Positions 1 to 64,000 of a stretch of 64,000 bases of DNA are shown here, in pieces. This DNA comes from Secundilactobacillus folii (GTDB lineage: Bacteria; Bacillota; Bacilli; Lactobacillales; Lactobacillaceae): contig NZ_WNJO01000005.1 of assembly GCF_009720675.1 (NCBI RefSeq), forward strand, positions 124,001 through 188,000, in the 5' to 3' direction. A program made the translations under genes and the position numbers. Each line of letters opens with the position of its first letter. Position 1 is the first letter of the stretch. Under the pieces are notes generated by a model. That model made no database searches. It was not told the DNA's origin and was given only the letters and a program-made list of their open reading frames with translations.

Positions 1-154
1 TGGTGAACGGGATCGCAGCCAGTCGTGCGCCGGCCTCCTTGGCGTCTTTAACGCCTTTAGCAGTCAATGGAGAGTCAATGATGCCTTGAACACGATGGTA
101 TTTATTAAGTACGGTTTGCCCATGGCGGACAAAATAGAGATCAAAATTTGCCAA
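1..154 (-). CDS. Histidine phosphatase family protein (partial, N-terminus only)
   Basis: The readable N-terminus contains the phosphohistidine motif VRHGQT followed by a conserved N-rich stretch (LNKYHRVQG) and DSPLTAKG, which is the start of the phosphoglycerate-mutase/histidine-phosphatase fold; the His of RHG would be the transient phosphate acceptor. The rest of the gene lies outside the window, so substrate cannot be judged. I place the start at TTG 154 because a perfect AGGAGG (161-166) lies 6 nt upstream; an in-frame ATG at 169 overlaps that ribosome binding site and is less likely. It follows the antiporter gene by under 20 bp on the same strand and is probably co-transcribed with it. 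Confidence 0.85.
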   Translation of the reverse strand, partial: MANFDLYFVRHGQTVLNKYHRVQGIIDSPLTAKGVKDAKEAGARLAAIPFT

Positions 155-172
155 AAGAATCCTCCTCATGGT

Positions 173-2029
173 TTAATTCAGTTTTCCAAGCTCACCGCGG
201 ATACGGGCTGATTCCTGCTTACTACCCGTAAACAAAATGCGGTCGTTAAGCTTTAGCGGCGTATCACCCTTTGGACGAATGAACCGCTTTTCACGGTAGA
301 TCTGCGCAATAGTGATGTCGTCAATGAACGGCAGGTTGCGAATTTGAATGTCCACGTACTTGCGGTTACGCAGCTGAACTTCGAAGACGGCCGATTCGGT
401 GGACGTCAGCAGTTCGATGGTCGATGGCGTCTCAATCAGACTACGCAGCATGCTGATCTGGACGTCTGGCGTGCTGAACGCTTCAACGCCCATCTTGAGC
501 AACGTATCTTTACGTTCATCCAAAATGTTTGGGTCTTCAAAGCGCGCAATCACCCGCGGCACCCCATACTGCTTGGCAGCCTTAGCAAGCCGGTAGTTTT
601 CCTTGGAGTTGCTTTGACCAAGCACAATAATGTCGGTGTCAAAGACTTCCTGGGCCACCAAGTCATCCGGGACTAGGTTTTCCAATAGGTGCACGTCGAT
701 CTCACTGTTGAAAGCGCGGTAGTTGGTTTCGCGGTCGGTATACATATGAATGTCGTAACCAGCCTTAGTTAATTGCTGGGCGACCGGCACCGTCAATAGA
801 TTGGTGCCGATAAAATGCACGTTAGTCGGCTTGGCATCGGCTTCTTCGACCCGGTAACGGCGGTTAAAGACTAGTGGGCCAATGATGCAGGTCAAAATGG
901 CGGCTAGCAGGAAAGCACCGGACTGCTGAGCGGTGATCTTGTGCAGGTGCTCAGCAACTTGCAAAACGGCCAAAACAACGGTCAGTGTCGTGGTGGACAT
1001 GGCTGCCCCAGCAAATGCATTACTGGTGTTAAAGCGCAGTTTTAAGACGAAGAAGACGGCGGCCTTAGCCAGTAGGTAAGCAATCAAGAAGACCGGAATT
1101 AAAATCAAAGTATGCGGGTCAGCCAGCAGGGTCCGCAGGTTCAAGCCCACACCACTCATAATGAAGAAAATCGGAATGAAGAAGCCGTAGCCAATGGAAT
1201 CAAGCCGTACTTTCGTTTCTTCGTGCGGTTCCAGTAACTTGATCACGATTCCGGCCATAAAGGCCCCCAGGATACCTTCCGCACCGACTGATTCAGCAAT
1301 TGTGACCAGCGCCACGATGACGAAGAAGGACAACCGAACGTCCAGTTGCGTAGTGGATTTGTTGATCTGATCAAAGAAACGGAAGAAGGCTTTGAAACGC
1401 CAAACTAATAGCGCTGCTGCCAGCAAAATCAGCAACAATAGCCACAACGACTTTGACGTGGGACTATAAGCGGAAGCGTAGAAAGTCAAGCCAATCATTG
1501 GTACCACTTCACCAAGGGCGGCAATCAATAGAATCGTTTGACCAAAGGGTTTACTAAGCAGTTCTTTTTCTTTGAGGCCCGCGATCACGATCCCCAGTGA
1601 AATGGTCATGAAGAGGATCGTTGAAAGCCAGATATCGGTGAACAAGCCACTGGATTTTAAAGCTAACGCCAGTCCAAACGACAAAACAACGATCGAGGCG
1701 TAGCTCATAAAGGCCAGCATGACTGGCGAGTACTTCGGTGCGTTACTGGCTTGCTTTTGCTCCAGCGGTGTGAGTTCCGTGTTCTTCGGACTAAAGAGGC
1801 TGAAGTCGATTTCCAGACCACTCAGAAACAACAGCACGATCACGCCGACGTTTTTGAGCAGCGACAGCGTGGCATTAGTGTGAATAATATCGAACAAACT
1901 GGGTCCCAAGATCACACCGACGATAATTTCAATGACGGCGGTGGGCAGTAACGTGAGCTTAATGCGGGCCATAAACAGTGGAATCACTAGGGCTGCAAGT
2001 AAAATAATCAGTAGGGAAATTTGATCCAT
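173..2029 (-). CDS. CPA2-family cation:proton antiporter with TrkA-N/TrkA-C regulatory domains
   Basis: A 618-residue membrane protein. Residues 1 to about 390 are a chain of hydrophobic segments typical of the Na+/H+ (K+/H+) exchanger domain, including a GAFMAGIVI segment. Residues about 400-520 form a Rossmann TrkA-N (RCK) domain beginning VHFIGTNLLT, which binds nucleotide in the family, and about 540-618 a TrkA-C-like domain ending in a DRILFTGS segment. Together these resemble KefB/Kef-type or Bacillus-type potassium/proton antiporters; ion specificity cannot be read from sequence. A GAGG ribosome binding site lies just before the ATG. It is transcribed away from helD and toward the partial phosphatase gene. 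Confidence 0.88.
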   Translation of the reverse strand: MDQISLLIILLAALVIPLFMARIKLTLLPTAVIEIIVGVILGPSLFDIIHTNATLSLLKNVGVIVLLFLSGLEIDFSLFSPKNTELTPLEQKQASNAPKYSPVMLAFMSYASIVVLSFGLALALKSSGLFTDIWLSTILFMTISLGIVIAGLKEKELLSKPFGQTILLIAALGEVVPMIGLTFYASAYSPTSKSLWLLLLILLAAALLVWRFKAFFRFFDQINKSTTQLDVRLSFFVIVALVTIAESVGAEGILGAFMAGIVIKLLEPHEETKVRLDSIGYGFFIPIFFIMSGVGLNLRTLLADPHTLILIPVFLIAYLLAKAAVFFVLKLRFNTSNAFAGAAMSTTTLTVVLAVLQVAEHLHKITAQQSGAFLLAAILTCIIGPLVFNRRYRVEEADAKPTNVHFIGTNLLTVPVAQQLTKAGYDIHMYTDRETNYRAFNSEIDVHLLENLVPDDLVAQEVFDTDIIVLGQSNSKENYRLAKAAKQYGVPRVIARFEDPNILDERKDTLLKMGVEAFSTPDVQISMLRSLIETPSTIELLTSTESAVFEVQLRNRKYVDIQIRNLPFIDDITIAQIYREKRFIRPKGDTPLKLNDRILFTGSKQESARIRGELGKLN

Positions 2030-2070
2030 AACAATACCTCGGGCTTTTTTAGTAATTGTGGTGCAAGTGC

Positions 2071-2100
2071 TTTCTTATCACTAAAGATTAGTGGTATACT
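2071..2100 (+). promoter_or_regulatory. Possible helD promoter
   Basis: A good -10 (TATACT, 2095-2100) lies 30 bp before the helD start, with a weak TTTCTT 18 bp upstream as -35. Only the -10 is convincing. Confidence 0.4.
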
Positions 2101-2130
2101 TGAATATCGAATTTACGATTGGAGGGCGCT

Positions 2131-4425
2131 ATGGCAGAAACGATTAAGCAGCAAGAACAAAAACATTTGGACGCGGTCATTGATAAAATCAAAGTTGCGG
2201 AGCAGAAGTCCCAAGAACGGATCGATCAAGCAACCTCTGATGAATCCGGGATTCGCAAAAACTTTGAAAATGACCTCCGGCTAAAGACGGATTCCTATGA
2301 GGGCATGATGGAAACCGCGCTGTCCGTTCGCCAGCAGCAACAACTTTTGGGTGAACGGCAGAACAGCTGGCAACACGCTACTGATGAACTGCAAACGCTC
2401 AAGAAGATGGAGCAGACGCCGTACTTCGCACGCATCGATTTTCACGAACAGGGCGAACCCAAGACGGAAAAGATCTATATTGGGCTGGCCTCGTTTTCTG
2501 ATGAACCGGATCGTTTCCTAGTATATGACTGGCGGGCACCGATTTCTAGTGTTTACTATGACGGTAAATTAGGTGATGTGTCGTATCAGACACCGGATGG
2601 TGAGCAGACGGTCAACGTCAAGCTGAAGCGCCAGTTCCAGATCGAAAATGGGGTTATCAAAACGGTCTTCGATACCGAAGAAGCGGTTGGTGATCAGATG
2701 TTGCTGGATGCTTTGAGCGAACAGTCCGATACCAAGATGAAGAGTATCGTAACGACCATTCAAAAAGAACAAAACCAGATCATCCGAGACACCAAGTCCG
2801 ACCTGCTGTTCGTTCAGGGGGCGGCTGGTTCTGGTAAGACGGCGGCCGTTTTGCAACGGGTTGCATATCTATTGTACCGCTATCGGGGCAAATTGACTTC
2901 AGGTCAGGTGATTCTCTTTTCGCCAAACCAATTATTTAACGACTACATTGACCAAGTGCTGCCTGAACTGGGTGAGCAAAACATGATCCAGATGACGTAT
3001 TACCAGTACGCCGGCCGTCGTTTGCCAAAGCTGAAGATTGAAACGTTAGCTCAGCGGTTTAGTGAGCAATACACTCCAGCCGAACAGCGCATCGATACCT
3101 TAAAGGGCAGCCTGGCATTTTACGACGCGGTGACCGCCTACGCGAATCACCTGGAAAAAGAAGATATGATCTTTAGAAATATCAATTTCCGTGGCAAACC
3201 GTTCTTTACCAAGGAAAAGATTCACGATATTTACTATAGCTTTAATGAAAACTACCGGTTATTCAACCGCTTAGACGGCACCCGCGAGCAACTGATCAAG
3301 ATGCTGAACCGGCGCATTAGTTCCGAGATGCGCACCAAGTGGGTTGAAGAAGCAGTCCAGGATCTAAGTCGTGAAGAAATGAACCAGATGAAGGGTGAAG
3401 ATCCGCAGGAATTTGAAGACGGCGATAAGGAATTTCAATTCTACGCGCGTAAGATCGTGATGAAGGCCTTTACGCCAATTCGACAAGCGGTTGTTCGAAA
3501 CCGGTTTTTGAGTATCAATTCGCAAATGGTTCACATGTTGCGCAGTATTCCTGCAATCATTGACTTGTCTGATTACGGGATCTCAAAAGAGGACTGGAAG
3601 AGCAGCGTTGAGCGAGCCATTTCAGATATCAAGCACGGCCGGATGACACTGAGTAACGTGTCCGCCTATCTATACCTGTACGACAAAATGACCGGTAAAA
3701 AGGGTGAGCGCGACATTCGGTATGTATTTATCGATGAGATCCAAGATTACACGCCGTTTCAGTTGGCTTATTTAAAATTCAGTTTTCCGCGGGCACGCTT
3801 CACGTTGCTGGGTGACTTGAACCAAGCTATTTTTACCAAGGAAAACAGTAAGACGCTGCTGGATGAACTGAGCACCATGTTTGATCCGGATAAGACGCGG
3901 GTCGTCCAGTTGACCCAGTCCTACCGTTCAACGGAGCAGATCACGGACTTTACCCGCCACATTTTGGTCAATGGTGAAGCCGTCATGGCCTTTGATCGAG
4001 ACGGCGATTTGCCAAATATCAGTGTGGGGCGCTCCCGTGAGGCAACCCTGCAACGGCTGGTCAAGCAAATCAATACTAATGAGGCTGATAAAGAAACCAC
4101 CGCCATCATTGGTAAGTCGTTGGCCGACTGCCGCAAGCTGGCCGGCAAACTAAAGCAGGCCGGAGTGAAGGCGACGCTGATCCAGTCTGAAAACCAACGG
4201 CTGGCACCAGGCGTAATCATCGTGCCGTCGTTTCTGGCCAAGGGCTTGGAGTTTGATGCCGTGGTCGTGTGGGAGGCCTCGGATGCGGAGTACCACGATG
4301 ATGATGAGCGTCAGTTACTGTATACGATCTGTTCAAGAGCTATGCACCGGTTGACGATTTTAGCAACGGATAAGCTGTCGCCGTTGTTTGGTACGGTGCC
4401 AACGGATGAGTATGTCATGGAATAA
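2131..4425 (+). CDS. helD: HelD-like RNA polymerase recycling helicase/ATPase
   Basis: A UvrD/Rep-type superfamily 1 ATPase of 764 residues with the HelD architecture: an N-terminal charged coiled-coil (residues 1-70, MAETIKQQEQKHLDAV), a Walker A motif QGAAGSGKTAA at about residue 230, and a Walker B FIDEIQDY near 532. Firmicute HelD binds RNA polymerase and frees stalled enzyme from DNA and nascent RNA. An alternative in-frame TTG at 2119 exists, but ATG 2131 is preferred because GGAGG (2121-2125) sits 5 nt upstream. The gene is monocistronic: a divergent antiporter gene lies upstream and a very strong hairpin follows. Confidence 0.9.
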   Translation: MAETIKQQEQKHLDAVIDKIKVAEQKSQERIDQATSDESGIRKNFENDLRLKTDSYEGMMETALSVRQQQQLLGERQNSWQHATDELQTLKKMEQTPYFARIDFHEQGEPKTEKIYIGLASFSDEPDRFLVYDWRAPISSVYYDGKLGDVSYQTPDGEQTVNVKLKRQFQIENGVIKTVFDTEEAVGDQMLLDALSEQSDTKMKSIVTTIQKEQNQIIRDTKSDLLFVQGAAGSGKTAAVLQRVAYLLYRYRGKLTSGQVILFSPNQLFNDYIDQVLPELGEQNMIQMTYYQYAGRRLPKLKIETLAQRFSEQYTPAEQRIDTLKGSLAFYDAVTAYANHLEKEDMIFRNINFRGKPFFTKEKIHDIYYSFNENYRLFNRLDGTREQLIKMLNRRISSEMRTKWVEEAVQDLSREEMNQMKGEDPQEFEDGDKEFQFYARKIVMKAFTPIRQAVVRNRFLSINSQMVHMLRSIPAIIDLSDYGISKEDWKSSVERAISDIKHGRMTLSNVSAYLYLYDKMTGKKGERDIRYVFIDEIQDYTPFQLAYLKFSFPRARFTLLGDLNQAIFTKENSKTLLDELSTMFDPDKTRVVQLTQSYRSTEQITDFTRHILVNGEAVMAFDRDGDLPNISVGRSREATLQRLVKQINTNEADKETTAIIGKSLADCRKLAGKLKQAGVKATLIQSENQRLAPGVIIVPSFLAKGLEFDAVVVWEASDAEYHDDDERQLLYTICSRAMHRLTILATDKLSPLFGTVPTDEYVME

Positions 4426-4477
4426 AAATGAACAGTATAAAATGAAGCTGTGACTTAAGTCATTTGGCATAGCTGTG

Positions 4478-4528
4478 AAAAACGACTGACGAAGAAATCC
4501 AAACAGGATTTCTTCGTCAGTCGTTTTT
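4478..4528 (+). terminator. Intrinsic terminator after helD
   Basis: A perfect 23-bp inverted repeat (4478-4500 with 4506-4528) around a 5-nt loop AAACA. It begins with A5 and ends with T5, so it can terminate in both directions. Confidence 0.9.
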
Positions 4529-4652
4529 CGATGGGGAGGGGGATTCAATAAAACAATTTTTCCGTCAACAATCAGCTGGGCTGTTACAGTGTATTTGTTT
4601 TGACCTCTAAGTATTTGCATTTTGAACGCCGTTAAGAATTTTAATAAACGGG

Positions 4653-4680
4653 TTGTATTTTAAAAAAAAGCGAGTATACT
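4653..4680 (+). promoter_or_regulatory. Promoter of hydrolase-padR-MFS operon
   Basis: TTGTAT (4653-4658), 16-bp spacer, TATACT (4675-4680), about 50 bp before the hydrolase start. Confidence 0.6.
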
Positions 4681-4732
4681 ATGTATCTGTTTGATATATT
4701 AAAAAGATATATAAAGTTAGGAGATCTTATCC

Positions 4733-5545
4733 ATGACAATTTTAAGAACTCAGGGCATTGATCAATTTTACGAAACCTTTGGTGATATCAACAATCCTGC
4801 CGTACTATTAGTCTCGGGATTGGGCGGAACGAACAAAAGTTGGACAGCACAGATCAAACGGTTTGAAAAGGACTATTATGTGATTGCACCCGACCACCGA
4901 GGCACTGGCTACTCTACTCACACGACTGAAGGGCACACGATTCAACAGTTAGCGCTTGATATGGAAGATTTGCTCGATGATCTAAAGCTGGGACCCGTTC
5001 ACGTGGTTGGGGCTTCCACTGGTGGCGCAATTGCGCAGTACATGGCTGTTGATCGGCCGGATCAGGTCAAATCGTTAACCCTTTCTTCTACGTTCATTAA
5101 GTTTGATCCGTGGATGACCCGTGAATTTAAGCTGCGGCGGAAGATGGCGGCTGAATGGGACCGGGAAACGCTGTTGGCGGCTTATTCACAGTACCTCTTC
5201 TCACCGAAATTCACTAATGAGAATCCCGACTTTGTTCAGAGTTGGATCGACATGGCCGCTGGGAACAATGCTTCCGGACCAAACGACGCTGAGATTGGCG
5301 TTAAGCGGATCGATATGATTGCTAATCACGATTTTACCGACCGAATTCAAGAAATTAAGCAACCAACCCTGATCCTTTGTGGCGAAGCTAATGCATGTAC
5401 CGACCTGCAGAATTCAGAAAAGCTGCATGCAGCCATTAAGGGCTCAAGGCTTAAGACTTTCCCTGGCTGTGGTGAACTGATCGAGACTGAAGTGCCAGAT
5501 CAATATTTTGCAGCAATTGACCAGTTTATTTCAACCCAGGCTTAA
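4733..5545 (+). CDS. Alpha/beta hydrolase
   Basis: A 270-residue alpha/beta-hydrolase fold protein. Visible family marks are the oxyanion-hole region VSGLGGTNKSW near residue 25, DHRGTGYS near 60 and the nucleophile elbow GASTGG with Ser at about 95; the acid and histidine are probably in the DxxT and C-terminal segments (an expected catalytic His near the C-terminus is not obvious, the region reads CGELIE). The start has TAGGAG upstream. Genes for a PadR repressor and a DHA2 exporter follow on the same strand, which suggests a detoxification or stress operon; the substrate is unknown. Confidence 0.85.
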   Translation: MTILRTQGIDQFYETFGDINNPAVLLVSGLGGTNKSWTAQIKRFEKDYYVIAPDHRGTGYSTHTTEGHTIQQLALDMEDLLDDLKLGPVHVVGASTGGAIAQYMAVDRPDQVKSLTLSSTFIKFDPWMTREFKLRRKMAAEWDRETLLAAYSQYLFSPKFTNENPDFVQSWIDMAAGNNASGPNDAEIGVKRIDMIANHDFTDRIQEIKQPTLILCGEANACTDLQNSEKLHAAIKGSRLKTFPGCGELIETEVPDQYFAAIDQFISTQA

Positions 5546-5562
5546 AAAGGGAGTGAGGAACT

Positions 5563-6084
5563 TTGTATACTGTTTTTGTACTGGGACAGCTTCTCGACGA
5601 TGCAATGTCCGGTTATCGACTGAGAGAAATACTCAGTAATATTGTCGGCCAGCGTGAGAAGGTGAGCTACGGTATTATTCACCCGCTACTTGAAAAATTA
5701 GCTCAGTCTGGTGATATTATTCTGACGAAAACCACGGCGCAGAATAACCGACCACAAAAAATTGCAACCATTACCGACCGGGGGCGCGCGACCTTTGATC
5801 AACTGATGCGGACACCAATTAAAGTGGGTAAACACGAAGAACTGCAGTATCTATTGAAGTTAAATAATCTGCATCACGTTTCGAAAGAAGAGGGCAGACA
5901 ACTGATTAACCAGTTTATCGCTTTTAACGAATCCGTTTTGGAGGAAGCAACTGCCAATGCACAAAATATTGCGCATAATGAACTGATGAATGCTGGAGAA
6001 AAACACTCGGCAATTGCCATCGCGCATTATAAAGTTGCACAGGCAAAGACCGCAATTAGTTGGGCAAAAGGGTTGGAAGTATAA
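5563..6084 (+). CDS. PadR family transcriptional regulator
   Basis: A 173-residue protein. The first 80 residues match the PadR winged helix: LGQLLDDAMSGYRLREIL, then a recognition helix region SYGIIHPLLEKLAQSGDI and the wing. The remaining half is helical and probably dimerises. It starts at TTG 5563 with GAGTGAGG upstream, 17 bp after the hydrolase. PadR proteins commonly repress an adjacent transporter, and here a drug-type MFS exporter follows after a hairpin; autoregulation of this operon is the simple inference. Confidence 0.85.
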   Translation: MYTVFVLGQLLDDAMSGYRLREILSNIVGQREKVSYGIIHPLLEKLAQSGDIILTKTTAQNNRPQKIATITDRGRATFDQLMRTPIKVGKHEELQYLLKLNNLHHVSKEEGRQLINQFIAFNESVLEEATANAQNIAHNELMNAGEKHSAIAIAHYKVAQAKTAISWAKGLEV

Positions 6085-6105
6085 CTTGTAGATTTAAACA
6101 TTAAT

Positions 6106-6155
6106 AAGCTACTAAGACTACGGCAAGCGATGCTATCAAACCTTAGTCGCTTTTT
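6106..6155 (+). promoter_or_regulatory. Terminator-like attenuator between padR and the MFS gene
   Basis: Arms 6106-6116 and 6142-6152 pair in 10 of 11 positions around a 25-nt loop, followed by T5 (6151-6155). The hairpin ends directly before AGGGAGG, the ribosome binding site of the exporter gene, so it could cut read-through or mask translation. The inference rests only on the pairing. Confidence 0.5.
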
Positions 6156-6172
6156 AGGGAGGAACTTTAATT

Positions 6173-7579
6173 TTGGAGACACAACGGATTCCAAGAAAAA
6201 CAATTTTGGCAATTATTGGCTCAGGACTGCTAGCTTTCTGCGGTATTTTGACCGAAACTTCCATGAACGTGACGTTTCCGACGCTGATGAAACAGTTTGA
6301 TCTCTCTATGGGAACGGTTCAATGGTTATCCACGGGGTATCTGTTAGTAGTTTCTCTAACCATGATTACTTCCGCTTTTATGCAACGGCGGTTAAAATTA
6401 TCGCAGCTGTTTGTTCTTGCGGGACTCATGTTTACCATTGGTGACTTGATTTGCGGCTTAGCGCCTAATTTTCAAGTTTTATTGATTGGGCGGCTGATTC
6501 AGGCGGTGGGAACTGGATATGCTATTCCACTTTTGTTTGCGATTATTTTGCAGCAGATTCCAGCTGCTCGGCTAGGGGTCTTTATGGGGATCGGTGGTAT
6601 GATCACCGGAATCGCACCATCCCTAGGCCCAACTTATGGTGGCTTTAACACCTATATGTTTACTTGGCGTGAAATTTTCTGGTTTATTTTACCCATCGTC
6701 ATTTTAGCGACGATTCTGGGTGGTCTGACGATTCCGCAGCGGTTTAAGACTGAACGACCGCAGTTTAATTTCTTGGGATTGCTATTCTTGGGAATTGCTT
6801 TCTTCCTGATTACAGAGGGCTTTACAGCGGCAGGTACAGCTGGTTGGCTAAGCATTAAATTTTGGGGCAGCTTGTTAGGTGGTTTGGTCTTTTTAATGCT
6901 CTTTGTTTTCGACTCTCGCCACACGCAGCGAGATTTGATCAATCTCATGGTTTTCAAGTCGCCAACTTTTGTGTTGAGTGTGACCGTTTATTTCTTAATT
7001 CAATTAATGAACATTGGAATCTCATTCCTGTTGCCAAATTACGCCCAGCTAGTCTTTGGAGCCAATTCGTTGACTGCCGGGGCGACGATCCTACTGGGAA
7101 GCTTGGCGTCCGCTTTCGTTCAGCCGCTGAGTGGTCGGATGTTAGACCGGAATGGCGCAAGTGTTCCAATCAAGATTGGTAGTGTTTTGCTAGTTATTTC
7201 ACTCGGGCTATTTAGTGCGTTTGGTCAGTCCTTGACCAGCGGACTGATCGTTTTGTTTTACTTATTCTTTGGAATCGGTTTTGGATTTAGCTTTGGCAAT
7301 ACCATGACCAACGGGATTCAGCAAGTAGACATTAAACTCCAACAAGACGCTAACGCAACCTTTAGCACCAGTCAGCAATTTGCCGGTTCCATCGGGACTG
7401 CGATTATGGCGGCAATTTTAACCAGTAGTCAGCAAAGCGGCCGACACCTGTCACAACGGGTATTATCCGCCATTGGCAGCCAGCATGACTTTTATTTGTT
7501 GCTCTTACTGACAGTGATCATCTTGATTTTAGTTTGGATCAATTTTGCTAAACAACGTCGCCAGGAGACAGCTGAGTAA
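6173..7579 (+). CDS. DHA2 (EmrB/QacA) family MFS drug exporter
   Basis: A 468-residue polytopic membrane protein with about 14 predicted transmembrane segments. Family signatures include the first-helix TETSMNVTFPTLMKQF with VQWLSTGYLL following (DHA2 motif D1-like), the loop between helices 2 and 3 and motif C in helix 5 (GIGGMITGIAPSLGPTYGG). Substrates are likely amphipathic or cationic toxicants exported with proton exchange. The start is TTG 6173, 10 nt after AGGGAGG; no better start codon is near. It is the last gene of the hydrolase-padR operon. Confidence 0.9.
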   Translation: METQRIPRKTILAIIGSGLLAFCGILTETSMNVTFPTLMKQFDLSMGTVQWLSTGYLLVVSLTMITSAFMQRRLKLSQLFVLAGLMFTIGDLICGLAPNFQVLLIGRLIQAVGTGYAIPLLFAIILQQIPAARLGVFMGIGGMITGIAPSLGPTYGGFNTYMFTWREIFWFILPIVILATILGGLTIPQRFKTERPQFNFLGLLFLGIAFFLITEGFTAAGTAGWLSIKFWGSLLGGLVFLMLFVFDSRHTQRDLINLMVFKSPTFVLSVTVYFLIQLMNIGISFLLPNYAQLVFGANSLTAGATILLGSLASAFVQPLSGRMLDRNGASVPIKIGSVLLVISLGLFSAFGQSLTSGLIVLFYLFFGIGFGFSFGNTMTNGIQQVDIKLQQDANATFSTSQQFAGSIGTAIMAAILTSSQQSGRHLSQRVLSAIGSQHDFYLLLLLTVIILILVWINFAKQRRQETAE

Positions 7580-7698
7580 TTTTTATTTGGACTGTCACAG
7601 CGTTAGAGTGATAAAAGTTTGGACTGATGTTTGAATGGAAATTCAGCCTTAGATTTTATGTGGCTGAGTTTGGCCGATAACGCCATAAAACTGTAATA

Positions 7699-7728
7699 AA
7701 CGGGGCTGATATCACAGCCTCGTTTTTT
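7699..7728 (+). terminator. Bidirectional terminator between convergent genes
   Basis: Stem 7699-7708 with 7715-7724 (one G-T pair), 6-nt loop, then T6. It ends at the stop codon of the opposite-strand SDR gene. Confidence 0.8.
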
Positions 7729-8524
7729 ATGATGGTTGATTATTCCGGTATGACTCAATCAGCGTTTTAAAATTCGGGTGAAGGATCAAAAAATGCTTTA
7801 GCCGACTGGGATCCTTCATCAGAGCTTTTAACTGCGAGCCTTCATCGGGCTGCGCTGAGGCTTGTTGGGGGTAGAACCACTCGGTCTGACTCATGTTTTG
7901 ACTGGCTTGCAAATAGACATTGGCGACTCGATCTGGAGCCATTTCAGCGTTGATTCCCGAGAGACCCTGAACTTCGACGATGGCCACGTCAATGTTTTTC
8001 GGCTTTAAGGCGGTGGCCAGTGATAGACCAAAGTTACGCAGGGCAGCCTTAGTTAATGATAGGCTGACAGCAAACGGGGAGGGTTTGAGGGCGGCTCCTC
8101 CCACTGTGATGAGTATTTGACGGGGTGTTTTGGTCTCGGTTGGAAGTTCAGCAAATTGGCGGGTAGTCGTCATGGCGCCAAGAACGTTAGTTTGAAATAC
8201 CTGTGTGACCTTGTCGGGTTTAAAATTAAAACAATTGTCGGCACTGGTGTCGCCCACGTTGTAGACGAATCGGTGGGGTGTGCCGTACTTTTGTGTTATC
8301 TGGTTAAACATGGTAGCCGTTGATTGGCTATTTGTGGCATCAGCGACGACGTAATTCGCTTTAATTTGCTGATCAGTCAACCGTTGCGTTAATGCTTGAA
8401 GGCTCGCTTGGTGACGAGCTGCTAAGATCACCCGATCACCAGTCTGACCAAATTTTTTAGCGATCGAGAAGCCAAAGCCTTGGCCAGCCCCTAAAATCAC
8501 GGTAGTCGCTTGCGTTTTTGACAT
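7727..8524 (-). CDS. SDR-fold protein without the catalytic tyrosine
   Basis: A 265-residue short-chain dehydrogenase/reductase fold. The nucleotide-binding glycine motif GAGQGFG occurs near residue 13, followed by ARHQAS, which suggests NADP preference. The usual NNAG is YNVG here, and the catalytic YxxxK box reads LSLTK: the lysine remains (SLTKAALRNFG) but the tyrosine position is leucine. The protein may therefore bind nucleotide without classical SDR chemistry, or act as a regulator. It is transcribed alone, divergently from coaA. Confidence 0.8.
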   Translation of the reverse strand: MSKTQATTVILGAGQGFGFSIAKKFGQTGDRVILAARHQASLQALTQRLTDQQIKANYVVADATNSQSTATMFNQITQKYGTPHRFVYNVGDTSADNCFNFKPDKVTQVFQTNVLGAMTTTRQFAELPTETKTPRQILITVGGAALKPSPFAVSLSLTKAALRNFGLSLATALKPKNIDVAIVEVQGLSGINAEMAPDRVANVYLQASQNMSQTEWFYPQQASAQPDEGSQLKALMKDPSRLKHFLILHPNFKTLIESYRNNQPS

Positions 8525-8672
8525 CTAAAAGACTTCCTTTCTTTCACCTTTAATTTAGTCCTCTTTATAAACCCTGAAAAGAGTTAAAGCCACAACTATG
8601 ATAGCGCTTAAGACATAGGTCGTGTATAATAAGAATAATTTACTTTTAACGGATTAATGAGGCTGAAACAAA

Positions 8673-9593
8673 ATGGATTTTATGAACTATGACATTTTTA
8701 CGAAGGACCAGTGGCGTAACTTTTATCAGGGTGCTTCGGTACCGTTGACACAGGCTAGTTTGAAGCAGATCAAGGCCTTTAATGACCGCATTTCACTGCA
8801 GGACGTGCAGGATATTTACATTCCGTTGATCCATTATCTGGGCCTGCTAATTCATAATTTTGACGGCTGGCAGGATACGAAGGCTAATTTTTTACGGCAG
8901 GAATCGCGCCATGTCCCGTTTATCATTGGCATTGCGGGGAGTGTGGCGGTTGGTAAAAGTACCACGGCACGACTGCTAAAAGTGTTGATGAATCACTTTT
9001 TCGGTGGCCAACGAATTGAATTGATCACGACGGATGGGTTCTTGTATTCAACGGCTGAGCTCAAGAAACGGGGATTGCTGGCACGGAAGGGCTTTCCTGA
9101 AAGCTACGATATGAAGGCGCTGATCAAGTTTTTGAACGACGTGAAGTCTGGCAAACCGCTGATGGAGGTGCCGGTCTATTCTCACAAGATCTACGACATC
9201 GTGCCGAATGAAGTTCAGGAGATCGAGCGGCCAGACGTCTTGATTGTGGAAGGAATTAACACGCTGCAGTTGCCGCACACAGAACAAATTTACGTGTCTG
9301 ATTTTACCGACTTTTCGATTTACGTTGACGCCCGGCCTAAATTGATTGAGGAGTGGTATTTGGAACGCTTTAGGGCTTTGCTGAAGCTGGCGGCGGATGA
9401 CCCGGAAAATTACTATCACTCATACAGCAAGATACCGGAAGAAAAGGCGGTCGAGGCGGCTAAAAATACGTGGTTGACCGTTGACCTGCCAAATTTGGAA
9501 GATTATATCTTGCCAACTCGAAATCGTGCTAATATGATCATACATAAGGAGGCTCAGCACATTGTTGATCAGGTGATGTTGCGGAAGTCTTGA
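8673..9593 (+). CDS. coaA: Pantothenate kinase, type I
   Basis: Phosphorylates pantothenate to 4'-phosphopantothenate, the first committed step of coenzyme A synthesis. The 306-residue length is typical of type I (CoaA/PanK-I). The P-loop IAGSVAVGKSTTAR lies near residue 90, TTDGFLY follows near 114, and EGINTLQ and the family segment YVDARPKLIEEWYLERF are present. A TATAAT (8625-8630) lies about 45 bp upstream; the ribosome binding site is weak. It stands upstream of guaA, but a separate strong guaA promoter lies between them. Confidence 0.95.
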   Translation: MDFMNYDIFTKDQWRNFYQGASVPLTQASLKQIKAFNDRISLQDVQDIYIPLIHYLGLLIHNFDGWQDTKANFLRQESRHVPFIIGIAGSVAVGKSTTARLLKVLMNHFFGGQRIELITTDGFLYSTAELKKRGLLARKGFPESYDMKALIKFLNDVKSGKPLMEVPVYSHKIYDIVPNEVQEIERPDVLIVEGINTLQLPHTEQIYVSDFTDFSIYVDARPKLIEEWYLERFRALLKLAADDPENYYHSYSKIPEEKAVEAAKNTWLTVDLPNLEDYILPTRNRANMIIHKEAQHIVDQVMLRKS

Positions 9594-9730
9594 ACGATTT
9601 GTTGGCAAGAAACATTTGAAGCTGAAAGGGTAAAATACAGTTTTGAATTCAAATTTTTCTGGTGGAGACGCATGTTTTCACCGATGAATTTTGACGTAAA
9701 ACACGAACGATTAGACTTTTCACATTAATA

Positions 9731-9759
9731 TTGACCGGAAATGGAACTGTCTGTATAGT
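9731..9759 (+). promoter_or_regulatory. guaA promoter
   Basis: TTGACC (9731-9736), 17-bp spacer, TATAGT (9754-9759). The leader to the TTG start would be only about 40 nt, leaving no room for a purine riboswitch. Confidence 0.75.
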
Positions 9760-9806
9760 ATAGGTATTGAAATTTGTCCCGTTATGACAAGGAAGGTGTG
9801 AAACGA

Positions 9807-11357
9807 TTGGCTAAAGTGGACTTATCTGCTTTTGATAAAATTATTGTGCTGGACTTTGGGTCCCAGTACAATCAACTGATTACCCGTCGAATTCGTGATC
9901 TCGGGGTCTACTCAGAGTTAATGGCTCATACGATCTCAGCTGCGGAAGTTAAAGCCCTAGCACCAAAGGGAATCATCTTTTCGGGTGGCCCGAACTCCGT
10001 TTATGCTAAAGATGCGCTGAAAGTTGATCCGGAGATTTTTAAGCTGGGGATTCCGATCCTGGGCATTTGCTACGGGATGCAACTAATGGCTTATGACCTC
10101 GGTGGCCAAGTGAAGTCTGATAATGGTCAGTATGGTCGGGCGGAAATCACAGTTACCAGTGATGGTGCCAAGCTATTTGCCGGTACACCAAAGAAGCAAA
10201 ACGTTTGGATGAGCCATGGGGACCTCGTCACCGAAGTTCCTGAAGGTTTCACTGCGGTTGCAACGAGTGCTGAATGTCCAATTTCTGCGATGCAGGATTT
10301 AAGCAGAGGGTTCTACGGCATTCAATTTCACGCTGAAGTTCGGAACACGGACTACGGCAACGAAATTTTAAAGCACTTTGCCTTCGATGTTTGCCATGCC
10401 GAAGCGAACTGGTCGATGGATGATTTTATTGACCTGCAAATTAAGCATATTCAAGAAACTGTTGGTGATAAAAAGGTGCTGCTCGGTCTTTCAGGTGGCG
10501 TTGATTCATCTGTTGTTGGGGTGCTGCTACACAAAGCCATTGGTAATCAACTGACTTCTATTTTTGTTGACCACGGTCTGCTACGGAAGGGCGAAGCTGA
10601 ACAGGTCATGGCTAGCCTCAAAGGTAAGTTTGGTCTGAACATTATCGAAGTGAATGCGGCCGACCGTTTCTTATCAAAACTGAAGGGCGTCAGTGAACCT
10701 GAAAAGAAGCGTAAGATCATCGGCGCGGAGTTCATCAACGTTTTCAATGACGAAGCCAAGAAACTCGAGGGAATCGACTTTTTGGCTCAGGGTACCCTGT
10801 ACACCGACGTTGTTGAGAGTGGTACCGATACGGCGCAGACGATCAAGTCCCATCATAACGTGGGTGGATTACCAGAAGATATGCATTTTCAACTGATTGA
10901 ACCTTTACGAACTTTATTTAAGGATGAGGCGCGTGAACTGGGTGAAAAGTTAGGCATGCCATCTGACCTGGTTTGGCGTCAGCCGTTCCCAGGCCCAGGC
11001 CTAGGTATTCGGGTGCTAGGTGAGATCACACCAGAAAAGCTCCAAATTGTGCGCGACAGTGATTTTATTTTACGTGATGAAATCAAAAAAGCTGGCCTAG
11101 ATCGTAAAATCTGGCAGTACTTCACGGTGTTACCAGGAACCCGTTCTGTCGGCGTGATGGGTGACGGCCGGACTTATGACTACACCGTTGGTATTCGCGC
11201 CGTGACTTCCATTGATGGGATGACGGCAGACTTTGCTCACATTCCGTATGAAGTTCTTGCGAAGATTTCGACGCGTATCGTAAACGAAGTCGATCATGTT
11301 AATCGGATCGTGTATGATGTTACGAGTAAGCCGCCTTCGACTATTGAGTGGGAGTAA
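9807..11357 (+). CDS. guaA: GMP synthase (glutamine-hydrolysing)
   Basis: Converts XMP to GMP with ATP and glutamine. The N-terminal class I amidotransferase domain has its nucleophile in GICYGMQ (Cys near residue 90) and a His-Glu pair in QFHAEV. The ATP-pyrophosphatase domain has the P-loop LSGGVDSS near 228, and the C-terminal dimerisation domain ends in the conserved KPPSTIEWE. The start TTG 9807 is chosen over the in-frame TTG 9774 because AGGAAGG (9790-9796) lies upstream and the resulting 516 residues match the family, beginning [20 protein letters not shown]. Its last codons form the left attachment site of a genomic island; the coding sequence remains intact. Confidence 0.96.
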
Positions 11358-11359
11358 AA
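11344..11359 (+). repeat. attL: left boundary repeat of guaA-integrated island
   Basis: TTGAGTGGGAGTAAAA, the last codons and stop of guaA. It matches 22572-22587 in 15 of 16 positions. Confidence 0.8.
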
Positions 11360-11641
11360 GGTATCTGTTAATTAAACCCGGAATGTTGATTTAACGGCAT
11401 TTTCGGGAGATACAAAGGATACGGTTGGCGGGGGATTTGTTACGTTCCCCGCCAAAATCCCCGCCAAGTTTGGGCCGAATGAGGGCTGAGTTGGCGGGGA
11501 TATTTTGTAAATATGATGCGATTTGAAAGGCACTACTTTTACATTCTGAAATATCATATAATGAGCATTGATTGGATTGCGACCAGATATTGCTACGAGT
11601 GTTGGGTGGATTTTTTTAGAGAGAGTATTCGGGGATTTCTT

Positions 11642-12316
11642 ATGGCAAACGATAATGGTGGTTCAATTGCTCAGAAGGGATTCACCTATCAAAGTCGCGG
11701 TTATATCGTTGGTTGCAATTCGGAATTATCAGAAGCTGGGGTTTTAAATCTTTGTAGAGGCAGATGACGATTTTGAGACTGTTTCCGACAATGATTATCA
11801 TGCGTACATTCAGGTTAAGGACCATAAAAAAAGTGATTCTTAATACTCTATTGAGAAAATTAGCTGGTAAGCAGTCGATTTTTGAGAAGGATCTCGGCGC
11901 CGGCGAAAATAATGCATTAAATAAAATTGTATTCTATAATTTTTCGGACAAAGATTTCAACCTGATGCAAGAAATCGATGCTGACGAGATTTTTTAGCAA
12001 AGCTTATTTGTTTGGAAAAGAACAGATAGCAATGATAAGTATTTATCGCTCTCGGATACTTTCTTTAATAAAGACTGATTTTACTTTTGATTTTGTTGCG
12101 GCTACCAAGTACTTAATCGGGGAAATGGCGTCTGAAGGTATTTCTGTTGATAAGAAAGCACAAATTGCCCAAGGCGAACTTTGGCAACTGATTTTGCAAA
12201 AGTTGGAAAAGGAAATTCAGCGTAGCTAAGGTCGTGAGCTAAAGAAAATCAGTGTGAACGATCTAATGCCAATTTTTGAAAAAGTCGCTGCACTAGAATG
12301 TTACGATGAAATTTAA
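11642..12316 (+). pseudogene. Decayed Cap4/DUF4297-like dsDNA nuclease (ABC-3C-type effector)
   Basis: Open segments in shifting frames assemble into one protein. It begins MANDNGGSIAQKGFTYQ, then DDDFETVSDNDYHAYIQVKD, SIFEKDLGAGENNALNKIV and a helical C-terminal part ending KVAALECYDEI. The D...IQVK pattern resembles the catalytic core of the restriction-endonuclease-like DUF4297/dsDNA nuclease family found as effectors in CBASS (Cap4) and in ABC-three-component systems. At least three frame changes or stops interrupt it, so it cannot be made. Family assignment is from remembered motif resemblance and is moderate. Confidence 0.5.
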
Positions 12317-12579
12317 AGTGAATTTGGTTTTCGTCTGTTTAGAAATAAAAAATTAAGCTAGAGAAGTCCAAGATTATTTTACTGTATACCAGTAAAAAAG
12401 CAGTCGCTTTGAAATGGTTTTGCAAATGTGACCTAGATAATATTAATGAAGTAGATTTGATTCGAGATTATTTGGCCAAAGGTCTTTGATGTGGCTTAAA
12501 TGAAAATAATGTATATGCAATTTGTATTTCGGCCTACTGTGACGTATTAGGAGGGCTTGACCTTGAAGCTAGTTATTAA
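12317..12579 (+). pseudogene. Decayed small protein between nuclease and ATPase (putative ABC-3C middle component)
   Basis: A readable stretch runs LYTSKKAVALKWFCKCDLDN then INEVDLIRDYLAKGL, is broken by one TGA, and continues CGLNENNVYAICISAY to a stop at 12577-12579, overlapping the ATPase start. Size, position and tight coupling to a downstream ABC ATPase fit the middle component of ABC-three-component systems, but I cannot place it in a family from sequence alone. Its 5' part (about 12317-12370) has lost an obvious start. Confidence 0.4.
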
Positions 12580-14255
12580 GCATATCGTGATTATCAATTC
12601 AGAGCACGTACTTGCGAATAAATTTGAGTTTGGCGAATTATCGAACATATTCCTTAGTGATGATAACGAAGTTGACAAGTCAAGCTTACTAAAGTCGATC
12701 TGTTTTACTTTAGGTGGAGACGACAGACCATTTACCTCAGGCTGGGACTATCAACATCATGTTTTTCAAATCGAACGTGATATTCATGGACAGTCATTGA
12801 CAATTCAGAGATTTAATAAAGTTTTTTGACGAAAAGTGCAATGAATATTTATTCTTTTACAAATAAAAAGAATTTTTCAATTTGACTTCAAAACAAAATT
12901 GGGATGAATCTAAAGCTTCAGACAAAGTCCTTAGACAAATATCATACCGGTAGAATGAACGTTGTGCTAGTACCCTTCAATATTGATCAAGATCAGTCAT
13001 TGGCTTCATTCCGTGAGGACTCGTTTGACAACGTGACCATGTATAAAGACCAAACGAAGTCAATTTTTGAATATTATCTTAAACTTTCAAGCAATCAACT
13101 GATTGCAATAGAGGAACAGCTAAAAGCGCTGATTAACAGAACAAAGAGGTTGATGGCCAACTTCGTCAGGTGGAGGGTGTAAGGAAATCGTATAGCAGCG
13201 AAGTAAAAACGGATGTTATGAGCCCAAAAGAGTTTGATGAACTCAAGGCGCGGAACTAGATTATCACGATGCAATTACAAATGATTAGCTGACCGAAATA
13301 TCTTCCTATTCTAGCCAGATATCAAGTAAAAAGATGAAACTGTACTGTTATCGTGCGCGATTACCCGGAAATCCATAAATTACTATTAGTTACTAACACA
13401 CGATTCCGAAACATTGAGTATGAATGCACATATTGACATTCTCGGTTAACCAGAGAACAGTCGTTAACTAGACTTGAACTTGATGATAATGACTTCGAAA
13501 TTGGACAACGCGAGATAGAGGTAAAGCAAGATATAGAAGTTGATCAGGCTAAGTTTAACAGTCTGTTGTCGGCGTTAGCTAGTTTGTAGTCTGACTTCGA
13601 TGAAAAGAACAGACGAATTGGCAACCTCGGAAATGCCAGTAATATAGATAAGTATGTCGATCATTAAGTAATAACGAAACTTGGTTAGCTCGCAGGAAAG
13701 TATCAGGCAACATTAAGTCGTCTGGAAGCGTCGATACATGAAATACAAAAAGATCAGTACGAGAAACGTGCGACTTTTAGAGCTGCTCGCAAGAGTAATG
13801 AAATGAATTATGAACAGATTAAAAATGGTATTGCCAATGAACTTGGGGTACCAAGCGTGTCTAACAAACTGTTTTTAAATTTAAGAAGGTGAAGGACGCA
13901 GGTACGGCTCTAAATAAGCTCCTGTTGTCTCATATTTAACGTATTTTGAAATCATGGCAGCCTGCTCAAATACAACCTTTCCTATGGCGATGGATTCGGT
14001 TGAAAAAATGAAATTATTGATTCGAACGCAGATAAAATGTTTATGGCTGTTTAAAAACACTTTATGAGTCTCAATAACCAAAATTTCTTCTCAATTGATT
14101 AAACGAAATCAGAATAAATTAGACTTGACTAACAGGCATGTCACGCTTCTCAAAAGGCCAATATTAAAGGATAGTGCGTACGAACGTTTGGGTCCAGAAT
14201 TAATAGTTGCAGAAGACAATCCGGATGGTAACGTCGGTAACGAAAGGAGATTAGA
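12563..14255 (+). pseudogene. Decayed coiled-coil ABC ATPase with CxxC hook (SMC/Rad50-like, ABC-3C type)
   Basis: Starts at TTG 12563 behind GGAGGG. The first 85 codons are intact and begin MKLVIKHIVIINSEHVL, but the Walker A reads DDNEVDKSSLLKSI, where GxxGK is expected: single G-to-A changes would give both lost glycines. A fragment with the Q-loop-like SFDNVTMYKDQ follows, then broken helical sequence with a zinc-hook-like ECTYxHSRLTREQ (second Cys now TGA, 13434-13436). Further coiled-coil segments follow, and near 13950-14090 a C-terminal ATPase region with the NTTFPMAMDS strand (Walker B-like). Many stops and frameshifts make it a clear pseudogene. Its end is uncertain and abuts the restriction-modification operon. 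Confidence 0.6.
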
Positions 14256-14260
14256 ATGCA

Positions 14261-15166
14261 ATGACAGAGCAAGACGAAACATGGTCGGAAGACATTTCAG
14301 AGACTCTCATTCGTGAGCGTATGCCCGAAATACTCGATATTTTACTGATAGACCGGACAAAATCAACCGCCAGAAAGATTCAGAATATCATCTGGGCAAA
14401 TGATAATTACATGCAGTTTGGAGTTAAAGCATACGCTCCAGAAGCGTCGATAAAGCCGGAATTGGTCACTGGTGTAATGGATAGCATTATCATGCCACGT
14501 GCATTAAAACCCAGTGAGCTGCAAAAGGAGAGAACCAAAGCAAAAGCTGAAGTTTTTACACCAACATGGATTGTTAAGAAGCAGAATGATACCGTTGATG
14601 AAAACTATGTGAGTGATGATCTTGAAACTTATACAAATCGGACGTGGTTAGAGATTACTTGTGGTGAAGCACCATACATGGTTAGTCGTTACGATATGGA
14701 CACTGGTGATGGAATTCCTTTGTCTGATCGGGTTGGATTTGTTGATCGTAAACTTCGTCGAATCAGCGCTGAAGTCAATGACCAAGCGACGTGGCAAACA
14801 CTTGTTGAAGCTGCATACAAGGCAAGCTATGGCTTTGAATGGAGCGGAGATTCATTGCTCCTAGCCCGCGAGAACTTACTTTACACGTATCGAGATTATT
14901 TCATGGCGAAGTGGCGTGTTGAGCCAGACACCGAACAACTGAAGACTATTGCAGAGATTATTAGCTTTAATGTTTTTCAGATGGATGGTTTGAAGTTTGT
15001 GGTACCACTCAGCGAAACTCGGGTAAAGGTTGTCCAACAGGAAATTTCGTTATTCGATGATCCAGCTGATGTCCAAGAAGAGTGGATCACAAAGCCGGGA
15101 AAGCGGGTCAAGGTTATGAATTGGGCTAAGAATAAGATGGAATTCTTTGATAAAGGGGTCGCATGA
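14261..15166 (+). CDS. Restriction-modification protein, methyltransferase-like 'subunit M'
   Basis: A 301-residue protein of a family usually annotated restriction endonuclease subunit M. It contains a motif X-like AEVFTPTWIVKKQN near residue 100, the family signature WLEITCGEAPYMVSRYD near 130-147 (a possible AdoMet-binding motif I equivalent), VGFVDRKLRRIS, and YGFEWSGDSLLLARENLL near 195, resembling motif III. No NPPY/F motif IV occurs, so it is not a complete N6-adenine methyltransferase alone. ATG 14261 has AAAGGAGA 10 nt upstream; the nearer ATG 14256 is out of frame and stops at once. It overlaps the promoter-proximal end of an operon with the helicase gene 1 bp downstream and is intact despite decay on both sides. 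Confidence 0.8.
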   Translation: MTEQDETWSEDISETLIRERMPEILDILLIDRTKSTARKIQNIIWANDNYMQFGVKAYAPEASIKPELVTGVMDSIIMPRALKPSELQKERTKAKAEVFTPTWIVKKQNDTVDENYVSDDLETYTNRTWLEITCGEAPYMVSRYDMDTGDGIPLSDRVGFVDRKLRRISAEVNDQATWQTLVEAAYKASYGFEWSGDSLLLARENLLYTYRDYFMAKWRVEPDTEQLKTIAEIISFNVFQMDGLKFVVPLSETRVKVVQQEISLFDDPADVQEEWITKPGKRVKVMNWAKNKMEFFDKGVA

Positions 15167-15167
15167 T

Positions 15168-18100
15168 ATGGTTGACAAAACTAAAATAAAAACTACAAGA
15201 GTGGTTTATCCGCAGATTTATGCGTATACGTTACCACAGATAGCCGAAGACAACGGCTGGATTAAGATTGGCTACACTGAGCGCGAAGATGTTGATACTC
15301 GCATTCGTGAACAAACGCATACTGCGGCAATTCGACTGAATGCAAATAAACTTTGGTCTGAGCCGGCCAAGTATTCAAGAGGCGATGCTTGGTTCACTGA
15401 CAAGAAGTTACATAAATACCTAACTTCACAAAAAGACGTTAAACAGCGGTTGAATACTGAATGGTTCTACTACGATGGGACGCCTGAACGCGCACATGAA
15501 GATTTTGTAGACTTTCGAGATCGCAAATCTGATCAGTCTAGAGACACTTCTGAGTATACATTACGAGCTGAACAGCAAGCAGCTGTTGAAAAGACTGTTG
15601 CCTATGCTAGAAATCATGTTGGTGGGGAATTTCTATGGAATGCGAAGCCGCGTTTTGGTAAGACGCTGACAACGTATGACTTGGCCCGAAAATTAAATGC
15701 TGAAACTGTGCTGGTTGTGACCAACCGTCCGGCAATTGCCAATTCATGGTTCGATGACTTCGAAAAATTTATTGCATGGCAAACCGACTATGCCTTTGTT
15801 TCTACGACTGATTCACTTAAAGATCGTCCCTCTATGAGTCGCGAAGAGTTTATGAATCAGCTAGATGGTGGCAAACAGCGAATGATTGCCTTTATCTCGT
15901 TACAAGATATCAAGGGGGCAATTCCTTTTGGTGGCGGCGTTAAAAAGCTGAAATGGGTTAAGAATTTGCATTGGGATTTGTTGGTTATTGATGAATCTCA
16001 TGAAGGTGCAGATACCTTAAAGGCCGACGTTGCATTTGACAATATCAATCGTGATTTCACGTTGAATTTATCTGGTACACCATTCAAAGCTGTTGCCAAG
16101 GGCACATTCAGCGACGATCAAATCTTCAACTGGACATACGCTGATGAGCAAAACGCTAAAGAAAACTGGCCGGTGGATGATGAAGAACATAATCCATATC
16201 GGAAATTGCCACGGCTGAACCTATTTTCATATCAAATGAGTCGAATGATTACCGATGAAGTCGATGCAGGCGCTCAAATCGATGGTAAAGATGAAGACTA
16301 TGCCTTTGATCTTAATGAATTTTTCTTGACAAGTAATTCTGGTAAATTTATTCATGAAGATGATGTCCGTAAGTGGTTACGTAGTCTTTGGAAAAATGAC
16401 GGCTATCCATTTTCAAATGACGAACTGCGTTACGAATTAAAACATACGTTCTGGATTCTCAATCGGGTGGCCAGTGCTAAGGCACTTGAAAAGCTAATTA
16501 AAAGCATGCCTGTTTTTGATGGTTACGAAGTGGTCATTGCCGCTGGTGATGGTCGTACAGATGATGATCAAGTTCAAAACGTGCGGTCCCTGGATCGAGT
16601 TCGCAAAGCCATTGCGGAAAATGACAGGACAATCACACTGTCTGTTGGTCAACTGACTACTGGGGTTACGGTTCCGGAATGGACTGGCGTTTTAATGTTG
16701 TCGAATATGAAGTCGCCCAGTTTATACATGCAGGCCGCGTTCCGTTCGCAAAATCCTTGGACATATACCGAGAATGGTATCCGTAAGGAAAAGGCTAATG
16801 CTTACGTGTTCGACTTTGCCCCAGAACGAACGCTGACCATCTATGATGATTTCGCCAATGATTTGTCAAGTGAAACCACAAATGGCGGCGGGACAACCGA
16901 AAAGCGCAAAGATAACCTTAAAACGTTGCTGAACTTCTTCCCAGTTATTGCAGAAGATACTGACGGTAAGATGGTTGAGCTTGATGTTAACCAAGTGCTG
17001 ACAATTCCAAAGAGCATCAAAGCTAAGGAAGTCGTCAAGCGCGGGTTCATGTCCAATCTTCTGTTCCAAAATATCGGTGCCATCTTTGCTTCCAATGAAG
17101 TACGTGAAATCTTAGAGCAAATGCCGGCTGTTCCTGAAGGCAAGACTGTTCCTAATCAAAATGCTGATCCAATCGATACCAAGAACGTTAAGGTGGATGA
17201 TCAAGGTAATGCGATGGTTGAACCAGCGACAGTCGACACGGCTGTTGAGCATCACTTCGGCAAAAAAATTTATGCTGAAGTCGAATCAGCTGCTGAGAAT
17301 ATTAATATTGATGACAGTTCACGTATTGAAAAAAATATTGCTGACGCATTCCGTGCGCAGACGCTTGATAGTATGAAGAACCTAGCCAAAGATAGCGGAT
17401 TGACCAATAAGGCCGCTGAAGCGGTCACAAATCAAGGTGCAAATGTAATTGCCCGTGAAGTTGAGAAGGTTCAAAAGCAAGCTGAAGTCAAGGTGAATGA
17501 AGCACAAGTTGAGTATCAAACTAAGGTTAAAGAGGCTGAACGCAACACCTCAATGGAGGACGCAGCAAAGCGTCAATTTGCGGAGGTGGCTAAACGTGAA
17601 CTGGAACAAAAAAATCAGCAGATTCAAGAAGACTTTCAGAAGAATGTGACGGCGACCATCGTTGATAAATCAAAAGAGGTCATTCAGTCGTCAACGGAGA
17701 CATTGCTTAAGAAGGCTGAAGATAAGAAGAAGAACATTGTCGAAGATGATATTCGTTCTCGGCTTCGTGGGTTTGCTAGGACGATTCCGTCATTCTTGAT
17801 GGCTTATGGTAGTGTCGACACAACGCTTGGCAATTTTGACGCCACAATCAGTGATGGGGTTTTCCAAGAAGTTACTGGAATTACGCTGGACCAGTTTCGT
17901 AAACTTCGCGATGAGTTCCAATTCTTTGATTCTATTGTTTTCAATGAGTCTTGCTTGGAGTTTTTGCGTAAGCGGGTTGAACTGGCAAATTACTTTGACG
18001 ATACGCATGACGAAGACATTTTTGACTATATCCCGCCGCAAAAGACTAACCAAATCTTCACGCCTAAAAAAGTCGTTAAAATGATGATTGATAAGCTGGA

Positions 18101-18452
18101 AGAAGAAACGCCGGGTATTTTCGAAAATCCAGATAAGACTTTTGCTGATTTATATATTAAATCAGGGCTTTATCTAACGGAAATTGTTAAGCGCTTGTAT
18201 ACTGGGTTGGCTGATAAAATTCCTGATGAAGATGCACGCATCAAGCATATCTTGGAGCACCAAGTTTACGGGTTTGCACCATCCGAGATCATTTACAACA
18301 TCGCGCGAAACTTTATCTTTGGTTTTGATGCCAGTGCAAAGAATATTGACGATTCGCACATTGTTTGCCTTGATACCATGCCTTATGCGATGGACAACGG
18401 AGACTTTGAAACTAAGTGTGAAGAGTTATTTGGAAAGGAGAACAAGCGATGA
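15168..18452 (+). CDS. GIY-YIG nuclease-SF2 helicase-partial adenine methyltransferase fusion (restriction-modification)
   Basis: A 1094-residue multidomain protein. Residues 15-105 are a T5orf172/GIY-YIG-type nuclease domain (YAYTLPQ, GWIKIGYTE, R45, EWFYYDG). Residues 130-600 are a superfamily 2 helicase/translocase with motif I NAKPRFGKTLT (159-169), motif II VIDESHEG (273-280) and motif VI-like MQAAFRSQNPW. Residues about 690-890 are long charged helices likely to be coiled coil. The C-terminal 150 residues carry methyltransferase motif X (NQIFTPKKVVKMM), a motif I variant (FADLYIKSGLYLTEIV) and VYGFAPSEIIYNIARNF, but no motif IV. That motif starts the next gene, which overlaps by ATGA. 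ATG 15168 follows the preceding stop by 1 nt. It would cut DNA after translocation, as in type I/ISP enzymes. Confidence 0.85.
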   Translation: MVDKTKIKTTRVVYPQIYAYTLPQIAEDNGWIKIGYTEREDVDTRIREQTHTAAIRLNANKLWSEPAKYSRGDAWFTDKKLHKYLTSQKDVKQRLNTEWFYYDGTPERAHEDFVDFRDRKSDQSRDTSEYTLRAEQQAAVEKTVAYARNHVGGEFLWNAKPRFGKTLTTYDLARKLNAETVLVVTNRPAIANSWFDDFEKFIAWQTDYAFVSTTDSLKDRPSMSREEFMNQLDGGKQRMIAFISLQDIKGAIPFGGGVKKLKWVKNLHWDLLVIDESHEGADTLKADVAFDNINRDFTLNLSGTPFKAVAKGTFSDDQIFNWTYADEQNAKENWPVDDEEHNPYRKLPRLNLFSYQMSRMITDEVDAGAQIDGKDEDYAFDLNEFFLTSNSGKFIHEDDVRKWLRSLWKNDGYPFSNDELRYELKHTFWILNRVASAKALEKLIKSMPVFDGYEVVIAAGDGRTDDDQVQNVRSLDRVRKAIAENDRTITLSVGQLTTGVTVPEWTGVLMLSNMKSPSLYMQAAFRSQNPWTYTENGIRKEKANAYVFDFAPERTLTIYDDFANDLSSETTNGGGTTEKRKDNLKTLLNFFPVIAEDTDGKMVELDVNQVLTIPKSIKAKEVVKRGFMSNLLFQNIGAIFASNEVREILEQMPAVPEGKTVPNQNADPIDTKNVKVDDQGNAMVEPATVDTAVEHHFGKKIYAEVESAAENINIDDSSRIEKNIADAFRAQTLDSMKNLAKDSGLTNKAAEAVTNQGANVIAREVEKVQKQAEVKVNEAQVEYQTKVKEAERNTSMEDAAKRQFAEVAKRELEQKNQQIQEDFQKNVTATIVDKSKEVIQSSTETLLKKAEDKKKNIVEDDIRSRLRGFARTIPSFLMAYGSVDTTLGNFDATISDGVFQEVTGITLDQFRKLRDEFQFFDSIVFNESCLEFLRKRVELANYFDDTHDEDIFDYIPPQKTNQIFTPKKVVKMMIDKLEEETPGIFENPDKTFADLYIKSGLYLTEIVKRLYTGLADKIPDEDARIKHILEHQVYGFAPSEIIYNIARNFIFGFDASAKNIDDSHIVCLDTMPYAMDNGDFETKCEELFGKENKR

Positions 18453-19468
18453 AATTCGACGTTGTAGTGGGTAACCCTCCTTTTGAGAAAACGTTAGAAG
18501 GGACTAGTGACGCACCGATATACAATTACTTTTACGATCTTGCAAGTGTAATTGGTAAAAAGTATTGTTTAATATCACCAGCACGTTTTTTGTTCAACAC
18601 AGGAGGGACCTCAAAAGCATGGAATGAAAAGATGCTTAATGATCCGCATATCCAGGTTGAATATTACAATCCGGAAGCCACTGACGTATTCAGGGATACT
18701 GGGTTTAAGGGTGGTGTAGCTGTTCTATACCGAGATGAGTCCAAAGAATTGGGGCCAATAGGTACATTCACGAAATTTCCGTTATTAAACGAAATTCTGT
18801 CAAAAGTAACTCGTTCCGATACTTTCGAGAGCATTATCCCGATGGTTACTCTACAAGAAAAATTTGATCTCAAAAAGCTATACACCGATTATCCGCAAAT
18901 GGAGTCATTAATTGGTAGTAAAGGCAAAGAAAAAAGATTGACAACTTCCATTTTCAGTACTGTCCCTTCGCTTTTTAATGATTACTATAGCAGTGATTGT
19001 GATGTTGAAATATTGGGACTGATTAATAATAAGCGAGTTTATAAGTTTATCAATGGTAAATATATCGCTAAACATGAGAACCTAAACTCGTGGAAGGTTA
19101 TCCTTCCAAAATCCAATGGCACTGGATTGTTCGGGGAAAGGCTATCCAGTCCAATTGTTGGTAGACCTGGCTTGGGACATACGCAGAGTTTTATATCTTT
19201 CGGTAAATTTAACAGCAGTGCTGAGGCTAATAACTTGCTGAAGTATCTTAAGAGTAAATTTTGTCGAGCACTGTTAGGCGCAATTAAGAGTACTCAGGAT
19301 AACAATCCGGCAACGTGGGCCAAAGTCCCTGTTCAGGATTTTTCTAATGATTCAAACATTGATTGGAACAAGCCGGTATCTGACATTGATCATCAACTTT
19401 ACATGCTGTATAGACTCAATCGGGCAGAGATTGATTTTATCGAATCCAAGGTAAAACCAATGAACTGA
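18449..19468 (+). CDS. Adenine-specific methyltransferase motif IV/target-recognition subunit (Eco57I-like)
   Basis: A 339-residue protein starting MKFDVVVGNPPFEK: the N6-adenine methyltransferase motif IV (NPPF) is at residues 9-12, followed by YCLISPARFLFNTGG (motif V/VI-like). The C-terminal half (about 180-339) is likely the target recognition domain, ending in IDHQLYMLYRLNRAEIDFIE. Motifs X, I and II are absent and are instead at the C-terminus of the preceding helicase, so one methyltransferase appears divided between two chains. AAAGGAG lies 8 nt upstream of ATG 18449 and the start overlaps the previous stop by 4 bp, so it is translated separately rather than by frameshifting. Confidence 0.82.
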   Translation: MKFDVVVGNPPFEKTLEGTSDAPIYNYFYDLASVIGKKYCLISPARFLFNTGGTSKAWNEKMLNDPHIQVEYYNPEATDVFRDTGFKGGVAVLYRDESKELGPIGTFTKFPLLNEILSKVTRSDTFESIIPMVTLQEKFDLKKLYTDYPQMESLIGSKGKEKRLTTSIFSTVPSLFNDYYSSDCDVEILGLINNKRVYKFINGKYIAKHENLNSWKVILPKSNGTGLFGERLSSPIVGRPGLGHTQSFISFGKFNSSAEANNLLKYLKSKFCRALLGAIKSTQDNNPATWAKVPVQDFSNDSNIDWNKPVSDIDHQLYMLYRLNRAEIDFIESKVKPMN

Positions 19469-19767
19469 AGTAAATAAACGTTCGTAAATTCCAGCTGAAT
19501 CGCGTAATGTGGTTTGACTGGTGTTTTTGTGTAACCTTCGCTTCTGGTTTGTCTCACCTTAATCACAGCCACACCGATCACTTTTGAAACATTAAGATCC
19601 TGTTACAGTTAAACTTTCACTTTCAAACCGTCTGTATATGTTGAGAGCGAAAGTTCTCACAGGAGGGTCTTGCAACGTACGCCGCCGTGCGCGGCGTGCT
19701 GCGCGAAAGCCACTTTGCTTAGGCAGATAGGTGGCTTTGCTGTCAGGTCGCTTCGAAAGGAGCTAAC
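19469..19767 (+). other. Non-coding island segment with two perfect stem-loops before the relaxase relic
   Basis: No gene is evident. Near its right end are two stem-loops: 19679-19685 with 19691-19697 (7 bp, 5-nt loop, very GC-rich) and 19706-19713 with 19731-19738 (8 bp, 17-nt loop). They directly precede AAAGGAG and the start of the MobT-like relic. Candidates are a leader attenuator or part of a transfer origin. Confidence 0.5.
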
Positions 19768-21010
19768 ATGCTGAAGGATTTGAACATAGTCAGCGGGATA
19801 ATGAACACCGACTGGCTAAACCAGTTTTGCGCTGAGATGCGCACGCACAAGATTACTCAGGACCAATTAGATTACAGTCGGTCGCATCTGAACCAGTTGC
19901 TGACGGGAATAAGCCGGTTAACCAACAGGCGCGGCTACGGTTAACGTTGGCGCTGCGGTCGCTGACAGGTCAGACCAACATTGACGTATGTACTGATTAT
20001 TTTGGCGTCATCTTCAAATCGCACGACTATGAAGAGCTGGTGACGGAGCTGTTCCAGATTAATCTCAATCACTTTAATCTTAAAGAAGGGTGCGCGCTAT
20101 GGTCACCCAGCCACTTTTAAATGTGTTGAAATCGACGTGTTATTGTCGATTTATCAAGATGTGGATGCAGACGGATATGATCCTAGTAAGGATGGCGGCA
20201 CGATGATTGAGTTGAAAGGTTAAGGCTGTCGCTACGTTGAAGCGTATTTGCGCCAGCAGAACCGCACCTGGTAAGACTTCTTGGAGACTTGCATCACACT
20301 TGACGGTCACTTCACACGCGTTGACCTCGCCTTCAATGATCGTAATGGCTTGCTCGATGTGTCGACCTTAATTGAGAAGTGTGACCGCGATGGATTTATC
20401 TCGCACTTTCACGGCTTCCGGGATAATCACACGAAGCAATGGGAGGTATCGGGCAGAACCTTATATCTGGCGTCGCCGCAAAGTGAGGTGTACTTCTGTA
20501 TTTACGACAAGGCCTTTGAGCACACCAGATACACCCTGAGATTGCGATTAAAGACCAACCGATTGAAGTTCGGTTACGTTGCAAACGCGCTGTTTCCGCA
20601 ATTAAGAATCTGTTGGCGGAACGTGATCCAGAGAAAGTTGTATTCGGAATCATCAATCCTTACCTTCGTTTCTTGATGCCGAGCCACAAGGCAAAAGTCA
20701 GTGGACGACAGATCCACGTTGGGATGCCTTCATTGGTAATAATCGCGACAAGCTGCGATTATCGACCAATTCTGAACCATTGAGTTATGCACACATTACC
20801 CGCTTCCTGAAGAAGCTGTTGCTGAAGATATTGCAGCTGATTGATCAATACAATGGCACCACCGAGTTGAAGGCGATTATTGACGGTAGTAAGTTGGCGA
20901 GCCACTGGGACTTGATCCATCACTATCAGCACCATCGCAATGGCTTTTTGACGGATTCAGAACCGAGTGAGACATCAAAAAAGAGCAACTACGCCGACCA
21001 AAGCAAGTAG
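19768..21010 (+). pseudogene. Broken MobT/Rep_trans-family relaxase (Tn916 Orf20-like)
   Basis: Fragments in several frames follow the order of the family. They are an N-terminal helix-turn-helix (ITQDQLDYSRSHLNQLLTG), the initiator domain (KCVEIDVLLSIYQD, GCRYVEAYLRQQNRTW, FTRVDLAFNDRNGLLD, SEVYFCIYDKAFEH) and a C-terminal helical piece (YAHITRFLKKLLLKI to 21010). The pattern TRVDLAxxD plus EVYFCIYxK is characteristic of PF02486 replication initiation/MobT proteins that nick the transfer origin of Tn916-type elements. At least five stops or frameshifts (for example TAA 19941-19943) inactivate it. ATG 19768 keeps a good ribosome binding site. Confidence 0.7.
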
Positions 21011-21087
21011 TCACCCTTCACAGATAAGATTTGGGTCCTATCTGGTTTGATTATCTCATCTCAATCAAAGATATGGAAGTTACGTAA

Positions 21088-21249
21088 TTGGAAAATAGTT
21101 TTGTCTGCTATCAAGATCTGATGGCATTAGGATTTAAGCAGCATACTGCGCACGATATCATTAGACAAGCGAAGCAAAGGCTGGTACAAAAGGGTTATCC
21201 CTTGTATCTCGACCGAAGCTTAGGGTGCGTGCCGCGGTCAGTCTTTTAG
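21088..21249 (+). pseudogene. Truncated DUF3173 excisionase-like protein
   Basis: From TTG 21088 the frame reads ENSFVCYQDLMALGFKQHTA, then HDIIRQAKQRLVQKGYPLY and LDRSLGCVPRSVF before TAG at 21247-21249. Removing the TAG would extend it through SILGSPMNGVVENE to 21284. The YQDLMxxGF..HxxxxIIRQAK pattern is that of the small DUF3173 proteins located before integrases in Tn916-like elements. It directly precedes the integrase relic. Confidence 0.65.
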
Positions 21250-22571
21250 TCCATTCTCGGATCACCGATGAATGGAGTTGTTGAGAATGAGTAAAACAAA
21301 ATATCCAGGCGTGTTCATAGATGCCAAATGAAACTTCTACTATGAAACCGAGTTGGGCACCGGTAAGATGAGTGTCAAGCGCGTTCGCAAGGACAGTCAA
21401 GGAATGCCATTCAGTACTGCGCTCGCGGCGAACAAGGAAGTGACGCGAGTGAAGCGTGAATATCATGAGGCACATGGGTTTACGAACTTCCGGATGGCCT
21501 ATCGCCAGTTCATGAAGGACGCGTATATCCCCGCGTACAAAACCAACGTGGAGGAAAGTACCTTCGTCCTACGTAATTGCAGCTTCGAGATTTGTATTGC
21601 GCGGTTTGGCGACCAGCTGTTGCATGACATTGAAATCTCTGACGTGCAAAATTTTAGCACATGACTGCTCACGGATGAGACAGATGACGGTGCCGACTTG
21701 GTATTTGGCTGCTTCCGCAAGTCACCCGACCACGCGGTGCAGATGCAGTATCCGTCCAGCAATGTGTCAAAGCGGGTCAAGGTGATTCCTAAGGTTAAGA
21801 GTAGCGTACCGTTCTGGACGAAAGCTGAGTTTGAACAAGCCATCGCGCAAATCTGTATTGATGATATCTACGGACACCTGAACTTTGTAATGTTGTGGCT
21901 GTACTTCCTGACTGGCGTTCGCGTCAACGAAGGCACGGCGCTGTGGTGGGCGGGACGCTGATCTCGCTAAGAAGCAGTTGCAAGTTGACCACATACTAGT
22001 GATGAGGAACCGGCATGACTGGGAACGCCAAGACTACACGAAGACAGAAAGTGGTAAGCGGATCTTGATGCTGGACGATGACACTGTGGCGATTCTGCGG
22101 CGTTAGCGTGAGGTACAGACGAGTTTCGGTCTGGGTGGAGTTGATTATTTCATCATGACTTACGACGGATTGCCGATGACCTAGTCCACAATCTCGCGAA
22201 TTATTCACCGATATGCCAAGTTGGCGAAGGTTCATCTAGTCTCGAGGGCAAAGGACTGCGGCCACAGTCACGCATCGTATCTCATCAATGAGTTCAATGT
22301 TTCTGTGCTGGTGTTGTCTAAGCGCTTGGGGCACTTGTCGCCAGAGATCACGCTGAAGCACTACTCGCACTTGTGGGGCGGGCTGGATGCTGACATCGCC
22401 GAACAGATTGCGCGCAACATCACGATCGAGACGGCGGGGCAGAATCAGGTGTGGTTCGTGGGGAATCAGGCGGTAAAGTTCAATAAATTAAGCCCAGCTA
22501 ACTCCCCGCCAAAACGGCAGCCGAGGCATAGAAAGCCAGTAGTGACGCAGGTTGTTAAGCAGAAGGTACGT

Positions 22572-22587
22572 TTGAATGGGAGTAAAA
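22572..22587 (+). repeat. attR: right boundary repeat of guaA island
   Basis: TTGAATGGGAGTAAAA, matching attL at 11344-11359 with one mismatch. Confidence 0.8.
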
Positions 22588-22620
22588 AATTTCGCTCGGT
22601 AAATTTAAATTGTTATTTCG

Positions 22621-22644
22621 AAGTCCCGTTTTTCGGGACTTTTT
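22621..22644 (+). terminator. Terminator, probably the original guaA terminator displaced by the island
   Basis: Perfect 8-bp stem AAGTCCCG/CGGGACTT (22621-22628, 22634-22641), T5 loop, T-tract to 22644. It lies 34 bp beyond attR, where the native guaA 3' region should resume. Confidence 0.8.
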
Positions 22645-22789
22645 ATGTGGGAAAAATTTATAGCGAATGTGGTATGCAGGGGATATCTATGTAAAAATTT
22701 TTTATTTTGAGAATCTCCGCGGTTTTCAGAAGTGAATAAATTATATCATTTATTATTTGAGAGCCTTAATTTATAGGGAAATGATTAGT

Positions 22790-22878
22790 GTATTCCCCGC
22801 GTCTGCGGGGGTGATCCTCCGCGAACCATTTATCACCGTTTGGGATCAACGTATTCCTCGCGTATGTGGGAGTAATCC
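22790..22878 (+). CRISPR. Collapsed type I-E CRISPR array: two repeats, one spacer
   Basis: Repeat 1 is 22790-22817 (28 nt, GTATTCCCC...GGGGTGATCC), spacer 22818-22850 (33 nt), repeat 2 is 22851-22878 (28 nt, five substitutions). The 28/33/28 geometry and the repeat with its internal palindrome (CCCCGC..GCGGGG) match lactobacillus type I-E arrays. An AT-rich segment before repeat 1 (about 22690-22789) could be the leader; the degenerate repeat 2 fits the trailer end. No cas gene is visible on either side, so the array is orphaned. Confidence 0.75.
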
Positions 22879-22933
22879 TTGTATGGGTACACTGTATTTA
22901 TTAGTATGTGTCTCACACAGATGGGCTTTGATT

Positions 22934-23146
22934 ATGATCACCATTTATCAAAGGCCCGATGTTTTCTCAGAACAACTGGCACGGCAAGTGATCCAACACT
23001 TCATTTCAAAAAAGCCCCTCTCGACTGTACCAGATAACGCACTTGAGAAAACGTTAACTGGCGGTATAAATAACGATTGGTTTGCAGAAAAAGATAGGCC
23101 TATTATTTCTCGCGTGCTGCGCTTGTATGGTACTGTGAAAGACTAA
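22934..23146 (+). CDS. Small hypothetical protein or remnant
   Basis: A 70-residue frame starting MITIYQRPDVFSEQLARQV and ending RVLRLYGTVKD. Codon use looks protein-like, but no clear ribosome binding site precedes ATG 22934 and I do not recognise a family. It lies just after the CRISPR relic and could be the C-terminal part of a longer lost gene. The following strong hairpin at 23237-23280 could end its transcript. Confidence 0.35.
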   Translation: MITIYQRPDVFSEQLARQVIQHFISKKPLSTVPDNALEKTLTGGINNDWFAEKDRPIISRVLRLYGTVKD

Positions 23147-23236
23147 TTTATTTTTATTAATAACCGACTATAAAACGTAACTCAAAAAAGTATGCCTGTT
23201 CAATTGACAGTTCCGTAGTAGTAATATTGATTATAC

Positions 23237-23280
23237 AAATAGAGGTAGATTGTTAGATAACCCACAATCTACCTCTATTT
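23237..23280. terminator. Strong hairpin between convergent genes
   Basis: Perfect 17-bp inverted repeat (23237-23253 with 23264-23280), 10-nt loop. T-tracts are short on both sides. It lies about 50 bp downstream of the nuclease gene stop on the minus strand. Confidence 0.7.
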
Positions 23281-23329
23281 CTTGATAATCAGACGTTCAA
23301 TTTTTATTTAATCAATTAACATTCCAAAA

Positions 23330-24574
23330 TCACGGTCTAGCATACTCATTCCCTCGAGCGGCTTGTGTTGCCCCAGCAGCAATTGCCGCCGACCGACTTT
23401 CATAAGTATAATTGCCAGGATTCTTCACTTCGGTATAATACTTATTACTCTGTGAGACATAAACCTTTCCACTGGCCGCAACCGTCCACTGGCCATTCTT
23501 GGTTGCTGCACCAGATTGTGTCGTCGTAGCGTGGTGAACGACACTTGGTGTGCGAGTCGTTTGTTTTGGCTGTGTATTTCGCCGCTTCACATACGGTTTG
23601 GCGTTACTGCTGGCATTATTATAGTTAATTTTAATACCCTCAACGTCATTTAGCACCACGATCTCAGAATTGATACTGCCATCTGAAGCCTTGATATCGA
23701 CGATCGAGCCACGTGGGATCTCTTCTGAACCGTTATAAACGGGCGTGGTCTCGTAGCAAACGGTCCGCTTGGTTCCTGGGTGGCTGTCCCAGTAATTTTC
23801 AACGGTTTCTTCAGCAGCACGCATACCACCATCTTGATCAGCACCAACGTTTTGTGGACGAGTGCCAGTCGTGAAATTATTCGATGAGGCATACGATTTC
23901 TTACCCAGTAAACTATCGCCAATCGAGTGACTGCGGTTGTACAGATACCCATGATAAGTCCGACCGGTCAACCCGAAGTTGATAGCCACGATCGGATTTT
24001 CAGCCGGCCAGCCAACTGGTTCCAACGGGTCACCTTGACGCGAACCCTTGGAAGCGGCAAATTCAGAATAGGTCAAGACTGCTTTAGCGGTCGTTGGTCG
24101 TCCCTGACTGTCGGCAGCAAAATGGTAACTGCCGGCACTCATACCACTGAAGCCATGGAGTTTCGCCTTCCCATTGGTGAAGTAGTAATCGCCATTTGGT
24201 CCAGCTGACTCCCTGTTCGTATAACTCACTAATTTCGCTAGTACACCACGATGCTGTGCGCTGTGGTGGGCAGCTTTTTTAATTGTCGAAGGCCTAGTTG
24301 CCGCTTTCCGTTTAACGTGAGTGGCAGCTTTTTTGTGCGAACTTTTCTTATTTACTAACGCTGCTTTTTGTGAATCGCTGTTCTTGGCGGTGTGCTGCGA
24401 ACTGTTACTGCCACCAACACCAGCGAAAATGAAGCCAACGACCACAAGAATCAACGCAGTACGTCCCGCGTGACCTGTTTTTCGCCGCTTAGCTAAGCCA
24501 TACGCCCAGTAGCCGGCGACAATGATGCCAGCCAGCAGGACAAGTGTCCCGATAGTAGATATAAAATTAGACAT
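23330..24574 (-). CDS. Membrane-anchored DNA/RNA non-specific endonuclease (DNA-entry nuclease type)
   Basis: A 414-residue protein. Two N-terminal membrane segments (residues 5-25 and 36-55, IILVVVGFIFAGVGG-like) anchor it; a Lys/Ser/His-rich linker (60-120) follows. The nuclease core at about 145-320 contains GYLYNRSHSIGDSLLG, the NRxH version of the DRGH active site with His as general base, then TTGTRPQNVGADQDGGM with the metal-binding Asn region. The C-terminus is a separate low-complexity Thr-rich part with an SxKYYTEVKNPGNYTYESR repeat-like segment. EndA/NucA relatives degrade DNA at the surface or during uptake. Start ATG 24574 has GGGGAG upstream; a longer frame to 24625 lacks one. 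Confidence 0.82.
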   Translation of the reverse strand: MSNFISTIGTLVLLAGIIVAGYWAYGLAKRRKTGHAGRTALILVVVGFIFAGVGGSNSSQHTAKNSDSQKAALVNKKSSHKKAATHVKRKAATRPSTIKKAAHHSAQHRGVLAKLVSYTNRESAGPNGDYYFTNGKAKLHGFSGMSAGSYHFAADSQGRPTTAKAVLTYSEFAASKGSRQGDPLEPVGWPAENPIVAINFGLTGRTYHGYLYNRSHSIGDSLLGKKSYASSNNFTTGTRPQNVGADQDGGMRAAEETVENYWDSHPGTKRTVCYETTPVYNGSEEIPRGSIVDIKASDGSINSEIVVLNDVEGIKINYNNASSNAKPYVKRRNTQPKQTTRTPSVVHHATTTQSGAATKNGQWTVAASGKVYVSQSNKYYTEVKNPGNYTYESRSAAIAAGATQAARGNEYARP

Positions 24575-24846
24575 AATGATCTCCCCAAAAAGATATTGAA
24601 CGCGCCACCCCGTATTGTCGAACATGCGGCCGACTGTGACGCTGATGACTGTTATCCCTCCCTAACTGGTGGTCCTCAGTGTTATTTTAAGACTTGGTGA
24701 AAAAGAACACTAGAGGAAAAGAACAATTTGGCGGATTTTACGTACGCTTTACACAAAATAGTGCAAGCCCTTTAGTTATAGAAATACACAATAGACGTTC
24801 CAATTGCGGCATAATCGGTGAGCTTGGCCAAAATAGCACTCAAAAA

Positions 24847-24875
24847 CGTCACAACTTAAAAATGCAGTTGTGACG
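24847..24875 (-). terminator. Intrinsic terminator of the small secreted-protein gene
   Basis: Perfect 10-bp stem (24847-24856 with 24866-24875), 9-nt loop; on the minus strand it is followed by T5. Confidence 0.8.
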
Positions 24876-24882
24876 CAGAAGT

Positions 24883-25233
24883 TTACTTCCGATAATAATG
24901 GCCATTAACTTTAACCGTCCGGTGGTTGACACTGATTTTAATGTTAGCTGAGTAACTCCCACCGTGAGTAAATTTTTGATAGTATTTGTAGGTTCGATGA
25001 CCCAGATACCGATACTTTACGGATTTGACACGGCTGACCGCTGCTCCGTTCTTCGGGATAACATACACATGCTTATTGGAAATCTTCAGTCTGTCAGAAT
25101 GTCCCCGCCAGTTTCCCTGGAGTATTTTTGGCATGCCATTGTGCCAACTTGAAGCCTGACTGGATACCGGGAAACTAGCTACCAAACACGTACCAAGCAA
25201 TAGTGTTCAACTCGTTTTCAAAGTTCTCTTCAA
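24883..25233 (-). pseudogene. Small secreted protein with a nonsense codon in its signal peptide
   Basis: The mature part (about 85 residues, from ASSWHNGMPKILQGNWRG to VKVNGHYYRK) looks like a small secreted lactobacillus protein of unknown function with basic beta-strand-like repeats. The ribosome binding site AGGAGG is at 25246-25251. Translation from TTG 25233 gives MKRTLKTS, then TGA (25207-25209), then LLLGTCLVASFPVSSQA, a hydrophobic signal core with an AxA-type cleavage region. The stop separates the positive N-region from the core. A restart at TTG 25200 would lack both a ribosome binding site and the basic N-terminus. Confidence 0.6.
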
Positions 25234-25280
25234 CTGTATTTTCAACCTCCTCAAACAACCATTTCCTGATTCTCAAGCGC

Positions 25281-26042
25281 CTAACGTAGCTTAATATCGC
25301 CACCGTCAACCATCAGCGTCTGCCCAGTCATGTAGGAACTGGCGCTGCTTGCTAGGAAGAGGGCTACAGAACCAATATCGGTTTCAGGGTCACCCAGACG
25401 ATGAAGCGGGATGCTCTTGACCAGTTGATCATACTGTTCTGGTGCAGCCTTATGCCACTGTTTGACACCTTCCGTTTCCGCAATCGGCGAGATGATATTC
25501 ACCCGAATGCCATCCGCCGCCCACTCATTTGCAGCTACCCGTGACAAGCCACGAATCGCTTCCTTAGCTGCTGCGTAGGCCGCCTGAGTTGGCTGGCCGT
25601 TCAAGCCCGCGCCCGACGCAAAGTTAATGACACAGCCGGTGGTCTCCTTGAGGTGAGGGTAGGCCAGCTGCATTAAGTGCCAAGTGGGATAAAAACCCGT
25701 GTTCATTGACATTGCTAGATCATCGTCAGTGAGCTGGACGAACGGCTTTTGCTTGGAAGCGTGCGCGTTATTGATCAGGACATCTAACTTGCCGAATGCT
25801 TCGAGAGCGGTTGAAATTATCTGCTGATCCATTTCCAGGGACGAAATATCTGCATTTAACGTTTTAATGGTCCCTAATGGTGCCAGTTTATTAGCTGCGG
25901 CCTTCAGTGCATCATCGTGAATATCAACGATCAGCACCTTTGCGCCCGCCTTAACGAACGCGGTTGCCATCCCAAAACCGATTCCGCCAGCGCCACCAGT
26001 GATGATCACACTCTTACCTTGTACATCCCATTGAATTGCCAT
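25281..26042 (-). CDS. SDR family NAD(P)-dependent oxidoreductase
   Basis: A 253-residue classical SDR. It has the cofactor motif TGGAGGIGFGM near residue 15, acidic IVDIHDD at the end of beta-2 (which favours NAD), NNAHAS in place of NNAG, the catalytic Ser in INFASGAG, and the YAAAK catalytic box followed by the PIAETEG region. The C-terminal GQTLMVDGG is typical of the FabG/glucose dehydrogenase-like group. Substrate is unknown. AGGAGG lies upstream of the ATG. It is the first of several redox enzymes clustered over the next 7 kb. Confidence 0.88.
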   Translation of the reverse strand: MAIQWDVQGKSVIITGGAGGIGFGMATAFVKAGAKVLIVDIHDDALKAAANKLAPLGTIKTLNADISSLEMDQQIISTALEAFGKLDVLINNAHASKQKPFVQLTDDDLAMSMNTGFYPTWHLMQLAYPHLKETTGCVINFASGAGLNGQPTQAAYAAAKEAIRGLSRVAANEWAADGIRVNIISPIAETEGVKQWHKAAPEQYDQLVKSIPLHRLGDPETDIGSVALFLASSASSYMTGQTLMVDGGDIKLR

Positions 26043-26547
26043 GATGAGATCCTCCTTTAATTGTTTTGCATAGAGTAGTATAGCATTAAATATGCAGATT
26101 AAAGCGCTTACTCCATAAATATATACCTTGATTATTGACTCAAATTATGCCAATCAATTACTAAATAACATTGGTATCAAAGTAAAGTTCAAAATCATCA
26201 GGTGATTAAATATGCCCCGAGAATATACACGATAAATGCGAAGTTAAATCATCTGCGTCCAAAGTAATAAAAACAAATCGCTTGCCTTAGAGTTACTGTA
26301 AGGTAGTAACCTGAATATTATTCAATAATATTAACCATCAGCCAAGCCCACTTGACCGATAACATTCAAAGAGGCCTGCATTTGAATCAGACACTGCTCG
26401 ACCGAAATCATATATCCGCAACGATTAAGGGTCAAAGGGTCCGTGGTGGTTACAGTGGCATTTACTTGTAATCCAGAATTGTCACCACAATGATCAATGG
26501 CTGATTCCGCCCATTGAAGCTAGGACGTACTAGGAAGGAAGTTTATC
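26043..26547. other. Intergenic region with a possible gene remnant
   Basis: No complete gene. On the minus strand 26519-26331 is open for 62 codons and reads like protein (for example SGLQVNATVTTTDPLTLNRC), but it lacks a start codon and ribosome binding site and is preceded by TAG. It may be the 3' remnant of a deleted gene. The rest is AT-rich with nothing recognisable apart from the flavodoxin ribosome binding site. Confidence 0.4.
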
Positions 26548-27042
26548 ATGTCATCAAACATTTTAATGGCTTACTATTCGTGGTCTGGTACGACTGCCGC
26601 GCTCGCAAAACAGATTGACGACCAGCTGCATCCAGATGTCTATCAAATTCAAGTTCCTGCCGGGACGTTTTCAACGGATATGTACGCGACTTCAGACATC
26701 GCTAAGGCTCAGCTAGCAGCGGGAAAAATGCCGAAGCTGGTAAATGCAGTTCCGGATCCCTCACACTATGACCGTGTTCTGATAGGTGGACCAGTCTGGT
26801 CGGGGACGCCCGCCACACCGGTTTTAGCATTTTTACACGCCATCAATTCACGGTCTCTAGCAGTGGCGCCTTTCTACACGGATGTTGGTAACGCAGGTGA
26901 TTACGAGGTGCACTTCAAACAGGCAGCCGGCAATCTCGATGTCCTGCCAGGGTTTGAAGCTACTGGCGTTACCAATCAACGGGAAATGACTGACTGGTTA
27001 ACCGAAGTGACCAATGCAAACACGAATAACGGAGGAAAATAA
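26548..27042 (+). CDS. Flavodoxin
   Basis: A 164-residue flavodoxin-fold protein. The N-terminal AYYSWSGTTAALAKQI (residues 7-22) is the FMN phosphate-binding loop (SxTGNT-like), and GGPVWSGTPATPV near residue 75 contacts the isoalloxazine ring. It probably carries electrons or acts as a small FMN-dependent quinone/azo reductase. AGGAAGG precedes the ATG. The NAD(P)-binding protein gene starts 1 nt after its stop codon, so the pair are co-transcribed. Confidence 0.85.
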   Translation: MSSNILMAYYSWSGTTAALAKQIDDQLHPDVYQIQVPAGTFSTDMYATSDIAKAQLAAGKMPKLVNAVPDPSHYDRVLIGGPVWSGTPATPVLAFLHAINSRSLAVAPFYTDVGNAGDYEVHFKQAAGNLDVLPGFEATGVTNQREMTDWLTEVTNANTNNGGK

Positions 27043-27043
27043 C

Positions 27044-27694
27044 ATGAAACTTTTAATTTTAGCAGCGAATGGCCAAATTGCCTGCATCGTTGAGCACCGA
27101 ATTTTAACTGAGGATACCTATCAGGACGTTCAGCTTACACTTGGCTTACGAAACCACAGCCGACTCAGCAGTTTAGCGAATAATCCTCGGGTGAAGGTCA
27201 TCGAAACGAATCTGGAGGATGCTCAATCAGTTGACGCAGCCGTCGAAGGGCAGGACATGGTCTTTGTCGCTGTGGTTGATCACGACCACAATAACGCCAT
27301 GACGAATAACGTTGTTGCAGCTATGAGACACCAACACGTTGAGCGGGTGATCTTCACCAATATTTTAGGCATCTACAATGAAGTTCCCGGCGAATTCGGT
27401 GCTTGGAACCATCAAATGGTGCAGTCGGGTCTGGATGCCGCCATTCAATCCGACAAGATACTAGCAGATTCAGGTTTGACTTACACGACCTTGCGTTTGC
27501 CATGGCTCAATGACCGTGATGAAGTCAAATACAGTATTACTAAGAAAAACGAACAGTACGTTGGGGTCTCTGGTTCACGTCAAAGCGTGGCGGATGTGGT
27601 GTTGCGAATCGTTTCAGATCCGCAATTTGCTGCTAACGATAGCATTGGTATGGCAGACCCCGCAACTGAAGGTCTGACCCGACCGGTTTATTAA
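27044..27694 (+). CDS. NAD(P)-binding (atypical SDR/NmrA-like) protein
   Basis: A 216-residue Rossmann-fold protein of the atypical SDR group. It starts MKLLILAANGQIACIVEHRI, where the glycine motif is shortened to AANGQIA, and then has VIETNLEDAQSVDAAVEGQD, FTNILGIYNEVPGE and TTLRLPWLND. These proteins are often NADPH sensors or quinone reductases rather than dehydrogenases. ATG 27044 has GGAGG 8 nt upstream. Translation probably couples to the flavodoxin ahead of it. Confidence 0.8.
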   Translation: MKLLILAANGQIACIVEHRILTEDTYQDVQLTLGLRNHSRLSSLANNPRVKVIETNLEDAQSVDAAVEGQDMVFVAVVDHDHNNAMTNNVVAAMRHQHVERVIFTNILGIYNEVPGEFGAWNHQMVQSGLDAAIQSDKILADSGLTYTTLRLPWLNDRDEVKYSITKKNEQYVGVSGSRQSVADVVLRIVSDPQFAANDSIGMADPATEGLTRPVY

Positions 27695-27776
27695 AGAGCA
27701 AAGCGCCACTCTAAGGCTGATTCAGCCGTCTATTTCTTACGCTTCGCAACTATCGTCTTTGAAAATCAATTCAATC

Positions 27777-27814
27777 AAAAAAGACTGACACCGTACTGCG
27801 ATGTCAGCCTTTTT
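27777..27814. terminator. Bidirectional terminator
   Basis: A6-GACTGACA (27777-27790) pairs with TGTCAGCC-T5 (27802-27814), one mismatch. It serves the convergent NAD(P)-binding protein and aldo-keto reductase genes. Confidence 0.75.
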
Positions 27815-27825
27815 AATTTGTGATC

Positions 27826-28689
27826 CTAGTCATTTGCATGTACGTCAAATGCTTTGGCCAGTCGCTCGCCTAAACCTGGTGCATCAGGATCATGCTTGCC
27901 CTTGCCAGTATCCAGTTGGCGAATTTGAGCCATTTCGTCAGCTGTCAATTCGAAATCAAAAATATCGAGGTTACTCTTGATACGATCGGGATGGATCGAC
28001 TTTGGGAACACAATGATGCCTTCCTGATTTTCAAACCGCAGAATAATTTGGCCAACGTCCTTATTGTATTTCTTAGCCAAGTCTTGAATCACTGGTTCCT
28101 TCAGCAGAGTTTGGTCACCTTGGCCAAGTGGGGCCCACGCTTCGAGCTTGACGCTATTTTGATCAAGAATCTTTCGCAGCGGCTTTTGCTGGAAGTGGGG
28201 GTTAAATTCCACCTGGTTGACGCTTGGCAAAGTCTTGAACTGAGGGACGAAGTTTTGCCAGATCTTGGGGGTCATGTTAGAAACGCCGATGGAACGGATC
28301 AGGCCCTGTTGTTTAGCCTCTTCCATCGCTTGCCAAGCACCTGGGACGTCGCCATAAGGCTGGTGAATCAAGTAGAGATCAATGTAGTCTAAGCCAAGTT
28401 TTTCTAACGAGGTTTGAATCGCTTTTTTAGCCGGTTCGTAGCCGTAATCTTGGAGCCATAACTTACTGGTGACCCAGATATCTTTGCGGGGAATGCCGCT
28501 GTCACGTACTGCACGACCAACTTCTGCTTCGTTGAAGTAGGCGACGGCCGTATCAATGTGGCGATAACCATCCGCCAACGCCTCTTTAACCGCACTGTAC
28601 GTACTGCCATCATTTGGAATCTGAAAGGTCCCGAAACCAATGGCTGGAATCTCAGTGCCATCGTTTAATTTAATTGTTGGAGTTGCCAT
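27826..28689 (-). CDS. Aldo/keto reductase (second of tandem pair)
   Basis: A 287-residue AKR barrel, close to 2,5-diketo-D-gluconate reductase-type enzymes. Catalytic tetrad in context: Asp in HIDTAVAYFNE with Tyr in the same segment, Lys in VTSKLWL, His in LIHQPYGD. The NADPH-binding C-terminal IIVFPKSIHPDRIKSN is present. It is very similar to the gene just upstream, so the two arose by tandem duplication. AGGAGG lies 9 nt before ATG, inside the end of the upstream gene. Confidence 0.93.
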   Translation of the reverse strand: MATPTIKLNDGTEIPAIGFGTFQIPNDGSTYSAVKEALADGYRHIDTAVAYFNEAEVGRAVRDSGIPRKDIWVTSKLWLQDYGYEPAKKAIQTSLEKLGLDYIDLYLIHQPYGDVPGAWQAMEEAKQQGLIRSIGVSNMTPKIWQNFVPQFKTLPSVNQVEFNPHFQQKPLRKILDQNSVKLEAWAPLGQGDQTLLKEPVIQDLAKKYNKDVGQIILRFENQEGIIVFPKSIHPDRIKSNLDIFDFELTADEMAQIRQLDTGKGKHDPDAPGLGERLAKAFDVHAND

Positions 28690-28690
28690 C

Positions 28691-29569
28691 TTATTTTTCC
28701 TCCTTTTGTGCAGCTTTCAAACTGCTGCCAAAAATTTGTTCGATCGTGACGGGATCTCGGTGGTCAAAGAACTGACTCTCACCGCGGTCTAGTTTGCTGA
28801 TCGTTGCCATCTCATCTTCATTGAGTGTAAAGCCGAAGACGTCAAAATTTTCTTCGATGCGATCTTGATGAACCGACTTTGGAATCACCGTAATATTACG
28901 CTGCAGCAACCACCGTAAAATAACCTGACCAGTCGTTTTATGGTGGGCTTGTGCGATCTGCATCAGTGAAGGGTCTTTGAAAATGTCGTGCGCACCCTCT
29001 GCAAATGGTGCCCAAGCTTCTACCTGAACCTCTTCAGATTGGTTGAAGCGAACTTCTTGTGGACGTTGATACCAGGGGTTAACTTCGATCTGATTAACGA
29101 CTGGTTTAACCGGCATACTTAACTCCAGGTTTTTCAGTTGATCGTCGTAGAAGTTTGAGACGCCGATTGCACGAATCTTGCCCGCCTTGTTGGCTTCTTG
29201 CAGTGCACGCCAGGCACCCATCACATCGCCATATGGCTGGTGAAGCAGGTAAAGGTCCATGTAATCGAGACCTAAGCGCTGTAGCGAGGCGTCGATGCCC
29301 TGCTTGGCACCCAGGTAAGAAAACTCTGAGACCCATAGCTTAGAGGTCAAAAAGATCTGATCTCGAGGAACGCCACTGTTTCGAATGGCCTTGCCAACTG
29401 CTTCTTCATTTTGGTAGGCAGTTGCTGTATCAATCAACCGATAACCCGTTGAAAGGGCCGCTTCGACTGATTTTTGCGCTTCGTTGAGATCCGTTATTTG
29501 GAAAACCCCAAAGCCTAATGTTGGCATCTCGATGCCGTTATTTAATTTTATTTCTGGTGTTTTTACCAT
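28691..29569 (-). CDS. Aldo/keto reductase (first of tandem pair)
   Basis: A 292-residue AKR with the same catalytic set: LIDTATAYQNEEAVG (Asp and Tyr), LTSKLWV (Lys), YLLHQPYGD (His) and the cofactor segment ITVIPKSVHQDRIEEN. It would reduce small aldehydes or ketones with NADPH. It is divergently transcribed from a LysR-type regulator, with a palindromic operator between them, so control by that regulator is likely. Confidence 0.93.
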   Translation of the reverse strand: MVKTPEIKLNNGIEMPTLGFGVFQITDLNEAQKSVEAALSTGYRLIDTATAYQNEEAVGKAIRNSGVPRDQIFLTSKLWVSEFSYLGAKQGIDASLQRLGLDYMDLYLLHQPYGDVMGAWRALQEANKAGKIRAIGVSNFYDDQLKNLELSMPVKPVVNQIEVNPWYQRPQEVRFNQSEEVQVEAWAPFAEGAHDIFKDPSLMQIAQAHHKTTGQVILRWLLQRNITVIPKSVHQDRIEENFDVFGFTLNEDEMATISKLDRGESQFFDHRDPVTIEQIFGSSLKAAQKEEK

Positions 29570-29643
29570 TTATAAAGCCTCCTTACGCTTCTGGGTTATT
29601 GTATGGCAGACTTTAGGATTTGAAAATTACCGTTTAGTCATGC

Positions 29644-29666
29644 TAGTATACAGATAACGTATACTA
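29644..29666. promoter_or_regulatory. Palindromic operator for the LysR-type regulator
   Basis: TAGTATAC-N7-GTATACTA, a perfect 8-bp inverted repeat containing the LysR-type T-N11-A pattern. It overlaps the region directly upstream of the lysR-type gene's ribosome binding site (AAGGAGG) in the divergent spacer. Confidence 0.6.
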
Positions 29667-29679
29667 AGGAGGCGATGGC

Positions 29680-30537
29680 ATGATTCCAGTTTATTTATTG
29701 CAGGAACTGGTGACCTTTGCGGATAAAAGAACTTTAGCTGCCACGGCAGATACATTGCACGTGACCCAGCCTTCAATTACCCGGGGGATGCAAAAACTGG
29801 AGACCTTGCTTGATGTTCAACTGTTCGAACGGCAACCCAATAAAATTTGGTTAACGAAAACGGGCGAGTACGCCGCGCAGCAAGCTAAACAACTGTTAGA
29901 TTTGCAGGCTGATTTGCAAGTTAAAGTTAAGAACTTTGATCACCAACAGCGCCAGTTAATGATCGGGATGACAATTCCGGGACCGCGAAAGTTGCTGCAA
30001 AGCTATTCTTCGTGGCTGAATGCCGAAATTGATTCCCAATTGCTGGACAATAAAAACGTGGTCTCGACATTGAAAGACCACGTTGATAGTGTTGTATTTA
30101 CCAATTTTAAAGTGCTTGACCCAGCAGTGACTGCCGTCTTCATTGGTCATGAAAACTTGTCTGTTAACATTGACCAATTTACGTTTCAAGCGAATCAAAA
30201 GACCATCACGTTTCAGGAATTAAGGGGTCGCACGTTCATTGTTTACAGTGATATTGGGCCGTGGCGCGATTTGATTCAACGTGAGATTCCGGATGCTAAA
30301 TTTATGTATCAAAGCAGTGATGCTTTGAGCGAACTGATCGCCCATTCGCACTACCCATACTTCACAACGAATCTGCCAACCCGGATCAACGGCCTCAAAG
30401 AGGCGCCCAGAAACCGCGTTCGGATTCCAATTTCTGATTCCCAAGCCAGCATGTCGATCTATGCCAATTATTTGAAAACGACCCAGTTACCGGCTAATTT
30501 GATTGCCACACTAAAACGAGACTGGCCGCAAAACTGA
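29680..30537 (+). CDS. LysR family transcriptional regulator
   Basis: A 285-residue LTTR. The N-terminal winged helix has the family pattern NTLHVTQPSITRGMQKLE-like (here DTLHVTQPSITRGMQKLE) and LFERQPNKIWLTKTG. The rest is the periplasmic-binding-like effector domain. AAGGAGG precedes ATG 29680. Position and a perfect palindrome in the divergent spacer point to control of the two aldo/keto reductases and itself; the inducer is unknown. Confidence 0.9.
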   Translation: MIPVYLLQELVTFADKRTLAATADTLHVTQPSITRGMQKLETLLDVQLFERQPNKIWLTKTGEYAAQQAKQLLDLQADLQVKVKNFDHQQRQLMIGMTIPGPRKLLQSYSSWLNAEIDSQLLDNKNVVSTLKDHVDSVVFTNFKVLDPAVTAVFIGHENLSVNIDQFTFQANQKTITFQELRGRTFIVYSDIGPWRDLIQREIPDAKFMYQSSDALSELIAHSHYPYFTTNLPTRINGLKEAPRNRVRIPISDSQASMSIYANYLKTTQLPANLIATLKRDWPQN

Positions 30538-30550
30538 CTGCTCAATTGCT

Positions 30551-31024
30551 CTAGAGGTCGATCAAGTCGTGAATGTCCTTGGCTTGCTGGCGAGCTTCTT
30601 CATATTCCGCGTGAGTTTTGGGATCGACCATCCGCGTGTTTGGTAAGAAGTGAATCTCTTCAGTGCCCGCCTGAACGGAAGTCTTGTAGTACCATTTTTT
30701 GAAACGCAGGAAGTCCAGCTGGTCTTGTAAGTCTGCAATCTTATCGTTGAGCATTGCTTCTTCCTTATCAAGGTAATCGTAGCGTTCACGTAAAGTTCCA
30801 TCACCTGCCATGCACAAGCGAATGAAGTGGGCAATATCTTTAACGGGCACGCCACTTTTTTTCAAACATTCAATGACTTCAATAAAGTTCAGGTCTTCTT
30901 GCTTGAATTGCCGACGACCCGCTTCGTCACGTTCGACGAAGGGCAGCAAACCTTTCCGATCGTAAAATCGAATGGCTGAGGTACTGATGTCCATTTTCTT
31001 AGCGATGTCTCCAATAGAATACAT
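30551..31024 (-). CDS. MerR family transcriptional regulator
   Basis: A 157-residue MerR protein. The N-terminal YSIGDIAKKMDISTSAIRFY and DRKGLLPFVERDEAGRR are the classical helix-turn-helix and wing; KSGVPVKDIAHFIRLCMAG follows, then a coiled-coil dimerisation helix (about 80-125). No paired metal-binding cysteines follow the coiled coil, so it is more like organic-compound or stress sensors. It is divergent from an SDR gene whose promoter has the 19-bp spacer and dyad expected for a MerR target. Confidence 0.9.
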   Translation of the reverse strand: MYSIGDIAKKMDISTSAIRFYDRKGLLPFVERDEAGRRQFKQEDLNFIEVIECLKKSGVPVKDIAHFIRLCMAGDGTLRERYDYLDKEEAMLNDKIADLQDQLDFLRFKKWYYKTSVQAGTEEIHFLPNTRMVDPKTHAEYEEARQQAKDIHDLIDL

Positions 31025-31052
31025 GTTTTTGCTCCTTTTTTAATAAAAGTTG

Positions 31053-31083
31053 TTGACTTAAACACGAGTTTAAGTCTTAATAT
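31053..31083 (+). promoter_or_regulatory. MerR-type promoter with 19-bp spacer and operator dyad
   Basis: TTGACT (31053-31058), 19-bp spacer, TAATAT (31078-31083). A perfect 9-bp inverted repeat GACTTAAAC/GTTTAAGTC (31055-31063, 31068-31076) fills the spacer. This stretched geometry is what MerR activators untwist. Confidence 0.8.
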
Positions 31084-31147
31084 GAATCTCGTCAACAAGG
31101 ACAAGGAAAAGTTGTTTTTAAAGATTGAATTAAAAGGAGATCATTTC

Positions 31148-31993
31148 ATGGCAAATAAAACGTGGTTTGTTACAGGTACTTCAACGGGTTTCGGCCGTTC
31201 ATTAGCCACCTACCTCGCTCAACAAGACGGTGTGAACTTAGTAGCAACTGCTCGTCACACGGCACAATTAAGTTACTTAGATGAATTCGACAAGGGTCAA
31301 ATTCTTAAGCAGACTTTGGACGTCACGGATCGCGATGAAATCAAGACCGCCGTTCAAGCCACTTTAGATAAGTTTGGGACCCTTGATGTTTTGGTCAATA
31401 ACGCTGGTTTAGGCTACTTTGGTACGTTTGAAGAGAGTGATCGTGACCAAGTTAAATACATGTTTGACGTGAACGTTTGGGGCTTAGTTGATATGACGCG
31501 CGCTGTTTTGCCGACCATGCGTCATCAAAATGCCGGCGCCATTGTTAACTTCTCTTCAATCGGTGGCTTGTTTTCATTCCCAACTTTGTCGTTCTATCAC
31601 GGTACCAAGTATGCCGTTGAAGGAATGACGGAATCGCTGGCTAAGGAAGTGGCCAATAAGAACATCAAGTTGATGTTGATCGAACCAAGCGGTTTTAGAA
31701 CTGACTGGGCTGGCCGTTCATCAAGCAAGGCGATTCCCAAAATCGACGACTATCAGCAATTTGCTGAATTTATCGAGGGCAATGCCAAGGGTGCCCATCA
31801 TGAAGCAGGTGATCCTGACAAGGCGGCTCAAATAATTTATGACCAAGTCACTCACCACTTTGCAGACCTCCCACTACGTTTGCCTCTGGGTAAGTTCGCT
31901 AGCGAACAGGCCATTGAGAAGTATGAAACGACATTAGCTGATTTTAAGAAGTTGCACGACCTGTCAGCTTCAGCTGATCAACCGGAGAAATAG
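31148..31993 (+). CDS. SDR family oxidoreductase
   Basis: A 281-residue classical SDR: VTGTSTGFGRSLA (TGxxxGxG), ATARHTAQ favouring NADP, NNAGLG, the catalytic INFSSIGG and YHGTK. The EPSGFRTDWAGRS segment is typical of the group annotated oxidoreductase of retinol-dehydrogenase type. ATG 31148 is preceded by AAAAGGAG; an in-frame ATG at 31082 overlaps the promoter -10 and is not used. Expression is probably induced by the divergent MerR protein through the 19-bp-spacer promoter. Confidence 0.88.
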   Translation: MANKTWFVTGTSTGFGRSLATYLAQQDGVNLVATARHTAQLSYLDEFDKGQILKQTLDVTDRDEIKTAVQATLDKFGTLDVLVNNAGLGYFGTFEESDRDQVKYMFDVNVWGLVDMTRAVLPTMRHQNAGAIVNFSSIGGLFSFPTLSFYHGTKYAVEGMTESLAKEVANKNIKLMLIEPSGFRTDWAGRSSSKAIPKIDDYQQFAEFIEGNAKGAHHEAGDPDKAAQIIYDQVTHHFADLPLRLPLGKFASEQAIEKYETTLADFKKLHDLSASADQPEK

Positions 31994-32056
31994 GTTTGAG
32001 GTAGATCATAGCTTGTCCAATAAATGAGCCTTACTTTAAGCCATAACCAACAAAGA

Positions 32057-32118
32057 GTGTGCCAAAACTCAGATTAAGACCGTCTGGCGATCTAAATGAA
32101 TTTTGGTACACCCTTTTT
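32057..32118. terminator. Terminator between convergent SDR and response-regulator genes
   Basis: GTGTGCCAAAA (32057-32067) pairs with TTTTGGTACAC (32101-32111), one wobble, 33-nt loop, then CC-T5. Confidence 0.65.
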
Positions 32119-32123
32119 GATTG

Positions 32124-32750
32124 TTAATTCAAATCAATTAAGTTTAACTGTAACGCCTTCGCTACTGCTTCAGCACGTGAGAACACGCCTAATTTATTAT
32201 AAATACTAGTTAAGTGAGCCTTCACGGTTCGTTCGCTAACCCCAATTGCCGTTGCAATTTCCTTGCTATGGTAGCCTTCTGCGACCTTGGTCAAGATGTC
32301 GTGTTCACGGGGTGAAAGTGCGATTTCAGGTGCGGCGCCGGCTGGAGCAAACGCCTTACCCGCGATTCTTGGTTCAAGGTAGGTTTCACCCTTCATGGCG
32401 CCGCGGATGACGTTTAAAATGGTGTCTTTATCAGCATCCTTTAATAAGAAGCCTTTGGCCCCCAATTGCATAGCTTGTTGAATCGGTTCTTGATCCTCAA
32501 ACGTTGTCAGGACTACGATGGGCAGCTTCGGTGTTTCCTGTTTTAATTGGCGGATCAGTGCGATGCCGTCTAATTTAGGCATTCGTATATCGGTTAAAAC
32601 TAAGTCGGGTTTTAAGGCTCGAACCTGTTTGAGTCCAGCTTGTCCATCGGCTGCTGTTCCAATCACATGGATATCTGGGACGGTTTCAAAAATCAGTTCC
32701 AGTCCAGCGCGTAAGACTTCGTGGTCATCCACAATGAGGACGTTAATCAT
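32124..32750 (-). CDS. NarL/LuxR-type response regulator
   Basis: A 208-residue response regulator. The receiver domain has the acidic pair in LIVDDHEV, the phospho-acceptor in LVLTDIRMPKLDG and Lys in FLLKDADKD. The LuxR-type helix-turn-helix is ALSPREHDILTKVAEGYHSK and IGVSERTVKAHLTSIYNKLG. It overlaps the end of the histidine kinase gene by 8 bp and is its partner. The nearby MacB-like ABC transporter is a likely target, as in LiaSR- or VraSR-like cell-envelope stress modules. Confidence 0.93.
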   Translation of the reverse strand: MINVLIVDDHEVLRAGLELIFETVPDIHVIGTAADGQAGLKQVRALKPDLVLTDIRMPKLDGIALIRQLKQETPKLPIVVLTTFEDQEPIQQAMQLGAKGFLLKDADKDTILNVIRGAMKGETYLEPRIAGKAFAPAGAAPEIALSPREHDILTKVAEGYHSKEIATAIGVSERTVKAHLTSIYNKLGVFSRAEAVAKALQLNLIDLN

Positions 32751-34011
32751 GGTTATCCAGCTCCTTTCTAGTGGTTGGAATCGTCAGCGTAACGGTGGTT
32801 CCTTCTCCGGGTGAACTGACAATGGTGACAACGCCCCCAAGTCGTGCCGCCCGTTCGTGCAAACCCTTCAACCCGTAATGGCCGATTTTCGGTTTGGTAT
32901 GTTGGTCGAACCCCGCACCAAAATCAATGATCTTCAACTTGAAAACATTATCGTGGAGCTGACTTGCAATCAAAGCTTGCTGTGTATTTGCGTGCTTGGC
33001 CACGTTGGTTAGTGCTTCCGTGACGATCCGAGTGATCTCAGTGAGCTGACTGGCTGAATACTCGGGAATGTCACCCAGCTTAAGTGCAGTCTTGAGCTGG
33101 TAGTTTTTACGGATCGCTTCGGTAACCAGTTGCAGACGCGCGGGAAGACTTTCTTCAGTAGTGCTGCGTAGGTCGGTGAGGGTGATCCGTGACTGTTGGA
33201 GGGTAGCCCGGGCGGTGTTAACACTTGTGTCAATGATCTTTTTAGCGCGCTGGGGTTGATGTTGCTCCAGGAAACTGCTGGCGGCTTCCAGCTGCATGAT
33301 CACACCGGCAAGGCCTTGAGTCAAGGTATCGTGCAATTCTCTAGCGACCCGTTGCCGTTCGGAGCGGATGGCTGATTCTTCAACTTGTTTATAGGCCAGT
33401 TGCAGTTCTGCATAAAGGCTTTCGAGGCGTTGTGACTCGTTGATCTGTTGCTGATAAAACCGCCAGTAGTAGAACACCACGGCCATCACGAAAATAAATA
33501 ATGGGATGACAATGACTGCCAGTTGCCAACCGAAAATAACGAAGTAGATGACCCACAGTAAAATGTAAATGGTAGTGATCCAAGAAAGGATGACTTGCGG
33601 GTGGCGAAAAGCAATGATCGATTCAATGGTCAAGATGGGGTAGGTGCCAACCATCAAGATTGGTGCGCTGACGGGGGCGATTCCAATGGCAATCACCACG
33701 CAAACAATTGGCACACAGATCAATTCCCACGGGCGTTGCTGATAGAGCCAAGGACCGATCCAAACGGCAAGGATGACCCCGCACAGACTGATCACGACTA
33801 AGGCCATGAGAAAGTGGGCGGTATAGCTCCCGTTTTGATGGCTGACAAGTTGCGCTTGATGGACAAGGCTAAACCGGGCACTAGTGGTAAATGCACTAGT
33901 GGAGAGCACGTACATTGAAACGAAGCCAATCATAATCAGCCAGACAATTAACGGGCCGCGGGCTTTGCGTAGGGTATCGATTCGTTGGGTTTCATTTTGG
34001 TTTGACATCAT
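32743..34011 (-). CDS. Sensor histidine kinase (HisKA_3, NarX/DesK-like)
   Basis: A membrane sensor kinase of about 422 residues. Five or six N-terminal membrane helices occupy roughly residues 10-180 with little extracytoplasmic sequence, so the signal is probably sensed in or near the membrane. A coiled-coil leads to the H-box RVARELHDTLTQGLAG; the ATP-binding domain has ALTNVAKHANT (N box), IIDFGAGF (G1) and GLKGLHERAARLGG (G2). Start ATG 34011 follows AAAGGAAG; an ATG repeats immediately at 34008. It overlaps its response regulator. Confidence 0.9.
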   Translation of the reverse strand: MMSNQNETQRIDTLRKARGPLIVWLIMIGFVSMYVLSTSAFTTSARFSLVHQAQLVSHQNGSYTAHFLMALVVISLCGVILAVWIGPWLYQQRPWELICVPIVCVVIAIGIAPVSAPILMVGTYPILTIESIIAFRHPQVILSWITTIYILLWVIYFVIFGWQLAVIVIPLFIFVMAVVFYYWRFYQQQINESQRLESLYAELQLAYKQVEESAIRSERQRVARELHDTLTQGLAGVIMQLEAASSFLEQHQPQRAKKIIDTSVNTARATLQQSRITLTDLRSTTEESLPARLQLVTEAIRKNYQLKTALKLGDIPEYSASQLTEITRIVTEALTNVAKHANTQQALIASQLHDNVFKLKIIDFGAGFDQHTKPKIGHYGLKGLHERAARLGGVVTIVSSPGEGTTVTLTIPTTRKELDNHD

Positions 34012-34054
34012 TGGACTTCCTTTAGTCATTCTCTTAACTGCATTTTACACTATC

Positions 34055-34089
34055 AAAGGCCACTTCGACGATTTCGAGGCGGCCTTTTT
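34055..34089. terminator. Hairpin between ABC transporter and kinase genes
   Basis: Arms 34055-34067 and 34075-34087 pair with two mismatches, 7-nt loop. T5 follows on the plus strand and a short T3 on the minus strand, the direction of both neighbouring genes. Confidence 0.45.
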
Positions 34090-34192
34090 GAATCAACTTG
34101 GCTAGTTGGTGACTGCTAGAGAATTCAGACAGGCTCCAAAGCGCTAGCGACTGGGAGAGATCATTGCTTTCGCCTAAAAATCGTTGTTAAGC

Positions 34193-36238
34193 TCACTCAG
34201 CGGCAAGGGCGTCGATGGGGTTCAAACGCGCAGCTCTTCTAGCGGGCAGCATAGCCGCCAATAAGGAGATAATCAAAGCAATGACGAAGACCGTGACCAC
34301 GTTTCCCAAAGTGATTTGAACGAACGCAAAGTTAGTAATGCTGGCCAGCAAATGGTTGGTAAGGGCACCACCACCTAGGGCGACGACGGTTGCCAGAGTG
34401 GCACTTAGCACCCCGATAATCAGCGATTCACTGATAAATAACCGCCGCACGTCTCGTTTGCTTTCACCCAGCGCTCTTAAAATGCCAATCTCCTTAGTTC
34501 GGGCACTGACTGACATATACATCGTCACAATGATCATTAACGCTGAAACTACTAGTGAGATAGCGGCAATGGCAGCCAAAATATCAGTGGCTAAACTGAC
34601 GTAGGTCTGAACCGTTCCAATCACTGAATCGACGGATGTCGCTGTAAATTGCCGCTGGCCGTGACTTTTAAGGTGATTGATCTGCTTTGTGGTCGCCTTC
34701 ACGTTTCCAATTTTATCAATGTTAACCGCAATACTTGCCACCTTAGTATCCACATGAGCGGCCTTCATCGCGTTGGTCAGGGTCTGGGTACTGACGTAAT
34801 CATCAGTCCTGAGACTGGACATACTGCTGGAATTAGACGTAATGCCAGCAATCTTTGCTTTCACCTTAACCGTAACAATTTTATTCTTTTGGTTTAAGGT
34901 TTGATAATTCAGGGTCATCGTTTTACCGATCAGTGATTTGTAGTTCTGGTTGAACTTCTTGGCCACAGCATCCCTGTCGATCAAAACTTCGCCGGCTTTT
35001 GGTTGGTGGCCGTCCTTGATCGTGTTGCGGGTCGCACTGGCGTTCCAGTTTTGCAACGACGAGATGCTAGCTGTTTTGCCCTTATAGTGCGCAGTGACAC
35101 CGTTAGCAATATAGACTTTATCAGCCTTGGTCACGTGTTTAAGCGACTTGATACGACTTATATCTTGATCGGAAATTGTCGGCTGTTTGGTAGTGGCTGC
35201 AGTGGCAGCCGTACCTGCCGAGGTAGCGGAGCTTCCAGCCTGGGAGGTTGAAGTACTCTGAGTGGCCTGAGAAGTTTGGCTGCCACCACTGCCAGCAGCC
35301 GCTGTTTTTTGATAACGGTTCACGGCGATGACTTGTGGATTCACCATTTCGTTGACTTGGTAATTGATGTAACCTTTGATACCGTTGCCTAATCCTGAGA
35401 AGAGCATCACTGCAAACAGGCCAATGGCAGTCCCAATGACGATCAGCGAATTACGCCAAAAACTGTATTTAAAATGCTTATACGCCGTTCGATAGGCAAC
35501 ACTGGCGGGCAGTAATTTTGAGGCTAGTCGTGGGGTATTACCAACTGGATAGGCGTCCCGTAGCTTAGTGTCATGATTGATTTTCCCGTCTTCCAAGTGG
35601 ACAATGCGGGTTCCCGAATTTGCGACCGCCTGCGAGTGGGTCACGGTAATCACGAGCCGGCCCTCCTGTGCAATACTGTCCAGAATGGCCAAAACGTCCT
35701 TCGTGTTTTGGGCGTCCAATGCACCAGTTGGTTCATCTGCAATAATGATTTTTGGATCACTGGCCAGTGCCCGGGCGATGGCCACCCGCTGTTTTTGACC
35801 GCCCGACAGCTGATTGGGATACTTCTTGGCCTGATCCAGCAGTCCGACGCGCTTTAATAAGGAGGTGGCCCGCTCTTCTCTTTGACTTCGGTTCAACGTG
35901 GTCATGTCCAAGGGAATCAGGACGTTGTCAAGGACCGTCAAGTGGTTGACAAGGTTATAGGCCTGATAGATGTAACCAATCGTGTCTCGTCGGTAAAAAT
36001 CCATGGCCTTTTCGTTTTTGTGATCCAGCCGGTGGCCATCAACCGTCACGCTGCCTTGAAACTGCCGGTCTAACCCGCCGATGATGTTCATCAGGGTTGA
36101 CTTACCGCCACCTGATTCACCGAGGATCGAAACAAATTCGCCCAGATCAAAGTTCAAATCAATGCCCTTTAAAACTGGAAATTCTTCCTTACCTAAATAA
36201 TATGACTTATGAATGTCCCTTAGTTCTAAATAACTCAA
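34193..36238 (-). CDS. MacB-like ABC transporter, ATPase-permease fusion
   Basis: A 681-residue fusion. The N-terminal ATPase has Walker A GESGGGKST (about 40-48), Q-loop in YIYQAYN, signature LSGGQKQRVAI and Walker B IIIADEPTGALD. A membrane helix near 260 is followed by a large extracytoplasmic domain with a Ser/Thr/Ala-rich low-complexity insert (about 310-345), and the C-terminal FtsX-like part contains three membrane helices and the ARTKEIGILRALGESKRDV coupling segment. Gram-positive MacB/BceAB-like proteins handle antimicrobial peptides or lipoproteins. The adjacent two-component genes downstream on the same strand suggest cell-envelope stress control. Confidence 0.92.
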   Translation of the reverse strand: MSYLELRDIHKSYYLGKEEFPVLKGIDLNFDLGEFVSILGESGGGKSTLMNIIGGLDRQFQGSVTVDGHRLDHKNEKAMDFYRRDTIGYIYQAYNLVNHLTVLDNVLIPLDMTTLNRSQREERATSLLKRVGLLDQAKKYPNQLSGGQKQRVAIARALASDPKIIIADEPTGALDAQNTKDVLAILDSIAQEGRLVITVTHSQAVANSGTRIVHLEDGKINHDTKLRDAYPVGNTPRLASKLLPASVAYRTAYKHFKYSFWRNSLIVIGTAIGLFAVMLFSGLGNGIKGYINYQVNEMVNPQVIAVNRYQKTAAAGSGGSQTSQATQSTSTSQAGSSATSAGTAATAATTKQPTISDQDISRIKSLKHVTKADKVYIANGVTAHYKGKTASISSLQNWNASATRNTIKDGHQPKAGEVLIDRDAVAKKFNQNYKSLIGKTMTLNYQTLNQKNKIVTVKVKAKIAGITSNSSSMSSLRTDDYVSTQTLTNAMKAAHVDTKVASIAVNIDKIGNVKATTKQINHLKSHGQRQFTATSVDSVIGTVQTYVSLATDILAAIAAISLVVSALMIIVTMYMSVSARTKEIGILRALGESKRDVRRLFISESLIIGVLSATLATVVALGGGALTNHLLASITNFAFVQITLGNVVTVFVIALIISLLAAMLPARRAARLNPIDALAAE

Positions 36239-36515
36239 AAAGATTGCCTCCCAAATTCAATTAAGTATCACTAGCATACCGTTGAATTTAGGAGGCAACA
36301 TCGTTCGAAGGGACAGTTTCTTTTTGCCCGTTTGGGCAGCGTTCGGGGATTCTAATTACGTATGGTGCGAAGGTTGAGATATTCAAAAAGCGCCGCGCAA
36401 AGGGTCATGCAACGGCGTTAAGAGATTCTTTGATCAGGTGGAAAAGCAGTGTTGGACCCGCTTGGTATTAAATTGCATTTTGCAGACCTCACAATGTGCT
36501 TAACATGACCCGAAT

Positions 36516-37430
36516 TCAGATCGAGTAGCTATCAGCATCATTTTTTAACAGCGCCAACGTGGCCAACAGACGAGTTTGTACCTGATCAGCCGGAAGGGAT
36601 TCGGCATCAATCTTGGTTTGACTGATCAACTCTAAAGCTAAATCAAGGGCACCTTTTTCACCGTCTTGAAGGCTTAACTTGCGTGCCGTTTCGAATTGGT
36701 CAGAACTCGGTTTTTCGCGGGCGGCAAAGAAGCCATCGAACCATTCGCTATCGGTTTCAAACGCAAAAATGGTGGGCAATGGGTAGTTACCGCTCAAAAT
36801 GCGATTTCGAAAGATAATGGAATCCTCACTCAGATTAACATCGGTTAAAATATTTTCGATGACGCCGAGGGTTTCACCAATGGTGCTGATCAGCTCAATC
36901 ACCGATGAATCGGAAATTTGTTGCGATAAAGCAGCCAGTCGACACGTTAAGGCGGTTAATAGGCCAGACCGCCGTTTTTGATCCTTCAAGTAATCAGCTA
37001 CCCGTTCGCGACGGTTAAAATTCAGTTGTAATCGATCTGTCATAGCTAGCCAAAGCTCAGCAGCCTGTCGCAAAATGCCCTTATCAGCGGTGACTTTATT
37101 AGCTTGAATGCGACGGATAAATTCACCGTATAAAAATTGCCCGCTATAAGCTTGAGCCTTACTGAACGCCATGTCACTGGGGGAGGGCGGTTTTGGCATA
37201 AAACTAGCTGGTGTCAATTCACCAGCCAGTGCTAATAACTCTACTTGATTGTTTAATTGGGAAGCTGGATCACCAAAGATGGTCCATAAAAGTTGGCGAA
37301 AGGCTCGTTTCTGAGTCGGATCAACAGTTTTGATCGAGTCTTGGACGCTAGTGGGAAACTGATTGATTATTGTCTGATAGTCTTCTTCCAGCGCCACATC
37401 AATCGTATAATGTTCCAGTTCAAAGCTCAT
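36516..37430 (-). CDS. trans-Prenyltransferase-like protein lacking both Asp-rich motifs
   Basis: A 304-residue helical protein. The second half aligns by eye with polyprenyl diphosphate synthases: TALTCRLAALSQQI where the family has a small-residue helix, ISTIGETLGVIENILTDVNL in place of the GxxfQixDDilD helix, and GNYPLPTIFAFE for the GxxtlPxixa segment. Both metal-binding DDxxD motifs are missing (TPASFM and ILTDVNL at their places). I therefore infer a non-catalytic partner or regulator, like HepS-type subunits of heterodimeric heptaprenyl synthases. ATG 37430 has GGAG 8 nt upstream. It is the last gene of a three-gene operon next to the nre genes; a catalytically complete synthase lies at 55723. 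Confidence 0.55.
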   Translation of the reverse strand: MSFELEHYTIDVALEEDYQTIINQFPTSVQDSIKTVDPTQKRAFRQLLWTIFGDPASQLNNQVELLALAGELTPASFMPKPPSPSDMAFSKAQAYSGQFLYGEFIRRIQANKVTADKGILRQAAELWLAMTDRLQLNFNRRERVADYLKDQKRRSGLLTALTCRLAALSQQISDSSVIELISTIGETLGVIENILTDVNLSEDSIIFRNRILSGNYPLPTIFAFETDSEWFDGFFAAREKPSSDQFETARKLSLQDGEKGALDLALELISQTKIDAESLPADQVQTRLLATLALLKNDADSYSI

Positions 37431-37444
37431 TAGAAACACTCCAA

Positions 37445-38425
37445 TTAGTTCGTAAATTTATCCAGTTCAGTGGAGAACTGTTCAGCAACCGGAATGAAAA
37501 TATCCGTGAAGTAGTGATTGATATCGACTTTTCTCTGCGGCTCATCAAGCAGCTTTTGCGCTCGTTGGTAGGCATCGTTTCTCATATTGATGATCATCAG
37601 CTTTTTTTGGTGTCTCAGGTGTTTGATGGCCTTATCAGCTGTGGGTAGTGCCCGCGCTTTTTCCACGAAATAGTACATAATTTCATAGAAGGTGTTATCG
37701 AGTACCCAAAATAAAGTGTTCCGCAAGACCCGGTCGTTCATAACCTGAGCGAACATGTCTGACCCAAGGATCTCGTGCTGCGTGAACGACGCTGCTGACA
37801 TGACGACAGCTTGGACCTCATGCATATCCGCCATGAAGTAACTAAAGTGTTCCAATTCGCTATCTTTTAGGGTGTAGCCAAGATTTTGCTGGCGCTCATC
37901 GGGCGTCATGGTTGAAAAATTATTGTAGTATTCTTTCTGGACGTCTTGAGCATCAATCAGCAGGTCTTTTTCAATACCCTCTAAGATCGATTGATTTTCA
38001 TCCAAATACGTTTTGACGACGGCCCAAATTTTTGGAAACTGGGTATTAAAATCGTCAAATAAGGCGTTAGTTGTGCCCACGACCTGCTTTTTAAGGGTGG
38101 CTTTTTCGTCGTGCGGAGCAAATTGAACGACTAGTGGAATGCTGTCGTCGTCCCCGTTCAGACCGGTTTGCTTGCGATGTTCATTTTCATAGGCTTTGAG
38201 TTCTTCGAGGCTCAACAGACCCAATGGCATCACGTTGATCTCGCCGTTAGTGGTCATGATCTGCAGTGAGAAGGGGGTGTCAGCGTGCTGGTTCATTGTG
38301 AGGGATTTTAACGTCTCCAGTAATTTACCCCGCGTCCCCAGTTCGTCTTCGGGATCGGCGTAGAGCCCTGAAGTGTAGATCGCAATATTATCGTATTTAT
38401 TAGCTAACTTTTGTTTGATATCCAT
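37445..38425 (-). CDS. Uncharacterised protein of the nitrate-respiration locus
   Basis: A 326-residue soluble, helix-rich protein that I do not recognise. Visible features: acidic N-terminus (YADPEDELGTRGKLLETL), a middle segment LGYTLKDSELEHFSYFMADM and MHEVQAVVMSAASFTQHEIL with several His/Glu, and aromatic LDNTFYEIMYYFVEKARAL. No membrane segments, signal peptide or cysteine clusters. AAGGGGGG precedes the ATG. It lies 14 bp after the YjcQ-like gene and before the prenyltransferase-like gene, so all three are probably one transcript. A role in nitrate respiration or quinone metabolism is inference from position only. Confidence 0.7.
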   Translation of the reverse strand: MDIKQKLANKYDNIAIYTSGLYADPEDELGTRGKLLETLKSLTMNQHADTPFSLQIMTTNGEINVMPLGLLSLEELKAYENEHRKQTGLNGDDDSIPLVVQFAPHDEKATLKKQVVGTTNALFDDFNTQFPKIWAVVKTYLDENQSILEGIEKDLLIDAQDVQKEYYNNFSTMTPDERQQNLGYTLKDSELEHFSYFMADMHEVQAVVMSAASFTQHEILGSDMFAQVMNDRVLRNTLFWVLDNTFYEIMYYFVEKARALPTADKAIKHLRHQKKLMIINMRNDAYQRAQKLLDEPQRKVDINHYFTDIFIPVAEQFSTELDKFTN

Positions 38426-38439
38426 AGCGTGTTCCCCCC

Positions 38440-38706
38440 TTAAGCTTGTGAGGCATCGATGAGTGCCTGTAATTTGGTTTGACCACTTTTGGTCAGTGTT
38501 GCATGGCTCAAATCAACGCTAGCTAGTGAGTGACTATATTGCTCGTCGATTTTAGCACCCTCAAGATAACCAGCGTCGTTTGCCTTTTTAACACTGGTAA
38601 AAAGCATCGAGTTAGGATTCAACTGGCGCCCCTCACGAAATCGGTGTTGGCTGACGTCATTGAGGATCCCCATAATTTCTTCATCCAAACTAACATTGTG
38701 TGCCAT
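38440..38706 (-). CDS. Small winged-helix-like protein (YjcQ-like)
   Basis: An 88-residue protein. Its layout, N-terminal helix EEIMGILNDVSQ, then a recognition-type helix ending KANDAGYLEGAKI and a wing SHATLTKSGQTKL, resembles YjcQ-type winged-helix proteins, which include small phage and chromosomal regulators. GAGAGGGG precedes the ATG. It starts an operon with two uncharacterised proteins; a TAGGGAAA motif lies about 70 bp upstream, shared with other nar-locus promoters. Confidence 0.55.
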   Translation of the reverse strand: MAHNVSLDEEIMGILNDVSQHRFREGRQLNPNSMLFTSVKKANDAGYLEGAKIDEQYSHSLASVDLSHATLTKSGQTKLQALIDASQA

Positions 38707-38773
38707 GATGATACCCCTCTCCAGTTCATAAGTATTTTAAATTAAGTGTAAACGGGACTGCACTATGAAACCA

Positions 38774-38788
38774 TAGGGAAAACGCCTA
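38774..38788. promoter_or_regulatory. Candidate NreC-type motif upstream of the three-gene operon
   Basis: TAGGGAAAACGCCTA, an imperfect inverted repeat. The core TAGGGAAA recurs at two sites in the moeB-narG spacer and once before the 52885 gene. Confidence 0.4.
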
Positions 38789-38825
38789 AAAGTCACGTTG
38801 TTTATTTCTGAATTTGAGACGACGT

Positions 38826-38864
38826 AAAAAACTGTCATGAACCAGCGAACTAGTTCTGTGACAG
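38826..38864 (-). terminator. Terminator of the mo-nre operon after nreC
   Basis: CTGTCA/TGACAG and GAAC/GTTC pair (38832-38842 with 38853-38864, small internal loop), followed on the minus strand by T6. Confidence 0.75.
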
Positions 38865-38889
38865 CATTGGTATTGAAGTTAAATTCAGT

Positions 38890-39543
38890 TTATAAATCGA
38901 TCAAGTTATTATGAATCGCGTAACGAATGAGTTCGGCGCGATTCTTTAACTTTAATTTCTGCATGATATTAGCCTTGTGAGCTTCCACCGTCTTGGTGGA
39001 AATGAACAGATCGGCAGCAATCTCCTTATTGGAATAGCCTAAAGTCACCAGCGGGAGGACTTCTCGCTCACGCTTGGAGAGACTAGCGTAACCCTTTAGA
39101 TCAACTTCGGTACCATCGGTATTGATCTTGGCAAGGTCATCAGTGGTGAGCTTGATGTTTTGGTCAACGTAGGCTTCACCGTTCATCAGCTTTCGTAACG
39201 CCCGCAAAAGTTCGTCATCTGAAGAACTTTTGAGTACGTAAGACATAGCACCGTTATGTAAGGCGCGGTTGATGAAGTCCTGTTCTTCGTGCATGGATAA
39301 AATGAGAATTCGGACCTTAGGAAAATTATCATGAATGCGTTTGGTGGTGATCAAGCCACTTTCACCAGGCGGCATACTAAGATCCATAATTAAAATGTCA
39401 ATGTCGCCTTGTTCAACGCGAAGATAGGTATCAGTCCCGTTTGCTTCCTCATCCACAACCTTAAACTCCGGCTGTTTATTGACTAAAGTGGCTAACCCAA
39501 ACCGAACGACCGCGTGATCATCCGCAATTAAAACGTTATACAT
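38890..39543 (-). CDS. nreC: Response regulator NreC
   Basis: A 217-residue NarL-family response regulator: LIADDHAVVRFG, phospho-acceptor Asp in ILIMDLSMPPGES near residue 54, Lys in YVLKSSSDDE, and LuxR-type DNA-binding domain SLSKREREVLPLVTLGYSNK with TVEAHKANIMQKL. With NreA and NreB directly upstream and nar genes close by, it is the transcriptional activator of nitrate respiration under anaerobic, nitrate-rich conditions. AGGGGGAT precedes the ATG; 12 bp separate it from nreB. Confidence 0.92.
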   Translation of the reverse strand: MYNVLIADDHAVVRFGLATLVNKQPEFKVVDEEANGTDTYLRVEQGDIDILIMDLSMPPGESGLITTKRIHDNFPKVRILILSMHEEQDFINRALHNGAMSYVLKSSSDDELLRALRKLMNGEAYVDQNIKLTTDDLAKINTDGTEVDLKGYASLSKREREVLPLVTLGYSNKEIAADLFISTKTVEAHKANIMQKLKLKNRAELIRYAIHNNLIDL

Positions 39544-39555
39544 ACCAAGATCCCC

Positions 39556-40584
39556 CTAAGCACCTACTACCGGAAATTTAGCTGTCACCGTGGTCCCATT
39601 ACCAGGTGACGATTTGATACCAAACGAGCCGTTCAACGATTTGACCCGTTCGTTCATGTTCATCAGGCCTAATGAACGCCCGTTAAATTTGCGATGAGCA
39701 GGGACGTCAAAACCAACGCCATCGTCGATGATCTCAAGGTTAATAAAGTGGTCATGAGAGACCAATAAAATGGTGATCTCATTAGCTTCCGCGTGTTTTA
39801 GAGCGTTGTGGATCGACTCTTGGGCAATGCGATAGAGCACGCTTTGGACGTTACTGCTTAGACGGTCAGTATCGGCCTTACCAATGACGGTGACAGTGAC
39901 ACCAGAATTTTCCTGACTACGCTGTGCCAGAACCTTCAAGGCCGATAAAAGGCCAAAGTTATCCAGTACTGAGGGCCGAATATCAAGCGCCATGCCCTTT
40001 ACTTCGGTCAAGGTATCATTTAATTCCCGTTCAATAATTTGGCTCAATTCGTCAATTTCGTCCGCTGAAAGTGATTCCTCTCGTAGCCGCCGGACGCCCA
40101 TAATGGCGGAATAAACGCCCTGCGCAATACTGTCGTGCAGGTCAGAGGAAATTTTTTTGCGCTCTTCTTCATGGGCTCGGTTGACGTACTGATTAAGCTG
40201 TCGCTGCTGGGCCAACTGATCCATGCGTTCAATAATATCGCGACTTTTCAACGTTAATGAAAAGACGTGGTTGTCGGTATCGATCACGTGGTAAATCAAA
40301 AAGTACGACAGTGGGTGAGGTTGATCTTCAGCTAGCGTGATGGGAATTGAAATATCCTTCATGAGACTACGAATCTCACACTTAAAACAGTCATCGGTGG
40401 GGGCCAACTTTTGCTTTACCGAAGCATCGGCAACTTGGGCGAGGTAGTTTGGGTCTAGATCTAACTCCTGCTGTAAGTTCTTGGCCAGTTGGTTACTGAC
40501 AAGTAGGTGGTCTTCTTGAAAGATGAAGACCGCGTCAGTGACTTCATCAAAATAACGTTCGATCCAATTTAGTGTTTCTAGCAA
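39556..40584 (-). CDS. nreB: Oxygen-sensing histidine kinase NreB (only one CxxC)
   Basis: A 342-residue cytoplasmic kinase. The N-terminal PAS-like domain (1-130) carries CFKC at residues 66-69. The dimerisation H-box is ERKKISSDLHDSIAQGVYSA near 145, the N box IAQESIHNALKHAE and the G boxes DDGVGFD and SLGLMNMNERVKSL. Staphylococcal NreB holds an oxygen-labile [4Fe-4S] cluster on four Cys in two CxxC pairs; this protein has only these two cysteines in total. It starts at TTG 40584, 9 nt after GGGAGG. It sits between nreA and nreC on one transcript. Confidence 0.9.
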   Translation of the reverse strand: MLETLNWIERYFDEVTDAVFIFQEDHLLVSNQLAKNLQQELDLDPNYLAQVADASVKQKLAPTDDCFKCEIRSLMKDISIPITLAEDQPHPLSYFLIYHVIDTDNHVFSLTLKSRDIIERMDQLAQQRQLNQYVNRAHEEERKKISSDLHDSIAQGVYSAIMGVRRLREESLSADEIDELSQIIERELNDTLTEVKGMALDIRPSVLDNFGLLSALKVLAQRSQENSGVTVTVIGKADTDRLSSNVQSVLYRIAQESIHNALKHAEANEITILLVSHDHFINLEIIDDGVGFDVPAHRKFNGRSLGLMNMNERVKSLNGSFGIKSSPGNGTTVTAKFPVVGA

Positions 40585-40608
40585 AAAAGTCGACCTCCCA
40601 ACGCCGCA

Positions 40609-41043
40609 CTAATCAGTGGTGAGGTATCGGGAAAGTCGACTGATAGTCTCCGCTGAGACTTGCTGATCAGATCGATAACCAGCCAACAGCACGCCGTCAG
40701 CTAGTTTGACTTTGGAGGTATAAATGGGAATGGCGGCGGCACTTTGGAGTGACTCCGTTTTTGCAATGGGTGTGTACATTTTGCTTTCGTACATCACATC
40801 GTGCAGACCGTTTTTCCAAAAAGGCTTACCCGTTTTAACAACTAAGCCGGCAATACCAATACCACTGCGCAGTACGATTTTTCTAAATTGTTCGTTTTGA
40901 TTACCAGCTACAAAGTACCATTTGATGGTTGATTGTCCAGAAGCTGGAAGTGCCAAGCCGACAAAATCGAAGTCTTCAGCATGGTAGATCCGGTTGACCA
41001 ATCGTTGGTAATCGTGCTGTGAATCAAGTTCTTCCAGACTCAA
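40609..41043 (-). CDS. nreA: Nitrate receptor NreA (GAF domain)
   Basis: A 144-residue single GAF-domain protein (HAEDFDFVGLALPASGQ, WYFVAGNQNEQFRKIVLRSG, GIAGLVVKTGKPFW, SAAAIPIYTSKVKLADGVLL). Family knowledge: NreA binds nitrate and, when empty, inhibits NreB phosphorylation, so the NreABC trio integrates oxygen and nitrate. Size and position directly before nreB match. A G-rich stretch GGGGGG precedes the ATG. Confidence 0.85.
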   Translation of the reverse strand: MSLEELDSQHDYQRLVNRIYHAEDFDFVGLALPASGQSTIKWYFVAGNQNEQFRKIVLRSGIGIAGLVVKTGKPFWKNGLHDVMYESKMYTPIAKTESLQSAAAIPIYTSKVKLADGVLLAGYRSDQQVSAETISRLSRYLTTD

Positions 41044-41136
41044 TTTGATTCCCCCCTATAATAACATTTTTAAGGTGCAATGAAAGCGTTTTGCGCATAA
41101 AATTCATATTTTTAACATACTTTTGGAATTAAAAAA

Positions 41137-41394
41137 TTACTCAGAATATTCCTGATTAATATCAAGTTTGAAATTTGGGTCAACAAATTGGCGATAGTGA
41201 TCATAATCGTGGCGGATCGACTGGATCTGCAGATCGAGCTTATCTAAACGGTCATCCTTTTCTAGCGACCGCATCTCTTGATTAACTTCTGAGACTGTAT
41301 TTTCCGCCATTGTCCTTCGAATGGATAAGTCTGTTAAAGCAATTTGTAGGAGTTTTTGAAAATCAGGATCAGTCATGTCACTTTTGTTTTTCAT
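41137..41394 (-). CDS. Small charged helical protein of the mo-nre operon
   Basis: An 85-residue hydrophilic protein, MKNKSDMTDPDFQKLLQIAL to DPNFKLDINQEYSE, rich in Asp/Glu/Lys and probably coiled coil (ENTVSEVNQEMRSLEKDDRL). I do not recognise it. The start ATG 41394 lies 9 nt after GGAGG; ATG 41400 is possible but too close. It overlaps the end of mobA and precedes nreA, so it is probably translated from the same transcript. Confidence 0.6.
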   Translation of the reverse strand: MKNKSDMTDPDFQKLLQIALTDLSIRRTMAENTVSEVNQEMRSLEKDDRLDKLDLQIQSIRHDYDHYRQFVDPNFKLDINQEYSE

Positions 41395-41953
41395 GTTCAT
41401 TTACCTCCGGCGTATTGTAATTAATGAAGAGGGCTGCGTTTGAAAACGACACGGGATCGCAGTTTTTGACCTCAGTAATGAAATAACTGAGACGGTAATC
41501 GTCCAGCAATAAAAAGTCCTTAATGGTCTGCTGGTCAACCGTAAAGTGGGCGAGCGTGTAGTGGTCCGCATCAGGCGTAGCCGCGTAGCAGTTACCATGG
41601 TTGGCAATGGTGGCGAGGACTTCGGTTGAGATCAATGGGTAGTCGACTGCTAAGGTGAGGTAGTCGTTAGGCTTTTCGAACAGACAGGTGGCCGCGTAAA
41701 TGGCACTTAAAGGACCGCATTGTTCAAACGGTGGCTGATCGGAAATGACGTTTACGCCGCTTGAAGCTGAAAATTGACGTGTGAGCTCGGCGAAGTTTTG
41801 CTGATTAGCACTGACCAGCACAGTGTCACAGATCGTGATCAATTTGTCGACAGCCAGTTGTGCGTTATTGACCTGTTGATTTGGAAAGCGATACAGCGCT
41901 TTGTCCGTTCCAAATCGACTGGATGTCCCTCCTGCTAAAACGATACCAATCAT
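41378..41953 (-). CDS. mobA: Molybdenum cofactor guanylyltransferase
   Basis: A 191-residue nucleotidyltransferase that transfers GMP from GTP to Mo-molybdopterin, giving the (bis-)MGD needed by NarG. The signature LAGGTSSRFGTDKAL is at residues 6-20; ISDQPPFEQCGPLSAIYA and LAVDYPLIS (metal-binding Asp) follow. GGAGG precedes ATG. It lies in the mo operon directly after the mobB-moaC fusion. Confidence 0.92.
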   Translation of the reverse strand: MIGIVLAGGTSSRFGTDKALYRFPNQQVNNAQLAVDKLITICDTVLVSANQQNFAELTRQFSASSGVNVISDQPPFEQCGPLSAIYAATCLFEKPNDYLTLAVDYPLISTEVLATIANHGNCYAATPDADHYTLAHFTVDQQTIKDFLLLDDYRLSYFITEVKNCDPVSFSNAALFINYNTPEVNEHEKQK

Positions 41954-41968
41954 GGTATTTGCCTCCGT

Positions 41969-42934
41969 TCAGTTATTTGAGTAAACAAAGTGACCACTTT
42001 TACCGCCGTCTTTTTCGACTAAATGCACGTTGCTGATCAGCATGCCGCGGTCGATAGCTTTGCACATATCGTAAATAGTTAATAGGGTGGTCTGGACTGC
42101 CAGTAAGGCTTCAATCTCAACTCCTGTGACGTGCTTAGTCTTAACTTGCGCAGTTACGGTGATAGTATCAGTGTCATTATCTTCAAAATGAATATCCACT
42201 CCGGTAAGTGGAATGAGGTGGCACATCGGAATTAAACTGCTGGTTTGTTTCGCAGCCATAATGCCAGCAACTTGAGCCACAGCTAAAACGTCACCCTTCT
42301 TGATCTGCCCCTCGTGAATGCGCTGGAGAGTGGCTGATTGCATCGTAATTTGACCAGTTGCCAGTGCCACCCGGTGGGTTACCGCTTTATCCGTGACATC
42401 AACCATTTTAGCCCGGTTTTGATCATTAAAATGAGTTAGGTTATCACTCACATTATCAGCTCCCTTTAAAAGATAGTTTTCAACCCAATTAACGATTGCT
42501 GAAACACCTGTGACAGTCGCATCAGGGTGCGGATTTAAGCTGGCAAACAGGATCGTATTTGGAAATGCCTGAAAATTGCTAGCATGATCCTGTGGTCGCA
42601 ACATCACAATTTTCGGGTATGGATCCGGCTTGAAGCCTTCGATCAGCAAGATGTCTTGTTGGTCAGGCAGCCAGTCCGCAATATCTGCGGCTGCCACTGG
42701 CCCGTTACTTGTTCGATGGTAAAAGAGGCCCTGCTCCGATTGCAGCACCACACTCTGAGCACCGGCCTTTGCAAACCGGTCTGAATCAGTGTGGGACACA
42801 TCCATGGCCGCATGGTGGGCGTCATGCTTGATGGCATCCACCCGAAAGCGGCCGCTTAAAGCTTTGATCAGTGCCTCCATAACGGCGGTCTTGCCACTTT
42901 TCTTATAACCAATTACTTGAAGGGTAGCAGCCAT
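41969..42934 (-). CDS. mobB-moaC: MobB-MoaC fusion protein
   Basis: A 321-residue fusion. Residues 1-155 are MobB: P-loop [14 protein letters not shown] at 9-22, [11 protein letters not shown], and [15 protein letters not shown]; MobB is a GTP-binding helper of MGD formation. Residues about 165-321 are MoaC, cyclic pyranopterin monophosphate synthase: [35 protein letters not shown] and [20 protein letters not shown] with the conserved Lys-Asp and Cys-His region. One chain thus joins an early and a late step of the pathway. It overlaps the moeA 3' end by 22 bp. Confidence 0.92.
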
Positions 42935-44133
42935 GTTGTCACCTCAGCATTCAGGGCAATCGGGGCGGTGCTGTGCGGGATCTTAACGAGGCAAGTGGTC
43001 GTCTGCAGATTACCGAGGGCCCCTGACTGGTCAGAACCGTTTGGATAGACTTTCATGCCGTTAAGATCCATTGTGAAGGTGCTTCTGAGTACCCGGTCGA
43101 ACCCGTTAGTTTTATGGTAAGGAGCCGCCAATGTCGCGGTGGTCTTCATGACCCGGCTATTTTGGTGAACGAACCTTCTTAAGATTGGCTCAACGTAGAG
43201 GTAAAAGCCGGTGAAGCACGCACCGGGATTACCAGAAAGCGCCATGACCAGAGTTGAATCCTGGACAAATGCAGTGGTCACACTGCCAGGACGCATCTTC
43301 AGTTTGTTAAACAGCAGGTTGTCAGCATTTCGAGCTGCATCAGCCACAAAATCGAAATCGCCCACGGAAACTGCTCCATCAGTAATGACGATATCGTTAT
43401 TGGCAATGGCGGTTTGAAGAGACTGCTTAAGTAGCGCGGTATCATCGATCAACTGTTCGTAGGATGTGATCACACCGCCGTTTTCAGTCACCAGTGATTT
43501 GATCATTGGACCGTTACTGTTATAGATTTTTCCGGCTTGAAGCGGTTCATCGGGCTTCATCAGTTCGGTGCCGGTGGTAATGATTGCGACGCGTGGGCGA
43601 GCATAAACAGTAACTTCTTGAATGCCAAAGGCGGATAGGATCGCTAAGCCACCAGGATTCAGTTCACTGTCGGCCGCAATTAGTTGGTCGCCCTCAGCAA
43701 ATTCCGTTCCGATTTCGGTAATGTTACTGTGCTTTTCGGTCACCACCATTTTGACTTCGTCTGGATGACCGTCGACTTCACGGGTTTGCTCCAGCATAAT
43801 CACTTTGCCGGCATTTTCGGGTACGAAAGCACCGGTCATGATGCGCGTCGTTTCGTTTTCACCTAAGGGACCATCAAACGTGGCACCAGCGGGGATGTTG
43901 CCGACCACTTTGAACACTTTCGGGTAGTCGTGGTCGTCTTCTGCGCGGATCGCGTAACCGTCATAACCGGAACGTCGGAAATGCGGGTAGGCATATGGGG
44001 CGGTGACTGCCTGAGCCAATACGCGGTGGTTCGCCTCACTTACGGAAATGGTTTCCGTTTTAGTTGGTAATTGAATGGTGGCCAATTTGTCCATCGCTTC
44101 ATCGATTGAAATTGGGTAACGTCTTGTTAACAT
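42913..44133 (-). CDS. moeA: Molybdopterin molybdenumtransferase
   Basis: A 406-residue MoeA inserting molybdate into adenylated molybdopterin. Domain marks: [13 protein letters not shown], the [12 protein letters not shown] segment, [17 protein letters not shown], the MoCF-like core [33 protein letters not shown] and [22 protein letters not shown] precedes the ATG. It lies between moaB and mobB-moaC; all genes are closely packed. Confidence 0.94.
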
Positions 44134-44151
44134 TGTTTGCTCTCCTTTTCG

Positions 44152-44619
44152 TCATTTACGACGTTCAAATAATAGGTGTTGATATTCCGGAATAATGAGG
44201 TTTGACATGGCCGTCCGGCAGGCACCAGTTGATCCCGGTAAGCAGTAGCACAACTGATGATAGTAGTTGAATCCTGCGATGGCACGGGAAGCGAGAGCGT
44301 GAGTACCAATTTCTTGATACGAAAGTTCCCGGAAAGTTTCACCAAAGCCAGTGACCTTGGTTGTCAATAACGGTTCAATAGCTGGAATCGTCACATCTCT
44401 GCGGGCGATACCGGTGCCGCCATTTGTGACGATGAGATCCGGCTCCGCCAGCTCAAATTGCAAGAACTGAGCCTGGATTTCCACAACATCGTCCTTGACG
44501 ACTTGCCGGTCGAGGACGGAGACGTCGTTTTTTCGAAATTCATCCACTAGGTATTGGCCTGATTTGTCATCACTTAAATTACGAGTATCGCTAATTGTCA
44601 AAATCATAACGGATGTCAT
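44152..44619 (-). CDS. moaB: Molybdopterin adenylyltransferase MoaB/MogA family
   Basis: A 155-residue MoCF-fold protein: LTISDTRNLSDDKSGQYL, VTNGGTGIARRDVTIPAIEP (the GGTG motif that binds molybdopterin) and LPGSTGACRTAM. It adenylates molybdopterin before MoeA acts. It starts with ATG overlapping the moeB stop by 4 bp (ATGA). Confidence 0.9.
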   Translation of the reverse strand: MTSVMILTISDTRNLSDDKSGQYLVDEFRKNDVSVLDRQVVKDDVVEIQAQFLQFELAEPDLIVTNGGTGIARRDVTIPAIEPLLTTKVTGFGETFRELSYQEIGTHALASRAIAGFNYYHQLCYCLPGSTGACRTAMSNLIIPEYQHLLFERRK

Positions 44620-45653
44620 TTTTGGAGCTCCTCCTGTTCCTCAGCGATTGGTAACGCCTGTTTTAAATCATTAAAAATTTTCGTGGCGGCTGCTAAAGTC
44701 GGCATACCATAAAGTAGCAGTTTACCGTTGTCAAAATAGCTGATGGCATAAGTTTGCCACCTAAAGGTCAAAAACCGCTTAAACTGATGACTTTGAACGT
44801 TGCGGTCAGTTAACCAATTGCTGAAAGTTTGAAGTGTCAACGGTGCTGAGAACTTGACGCTATAGGTCTGGGTGCCGCAGAGCACCTGTAGCTGTTCAGC
44901 TTGGGGCGCTTCTGTGAGCGGCCAATCGTGTCGCGAGCAGATCGGACACTGGTGGTCTTTATTAACTTTGTAGGACTGCTGCATCATTTGCCAATTATCA
45001 ATGGTGATCAACTGGTCAAAGTTAACGCCCGTTTTATCAACTAGATAGTGCAGTGCCAGTGAGACCTGTAGGCCAGAGACGAGCGGAACTAGTGCAGTGT
45101 TGACACCAATCAGGTCGCAATCGGTTTGCATCAGCGAGTCTAGGTTAGGGTAGAGACAACTTAGACACGGGTGCTTTGCGGGTGACATTGCCATGACGCT
45201 GCCAAAGTTGCCGGCACAACTGGCAAAAATAAAGTCGAAACCTTGGTTGATAGCAGCTTTATTGAGTAGGTCTCTGGTTTTGAAATTATCGAGGCAATCA
45301 CAGACTAAGTCGAAGTGTAGGGTTGTTAGATGCAGTTTAGTGAGCGCTTCTGGATAGATGTCGATTTGAACGTTGTGGTTGATTGCTAACAGGTGGTCGC
45401 GAGCAGCAGTGACCTTGAATTTCTGGTCTTTGACATCCTGTTCGGTGAACAGGGCTTGGCGTTGCAGGTTAGTGGTCGAGACAATGTCTGGATCAACTAG
45501 GATCAGGTGAGCAACTCCGGCGCGAACTAATTGGCTAGCGGTGTAGCTGCCGAGGGCACCGACGCCGGCAATTAGGATTGTTGAGGCGCAAATGCGGCGT
45601 TGACCAGCAACACCGATGGTACGAACGCGTTCTTGGCGGTCGTAACGGTTCAT
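44616..45653 (-). CDS. moeB: MoeB/ThiF-family adenylyltransferase
   Basis: A 345-residue E1-like enzyme that would adenylate the C-terminal glycine of MoaD for sulfur transfer. ATP site: AGVGALGSYTASQLVRAGV; VDPDIVSTTNLQRQALF; conserved Arg in the LQRQ segment; DCLDNFKTR. A zinc site is formed by PCLSC and CPIC pairs. The C-terminal 90 residues (from QLQVLCGTQTYSVKF) are not a rhodanese but a short unknown domain. ATG 45653 is preceded by GGAGGTG. It is the first gene of the molybdenum cofactor operon, divergent from narG. Confidence 0.88.
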   Translation of the reverse strand: MNRYDRQERVRTIGVAGQRRICASTILIAGVGALGSYTASQLVRAGVAHLILVDPDIVSTTNLQRQALFTEQDVKDQKFKVTAARDHLLAINHNVQIDIYPEALTKLHLTTLHFDLVCDCLDNFKTRDLLNKAAINQGFDFIFASCAGNFGSVMAMSPAKHPCLSCLYPNLDSLMQTDCDLIGVNTALVPLVSGLQVSLALHYLVDKTGVNFDQLITIDNWQMMQQSYKVNKDHQCPICSRHDWPLTEAPQAEQLQVLCGTQTYSVKFSAPLTLQTFSNWLTDRNVQSHQFKRFLTFRWQTYAISYFDNGKLLLYGMPTLAAATKIFNDLKQALPIAEEQEELQK

Positions 45654-45693
45654 GGCAAACACCTCCAATCAGATTAGAAATTTTGTAGAAATA

Positions 45694-45757
45694 TAGGTAT
45701 TTCCCTAGTCGAAGTATAACAAGTAGCATGCTAATCTTGATATTAGGGAAATGACTA
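45694..45757. promoter_or_regulatory. Two candidate NreC boxes in the moeB-narG spacer
   Basis: Site 1, 45694-45707: TAGGTATTTCCCTA, one mismatch from the TAGGG-N4-CCCTA palindrome I recall for staphylococcal NreC. Site 2, 45744-45757: TAGGGAAATGACTA, exactly 50 bp away. Site 1 read on the minus strand and site 2 share TAGGGAAAT. A TATACT-like -10 for moeB lies between them on the minus strand. Confidence 0.5.
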
Positions 45758-45771
45758 ATTAGGCCAAGGTG

Positions 45772-45942
45772 CAAGGCAAGGTGCGGAGCAAGGCGGTTAA
45801 GGACTGGAGCATAAGCTGACTCTGGCAGAAACCCCCGAACTTGGGATTTATGGCAGAGTTGGCTTATGTGCAAGTCCTTGCCTTGAGGAGCCTGATTCAA
45901 CTAAGGTGCGGAGCAAGTCCTTGCCTTGAGGAGCCCGATTCA
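45772..45942. repeat. Tandem repeat and nested inverted repeats in the moeB-narG spacer (candidate structured leader)
   Basis: A 30-bp unit (GCAAGTCCTTGCC...GATTCA) occurs at 45870-45899 and 45913-45942, 29 of 30 identical, 43 bp apart; AAGGTGCGGAGCAAG occurs at 45778-45792 and 45903-45917. Nested pairings: AAGGACT 45799-45805 with AGTCCTT 45873-45879, CATAAGC with GCTTATG, CTCTG with CAGAG. CAAGGCAAG (45772-45780) pairs perfectly with CTTGCCTTG in either repeat copy (45877-45885 or 45920-45928). The strand used cannot be told; it could act in the narG or the moeB leader. Confidence 0.6.
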
Positions 45943-46102
45943 GCAATGTCGCTGAACCAGTTCTAACTCCGCCTCCCACCAAAGCCTAAGTAACAAGGAA
46001 ACCAAAGCGCACATTCTAAGCTCTGATGGCCCCAGTCAGATGCAACCCGTTTTCCGAAAAGTCATTCACCTTGATCTCGAACAAAGAGGAGGTAGCAGAA
46101 AA

Positions 46103-49100
46103 GTGAAAAAATCCCGCTTTTTTAACCGCGTTGAGAAGTTTAACGGGACTTTTACCCAGTTGGAGGAACACAATCGCCGCTGGGAAAAGCTCTATCGTCA
46201 ACGCTGGGCGCATGATAAAGTTGTTCGGACAACTCATGGTGTGAACTGTACGGGGTCTTGCAGCTGGAATGTGTATGTCAAACAGGGTGTGATCACTTGG
46301 GAACACCAAGCGACTGATTATCCAGAGTGTGGCATCAACATGCCCGGTTACGAACCTCGGGGTTGTCCACGGGGGGCTAGTTTTTCGTGGTATGAATACA
46401 GCCCGGTTCGTATTAAGTATCCCTACGTTAGAGGTAAGTTGTGGCGTTTATGGGTGGCAGCTAAACAGCAATTTGATAATCCAATTGATGCTTGGGGAAG
46501 CATTGTTGAGGATCCGCAGAAGGCTAAGACCTATAAGAGTGCCCGGGGTCATGGCGGCATGGTTCGGGTTCATCGACCAGAGGCTCTGGAACTGATTTCT
46601 GCTCAGTTACTGTACACGATCAAGAAGTACGGTCCAGACCGGATTGCCGGCTTTACACCGATTCCTGCAATGTCGATGATGAGTTACGCTTCTGGCGCTC
46701 GATTCATCTCGTTGCTGGGTGGTGAGATGCTAAGCTTCTATGATTGGTATGCTGATTTACCGCCGGCATCACCTCAGGTCTGGGGCGAGCAGACTGACGT
46801 GCCTGAATCTGCTGATTGGTATAACAGTCAGTACATTATGATGTGGGGCTCAAACGTGCCCCTAACTCGGACGCCTGATGCCCACTTTATGACTGAGGCG
46901 CGGTACCACGGCGCAAAGATCGTTGCCGTATCGCCTGACTACGCTGAAAACGTGAAGTTTGCCGATAACTGGCTGGCCCCGAATCCCGGTTCGGATGCCG
47001 CTCTAGCCCAGGGTATGACACACGTGATTTTAAATGAGTACTATCAAAAGAAAGACGTTCCAGAATTTCGCAATTATGTTAAACAGTATACGGATCTGCC
47101 ATTCTTGATCACGTTGCAGCCGAGTGCAGCAAATGAAACCGATTACACTTCCAATCGTTTCGTCCGGATCTCGGATTTAACCGCTGATTCAGTTGAAAAT
47201 GGTGACTGGAAGCCCGTTGTCTATGATCAATTGCAAGGCAAAATCGTGGTTCCAAACGGGACCATGGGTCAGCGTTGGGAAGCCGGCCAACAGTGGAACT
47301 TGGAGCTTAAAGATGCGGATGGTAATCAGATCGATCCGCAGCTGTCAGTCGATGCCGAACGTCAGGTCGTTGTCGACTTCCCAGTGTTTGATCAACAGGG
47401 GAACAGCGTTTTAAAACGGCACGTGCCAGTTAAGACAGTTACTTTTAAGGATGGCAGTCAACAGTTAGTCACCACGGTCTTTGATCTGATGATGGCTCAG
47501 TACGGGATCAAGCGTGATCCTAACGATGACCTGGCAGCTAAGGGCTACGATGATGCTGACAGCTGCTTCACCCCTGCTTGGCAGGAAAAAGTGACTGGCG
47601 TTAAACAGAGTCTGGTCATCCAAATTGCCCGTGAATTTGCGCAAAATGCACTGGACACAGGCGGCAAAACCATGGTTATCATGGGTGCCGGGATCAACCA
47701 CTGGTTCAATAGTGATATGACGTATCGAGCCATTATCAATAACTTGATGCTGTGTGGCTGCGAAGGCGTTTCCGGCGGTGGCTGGGCACACTATGTTGGT
47801 CAAGAAAAATTACGGCCGCAAGAAGGCTGGTCAACGATTGCCTTTGCTAACGACTGGCAAAAGGGTGGCGCCCGGCAGCAAAACGGGACTTCCTTCTTCT
47901 ACTTTGCTTCTGATCAGTGGAAGTATGATGAACTGGACAACGAAGCGTTGAAGTCACCCGTCACTAAGTCGAAGCACAGCTACGCCCACACTGCTGATTA
48001 CAATGAACTGGCGATCCGCTTGGGTTGGCTGCCGTCTTATCCGCAGTTTGACCGGAGCAACCTGTCGTTTAGCAAGCAGTATGGCACGACTGACATTGCT
48101 GAGATCTCCAAGCAAGTGATTAAGGAATTGAAAGCCGGCACACTGCATTTTGCCGCTGAAGACCCTGACGCGAAGCAGAATTCACCAAAGAGTCTCTTCA
48201 TCTGGCGCTCAAACCTCTTTACCTCATCGGGGAAGGGTCAAGAATACTTCATGAAGCACCTGTTAGGAACCGAAAACGGGTTGTTGGCCAAGACTAACGA
48301 GCGCAATAAGCCGGAGGAAATGGTCTGGAACGATGACACGATCACCGGGAAGTTAGATTTGACCATCGACATGGACTTCCGAATGGTAGCAACGCCAATG
48401 TACTCGGATGTGATCTTGCCAGCTGCAACCTGGTACGAAAAAGAAGACCTGTCCTCGACGGATATGCACCCGTTCATTCACCCGTTCAACGCGGCCATTA
48501 GCCCAATGTGGGAATCCAAGAGTGACTGGCAACAGTTCAAAGTGCTGGCGCAGACCTTCTCTAATATGGCTAAGAAGTACTACGCTGAGCCACAGTATGA
48601 TCTGAAGACGCAGCCAATGGGGCACGATTCCAAGGGTGAAATTACGCAGCCATTCGGTGAGATCAAGGACTGGAAGAAGGGCGAAATCGAGTGTATCCCG
48701 GGGCAGACGATGCCTGCTTTGTCTCTGATCAAGCGCGATTATACGGCGGTGTATGACAAATACATTTCGTTGGGTCCTAACGCCCGCGGAAAAGTTGGCG
48801 GTGAAGGCTTCTCCTTTGATGTCTCACCAGAATACGATGAACTCAAGGAGATGTTGGGCACCTTTGATAAGGGCGTCAACGCTGGCTGTCCACGACTGGA
48901 CCAGGATAAGTTCGTCTGCGATGCCATTTTGCACCTTTCGAGTACCTCTAACGGTCACGTCGCGGTTAAAGCCTGGAAAAATGCCGAAGAAGTCACTGGG
49001 ATGTCGCTGAGTGATATTCCTGCCGGGCGCGCGTCTGATGTGATGACCTTTAAGAGCATCACCGTTCAACCTGCAGAGGCCATTCCAACGCCGATTTTTA

Positions 49101-49777
49101 CGTCATCGAAGAACGATGGCGATCGGTATTCACCATTTACCGTCAACATCGAACGGCTGGTGCCATTTAGAACTTTAACTGGTCGCCAGCACTTCTTCTT
49201 GGATCACGAGATTTTCCAGGAATACGGTGAGTCACTGGCCACCTATAAACCGACCCTGCCACCGCAAGTCATGGGTCCGGCAGATACCAAAGTGACGCCA
49301 GCAGAAGACGGTCAGGAACTGACCTTACGATACATGACGCCTCATGGAAAGTGGAATATTCACACGATGTACTACGATAATTTGGAGATGTTGACACTCT
49401 TCCGTGGCGGTCCAAACGTCTGGTTAAGTCCGGTTGATGCTGACAAGATCGGCATCAAGGATAACGACTGGCTAGAAATTTACAACCGTAACGGGGTGGT
49501 CACTTGCCGGGCCGTTGTTTCCCACCGGATGCCAGAAGGGTCAATGTATATGTATCACGCCCAGGATATGGAGATTCAAGAACCATTATCCACGATTACT
49601 GGTAACCGTGGTGGTTCGCACAACGCGCCAACTCAGATTCACATCAAGCCGACGCAAATGGTTGGTGGCTACGCGCAATTGAGTTACGGCTTCAACTACT
49701 ACGGCCCAATTGGGAATCAACGTGACCTGTACGTGAACGTGCGCAAGCTAAAGAAGGTGAACTGGAATGAAGATTAA
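46103..49777 (+). CDS. narG: Respiratory nitrate reductase alpha subunit
   Basis: The 1224-residue catalytic Mo-bisMGD subunit, reducing nitrate to nitrite on the cytoplasmic side. The N-terminal FS0 [4Fe-4S] ligands are H45, C49, C53 and C88 (THGVNCTGSCSWN, YEPRGCPRG), the E. coli pattern shifted by four. The Asp in DWYADLPPASPQ probably corresponds to Mo-ligand Asp222. Further marks: MMWGSNVPLTRTPDAHF and NRGGSHNAPTQIHIKPTQM. Start GTG 46103 is 10 nt after AGGAGG (46087-46092); no twin-arginine signal, as expected for a membrane-attached cytoplasmic enzyme. It overlaps narH by 11 bp. Confidence 0.97.
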   Translation: MKKSRFFNRVEKFNGTFTQLEEHNRRWEKLYRQRWAHDKVVRTTHGVNCTGSCSWNVYVKQGVITWEHQATDYPECGINMPGYEPRGCPRGASFSWYEYSPVRIKYPYVRGKLWRLWVAAKQQFDNPIDAWGSIVEDPQKAKTYKSARGHGGMVRVHRPEALELISAQLLYTIKKYGPDRIAGFTPIPAMSMMSYASGARFISLLGGEMLSFYDWYADLPPASPQVWGEQTDVPESADWYNSQYIMMWGSNVPLTRTPDAHFMTEARYHGAKIVAVSPDYAENVKFADNWLAPNPGSDAALAQGMTHVILNEYYQKKDVPEFRNYVKQYTDLPFLITLQPSAANETDYTSNRFVRISDLTADSVENGDWKPVVYDQLQGKIVVPNGTMGQRWEAGQQWNLELKDADGNQIDPQLSVDAERQVVVDFPVFDQQGNSVLKRHVPVKTVTFKDGSQQLVTTVFDLMMAQYGIKRDPNDDLAAKGYDDADSCFTPAWQEKVTGVKQSLVIQIAREFAQNALDTGGKTMVIMGAGINHWFNSDMTYRAIINNLMLCGCEGVSGGGWAHYVGQEKLRPQEGWSTIAFANDWQKGGARQQNGTSFFYFASDQWKYDELDNEALKSPVTKSKHSYAHTADYNELAIRLGWLPSYPQFDRSNLSFSKQYGTTDIAEISKQVIKELKAGTLHFAAEDPDAKQNSPKSLFIWRSNLFTSSGKGQEYFMKHLLGTENGLLAKTNERNKPEEMVWNDDTITGKLDLTIDMDFRMVATPMYSDVILPAATWYEKEDLSSTDMHPFIHPFNAAISPMWESKSDWQQFKVLAQTFSNMAKKYYAEPQYDLKTQPMGHDSKGEITQPFGEIKDWKKGEIECIPGQTMPALSLIKRDYTAVYDKYISLGPNARGKVGGEGFSFDVSPEYDELKEMLGTFDKGVNAGCPRLDQDKFVCDAILHLSSTSNGHVAVKAWKNAEEVTGMSLSDIPAGRASDVMTFKSITVQPAEAIPTPIFTSSKNDGDRYSPFTVNIERLVPFRTLTGRQHFFLDHEIFQEYGESLATYKPTLPPQVMGPADTKVTPAEDGQELTLRYMTPHGKWNIHTMYYDNLEMLTLFRGGPNVWLSPVDADKIGIKDNDWLEIYNRNGVVTCRAVVSHRMPEGSMYMYHAQDMEIQEPLSTITGNRGGSHNAPTQIHIKPTQMVGGYAQLSYGFNYYGPIGNQRDLYVNVRKLKKVNWNED

Positions 49778-51326
49778 AGCCCAAATTGGAATGGTGCTGA
49801 ATCTTGATAAATGCATTGGGTGTCATACCTGTTCAGTAACCTGCAAGAACACTTGGACCAATCGTCCGGGTGCCGAGTATATGTGGTTTAACAACGTAGA
49901 AACCAAACCAGGTGTGGGTTATCCAAAGCGCTGGGAAGACGAAGGCCACTATAAAGGCGGCTGGGAACTTAACAGCAAGGGTAAGCTGCAGCTGCGCGCT
50001 GGTAACAAAATCAATAAAGTTAGTTTAGGCAAGATTTTCTGGAACCCAGACATGCCTGAACTGGATGACTACTACGAACCGTGGACCTATGATTATCAAA
50101 CGTTATTTGGCGCCGAAAGAAAGCATCAGCCTGTCGCCAGAGCTAAGTCACAGATCACGGGTCAAACGATGGATCTGCAGACCGGTCCTAACTGGGATGA
50201 TGATCTGGCGGGTTCACCAAAGTATTTTAAACAGGACCCGAACATGGATAAGATCGAAACGGATATTAAGGCGAACTTTGAAAATGCCTTCATGATGTAT
50301 CTGCCCCGTCTTTGTGAACACTGTTTGAACGCGCCGTGTGTGGCTTCTTGCCCGTCTGGTGCAATGTACAAACGAGACGAGGATGGCATCGTTTTGGTGG
50401 ATCAGGAACGCTGCCGTGGCTGGCGATTTTGCATGACCGGCTGCCCTTACAAGAAAGTCTATTTCAATTGGAAGACGAATAAGGCTGAAAAATGCACGTT
50501 CTGTTATCCCCGCATCGAAGAGGGGGAGCCAACGGTTTGTGCTGAGACCTGTGTTGGCCGAATTCGCTACATTGGTGCGATGTTATACGATGCTGATAGA
50601 GTTGAAGAGGCCGCTGAAACGCCGGATGAAGATAAGCTCTACGAAGCTCAGTTGGGACTCTTCTTGGATCCGAACGACCCAGATATCGTGCAACAGGCTT
50701 TGGCCGATGGCATTTCAGAAGAAATGATCGAAGCAGCGCAAAAGTCGCCGATTTACCGGATGGCGGTTGAGGAAAAAATCGCCTTCCCATTGCATCCTGA
50801 ATACCGGACGATGCCAATGGTTTGGTACATTCCTCCGCTGTCACCGATCATGAACTACTTCGAAGGACGCGATTCGATCAAGAACCCAGAGATGATTTTC
50901 CCAGGAATCGATGAAATGCGGGTGCCAGTGGATTACCTAGCTAGCCTGCTGACGGGCGGAAACGTGGAAGTCATCAAAGCAGCCCTTTATAAGCTGGCCA
51001 TGATGCGGCTTTACATGCGCGCTAAAACAAGTGGGAAAGACTTTGACGCTTCGAAGTTAACTCGCGTTGGCCTCACCGAAAATAGCGCCACATCGCTGTA
51101 TCGTCTGCTGGCAATTGCCAAGTACGAAGACCGGTTCGTGATTCCACGCAGTCACAAGGAACAGTTCGAAGACCTGCAAAGTGAACAGGGTACCGTTGGT
51201 TATGATGAGTGTGAAGGCTGTGCTTTAGCACCGCAACATGGCAGCATGTTTAAGAAGGCTGAAGCTGGTGAATCAACGAATCAGATTTATGCAGAAAGTT
51301 TCTATGGGGGGATCTGGCGTGATTAA
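49767..51326 (+). CDS. narH: Respiratory nitrate reductase beta subunit
   Basis: A 519-residue iron-sulfur electron relay between NarI hemes and NarG. Four cysteine groups are visible: CIGCHTCSVTCKNTW near residue 17, CEHCLNAPCVASCP near 185, CRGWRFCMTGCPYKK near 217 (the Trp replaces a Cys, giving a [3Fe-4S] cluster as in E. coli NarH) and CTFCYP with CAETC near 245-260. ATG 49767 lies inside the narG end, so translation is coupled. Confidence 0.97.
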   Translation: MKIKAQIGMVLNLDKCIGCHTCSVTCKNTWTNRPGAEYMWFNNVETKPGVGYPKRWEDEGHYKGGWELNSKGKLQLRAGNKINKVSLGKIFWNPDMPELDDYYEPWTYDYQTLFGAERKHQPVARAKSQITGQTMDLQTGPNWDDDLAGSPKYFKQDPNMDKIETDIKANFENAFMMYLPRLCEHCLNAPCVASCPSGAMYKRDEDGIVLVDQERCRGWRFCMTGCPYKKVYFNWKTNKAEKCTFCYPRIEEGEPTVCAETCVGRIRYIGAMLYDADRVEEAAETPDEDKLYEAQLGLFLDPNDPDIVQQALADGISEEMIEAAQKSPIYRMAVEEKIAFPLHPEYRTMPMVWYIPPLSPIMNYFEGRDSIKNPEMIFPGIDEMRVPVDYLASLLTGGNVEVIKAALYKLAMMRLYMRAKTSGKDFDASKLTRVGLTENSATSLYRLLAIAKYEDRFVIPRSHKEQFEDLQSEQGTVGYDECEGCALAPQHGSMFKKAEAGESTNQIYAESFYGGIWRD

Positions 51327-51891
51327 TTTTACTCAATTACACGCGTTTTCCGGAGCCTTTGTGGATCTTTCCCGGTTCATTGATTATCCTGATGAAGAGA
51401 CCTTCAGTGATGAAGCCTATCAGGAACTCGTTCAACATTTTCCGGAAACTGCGCAAAAACCAAAGTTGTTAGCTGCCGTTGATGCTTTACGGTCAGAAGA
51501 CCTGCTGCATCAGCAGGCCCACTATTCGAACCTGTTTGAAATGAACAAGCGTTATACCTTGTACATGTCGTACTATAAAATGACTGATTCACGCGAACGG
51601 GGTACGATCTTAGCCAAGTTAAAGATGCTCTACGAAATGTTTGGCGTCACCATCGACGGCAATGAACTCGCGGACTATTTACCAATGTTGCTGGAGTTCT
51701 TAGCCTTTGGTAGTTTTGATGGTGACTATCGGAAACAAGACCTTAAGCTCGCCTTTCAAGTTATGGAAGATGGCACCTATACGTTGTTGCAAAACGCTGC
51801 TGCAGACATTGATGATCCCTATTTCCAGATTATTCAAGTGATCCGTCAAACGCTGCGAGACTGCGTAGAAGTGGAGGTGAAGACCCAATGA
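51319..51891 (+). CDS. narJ: Nitrate reductase maturation chaperone
   Basis: A 190-residue NarJ/TorD-type chaperone, all-helical, with FSGAFVDLSRFIDYPDEETF, YSNLFEMNKRYTLYMSYY (the conserved substrate-binding segment) and ELADYLPMLLEFLA. It holds apo-NarG until cofactor insertion and membrane docking. GTG 51319 overlaps the narH stop and has GGGGGG upstream; the longer in-frame ATG at 51238 is inside narH without a ribosome binding site. Confidence 0.92.
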   Translation: MINFTQLHAFSGAFVDLSRFIDYPDEETFSDEAYQELVQHFPETAQKPKLLAAVDALRSEDLLHQQAHYSNLFEMNKRYTLYMSYYKMTDSRERGTILAKLKMLYEMFGVTIDGNELADYLPMLLEFLAFGSFDGDYRKQDLKLAFQVMEDGTYTLLQNAAADIDDPYFQIIQVIRQTLRDCVEVEVKTQ

Positions 51892-52580
51892 GTCACTTTG
51901 GTTCAATTTTTCTGTGGGTGATTTATCCCTACGCAATGCTACTTTCATTTGTTTTTGGCACGATCATTCGGTTTACGTTCTTTCACGCAGGCATCACGGC
52001 TGTTTCAAGTGAAATGCTGGAGAAGCGAAAGCTAATGGTTGGTAGCCTGGTATTCCACGTGGGTATTATTCTGGCCTTCTTTGGTCACATTTTAGGAATC
52101 CTGATTCCAAAATCCTGGACGGCCTTCTTTGGTATCTCAGACGAGATGTATCACCTGGTCGGTTCGTTGATGATGGGTTCCGGTGCCGGATTATTGGCAC
52201 TGGCCGGTATTATAATCCTGACTTATCGGCGGTTTACCAATGCCCGCGTCTTCATTACCAGTTCGTGGACTGACTTAGTTGTAGACGTCGCACTTTTGAT
52301 CACGATTGCTTTGGGATTAGCCTCAACGCTTTCAAGCCCGTTCATGCCAAACTTTGACTACCGTTCAACGCTGTCGGTCTGGGCGCGTTCACTGTTTTAT
52401 CTACAGCCGAAATGGCAGCTGATGGCGGGAGTGCCGCTGATCTATAAGATTCACGTGATTTGTGGCTTTGCCATTTTTGGGTTCTTCCCGTACACCAGAT
52501 TAGTACACGCTTTGACGTTGCCGTGGCAGTACATCTTCAGACGCTACATCGTTTATCGTCGTCGGCCACGCCGAAGTTGA
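51888..52580 (+). CDS. narI: Respiratory nitrate reductase gamma subunit (cytochrome b)
   Basis: A 230-residue membrane protein with five transmembrane helices. It oxidises menaquinol and passes electrons through two b hemes to NarH. Likely heme ligands are the His residues in FHVGIILAFFGHILGI (residues 52-67) and in KIHVICGF and RLVHALTLPWQY near the C-terminus. ATG 51888 overlaps narJ by 4 bp (ATGA). Lactobacilli usually lack heme synthesis and often menaquinone, so function may need external supply. Confidence 0.95.
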   Translation: MSHFGSIFLWVIYPYAMLLSFVFGTIIRFTFFHAGITAVSSEMLEKRKLMVGSLVFHVGIILAFFGHILGILIPKSWTAFFGISDEMYHLVGSLMMGSGAGLLALAGIIILTYRRFTNARVFITSSWTDLVVDVALLITIALGLASTLSSPFMPNFDYRSTLSVWARSLFYLQPKWQLMAGVPLIYKIHVICGFAIFGFFPYTRLVHALTLPWQYIFRRYIVYRRRPRRS

Positions 52581-52663
52581 TCGGTTAAGCAGTTCAATCT
52601 GCTGATACAAATGAATATCTTCACAAAAAGTGGACAAAGCTCGTTTAGTCCCAGAATGTGAGT

Positions 52664-52708
52664 AAATAGCGTTGTTGATTTCTAGTTTAGAAATCTGCGA
52701 CGCTATTT
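52664..52708 (+). terminator. Hairpin after narI
   Basis: Nested perfect stems AAATAGCG/CGCTATTT (52664-52671, 52701-52708) and GATTTCTA/TAGAAATC (52677-52684, 52688-52695) with a 3-nt loop. Only a short T3 follows, so it may reduce rather than stop transcription. Confidence 0.6.
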
Positions 52709-52771
52709 GTATGCGTGGGAGAAATCTGAGGGTTAAGAAACCAGTTTTCTATCTGCTAAGATAGCCGTTTG

Positions 52772-52824
52772 TTCCAGCCCTCTTCGGTGCTGGAATGGTC
52801 AGCTTAATATGCGCCTTTTCCCTA
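52772..52824 (+). promoter_or_regulatory. Stem-loop and TAGGGAAA motif before the 52885 gene
   Basis: TTCCAGC/GCTGGAA stem (52772-52778, 52789-52795) and, on the minus strand, TAGGGAAAAGGCGC (core 52817-52824), the motif seen at the other nar-locus promoters. The remainder of the 304-bp gap after narI holds only the narI hairpin. Confidence 0.4.
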
Positions 52825-52884
52825 ATGGCAGCCACGGATCGAGACGAGTAAACTGGACGTAAATCAATGCTGGGAGGGTTAACT

Positions 52885-53850
52885 TTGGCAAAGTTTAATT
52901 TCGATTTGAACGCTGCAAAACCAGACGCGAGCGGCCATTATGAATTCCAAAACGTGTTCGAATTTCCGGACTTTATCGAAATGCGGCCGCGGCTGCGAGC
53001 GGCGGTTCGCACGGTGGCACGAGAGGCCTTTGATCAGCCAGTCTTGCCGGTTAAAGTGGAACGTTTGACAACGGCCTTGGAAGAGCAGTTAGAACGTGAA
53101 ACTCGTAAGTACGCCCGCCAACTGGGGGTCTATGACAACCAAAAGGGCGAACGTAATGAACTCGTGCGTTTATTTACACACGTTTTACAGGTCATTAGTC
53201 GGACCAATGACATTGATGAGGAACTAGAAGATATGATTTACGCAGTCAACCAGACTCGACTCAGCCTAATTAACTTACCGCAACTGACTGGTAAGGGAAA
53301 GCTTTACCAGGCGGACCAGGATCAAGAACTCATTCCGGGCACGTTCTACCACTATGTAACGGCACAACTTGTGCAGCCGTACCTGTTGGATCCGAAGGGA
53401 GAAATGGTCCCGGCAAACGTTAACGAAGCCGGTCGCCACTTAGTGGTAAAGATGACCACCTATGCCTACCGCGACTGGGACGCCTACCTGATGCACGAGT
53501 ACGATGAGCAACACATTGTCAAAAATCAAAAGGGCTTGTCAGATAAAGATTACTTTGACAAGTTGGAAGCAATCGACTTGAAGTATGCCGACCATGCTTA
53601 TTCCGAGGTGTTTGCGGATACCTACCAGGATTTTTGCTCGATCTTAGTGCCTCACTTTATTCCTGCATTTGAAATTATGGCCACCGATTTGCGCCCCTTG
53701 GTGGCTCAGAATCCCGGTTTGAAGATCCAACTAGCAGCTAAAATTATTAGCCACTTTAAAGTTGACGATTCCGGTTTTGAACACGTGATGGATCAGCCGC
53801 TAAAGGAAATTAAGTCTAAGTATCAGTTTTACCGTGAAAATTTTGCTTAG
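52885..53850 (+). CDS. Uncharacterised protein downstream of narGHJI
   Basis: A 321-residue soluble protein that I do not recognise. It has an N-terminal FIEMRPRLRAAVRTVAREAF segment, charged helices LEEQLERETRKYARQLGVY, YVTAQLVQPYLLD and MTTYAYRDWDAYLMHEYDEQ with several His/Asp/Glu. No membrane segment or cysteine motif. TTG 52885 is chosen because GGGAGGG lies 6 nt upstream. It is followed after 12 bp by another unknown gene; both lie between narI and a metal-complex binding lipoprotein. A helper role in nitrate respiration is only positional inference. Confidence 0.7.
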   Translation: MAKFNFDLNAAKPDASGHYEFQNVFEFPDFIEMRPRLRAAVRTVAREAFDQPVLPVKVERLTTALEEQLERETRKYARQLGVYDNQKGERNELVRLFTHVLQVISRTNDIDEELEDMIYAVNQTRLSLINLPQLTGKGKLYQADQDQELIPGTFYHYVTAQLVQPYLLDPKGEMVPANVNEAGRHLVVKMTTYAYRDWDAYLMHEYDEQHIVKNQKGLSDKDYFDKLEAIDLKYADHAYSEVFADTYQDFCSILVPHFIPAFEIMATDLRPLVAQNPGLKIQLAAKIISHFKVDDSGFEHVMDQPLKEIKSKYQFYRENFA

Positions 53851-53862
53851 GATGTGAAAACG

Positions 53863-54297
53863 ATGATGAATCAAGAACCGCTAAGTGGACCAGAAGCCAA
53901 GTTAGGCACACCAGCGTTTGAAAATACTTTATTTGTGCTGGATCAAGTGCCCACCGAAGCCAACATTACTGATTTTGCCATGCAGGGTAATTTATATCCC
54001 GAACGGTTGGACGACGTGGCCTGGGCAATGCCAGGGTACCTTTCTGACGACTATAATCTGTTTTTGATCTTTGCCCCGAACGTCATGACTCACTGGACTG
54101 TGACCTGCGCACAAGTTGAGATTGTGAACGGGAATGAGATCACCCACATGAGTAACGTTGTCCCTACTGGTACTGGGCTAAATGCGATTGCTTCAATCAG
54201 CAAGAGTGGTGCAATTGAACTGATTGCTTACTTTAAAACGTTGGCGGCTAATGGGCTGGGTCATTTTGATGAAAATCTATGGCGACAGGTGCGTTAA
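53863..54297 (+). CDS. Uncharacterised small protein downstream of narGHJI
   Basis: A 144-residue soluble protein, MMNQEPLSGPEAKLGTPAFE, with an aromatic, probably beta-rich middle (YLSDDYNLFLIFAPNVMTHW) and NVVPTGTGLNAIASISKSGA. No known family comes to mind. It is translated from ATG 53863 with AGGA about 10 nt upstream, directly after the 52885 gene, so the two form a small operon. The convergent lipoprotein gene follows; only a weak A6/T6 hairpin separates them. Confidence 0.6.
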   Translation: MMNQEPLSGPEAKLGTPAFENTLFVLDQVPTEANITDFAMQGNLYPERLDDVAWAMPGYLSDDYNLFLIFAPNVMTHWTVTCAQVEIVNGNEITHMSNVVPTGTGLNAIASISKSGAIELIAYFKTLAANGLGHFDENLWRQVR

Positions 54298-54408
54298 ATC
54301 CAGCTGAAAATGATTAAGAGCGACAAAAAAGACTTCCCGTGTTAGGAAAGCCATTTTTTGTGCCCATGTTTGAGGTTGTGAGAGCATTTCTCCACTCGCA
54401 AACCAAGT

Positions 54409-55476
54409 TTACTTCGTCCGGGTTGAACCCGACAAAATGAGTTGGGCCTGCTTAGTCGTTAGGTTGTATTGATAGTATTTCTGGTAGAAGCTTTGCGTTT
54501 TTTTCACCATGTTCAATTGTTTAAACTGAGCGGGGTGAATCTTCTTAGCCGCCCAGAGAACTTGGAGCGCTTCTTCGGCACTATACCGATCCCACGGGAA
54601 GGTTCCCTGAGGATTCCCGTAGACGTGACCCTCTTTAACGGCGGTCAGTTTACTCAATACGGGATCTTTTCGCAGGACTTTTAAGGCGTTGCGATCCGTG
54701 GTGCTACCCACAATAATGACGTCAGGATTAGATTTAGCTAACTTTTCAGTCGTTACCGAAATCATGTTGCCAGTTTGATTTAAAGCGTTCTGGCCACCAG
54801 CAGCGTTGATCCACTGATCCACAATTGTTTTTCGACCATCGACTTGGTTCAGGTTCGTCGGGCCAACGATGTGCAAAACCTTAGGCTTATTGGTGACGCC
54901 CTTTAAACCGTTTTTGACTTCGTTAAGATTAGTGGTGAGGTCTTTTTGGTAGTTTTTTGCGACCTTGGGTGCAGAACCGCCTAAAACGTTAGCCGTTAAG
55001 TTCACCGAGCGACGAAGGCCAGCGAAGTTCTGGTACATCGCGTTCACCGTTGGTAGTTTAGCATTTCGGGCTTGCTTGATTTGACCGGGGTCAGAAGCAA
55101 TCACCACATCTGGTTTAGTCTTAAGCAGTGCTTCGATCTGCATGTCCTGCCCAGCAAACGGTGCCTTGACCGCCTTGATTTTAGGATAGATTGCGTTAAA
55201 CCAAGGTTCTGCTTTGATCATCTGGGTGGTGGCTACGAGTTTCTTTTGACCGCCTAACAGAAGCACAACTTGATTATTGGCGTGCCATAAATCAGCTACT
55301 CGGGTGACTCGCTTAGGGACTTTAACTTTGGTGCCACTCATATCTGTGACGGTACGAGTGGTTGACGAAGATGATGAAGAACTTTTTTTACTACTAGAGC
55401 TGCTGCAGCCAGTCGCTAAAGTAAAAATTGCTGCCAGGCTGAGTACCCCTGCAATAATTCGATGCTGCTTTTTCAT
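54409..55476 (-). CDS. Metal-complex (iron/B12/molybdate-type) ABC transporter substrate-binding lipoprotein
   Basis: A 355-residue class III binding protein (FecB/BtuF/MolA fold). The signal peptide ends in the lipobox LATGC (Cys24), followed by a Ser-rich linker. Further segments are VTDMSGTKVKVPKRVTRVAD, LLGGQKKLVATTQ, LKTKPDVVIAS, the long linking helix, NPDVIIVGS and FPWDRYSAEEALQVLWAAKK followed by IHPAQF. The WD..S.E..L...A..HP ending is typical of BtuF/MolA/heme-type binders. No permease or ATPase gene is adjacent. Close to the nar/mo locus, import of a molybdenum or heme/iron complex is plausible but not shown. Confidence 0.82.
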   Translation of the reverse strand: MKKQHRIIAGVLSLAAIFTLATGCSSSSSKKSSSSSSSTTRTVTDMSGTKVKVPKRVTRVADLWHANNQVVLLLGGQKKLVATTQMIKAEPWFNAIYPKIKAVKAPFAGQDMQIEALLKTKPDVVIASDPGQIKQARNAKLPTVNAMYQNFAGLRRSVNLTANVLGGSAPKVAKNYQKDLTTNLNEVKNGLKGVTNKPKVLHIVGPTNLNQVDGRKTIVDQWINAAGGQNALNQTGNMISVTTEKLAKSNPDVIIVGSTTDRNALKVLRKDPVLSKLTAVKEGHVYGNPQGTFPWDRYSAEEALQVLWAAKKIHPAQFKQLNMVKKTQSFYQKYYQYNLTTKQAQLILSGSTRTK

Positions 55477-55722
55477 TGTTTTCCCTCCCCAACAGTTGGT
55501 TCAAAGACTTTTACCTTTATAGTTTAGCTGAGTCACCAGGGGTCAAACTATTAGGTAAATCCCTTGAAGCTAGCGTAAATGTCATTTAATTTCGGCGTTT
55601 TTGGTAATTTAAATCTTCTATCAGCTAATATTCCTGAATCATGTGGTAACATAGTAATTGCAGTAAAATTCGAGTCTATTTTCCCGTAAGGCGGCGGGTG
55701 AAATATAAAGGGGTGGCAACAA

Positions 55723-56700
55723 ATGGTTCACAAACTTTGGAACCAATTTCCGCGGGTGAAAGCGCAACTGACTCAGTTACAACCTTATTTAGTTGATGCA
55801 GTGACGCTTCCAAACCGCCCAATTCACAAACAAATCTTAGCGCTTCTCCAATCCGGGGGTAAACTTTTGCGACCAGGTTTCTTCTACCTGTTCTCAGAAT
55901 TTGGTGATCAGCACGATGACGCAGTTTTGCGGGCAGGGGCGGCATCGTTGGAAATTTTACACGTGGCTACCTTGATCCATGATGATGTGATCGACCACTC
56001 TCCTGTGAGACGTGGTATCACAACGCTTCATACACTCTATGGTTCGCGTAATGCCGTTTATGCCGGAGATTATCTTTTCACACTATACTTTAACGAAGTG
56101 ATGAAAGCGACCCATGACATGCAAGAATTACAGCTCAATATCAATAGTATGCGTGACATATTAACTGGTGAGTTGGAGCAAATGAAGCTCAATTATAAGC
56201 GAAACGTGACTGAGGAGGAGTACTTCAAGGAGATCAGCGGTAAAACTGCCGAACTCTTTTGGTTGAGCTGTCGGCAGGGCGCTTCATTGAGTCATAGTAC
56301 TCCTGAAATCGTTGATTTAGCGGGCCAGATTGGCTTAACGATTGGTAAAGCCTACCAAATTATGGATGATATTTTAGATTATGACGGTAATGCAAAGCAA
56401 ACTAAAAAACCAGTCCTAGAGGATTTAAAAAACGGGGTATATTCGTTACCGCTGATTTTAGCGATGAAGGGGGCCAACCGGGCATTCAAGCCATACCTCT
56501 CCAAGAAGGAACAGATGACCGCTGAAGACGTTGAGGCAGTTCAACAATTGGTGGACCAATACGATGGTGTTGGAAAAGCTAAAAATACGGCCAGTGAGCT
56601 GACTAAGCAGGCACTGCACCTGATTCAGCAATTGCCAGATGAGTCAGGCAGACAGGATCTGTATAGCTTAACCCAGTGGTTGTTAAATCGGCAGCAGTAA
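55723..56700 (+). CDS. Polyprenyl diphosphate synthase (HepT/IspB-like)
   Basis: A 325-residue trans-prenyltransferase with both metal-binding motifs: LIHDDVIDHSPVRRG (first Asp-rich motif, about 85-99, with DDxxD) and YQIMDDILDYDG (second, about 209-220). The GKLLRPGFFYL, GSRNAVYAGDYLF and LKNGVYSLPLILAMKG segments are conserved. It elongates FPP with IPP to make a long prenyl chain, probably for menaquinone or undecaprenyl-like carriers; chain length is not readable. AAGGGGTGG precedes the ATG. A related protein without Asp-rich motifs is encoded at 36516, possibly a partner. Confidence 0.9.
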   Translation: MVHKLWNQFPRVKAQLTQLQPYLVDAVTLPNRPIHKQILALLQSGGKLLRPGFFYLFSEFGDQHDDAVLRAGAASLEILHVATLIHDDVIDHSPVRRGITTLHTLYGSRNAVYAGDYLFTLYFNEVMKATHDMQELQLNINSMRDILTGELEQMKLNYKRNVTEEEYFKEISGKTAELFWLSCRQGASLSHSTPEIVDLAGQIGLTIGKAYQIMDDILDYDGNAKQTKKPVLEDLKNGVYSLPLILAMKGANRAFKPYLSKKEQMTAEDVEAVQQLVDQYDGVGKAKNTASELTKQALHLIQQLPDESGRQDLYSLTQWLLNRQQ

Positions 56701-56709
56701 TTTTAATTG

Positions 56710-57360
56710 CCCGTTAAGACCAACCGTGGCTCTGTTTACTACAAGGTCGTTTCATTTAACGGCCGTTATCGTGGCTAGGTATACAACTTGGGTTCAGGCA
56801 CCACAAGGGAACTCAGCTAAGATCAGCTACGTTGATAAGAGTACTGGCAAAGAAGTCGGTACAGGTTCCGTTGCCTTTGATAAGAGTGCTACAATAACTA
56901 ACGTCACGACCACCTCTAACTTGAGTAACATCATTAGTGGTGTTCCTTCAGGTTACGTTTCTTACGACAACGATAATGGCGGTGCTGCATCAGTTGCTGA
57001 CCGGACAGCAGCTGCTTCGGTTAAGAATGGCGATACCGTTGATTACGTAAAAGCTACGGATGCCAGCGCAACAAAAGCTATTAAAGTTTCTGCCGTTGAT
57101 CAATCAGGCAACCCAATCTCGTTGAAGAGTAACGACAAAAGCCTTTTGGATGCTTCTGGTGCTAAGGCTGCCTTCCAGGTTAAAGCAGGTGACACAGTTT
57201 CTGGCGCAGACGTTGCTAATATTATTTCAGATGCTAACTTAAGTAACTTGATCAGCAATTATAGTTCAAGCTACATGTTTGACAAAGCTGCTGATACATC
57301 AACTACTGCTGGTAATGCTGTTGATGTAAAAGCAACCTTTAGATTGATTGCTTATTTATG
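56710..57360 (+). pseudogene. S-layer/surface protein fragments
   Basis: Two pieces in different frames. The first (56710-56778) reads VKTNRGSVYYKVVSFNGRYR and then TAG, the repeat type seen in lactobacillus S-layer cell-wall-binding regions. The second (from about 56780) reads AKISYVDKSTGKEVGTGSVA and continues as a Thr/Ser/Asp-rich secreted domain with two similar halves (NLSNIISGVPSGYVSYD and NLSNLISNYSSSYMFDKA). No signal peptide or start. The frame ends where ISL3-type end sequence begins (57361), so insertion truncated it. Confidence 0.6.
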
Positions 57361-57394
57361 GGGCTCTTCGTCAAAGTTGATAATTTTTGATGCG

Positions 57395-57429
57395 AGCACT
57401 TAGACCTTCATTGGTCTAGGTGCTCTTTT
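57395..57429 (+). terminator. Intrinsic terminator
   Basis: 12-bp stem (57395-57406 with 57413-57424, one G-T pair), 6-nt loop, then C-T5. Confidence 0.75.
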
Positions 57430-57479
57430 TGAAATTGTCGTGATTAAATTCTTTAACTACATTTTACTCATTCAAAAAA

Positions 57480-57504
57480 CACAGCCACATAAAATGTGAC
57501 TGTG
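57480..57504 (-). terminator. Intrinsic terminator on the minus strand
   Basis: CACAGCCACAT/ATGTGACTGTG (57480-57490, 57494-57504), 3-nt loop; T6 follows on the minus strand. Confidence 0.65.
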
Positions 57505-57662
57505 CCTATTAAAAAGTCTAAGCCTCACCAATACAAATTGACAATTGCTCCAGGATTGTCATCACGATCTTGATAACTCTTACTTTAAGATGTTTGACAG
57601 AGAATCATTATATTTCAGTGTATGCTTTTCTATCATTTTACTTACTTACCTGGTTTTTAAAA

Positions 57663-57974
57663 TTACATTTCCGAGATACTTCTAAAAAGAGTGTAATAAT
57701 AGTTTGATCCCGCACCTATCGAATAGCTGTGTGAATGCATCACCGATCCCATGTCAGTACTTTTAATCACTTTTTTATTATCTCTAACTGTTAGCCTGAA
57801 ATTATACTTACCAGTTTTACTAACTATATGTTTGGCATGAAGCCCAACCATATTGATCTTTGCATAAAGATAAAGCTTGTTACCAGAGATTTTAGAAGCA
57901 GTTATTTTGGTTCTATAATATCTGTTGTTGGTAAGTTTTCCTTGCTTACTGACGGCAGATATTTTTATTATGTA
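57663..57974 (-). pseudogene. 3' remnant of a small surface or secreted protein gene
   Basis: An open frame of about 103 codons without a start reads KISAVSKQGKLTNNRYYRTK, then KISGNKLYLYAKINMVGLHA, and ends YYYTLFRSISEM. The basic, strand-rich composition resembles small lactobacillus extracellular proteins. Upstream it ends in TAA and runs into the ISL3 transposase region, so the 5' part was probably lost on insertion. Confidence 0.4.
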
Positions 57975-58050
57975 TTAATTGGACGCAAAAGGAGCGTAGC
58001 CTTCTTTTGCCCTCCACAACCACATTTCAGGAAAGTTGGTGCTACGCCCT

Positions 58051-59382
58051 ATGTCTAATATTATACGAACTTTGTTAGGAATTGAAGACCCACATATAAA
58101 GAAATTGAAAATAATGAATCCGGTCGTGATTAAAGGTCCACTCGAAATCACTGGTGACTTAGATTATCAGCCGAAAAAATGTGAACATTGTGGCCGTAAA
58201 AATAAAAAGAGTGTTATTAAGTATGGTTGGCGTGAAACAAAGGTCGTTATTCCACCATGCATGGAGCGAAAGGTCGACCTTACCTTGAGCCGGCATAACT
58301 TTTACTGCAAGAAATGTGGTCATACCTTTCTTGCGCAAACGCCGTTTGTGCAGAAAAACCATACGATTTCGATGAAGTCCCGCTTATTGTGTTTAGATAA
58401 GCTGACCGAGACCGTATCGATGAAACATATTGCCAGTGAGCTGGGAATCTCATCAACCTCTGTGATGCGTTGTTTACGTAGTTATGCTGAAGATATCAAA
58501 CCGCATTTGAATTATTTGCCAGCCGCTATCTGCATGGATGAAATCAAGACCACTAAAAGTAGTCACGGCAAAATGAGTTTCGTTTTTATGGACGCCATGA
58601 CTCATGAATTGATTGATATCTTAGATTCAAGAACCCTTCACAGTTTAGAACGATACTTTTGTCGCTACACCAAAGCTGCCCGCGAGGCCGTCCGAGTCAT
58701 CGTGACCGACATGAATTACACGTATCCTAAATTAGCACAGTGGGTTTTCCCTAACGCTATTGTGGTGATGGATCGATTCCATGTGGTCAATAGTGCGGTA
58801 GTTGGCTTCAATCAAACCAGAATTCGCATCATGAAAAATTATGCGCCCTCTAACCCCAAATATAAAGCACTTAAACGCTACTGGCAGCTTCTACTAAAGC
58901 CTAATGGCCACCTAAATTATAAGCTCTGGCAACACTATGCCTATTTGCCAGGAAATCGTACTGAAAACATGCTGGTCGATGAACTGCTTAGTTTCAGTCC
59001 AGAACTCGATTCAGCCTACCGAGTTTTACAAAGTATCATGACCGCTATCGCCACCAAAGATCTAGAATTATTTGACAGTACAATTAATGGTGCTTTTGAC
59101 TACTCGGTAGAGATGGAACGCCATTTAAAGGCCCTAAGAAATAATCAAAAACCAATCGACAATGCCCTAAAGTATCCACTATTCTAATGAATCTTTGGAG
59201 GTTCAAACAATAAAATCAAAACGCTGGTCAAAGTTGTCTATGGTTTCAGAAGCTTTTACACTTCGCGGTTAAGATTACATCTCAACAAAAAAACAGCTAA
59301 CTGTGCACCAGCTAGCTGTTTAAGAAGGAACTCACCAACAATGTTTGCCAAAGGATCCGTAATTTTGATACTTCTACTTTAG
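58051..59382 (+). pseudogene. ISL3 family transposase, C-terminus frameshifted
   Basis: A transposase of about 380 intact codons: N-terminal zinc finger (CEHCGRKN, CKKCGHTF), helix-turn-helix, and DDE core with MDEIKTTKSS, VTDMNYTYPKLAQWVFPNA and MDRFHVVN. The frame stops at TAA 59185-59187. In the next frame the expected NESLEGSNNKIKTLVK-like end is found, split by small indels between 59182 and 59205, which removes the catalytic Glu of the SLEG motif. The C-terminal frame runs to TAG 59380-59382, into the right inverted repeat. ATG 58051 is the natural start; no left inverted repeat was found close to it. Confidence 0.75.
59291..59321 (-). terminator. Possible terminator downstream of the BASS transporter gene
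   Basis: AAACAGCTA/TAGCTGTTT (59291-59299, 59313-59321), 13-nt loop; T7 follows on the minus strand. It lies within IS-derived sequence. Confidence 0.5.
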
Positions 59383-59400
59383 GATATTTGAGAAAGAGCC
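59378..59400. repeat. Right inverted repeat of the ISL3-type element
   Basis: TTTAGGATATTTGAGAAAGAGCC. The neighbourhood 59358-59406 recurs at 63244-63292, including an identical 18-bp block and the flank ATCTTT. Confidence 0.6.
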
Positions 59401-59425
59401 ATCTTTGTTTCTACTTGCTATTGAA

Positions 59426-60394
59426 TTAACGAGCGACAACCGTTTCGGCTGCGGCTTTCTTGAGCTTTTCGGTATGTCCACGCCACCAGGATGACAGCAC
59501 AGAACCAGAGATATTATGCCAGATACTGAACAGGGTCGACGGAATTGCGGCGGCCGGCGCAAAGTAGGCCATCGCTAAGGTCGCACCCAGGCTGGAATCT
59601 TGCATGCCGACTTCGAAGGTGATTGCTTTGCGTTGGGGATCCTTCAACCGTATCAAGAACGAGAAGCCTAAGCCCAGGGCATACCCAGACAGGTTGTGTA
59701 AGATGACAACTGGGATGACAATCGCGGTTGCGGCGGTGAACAAATTAGCGTGGTTAGCAGAAACCACGGCCCCGATGATCAGCAAGATAGCGACCTGAGA
59801 AACCAGCGGCAATGCGCGGGTGACCACATCGACCTGCTTGCGGAACAAGGTGTGGATAACGACTCCTAAGATAATCGGTACTAGGACTATTTTAACCGTG
59901 CTCAAAAACAGAGACTGCGTCGGAATTGGCACGTACTTGCCAGCGTATAAAACTAGCAGGCCTGGCAGAGCCAGCGGCGCAATCAAAGTCGACAGGGTCT
60001 CGATGGAGACGTCAAGCGCCACATCCCCACCAGCCAGATAGGCCATAACAGAAGAGCTGGTGCCGCTTGGGCAAGAGCCGACTAAGATGACTCCGGCAGC
60101 GGTCGCACCTTGCAGGTTGAAGATCTTGCAAAGTAACACAGCAATCAATGGCATGATGACATAATGGGCAACCGTCCCCAAAATGACAGGCAAAGGCCGC
60201 TTAAAGATCCGCGCGAAGTCTGCCCCACGCAGAGTCAGCCCCATACCGAACAAAATAATGCCGAGCAGGTAACTTGTGTTAGGAATAATCGCAGTACTGA
60301 TTTTCGGCACAAAATAGTTAACTGCCGCCCAAACAATCACAATTAAGGTAAACCAATGACTGACCCATTTACCAAATGTTTCCACTTTATCCAT
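59426..60394 (-). CDS. Bile acid:sodium symporter (BASS) family transporter
   Basis: A 322-residue membrane protein with about nine or ten helices. BASS signatures: LFGMGLTLRGADFARIF, VGSCPSGTSSSVMAYLAGGD, which is the crossover helix region with Na+-site residues, and TFEVGMQDSSLGATLA, the second crossover. Bacterial members include PanS-type ketopantoate and other organic-anion transporters; true bile acid transport is not implied. GAGGCG precedes the ATG. It is on the same strand as, and downstream of, the SufT-like gene after a 204-bp gap in which I see nothing. Confidence 0.9.
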   Translation of the reverse strand: MDKVETFGKWVSHWFTLIVIVWAAVNYFVPKISTAIIPNTSYLLGIILFGMGLTLRGADFARIFKRPLPVILGTVAHYVIMPLIAVLLCKIFNLQGATAAGVILVGSCPSGTSSSVMAYLAGGDVALDVSIETLSTLIAPLALPGLLVLYAGKYVPIPTQSLFLSTVKIVLVPIILGVVIHTLFRKQVDVVTRALPLVSQVAILLIIGAVVSANHANLFTAATAIVIPVVILHNLSGYALGLGFSFLIRLKDPQRKAITFEVGMQDSSLGATLAMAYFAPAAAIPSTLFSIWHNISGSVLSSWWRGHTEKLKKAAAETVVAR

Positions 60395-60598
60395 AAAATC
60401 GCCTCAGATTTCTATTTTTGTTGAGCACTGCAGGGGAAAAGAACCCTGATTTGCTCCAGTTTTTAAACTATGTATCATCGTCGAGCTACGTGGTGCAGCG
60501 AAGGACTTGCTAAGTCATGACGCTTTCGCGAGACTTCATATTAACTGTGAAGCCCAGTTTTAGACCGCCTCCTAAATGTGTGCCACTTCAATCCAGTT

Positions 60599-60925
60599 TT
60601 AGTAATGATACCGCAACGCCATTCTTGCATAACGACTCATCTTAGCCGGGGTCCATGTCGGTGTCCACACTATATCAATCTTCACGGCGGAGACTTCGGG
60701 TTCTTTCTCCAAGGCCGATTCAATCATGTTCCGTAACACCTGTGTGATTGGGCATCCGATCATCGTCAGTGTCATCGTTACGGTCACAACGCCGTCTTGC
60801 ATGCTCAAGTCATAGATTAAGCCGAGGTTCACCAAGTCGACGCCGAGTTCCGGATCAATTACTCCGGTCAGATCTGCTAGCAGCCGATCTTTAAGGTCGG
60901 TTACGGTCGCAATTTTTTTCGCCAT
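60599..60925 (-). CDS. MIP18/SufT-like metal-sulfur cluster assembly protein (DUF59)
   Basis: A 108-residue DUF59 protein: LADLTGVIDPELGVDLVNLGLI, the family signature, then VTVTMTLTMIGCPITQVLRN with the conserved Cys, and VWTPTWTPAKMS. Such proteins help Fe-S cluster assembly or transfer. Its gene starts 14 bp after ilvD on the same strand with GGAGGC upstream. Dihydroxy-acid dehydratase is an Fe-S enzyme, so this may be a dedicated or shared maturation helper. Confidence 0.9.
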   Translation of the reverse strand: MAKKIATVTDLKDRLLADLTGVIDPELGVDLVNLGLIYDLSMQDGVVTVTMTLTMIGCPITQVLRNMIESALEKEPEVSAVKIDIVWTPTWTPAKMSRYARMALRYHY

Positions 60926-60939
60926 GATATGCCTCCATT

Positions 60940-62694
60940 TCAGTCTTTGCTATCTTCTTTACCGAACAGTTCATCGGCCCCTTTCATCACGCCGCCGGTG
61001 TTGGCCGAGGTGACCAGATATTGATAACGGGCCAGGTAGCCAAAGCGGACCTTCGGCTTAAACGGCTTGAGTTCCTTGCGTCGGCGGGCGAATTCTTCAT
61101 CTGAGACGTTGACGTTTAGCGTGCGGTTGGTCAAGTCGATGGTAATCTTGTCACCGTTATGAATCATCGCAATCTCGCCACCAGAAGCCGCCTCAGGCGA
61201 CACATGGCCAACACAGATTCCGTGGGTGGCGCCGGAGAAACGTCCGTCGGTGATCAAGGCAACGGTGCGACCCAAACCACGGCCGATGATATCGGAGGTC
61301 GGGTTCAACATTTCTGGCATCCCTGGGCCGCCTTTTGGTCCTTCGTAGCGGATGACGACTACGTCGCCGGCCTTGACCGTGCCGTTATCGATGCCTTCGA
61401 CCGCTTCGTCGTGGGAGTCGAAGCAAACAGCCTTGCCAGTAAACTCATGGATGTCGTCATCGACCCCAGCGACCTTGATAACCGAGCCGTCCTTGGCGAT
61501 GTTGCCATAGAGAACAGACAGGCCACCTTCTGGCGAATAAGCGTTGTCGATGGTGCGGATGACCTCTGGATTCAAAGTGTGCGCGCCAGCGACGTTTTCG
61601 CGCAGGGTCTTGCCGGTGTTGGTCAAGCGATCCGGATGCAAGATTCCGCCGTGTTGGATCAATTCGTTCAAAATGGCTGGAATCCCGCCAGCCGCGTGGA
61701 CTTCTTCCATAGTGTAGGAAGAACTTGGCGCAATCTTGGCGATGTGAGGCGTTTTCTTGGCAATCTCGTTGATGTCTTTTTCAGAATAAGCGATGCCCGC
61801 TTCATGAGCAATCGCCAAGCCGTGCAAAACAGTGTTGGTCGAGCCACCCATCGCCATATCAAGGGCGAAGGCGTCGTCGAGGGCGTCTTTGGTGACGATG
61901 TCGCGTGGCTTGATGTCGTGTTCGACGTTATACATTACCTGCCGAGCGGCCTTCCGGACCAGCTCGCGGCGCTCTTCTGAGGTCGCTAAGGCAGTGCCAT
62001 TAAATGGCAGTGCCAAACCTAGCGCTTCCATCAATGAGTTCATCGAGTTAGCGGTGTACATCCCAGCGCAAGAGCCGCAAGAAGGGCAGGCGTGGCGCTC
62101 GAGTTCGAGGAAATCTTCCTTGGACATCTTGCCATCCTTGAAGGCTCCGACGGCTTCGAAAACTGTTGACAGGGTCGCGGCCTTGCCGTTCGGGTCGATG
62201 CCAGCTTTCATCGGGCCGCCGGAGACGAACGTGCATGGCACGTTCGTCCGCAGGCTAGCCATAATCATGCCTGGCGTGATCTTGTCGCAGTTCGGCATGT
62301 ACAGCACGCCATCAAACCAGTGAGCGTTGATCACGGTTTCGGCGGAATCGGCGATCAGCTCACGACTCGGCAGGGAATAGCGCATTCCAATGTGCCCCAT
62401 AGCGATCCCGTCGTCAACCCCGATTGTGTTGAATTCGAACGGAATGCCACCAGCCTTTCGGATTTCTTCTTTGGCGATGTCCGCCAACTCACGCAGATGC
62501 ACATGGCCGGGAACAATCTCTATGTAAGAGTTGCAGATGGCGATGAAGGGTTTCTTCATGTCCTCTGGGTTTTTCACCTTCCCGGTCGCATATAATAAGC
62601 TGCGGCCAGGCGCCCGGTCGACGCCGACGGTGATTTCATCACTGCGTTTTTGCATGTCGTCGCCGCTGAGATTAAAGTTCAACGTATCACTCAT
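60940..62694 (-). CDS. ilvD: Dihydroxy-acid dehydratase
   Basis: A 584-residue IlvD/Edd-family enzyme, converting dihydroxy-acids to 2-keto acids for valine, isoleucine and pantothenate synthesis. Cluster and substrate motifs: [57 protein letters not shown] and [20 protein letters not shown]. The first 15 residues before [20 protein letters not shown] are an ordinary variable N-terminus. No other ilv gene is near and no T-box leader is seen in the upstream 200 bp. Confidence 0.96.
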
Positions 62695-63306
62695 TCTGAG
62701 TCACCTTCCTTTTGATTATCGACTTCTTAAGTCGTAGACAATGATAATTTTATCATCGATCTCTAATGTGTCAACATAAAATCTAATTTGTTTTTAATCT
62801 GACTCCAAGCCGAAGGCAGTAATCTTTGGGATTTTCGCCTTTCAAAAAATTTTGAGAACAAAAAAGGCAGTGGCTACGACTCCCCAAAAGGGCGCTACGA
62901 TATTTGGAGTTGATAGACATCTTGCCTGCTAAATCCTTTTCCTATACTTTTTTGTTCGAGCTTAACTTGGACACAAAAAAAGACACCACATTGTTCCTTG
63001 CGCTCACCGTTTCGACCAGCGAAAAGAAAGTGCAGTGAATATGTGGTGTTTCCTACTAAAAAGTCTATCCGATTAGTTTTAGAAATGGCAGAACGAAACA
63101 TCAATTTTACTCAAGATGCCGAAAGTAAACAGCTTCATGAGACTGAAGCACTGGTCTACTACGTGCAAATCAAAACAAAACCAAGTCGTTGACTAAAGTG
63201 TGGTTATGTCGGCCATCTTGTCCGCTAGTATCAAAATTATCGTCGTAATTTTGATACTTCTTTTTTTGGATATTTGACGAAGAGCCATCTTTAAAAATGA
63301 ATTTTA
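62695..63306 (+). mobile_element. Gap with remnant of a second ISL3-type element
   Basis: A 612-bp gap. 62695-63080 has no gene; ACACCACAT and ATGTGGTGT near 62980-63050 form a long-range inverted repeat. From ATG 63085 to about 63226 the plus frame reads MAERNINFTQDAESKQLHET and then KTKPSR, TGA, LKCGYVGHLVR: the N-terminus of an ISL3 transposase with its zinc finger, the TGA replacing a Cys. It is joined directly to an ISL3 right end (63261-63286, ATATTTGACGAAGAGCC). The transposase middle is deleted. Confidence 0.5.
63227..63268 (+). terminator. Perfect hairpin with T-tract inside the IS remnant
   Basis: AGTATCAAAATTA/TAATTTTGATACT (63227-63239, 63246-63258), 6-nt loop, then TC-T7. Confidence 0.6.
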
Positions 63307-63471
63307 TTAGAACGCTTTTTTCTTCGCCTTATCCGCCATTCGTTTGACCTCACAGTCGTAATCGCAGGCCGCACATTTGCCCTGTCGTGACCGCTTGATT
63401 GCGCGGTAGATCTGGTAGCCGGCAAAGCCAAAGATAGCAGCAATAATAATGATGTTAACAATGAGTCCCAT
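63307..63471 (-). CDS. FeoB-associated Cys-rich membrane protein
   Basis: A 54-residue protein: one membrane helix (LIVNIIIIAAIFGFAGYQIY), then a basic region and the cysteine cluster KCAACDYDC, ending in a Lys-rich tail. Size, topology and position right after feoB match the small FeoB-associated Cys-rich family (PF12669), thought to assist ferrous iron uptake. AGGGATC lies before the ATG (63471). It lies 13 bp downstream of feoB on the same strand. Confidence 0.88.
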   Translation of the reverse strand: MGLIVNIIIIAAIFGFAGYQIYRAIKRSRQGKCAACDYDCEVKRMADKAKKKAF

Positions 63472-63484
63472 ATGATCCCTCTTT

Positions 63485-64000
63485 TCAGGCTAATAACGAG
63501 CCAATTTGGAAAATTAAGAATGCCAGTCCATAACTAATGACTAAACCAGAAACCACAGAATATGCCGCCCATTTTGCTGACCCGGTCTCAGATTTAATGG
63601 TACCGATGGTTGCAAAACAGGGAATGTACAAAAGAATGAAGACCAATAGCGCATAGGCGGAGAGGGTGGTGAAGCTGCCACTAAGGACGCCGATTAACGC
63701 TGCTTGATTACTGGTGTGGAAGAGCACCATCATGCTGGAACTGATAACTTCCTTCGCCAAAACGCCAGTCAAAAGTGCACTGATTGGCTGCCAAGTCGTC
63801 ACACCCATTGGCCGAAAGATCGGTAATAAAATCTTGCCAAGGTTGGCAGCAAAGCTTTGATTAATGCCAGTCACGTAACCGTGAACGCCAAAGTTTGAGA
63901 GCAGCCAGATCAGGACGGTCCCAGCAAAGATTATGGTACCAGCCTTTTTAATAAAGCCTTTGCCCTTATCCCAGGTGCCGTGCCAGATGATATCAAGGCG
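63485..64000 (-). CDS. feoB: Ferrous iron transport protein B (C-terminal part)
   Basis: The last 172 residues of FeoB: the membrane part with IIFAGTVLIWLLSNFG, QPISALLTGVLAKEVISSSM (Gate-type permease motif), LLVFILLYIPCFATIGTIKSE (conserved PC in the helix) and a final hydrophobic segment. The N-terminal G domain lies beyond the window. Imports Fe2+, which would feed the Fe-S and heme needs of nitrate respiration and IlvD. Confidence 0.93.
   Translation of the reverse strand, partial: RLDIIWHGTWDKGKGFIKKAGTIIFAGTVLIWLLSNFGVHGYVTGINQSFAANLGKILLPIFRPMGVTTWQPISALLTGVLAKEVISSSMMVLFHTSNQAALIGVLSGSFTTLSAYALLVFILLYIPCFATIGTIKSETGSAKWAAYSVVSGLVISYGLAFLIFQIGSLLA

What the first reader, a model, noticed from the sequence alone, without database searches (positions are those of the whole stretch)
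14261..19468. Three-gene restriction-modification operon with an adenine methyltransferase split across polypeptides
Seen: protein 1 has a motif X-like segment and ITCGEAPY but no motif IV. Protein 2 fuses a GIY-YIG domain, SF2 helicase, coiled coil and a methyltransferase N-terminal half (motif X, motif I variant, motif II/III-like). Protein 3 opens with NPPF (motif IV) and ends in a probable target recognition domain. The split lies exactly at an ATGA overlap with a strong own ribosome binding site. Type ISP enzymes keep nuclease, translocase, methylase and TRD in one chain and use a PD-(D/E)xK nuclease. Here the order is similar, but with GIY-YIG and three chains. I do not know a biochemical description of this arrangement.
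Basis: partly seen in the sequence, partly recalled or inferred. Interest (0 to 1): 0.75.

Follow-up and report, generated by a model that had tools for sequence, protein, structure and literature searches.

The report
Split-methylase restriction system with swappable specificity
This is an intact three-gene bacterial operon that most likely marks its own DNA and cuts foreign DNA; it belongs to a little-studied known family, and its DNA-recognition half is a separate gene that relatives swap or join to either of two partner proteins.

Summary
Three intact, overlapping genes encode P1 (methyltransferase N-lobe without motif IV), P2 (GIY-YIG nuclease, SF2 translocase, coiled-coil-like stretch, second methyltransferase N-lobe) and P3 (NPPF catalytic lobe plus target-recognition domain). 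The split is not a recent frameshift. In 103 related loci P3 is fused to P1 (38), free before P2 (24), free after P2 (19), fused to P2 (15), or other/incomplete (7).

A natural P1/P3 fusion is predicted alike. P1 keeps the AdoMet acids (94 of 94); the P2 lobe has lost the motif II acid (0 of 98).

The architecture is not undescribed: DrdVI (plasmid pDrdVI) and MaeIV are cloned 'split methylase' systems. I read the window as a DrdVI-like variant whose M2 is cut in two, its N-lobe carried on the nuclease-translocase. P3 behaves as a specificity cassette: in 43 of 61 locus pairs with P2 at least 80% identical, P3 is below 60% identical; P1 never is.

Verdict: new variant of a known kind. Open question: does one P3 serve both lobes?

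The parts
14261..15166 (+). P1: methyltransferase N-lobe (motif X EVFTP, motif I LEITCGEAPY, motif II acid E193, motif III QMDGL), no motif IV; M1-like subunit, long form
15168..18452 (+). P2: GIY-YIG nuclease (about residues 15-130), SF2 translocase (137-690), low-conservation charged stretch (700-868), methyltransferase N-lobe MTN (956-1085); residue numbers count from the TTG at 15147; likely start ATG 15168
18449..19468 (+). P3: methyltransferase catalytic lobe (DVVVGNPPF) and target-recognition domain; exchangeable specificity cassette
18432..18452 (+). translational coupling site: GGAAAGGAG Shine-Dalgarno-like sequence and ATGA stop/start overlap between P2 and P3
   Evidence: read directly
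14291..18474 (+). stretch 92.6% identical to L. plantarum plasmid NZ_CP058734; the match stops about 26 bases into P3, although that plasmid has a P3 gene of its own there
   Evidence: P3 annotated downstream; P1 92, P2 94, P3 31%

Best explanation
An ATP-dependent restriction-modification system of the DrdVI 'split methylase' kind. P2 and P3 together correspond to M2.DrdVI plus the DrdVI restriction subunit: the M2 N-lobe is carried at the C-terminus of the GIY-YIG nuclease-translocase, and the M2 catalytic lobe plus target-recognition domain is a free polypeptide (P3) that docks onto it. P1 corresponds to M1.DrdVI, an AdoMet-type N-lobe. The complex recognises one asymmetric site through P3 and methylates one adenine. 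If the site is unmethylated, the SF2 motor translocates DNA and the GIY-YIG domain cuts. Replacing the P3 gene changes the specificity of both activities at once. Shown by tools: gene anatomy, intact motifs, predicted composite fold in homologues' natural fusions, homology of the parts to DrdVI, P3 exchange. Inferred: docking between the window's own chains, AdoMet in P1, m6A on one strand, translocation-coupled cleavage, phage defence.
For: Plasmid pDrdVI encodes M1-like (212 aa), MTN-P3 (539 aa) and GIY-helicase (859 aa by ORF) homologues of P1, P2-C/P3 and the rest of P2. M1-2.DrdVI is listed as 6mA, IIG, GCAGCC, cloned and expressed in E. coli. M1-M2.MaeIV, cloned together, methylates GCACY, a one-strand motif. 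[quoted passage not shown] trehalosi counterpart as carrying a GIY-YIG domain. The MTN/P3 natural fusion of L045 is predicted as one methyltransferase, best match CamA over model residues 83-546 (Z 21.2, rmsd 6.1, 397 aligned). In 21 loci with free P3 and long P1, P3's catalytic lobe covaries with MTN (partial r 0.29, 0 of 1000 permutations) and not with P1 (-0.15, 892 of 1000). P3 exchange: 43 of 61 pairs.
Against: P1/P3 fusions (38 of 103 loci) and their equally complete predicted fold (pLDDT 88.8, pTM 0.84) show that P3 can also pair with P1. In 33 such fusions P3 covaries weakly with P1 (0.14, 43 of 1000; the GIY domain gives the same, 0.14, 46 of 1000) and not with MTN (-0.02). In 13 loci with short P1 there is no P3-MTN signal (-0.01, 865 of 2000) and only a weak P3-P1 one (0.22, 120 of 2000). 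MTN lacks the motif II acid (0 of 98; Ala in 96), so MTN/P3 may not bind AdoMet by the usual contacts. No credible sequence relative is in the PDB. The three window chains were not modelled together, and no activity is known for this operon.
Confidence: 0.6

Rival explanations
1. Lobe exchange: P1 and the P2 C-terminal lobe compete for the same edge of P3. P1/P3 is the modification enzyme; P2/P3 is the recognition module of the nuclease-translocase. One specificity subunit is shared between self-marking and attack.
For: Both fusions exist (P1-P3 38, P2-P3 15 of 103) and one natural fusion of each kind is predicted as a complete fold matching CamA. Both cores align to METTL5 across the junction (Z 16.1, 3.7 A, 192 aligned; Z 14.6, 3.1 A, 181 aligned). 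P1 and MTN are homologous. The AdoMet acids are kept in P1 (E131 and E193 in 94 of 94) and the motif II acid is lost in MTN (0 of 98). Covariation of P3 goes with MTN in free-P3 and P2-fused loci and, weakly, with P1 in P1-fused loci.
Against: AF2 may complete a familiar fold from either lobe; no negative control and no three-chain model was run. With P3 fused to one partner, the other must displace it in cis. An M1-like then M2-like order in one broken B. trehalosi gene would suit a joint complex as well.
Confidence: 0.2
2. P1 and P3 are the methyltransferase; MTN is a degenerate docking domain with no role in methylation.
For: P1 motif acids are conserved; MTN has Lys in motif I and Ala at the motif II acid; P1-P3 fusions are the commonest arrangement in this sample.
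Against: MTN is highly conserved, not decaying; P3 covaries with MTN in free-P3 loci; M2.DrdVI is MTN fused directly to NPPY.
Confidence: 0.2
3. P2-C/P3 alone is the active methyltransferase, exactly; P1 is an accessory or regulatory subunit.
For: Complete predicted fold, covariation, Pfam N6_Mtase across the junction.
Against: Motif II acid absent in 98 of 98 MTN; loci where no P1 was seen end or are cut near the operon or carry P1 across the record origin, except L103, which stays unresolved; M1 and M2 were cloned together for MaeIV and are listed together for DrdVI.
Confidence: 0.15
4. The operon is a broken single-chain enzyme and the split is damage.
For: P2-P3 fused relatives at about 62-64% identity exist.
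Against: The split state is shared by 14 of 27 rows of the window's supported clade, among them Lacticaseibacillus, Aerococcus, Staphylococcus, Psychrobacter and Caviibacterium; the free P3 carries its own start and Shine-Dalgarno-like sequence.
Confidence: 0.03

Closest known systems
DrdVI of Deinococcus wulumuqiensis 479 (M1.DrdVI, M2.DrdVI, DrdVI), PMC6430315
   Same: Same three functional parts and homologous proteins: M1 N-lobe, M2 with KSG motif I, NPPY and TRD, GIY-YIG plus SF2 translocase
   Different: M2 is one chain and separate from the nuclease-translocase; short-form M1; gene order M1, M2, R
MaeIV of Methanococcus aeolicus (M1-M2.MaeIV, GCACY), PMC10113651
   Same: [quoted passage not shown] one-strand m6A
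   Different: Archaeal; its gene sequences were not examined here
Type ISP enzymes LlaGI / LlaBIII
   Same: Order nuclease, SF2 translocase, adenine methyltransferase, TRD; the MTN/P3 model aligns to them (Z 18.4 and 18.1)
   Different: Single chain with a PD-(D/E)xK nuclease (recalled); here GIY-YIG, three chains and a second N-lobe
OspHL35III-type IIG-like systems (PMC4752239, S4 Fig legend)
   Same: GIY-YIG nuclease, translocase and methyltransferase/TRD on separate proteins
   Different: MmeI-like methyltransferase in one chain; nuclease and translocase separate
Type I HsdS (comparison recalled)
   Same: An exchangeable subunit sets the specificity of modification and restriction together (works like)
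   Different: P3 carries the catalytic NPPF lobe as well as the TRD; homology to HsdS was not tested

Membership tests
DrdVI-like split-methylase R-M | separate M1 N-lobe with AdoMet motifs and no motif IV | tested here: met
   P1 aligns to M1.DrdVI (23.7% over P1 residues 89-244, E 2.7e-6); no NPPY-like motif in 57 of 57 separate P1
DrdVI-like split-methylase R-M | M2 with K-S-G motif I, NPPY and TRD | tested here: met
   both halves homologous to M2.DrdVI (P2 C-terminus 29.4%, 6.3e-15; P3 29.5%, 1.5e-27), but on two chains in the window
DrdVI-like split-methylase R-M | GIY-YIG endonuclease fused to SF2 translocase | tested here: met
DrdVI-like split-methylase R-M | one-strand m6A at an asymmetric site | not testable with these tools
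   needs SMRT or nanopore data
Type ISP | single polypeptide | tested here: not met
   three ORFs; no locus of 103 carries P1, P2 and P3 in one chain
Type ISP | PD-(D/E)xK (Mrr-type) nuclease | tested here: not met
   the N-terminus is a T5orf172/GIY-YIG domain with invariant catalytic-type residues; defining feature recalled
Type ISP | translocase, then m6A methyltransferase, then TRD in N-to-C order | tested here: met
   across P2 and P3; in one chain in the 15 P2-P3 fusions
BREX | BrxX plus brx gene neighbourhood | not tested
   the MTN/P3 model aligns to BrxX (Z 17.5) but no brx gene search was made

The most novel reading that the evidence does not exclude
One catalytic/target-recognition lobe (P3) is shared by exchange between two homologous N-lobes: the AdoMet-binding P1 (self-marking) and the AdoMet-less C-terminus of the nuclease-translocase P2 (attack). 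The specificity of both arms is then set by a single exchangeable gene, and the modify-or-cut choice would be a partner swap inside a Rossmann fold.
Probability: 0.2. Interest if true: 0.8.

Novelty: new variant of a known kind. Interest (0 to 1): 0.52.

Why it matters
That makes two questions directly testable: which lobe holds AdoMet, and how modification and restriction share one target-recognition subunit. The exchangeable P3 could also help to predict or engineer specificity.

Tried and rejected
Type ISP membership: tested and not met (single chain, nuclease type). Recent frameshift: rejected on the tree. A claim that P1 and MTN touch: the partial value for P1-MTN (0.27) is no higher than for two helicase segments (0.28, 0.31), so it is not specific and I dropped it. 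Sequence relatives in the PDB: none credible. NCBIfam: no match. Direct repeats bounding the island at guaA: no clear pair. In one search a narrow NPPY pattern missed 14 of 92 rows; a plain pattern gives 34 NPPY, 2 NPPF, 1 NPAY and 3 without among 40 free P3 (L029, L075, L088; for L075 and L088, tblastn finds the N-terminus upstream of the listed ORF start), 37 of 37 in P1-P3 and 15 of 15 in P2-P3. The 38th P1-P3 locus, L094, has a broken P3. In the helicase tree 89 of 103 loci were used: 3 duplicates, 3 of another N-terminal type and 8 that missed the trimming pattern were left out. In the exchange count 88 of 103 loci had all three parts, and pairs were prefiltered by shared 4-mers before the 80% cut. 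The covariation tests were not corrected for multiplicity. The text pattern for P1 motif II missed 3 of 76 long forms; the alignment shows the acid in all. The rivals differ on lobe use, not on family, so the odds overlap. Paper searches that found no description of alternative P3 fusions or lobe exchange: (open-licence library; of most listed papers I saw the listing only).
Full report
Anatomy. Three ORFs lie head to tail: P1 14261-15166, P2 to 18452, P3 18449-19468. P2 is listed from TTG 15147, but ATG 15168 with AAAGGGG upstream fits the starts of L014-L016. P2 and P3 share ATGA (18449-18452), with GGAAAGGAG just upstream. Pfam gives ResIII and T5orf172 (a GIY-YIG family, recalled) in P2 and Eco57I in P3. 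PADLOC gives MTase_II for P1 (5e-77) and P3 (1.9e-30) and REase_MTase_IIG for P2 (1.8e-17). The names of the methyltransferase motifs (X, I to IV), and the role of the motif II acid in holding the ribose of AdoMet, are recalled and come from no call.

Conservation. In 98 P2 sequences (the window's own and a few identical copies included), Y25, K40, I41, G42, R52 and E105 of the GIY-YIG domain and D282, E283 of the DEAH-like box are invariant. The C-terminal lobe of P2 (called MTN here) reads D-L-Y-x-K-S-G at motif I, and at the motif II acid it has Ala in 96, Ser in 1 and Val in 1 of 98. P1, by contrast, keeps EVFTP and both acids: E131 (motif I) and E193 (motif II) in 76 of 76 long forms and 18 of 18 short forms. 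P1 and MTN are homologous (hhalign probability 95.5, E 1.4e-8), and YGFE of P1 is aligned with YGFA of MTN.

Relatives. tblastn finds 83 plasmid records with a P2 relative, 32 of them with one place covering at least 80% of it, 17 with a P1 relative and 11 phage records, one of which covers at least 80%. Of 100 genomes searched, 12 have a match at E 0.001, the window's own included and one of them marginal (5.3e-4). In 103 loci (three pairs identical in all three proteins, and one locus the window itself) the arrangement is: P1-P3 fused 38, P3 before P2 24 (5 of these with no P1 found), P3 after P2 19, P2-P3 fused 15, other 5, incomplete 2. On a quick helicase tree of 89 rows the window sits in a starred set of 27 rows, 14 with P3 free after P2 and 13 with P2-P3 fused; over six labels the tree needs 19 changes of arrangement. 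The window's split is therefore old and shared, not a frameshift of this strain.

Structures. I could run two predictions, single chains only, and chose natural fusions of homologues. The P2-C/P3 fusion (L045 C-terminus, 562 aa, 62 rows) gives pLDDT 91.0 and pTM 0.85. The P1/P3 fusion (L066, 632 aa, 75 rows) gives pLDDT 88.8 and pTM 0.84, with the linker at 248-271 under 50. Both match the CamA adenine methyltransferase along most of the chain (Foldseek 1.3e-15 and 1.0e-13, query TM-scores only about 0.4-0.5; VIA Z 21.2 with rmsd 6.1 over 397 residues, and Z 19.9 with rmsd 6.0 over 421). Both also match the small METTL5 core across the lobe junction (Z 16.1, 3.7 A, 192 residues; Z 14.6, 3.1 A, 181 residues). 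So either N-lobe can, in prediction, complete the fold with P3. I had no coordinates or error matrix, no negative control and no model of the window's own three chains, and AF2 may complete a familiar fold too readily.

Which lobe? Distances of P3's catalytic lobe were compared with each part of P2 and with P1, the other parts held constant. In 21 loci with free P3 and long P1 it follows MTN (0.29, 0 of 1000 permutations) and not P1 (-0.15, 892). In 13 P2-P3 fusions it follows MTN (0.29, 21 of 1000). In 33 P1-P3 fusions it follows P1 weakly (0.14, 43 of 1000), no more than the GIY domain (0.14, 46), and not MTN (-0.02). Against this, in 13 loci with short P1, tested with the helicase alone held constant, there is no link to MTN (-0.01, 865 of 2000) and a weak one to P1 (0.22, 120 of 2000).

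P3 as a cassette. Window DNA is 92.6% identical to L. plantarum plasmid NZ_CP058734 from 14291 to 18474; the match then stops, at the start of P3, although that plasmid has an annotated P3 gene there. P1 is 92%, P2 94% and P3 31% identical. Of 61 locus pairs with P2 at least 80% identical (three of them identical copies; the pairs are not independent, many being Streptococcus), 43 have P3 below 60% and none has P1 below 60%. In some pairs mainly the middle (recognition) part differs, for example L063/L090 with 67, 36 and 83% for start, middle and end; in others the whole P3 differs, for example the window and L024 with 35, 23 and 41%. In 67 long-P1 loci P1 distances follow P2 (r 0.76-0.88) while P3's catalytic lobe hardly does (0.14-0.27).

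Known relatives. Plasmid pDrdVI encodes P1-, MTN/P3- and GIY-helicase homologues on three genes. [quoted passage not shown] coli. [quoted passage not shown] trehalosi counterpart contains a GIY-YIG domain, and describes a frameshifted or multi-ORF B. trehalosi gene similar to M1 and then M2. [quoted passage not shown] PMC4752239 (passages) describes other IIG-like systems with separate GIY-YIG and translocase proteins. PMC12707154 (passages) added nothing on this architecture. So the kind is known. The M2 cut with its N-lobe on the motor, and the two alternative fusions of P3, I did not find described in the searches.

Verdict. A DrdVI-like split-methylase R-M variant, intact and probably functional. 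Function, site and strand remain untested.

Noticed in passing
window 11360-14100: Stretch full of stop codons with short ORF remnants between guaA (9774-11357, Pfam GMP synthase domains) and the operon; the R-M genes are the intact part of a decayed stretch.
   Followed up: partly
window 20281-23146: Downstream of the operon: a fragment matching Rep_trans (replication initiation factor, 61.3 bits) and broken pieces that look like a tyrosine integrase by eye (no credible Pfam match), suggesting a decayed integrative element beside guaA.
   Followed up: partly
L103 3687-6007: A Methanosphaera MAG has two tandem P3 copies, both interrupted, before an intact P2; no P1 was found with 12 P1-type queries at most or among its upstream ORFs. 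Possibly a cassette store, or decay.
   Followed up: partly
L088 1931-3511: Three extra genes lie between P1 and P3: two small ones that look like a nucleotidyltransferase/HEPN pair (by eye) and a 278-aa protein.
   Followed up: no
L067: Another break point: P1 short form, then GIY-helicase (705 aa), then MTN-P3 (684 aa), close to the DrdVI division of labour.
   Followed up: no
L022, L023, L030: A distinct group in which no GIY domain was detected, helicase and P3 are in one chain, and a P1 lies next to it; in L022 and L030 the N-lobe reads NSKTGLY, again with Lys in motif I.
   Followed up: no
L063 and L090: Two loci titled Streptococcus pneumoniae have P1 97% and P2 98% identical but P3 56%, with the difference centred on the middle (recognition) part: a likely specificity change within one species name.
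   Followed up: partly
L028 1-9371: On Enterococcus faecalis plasmid pL8 a P2-P3 fused member lies next to annotated resistance genes (optrA, ant(9)-Ia, erm(A)); described only.
   Followed up: no
L069 6-812 and 5980-9270: A P3-type stretch lies about 5 kb upstream of P2 in a Streptococcus locus, so the operon appears to be interrupted by other DNA.
   Followed up: no
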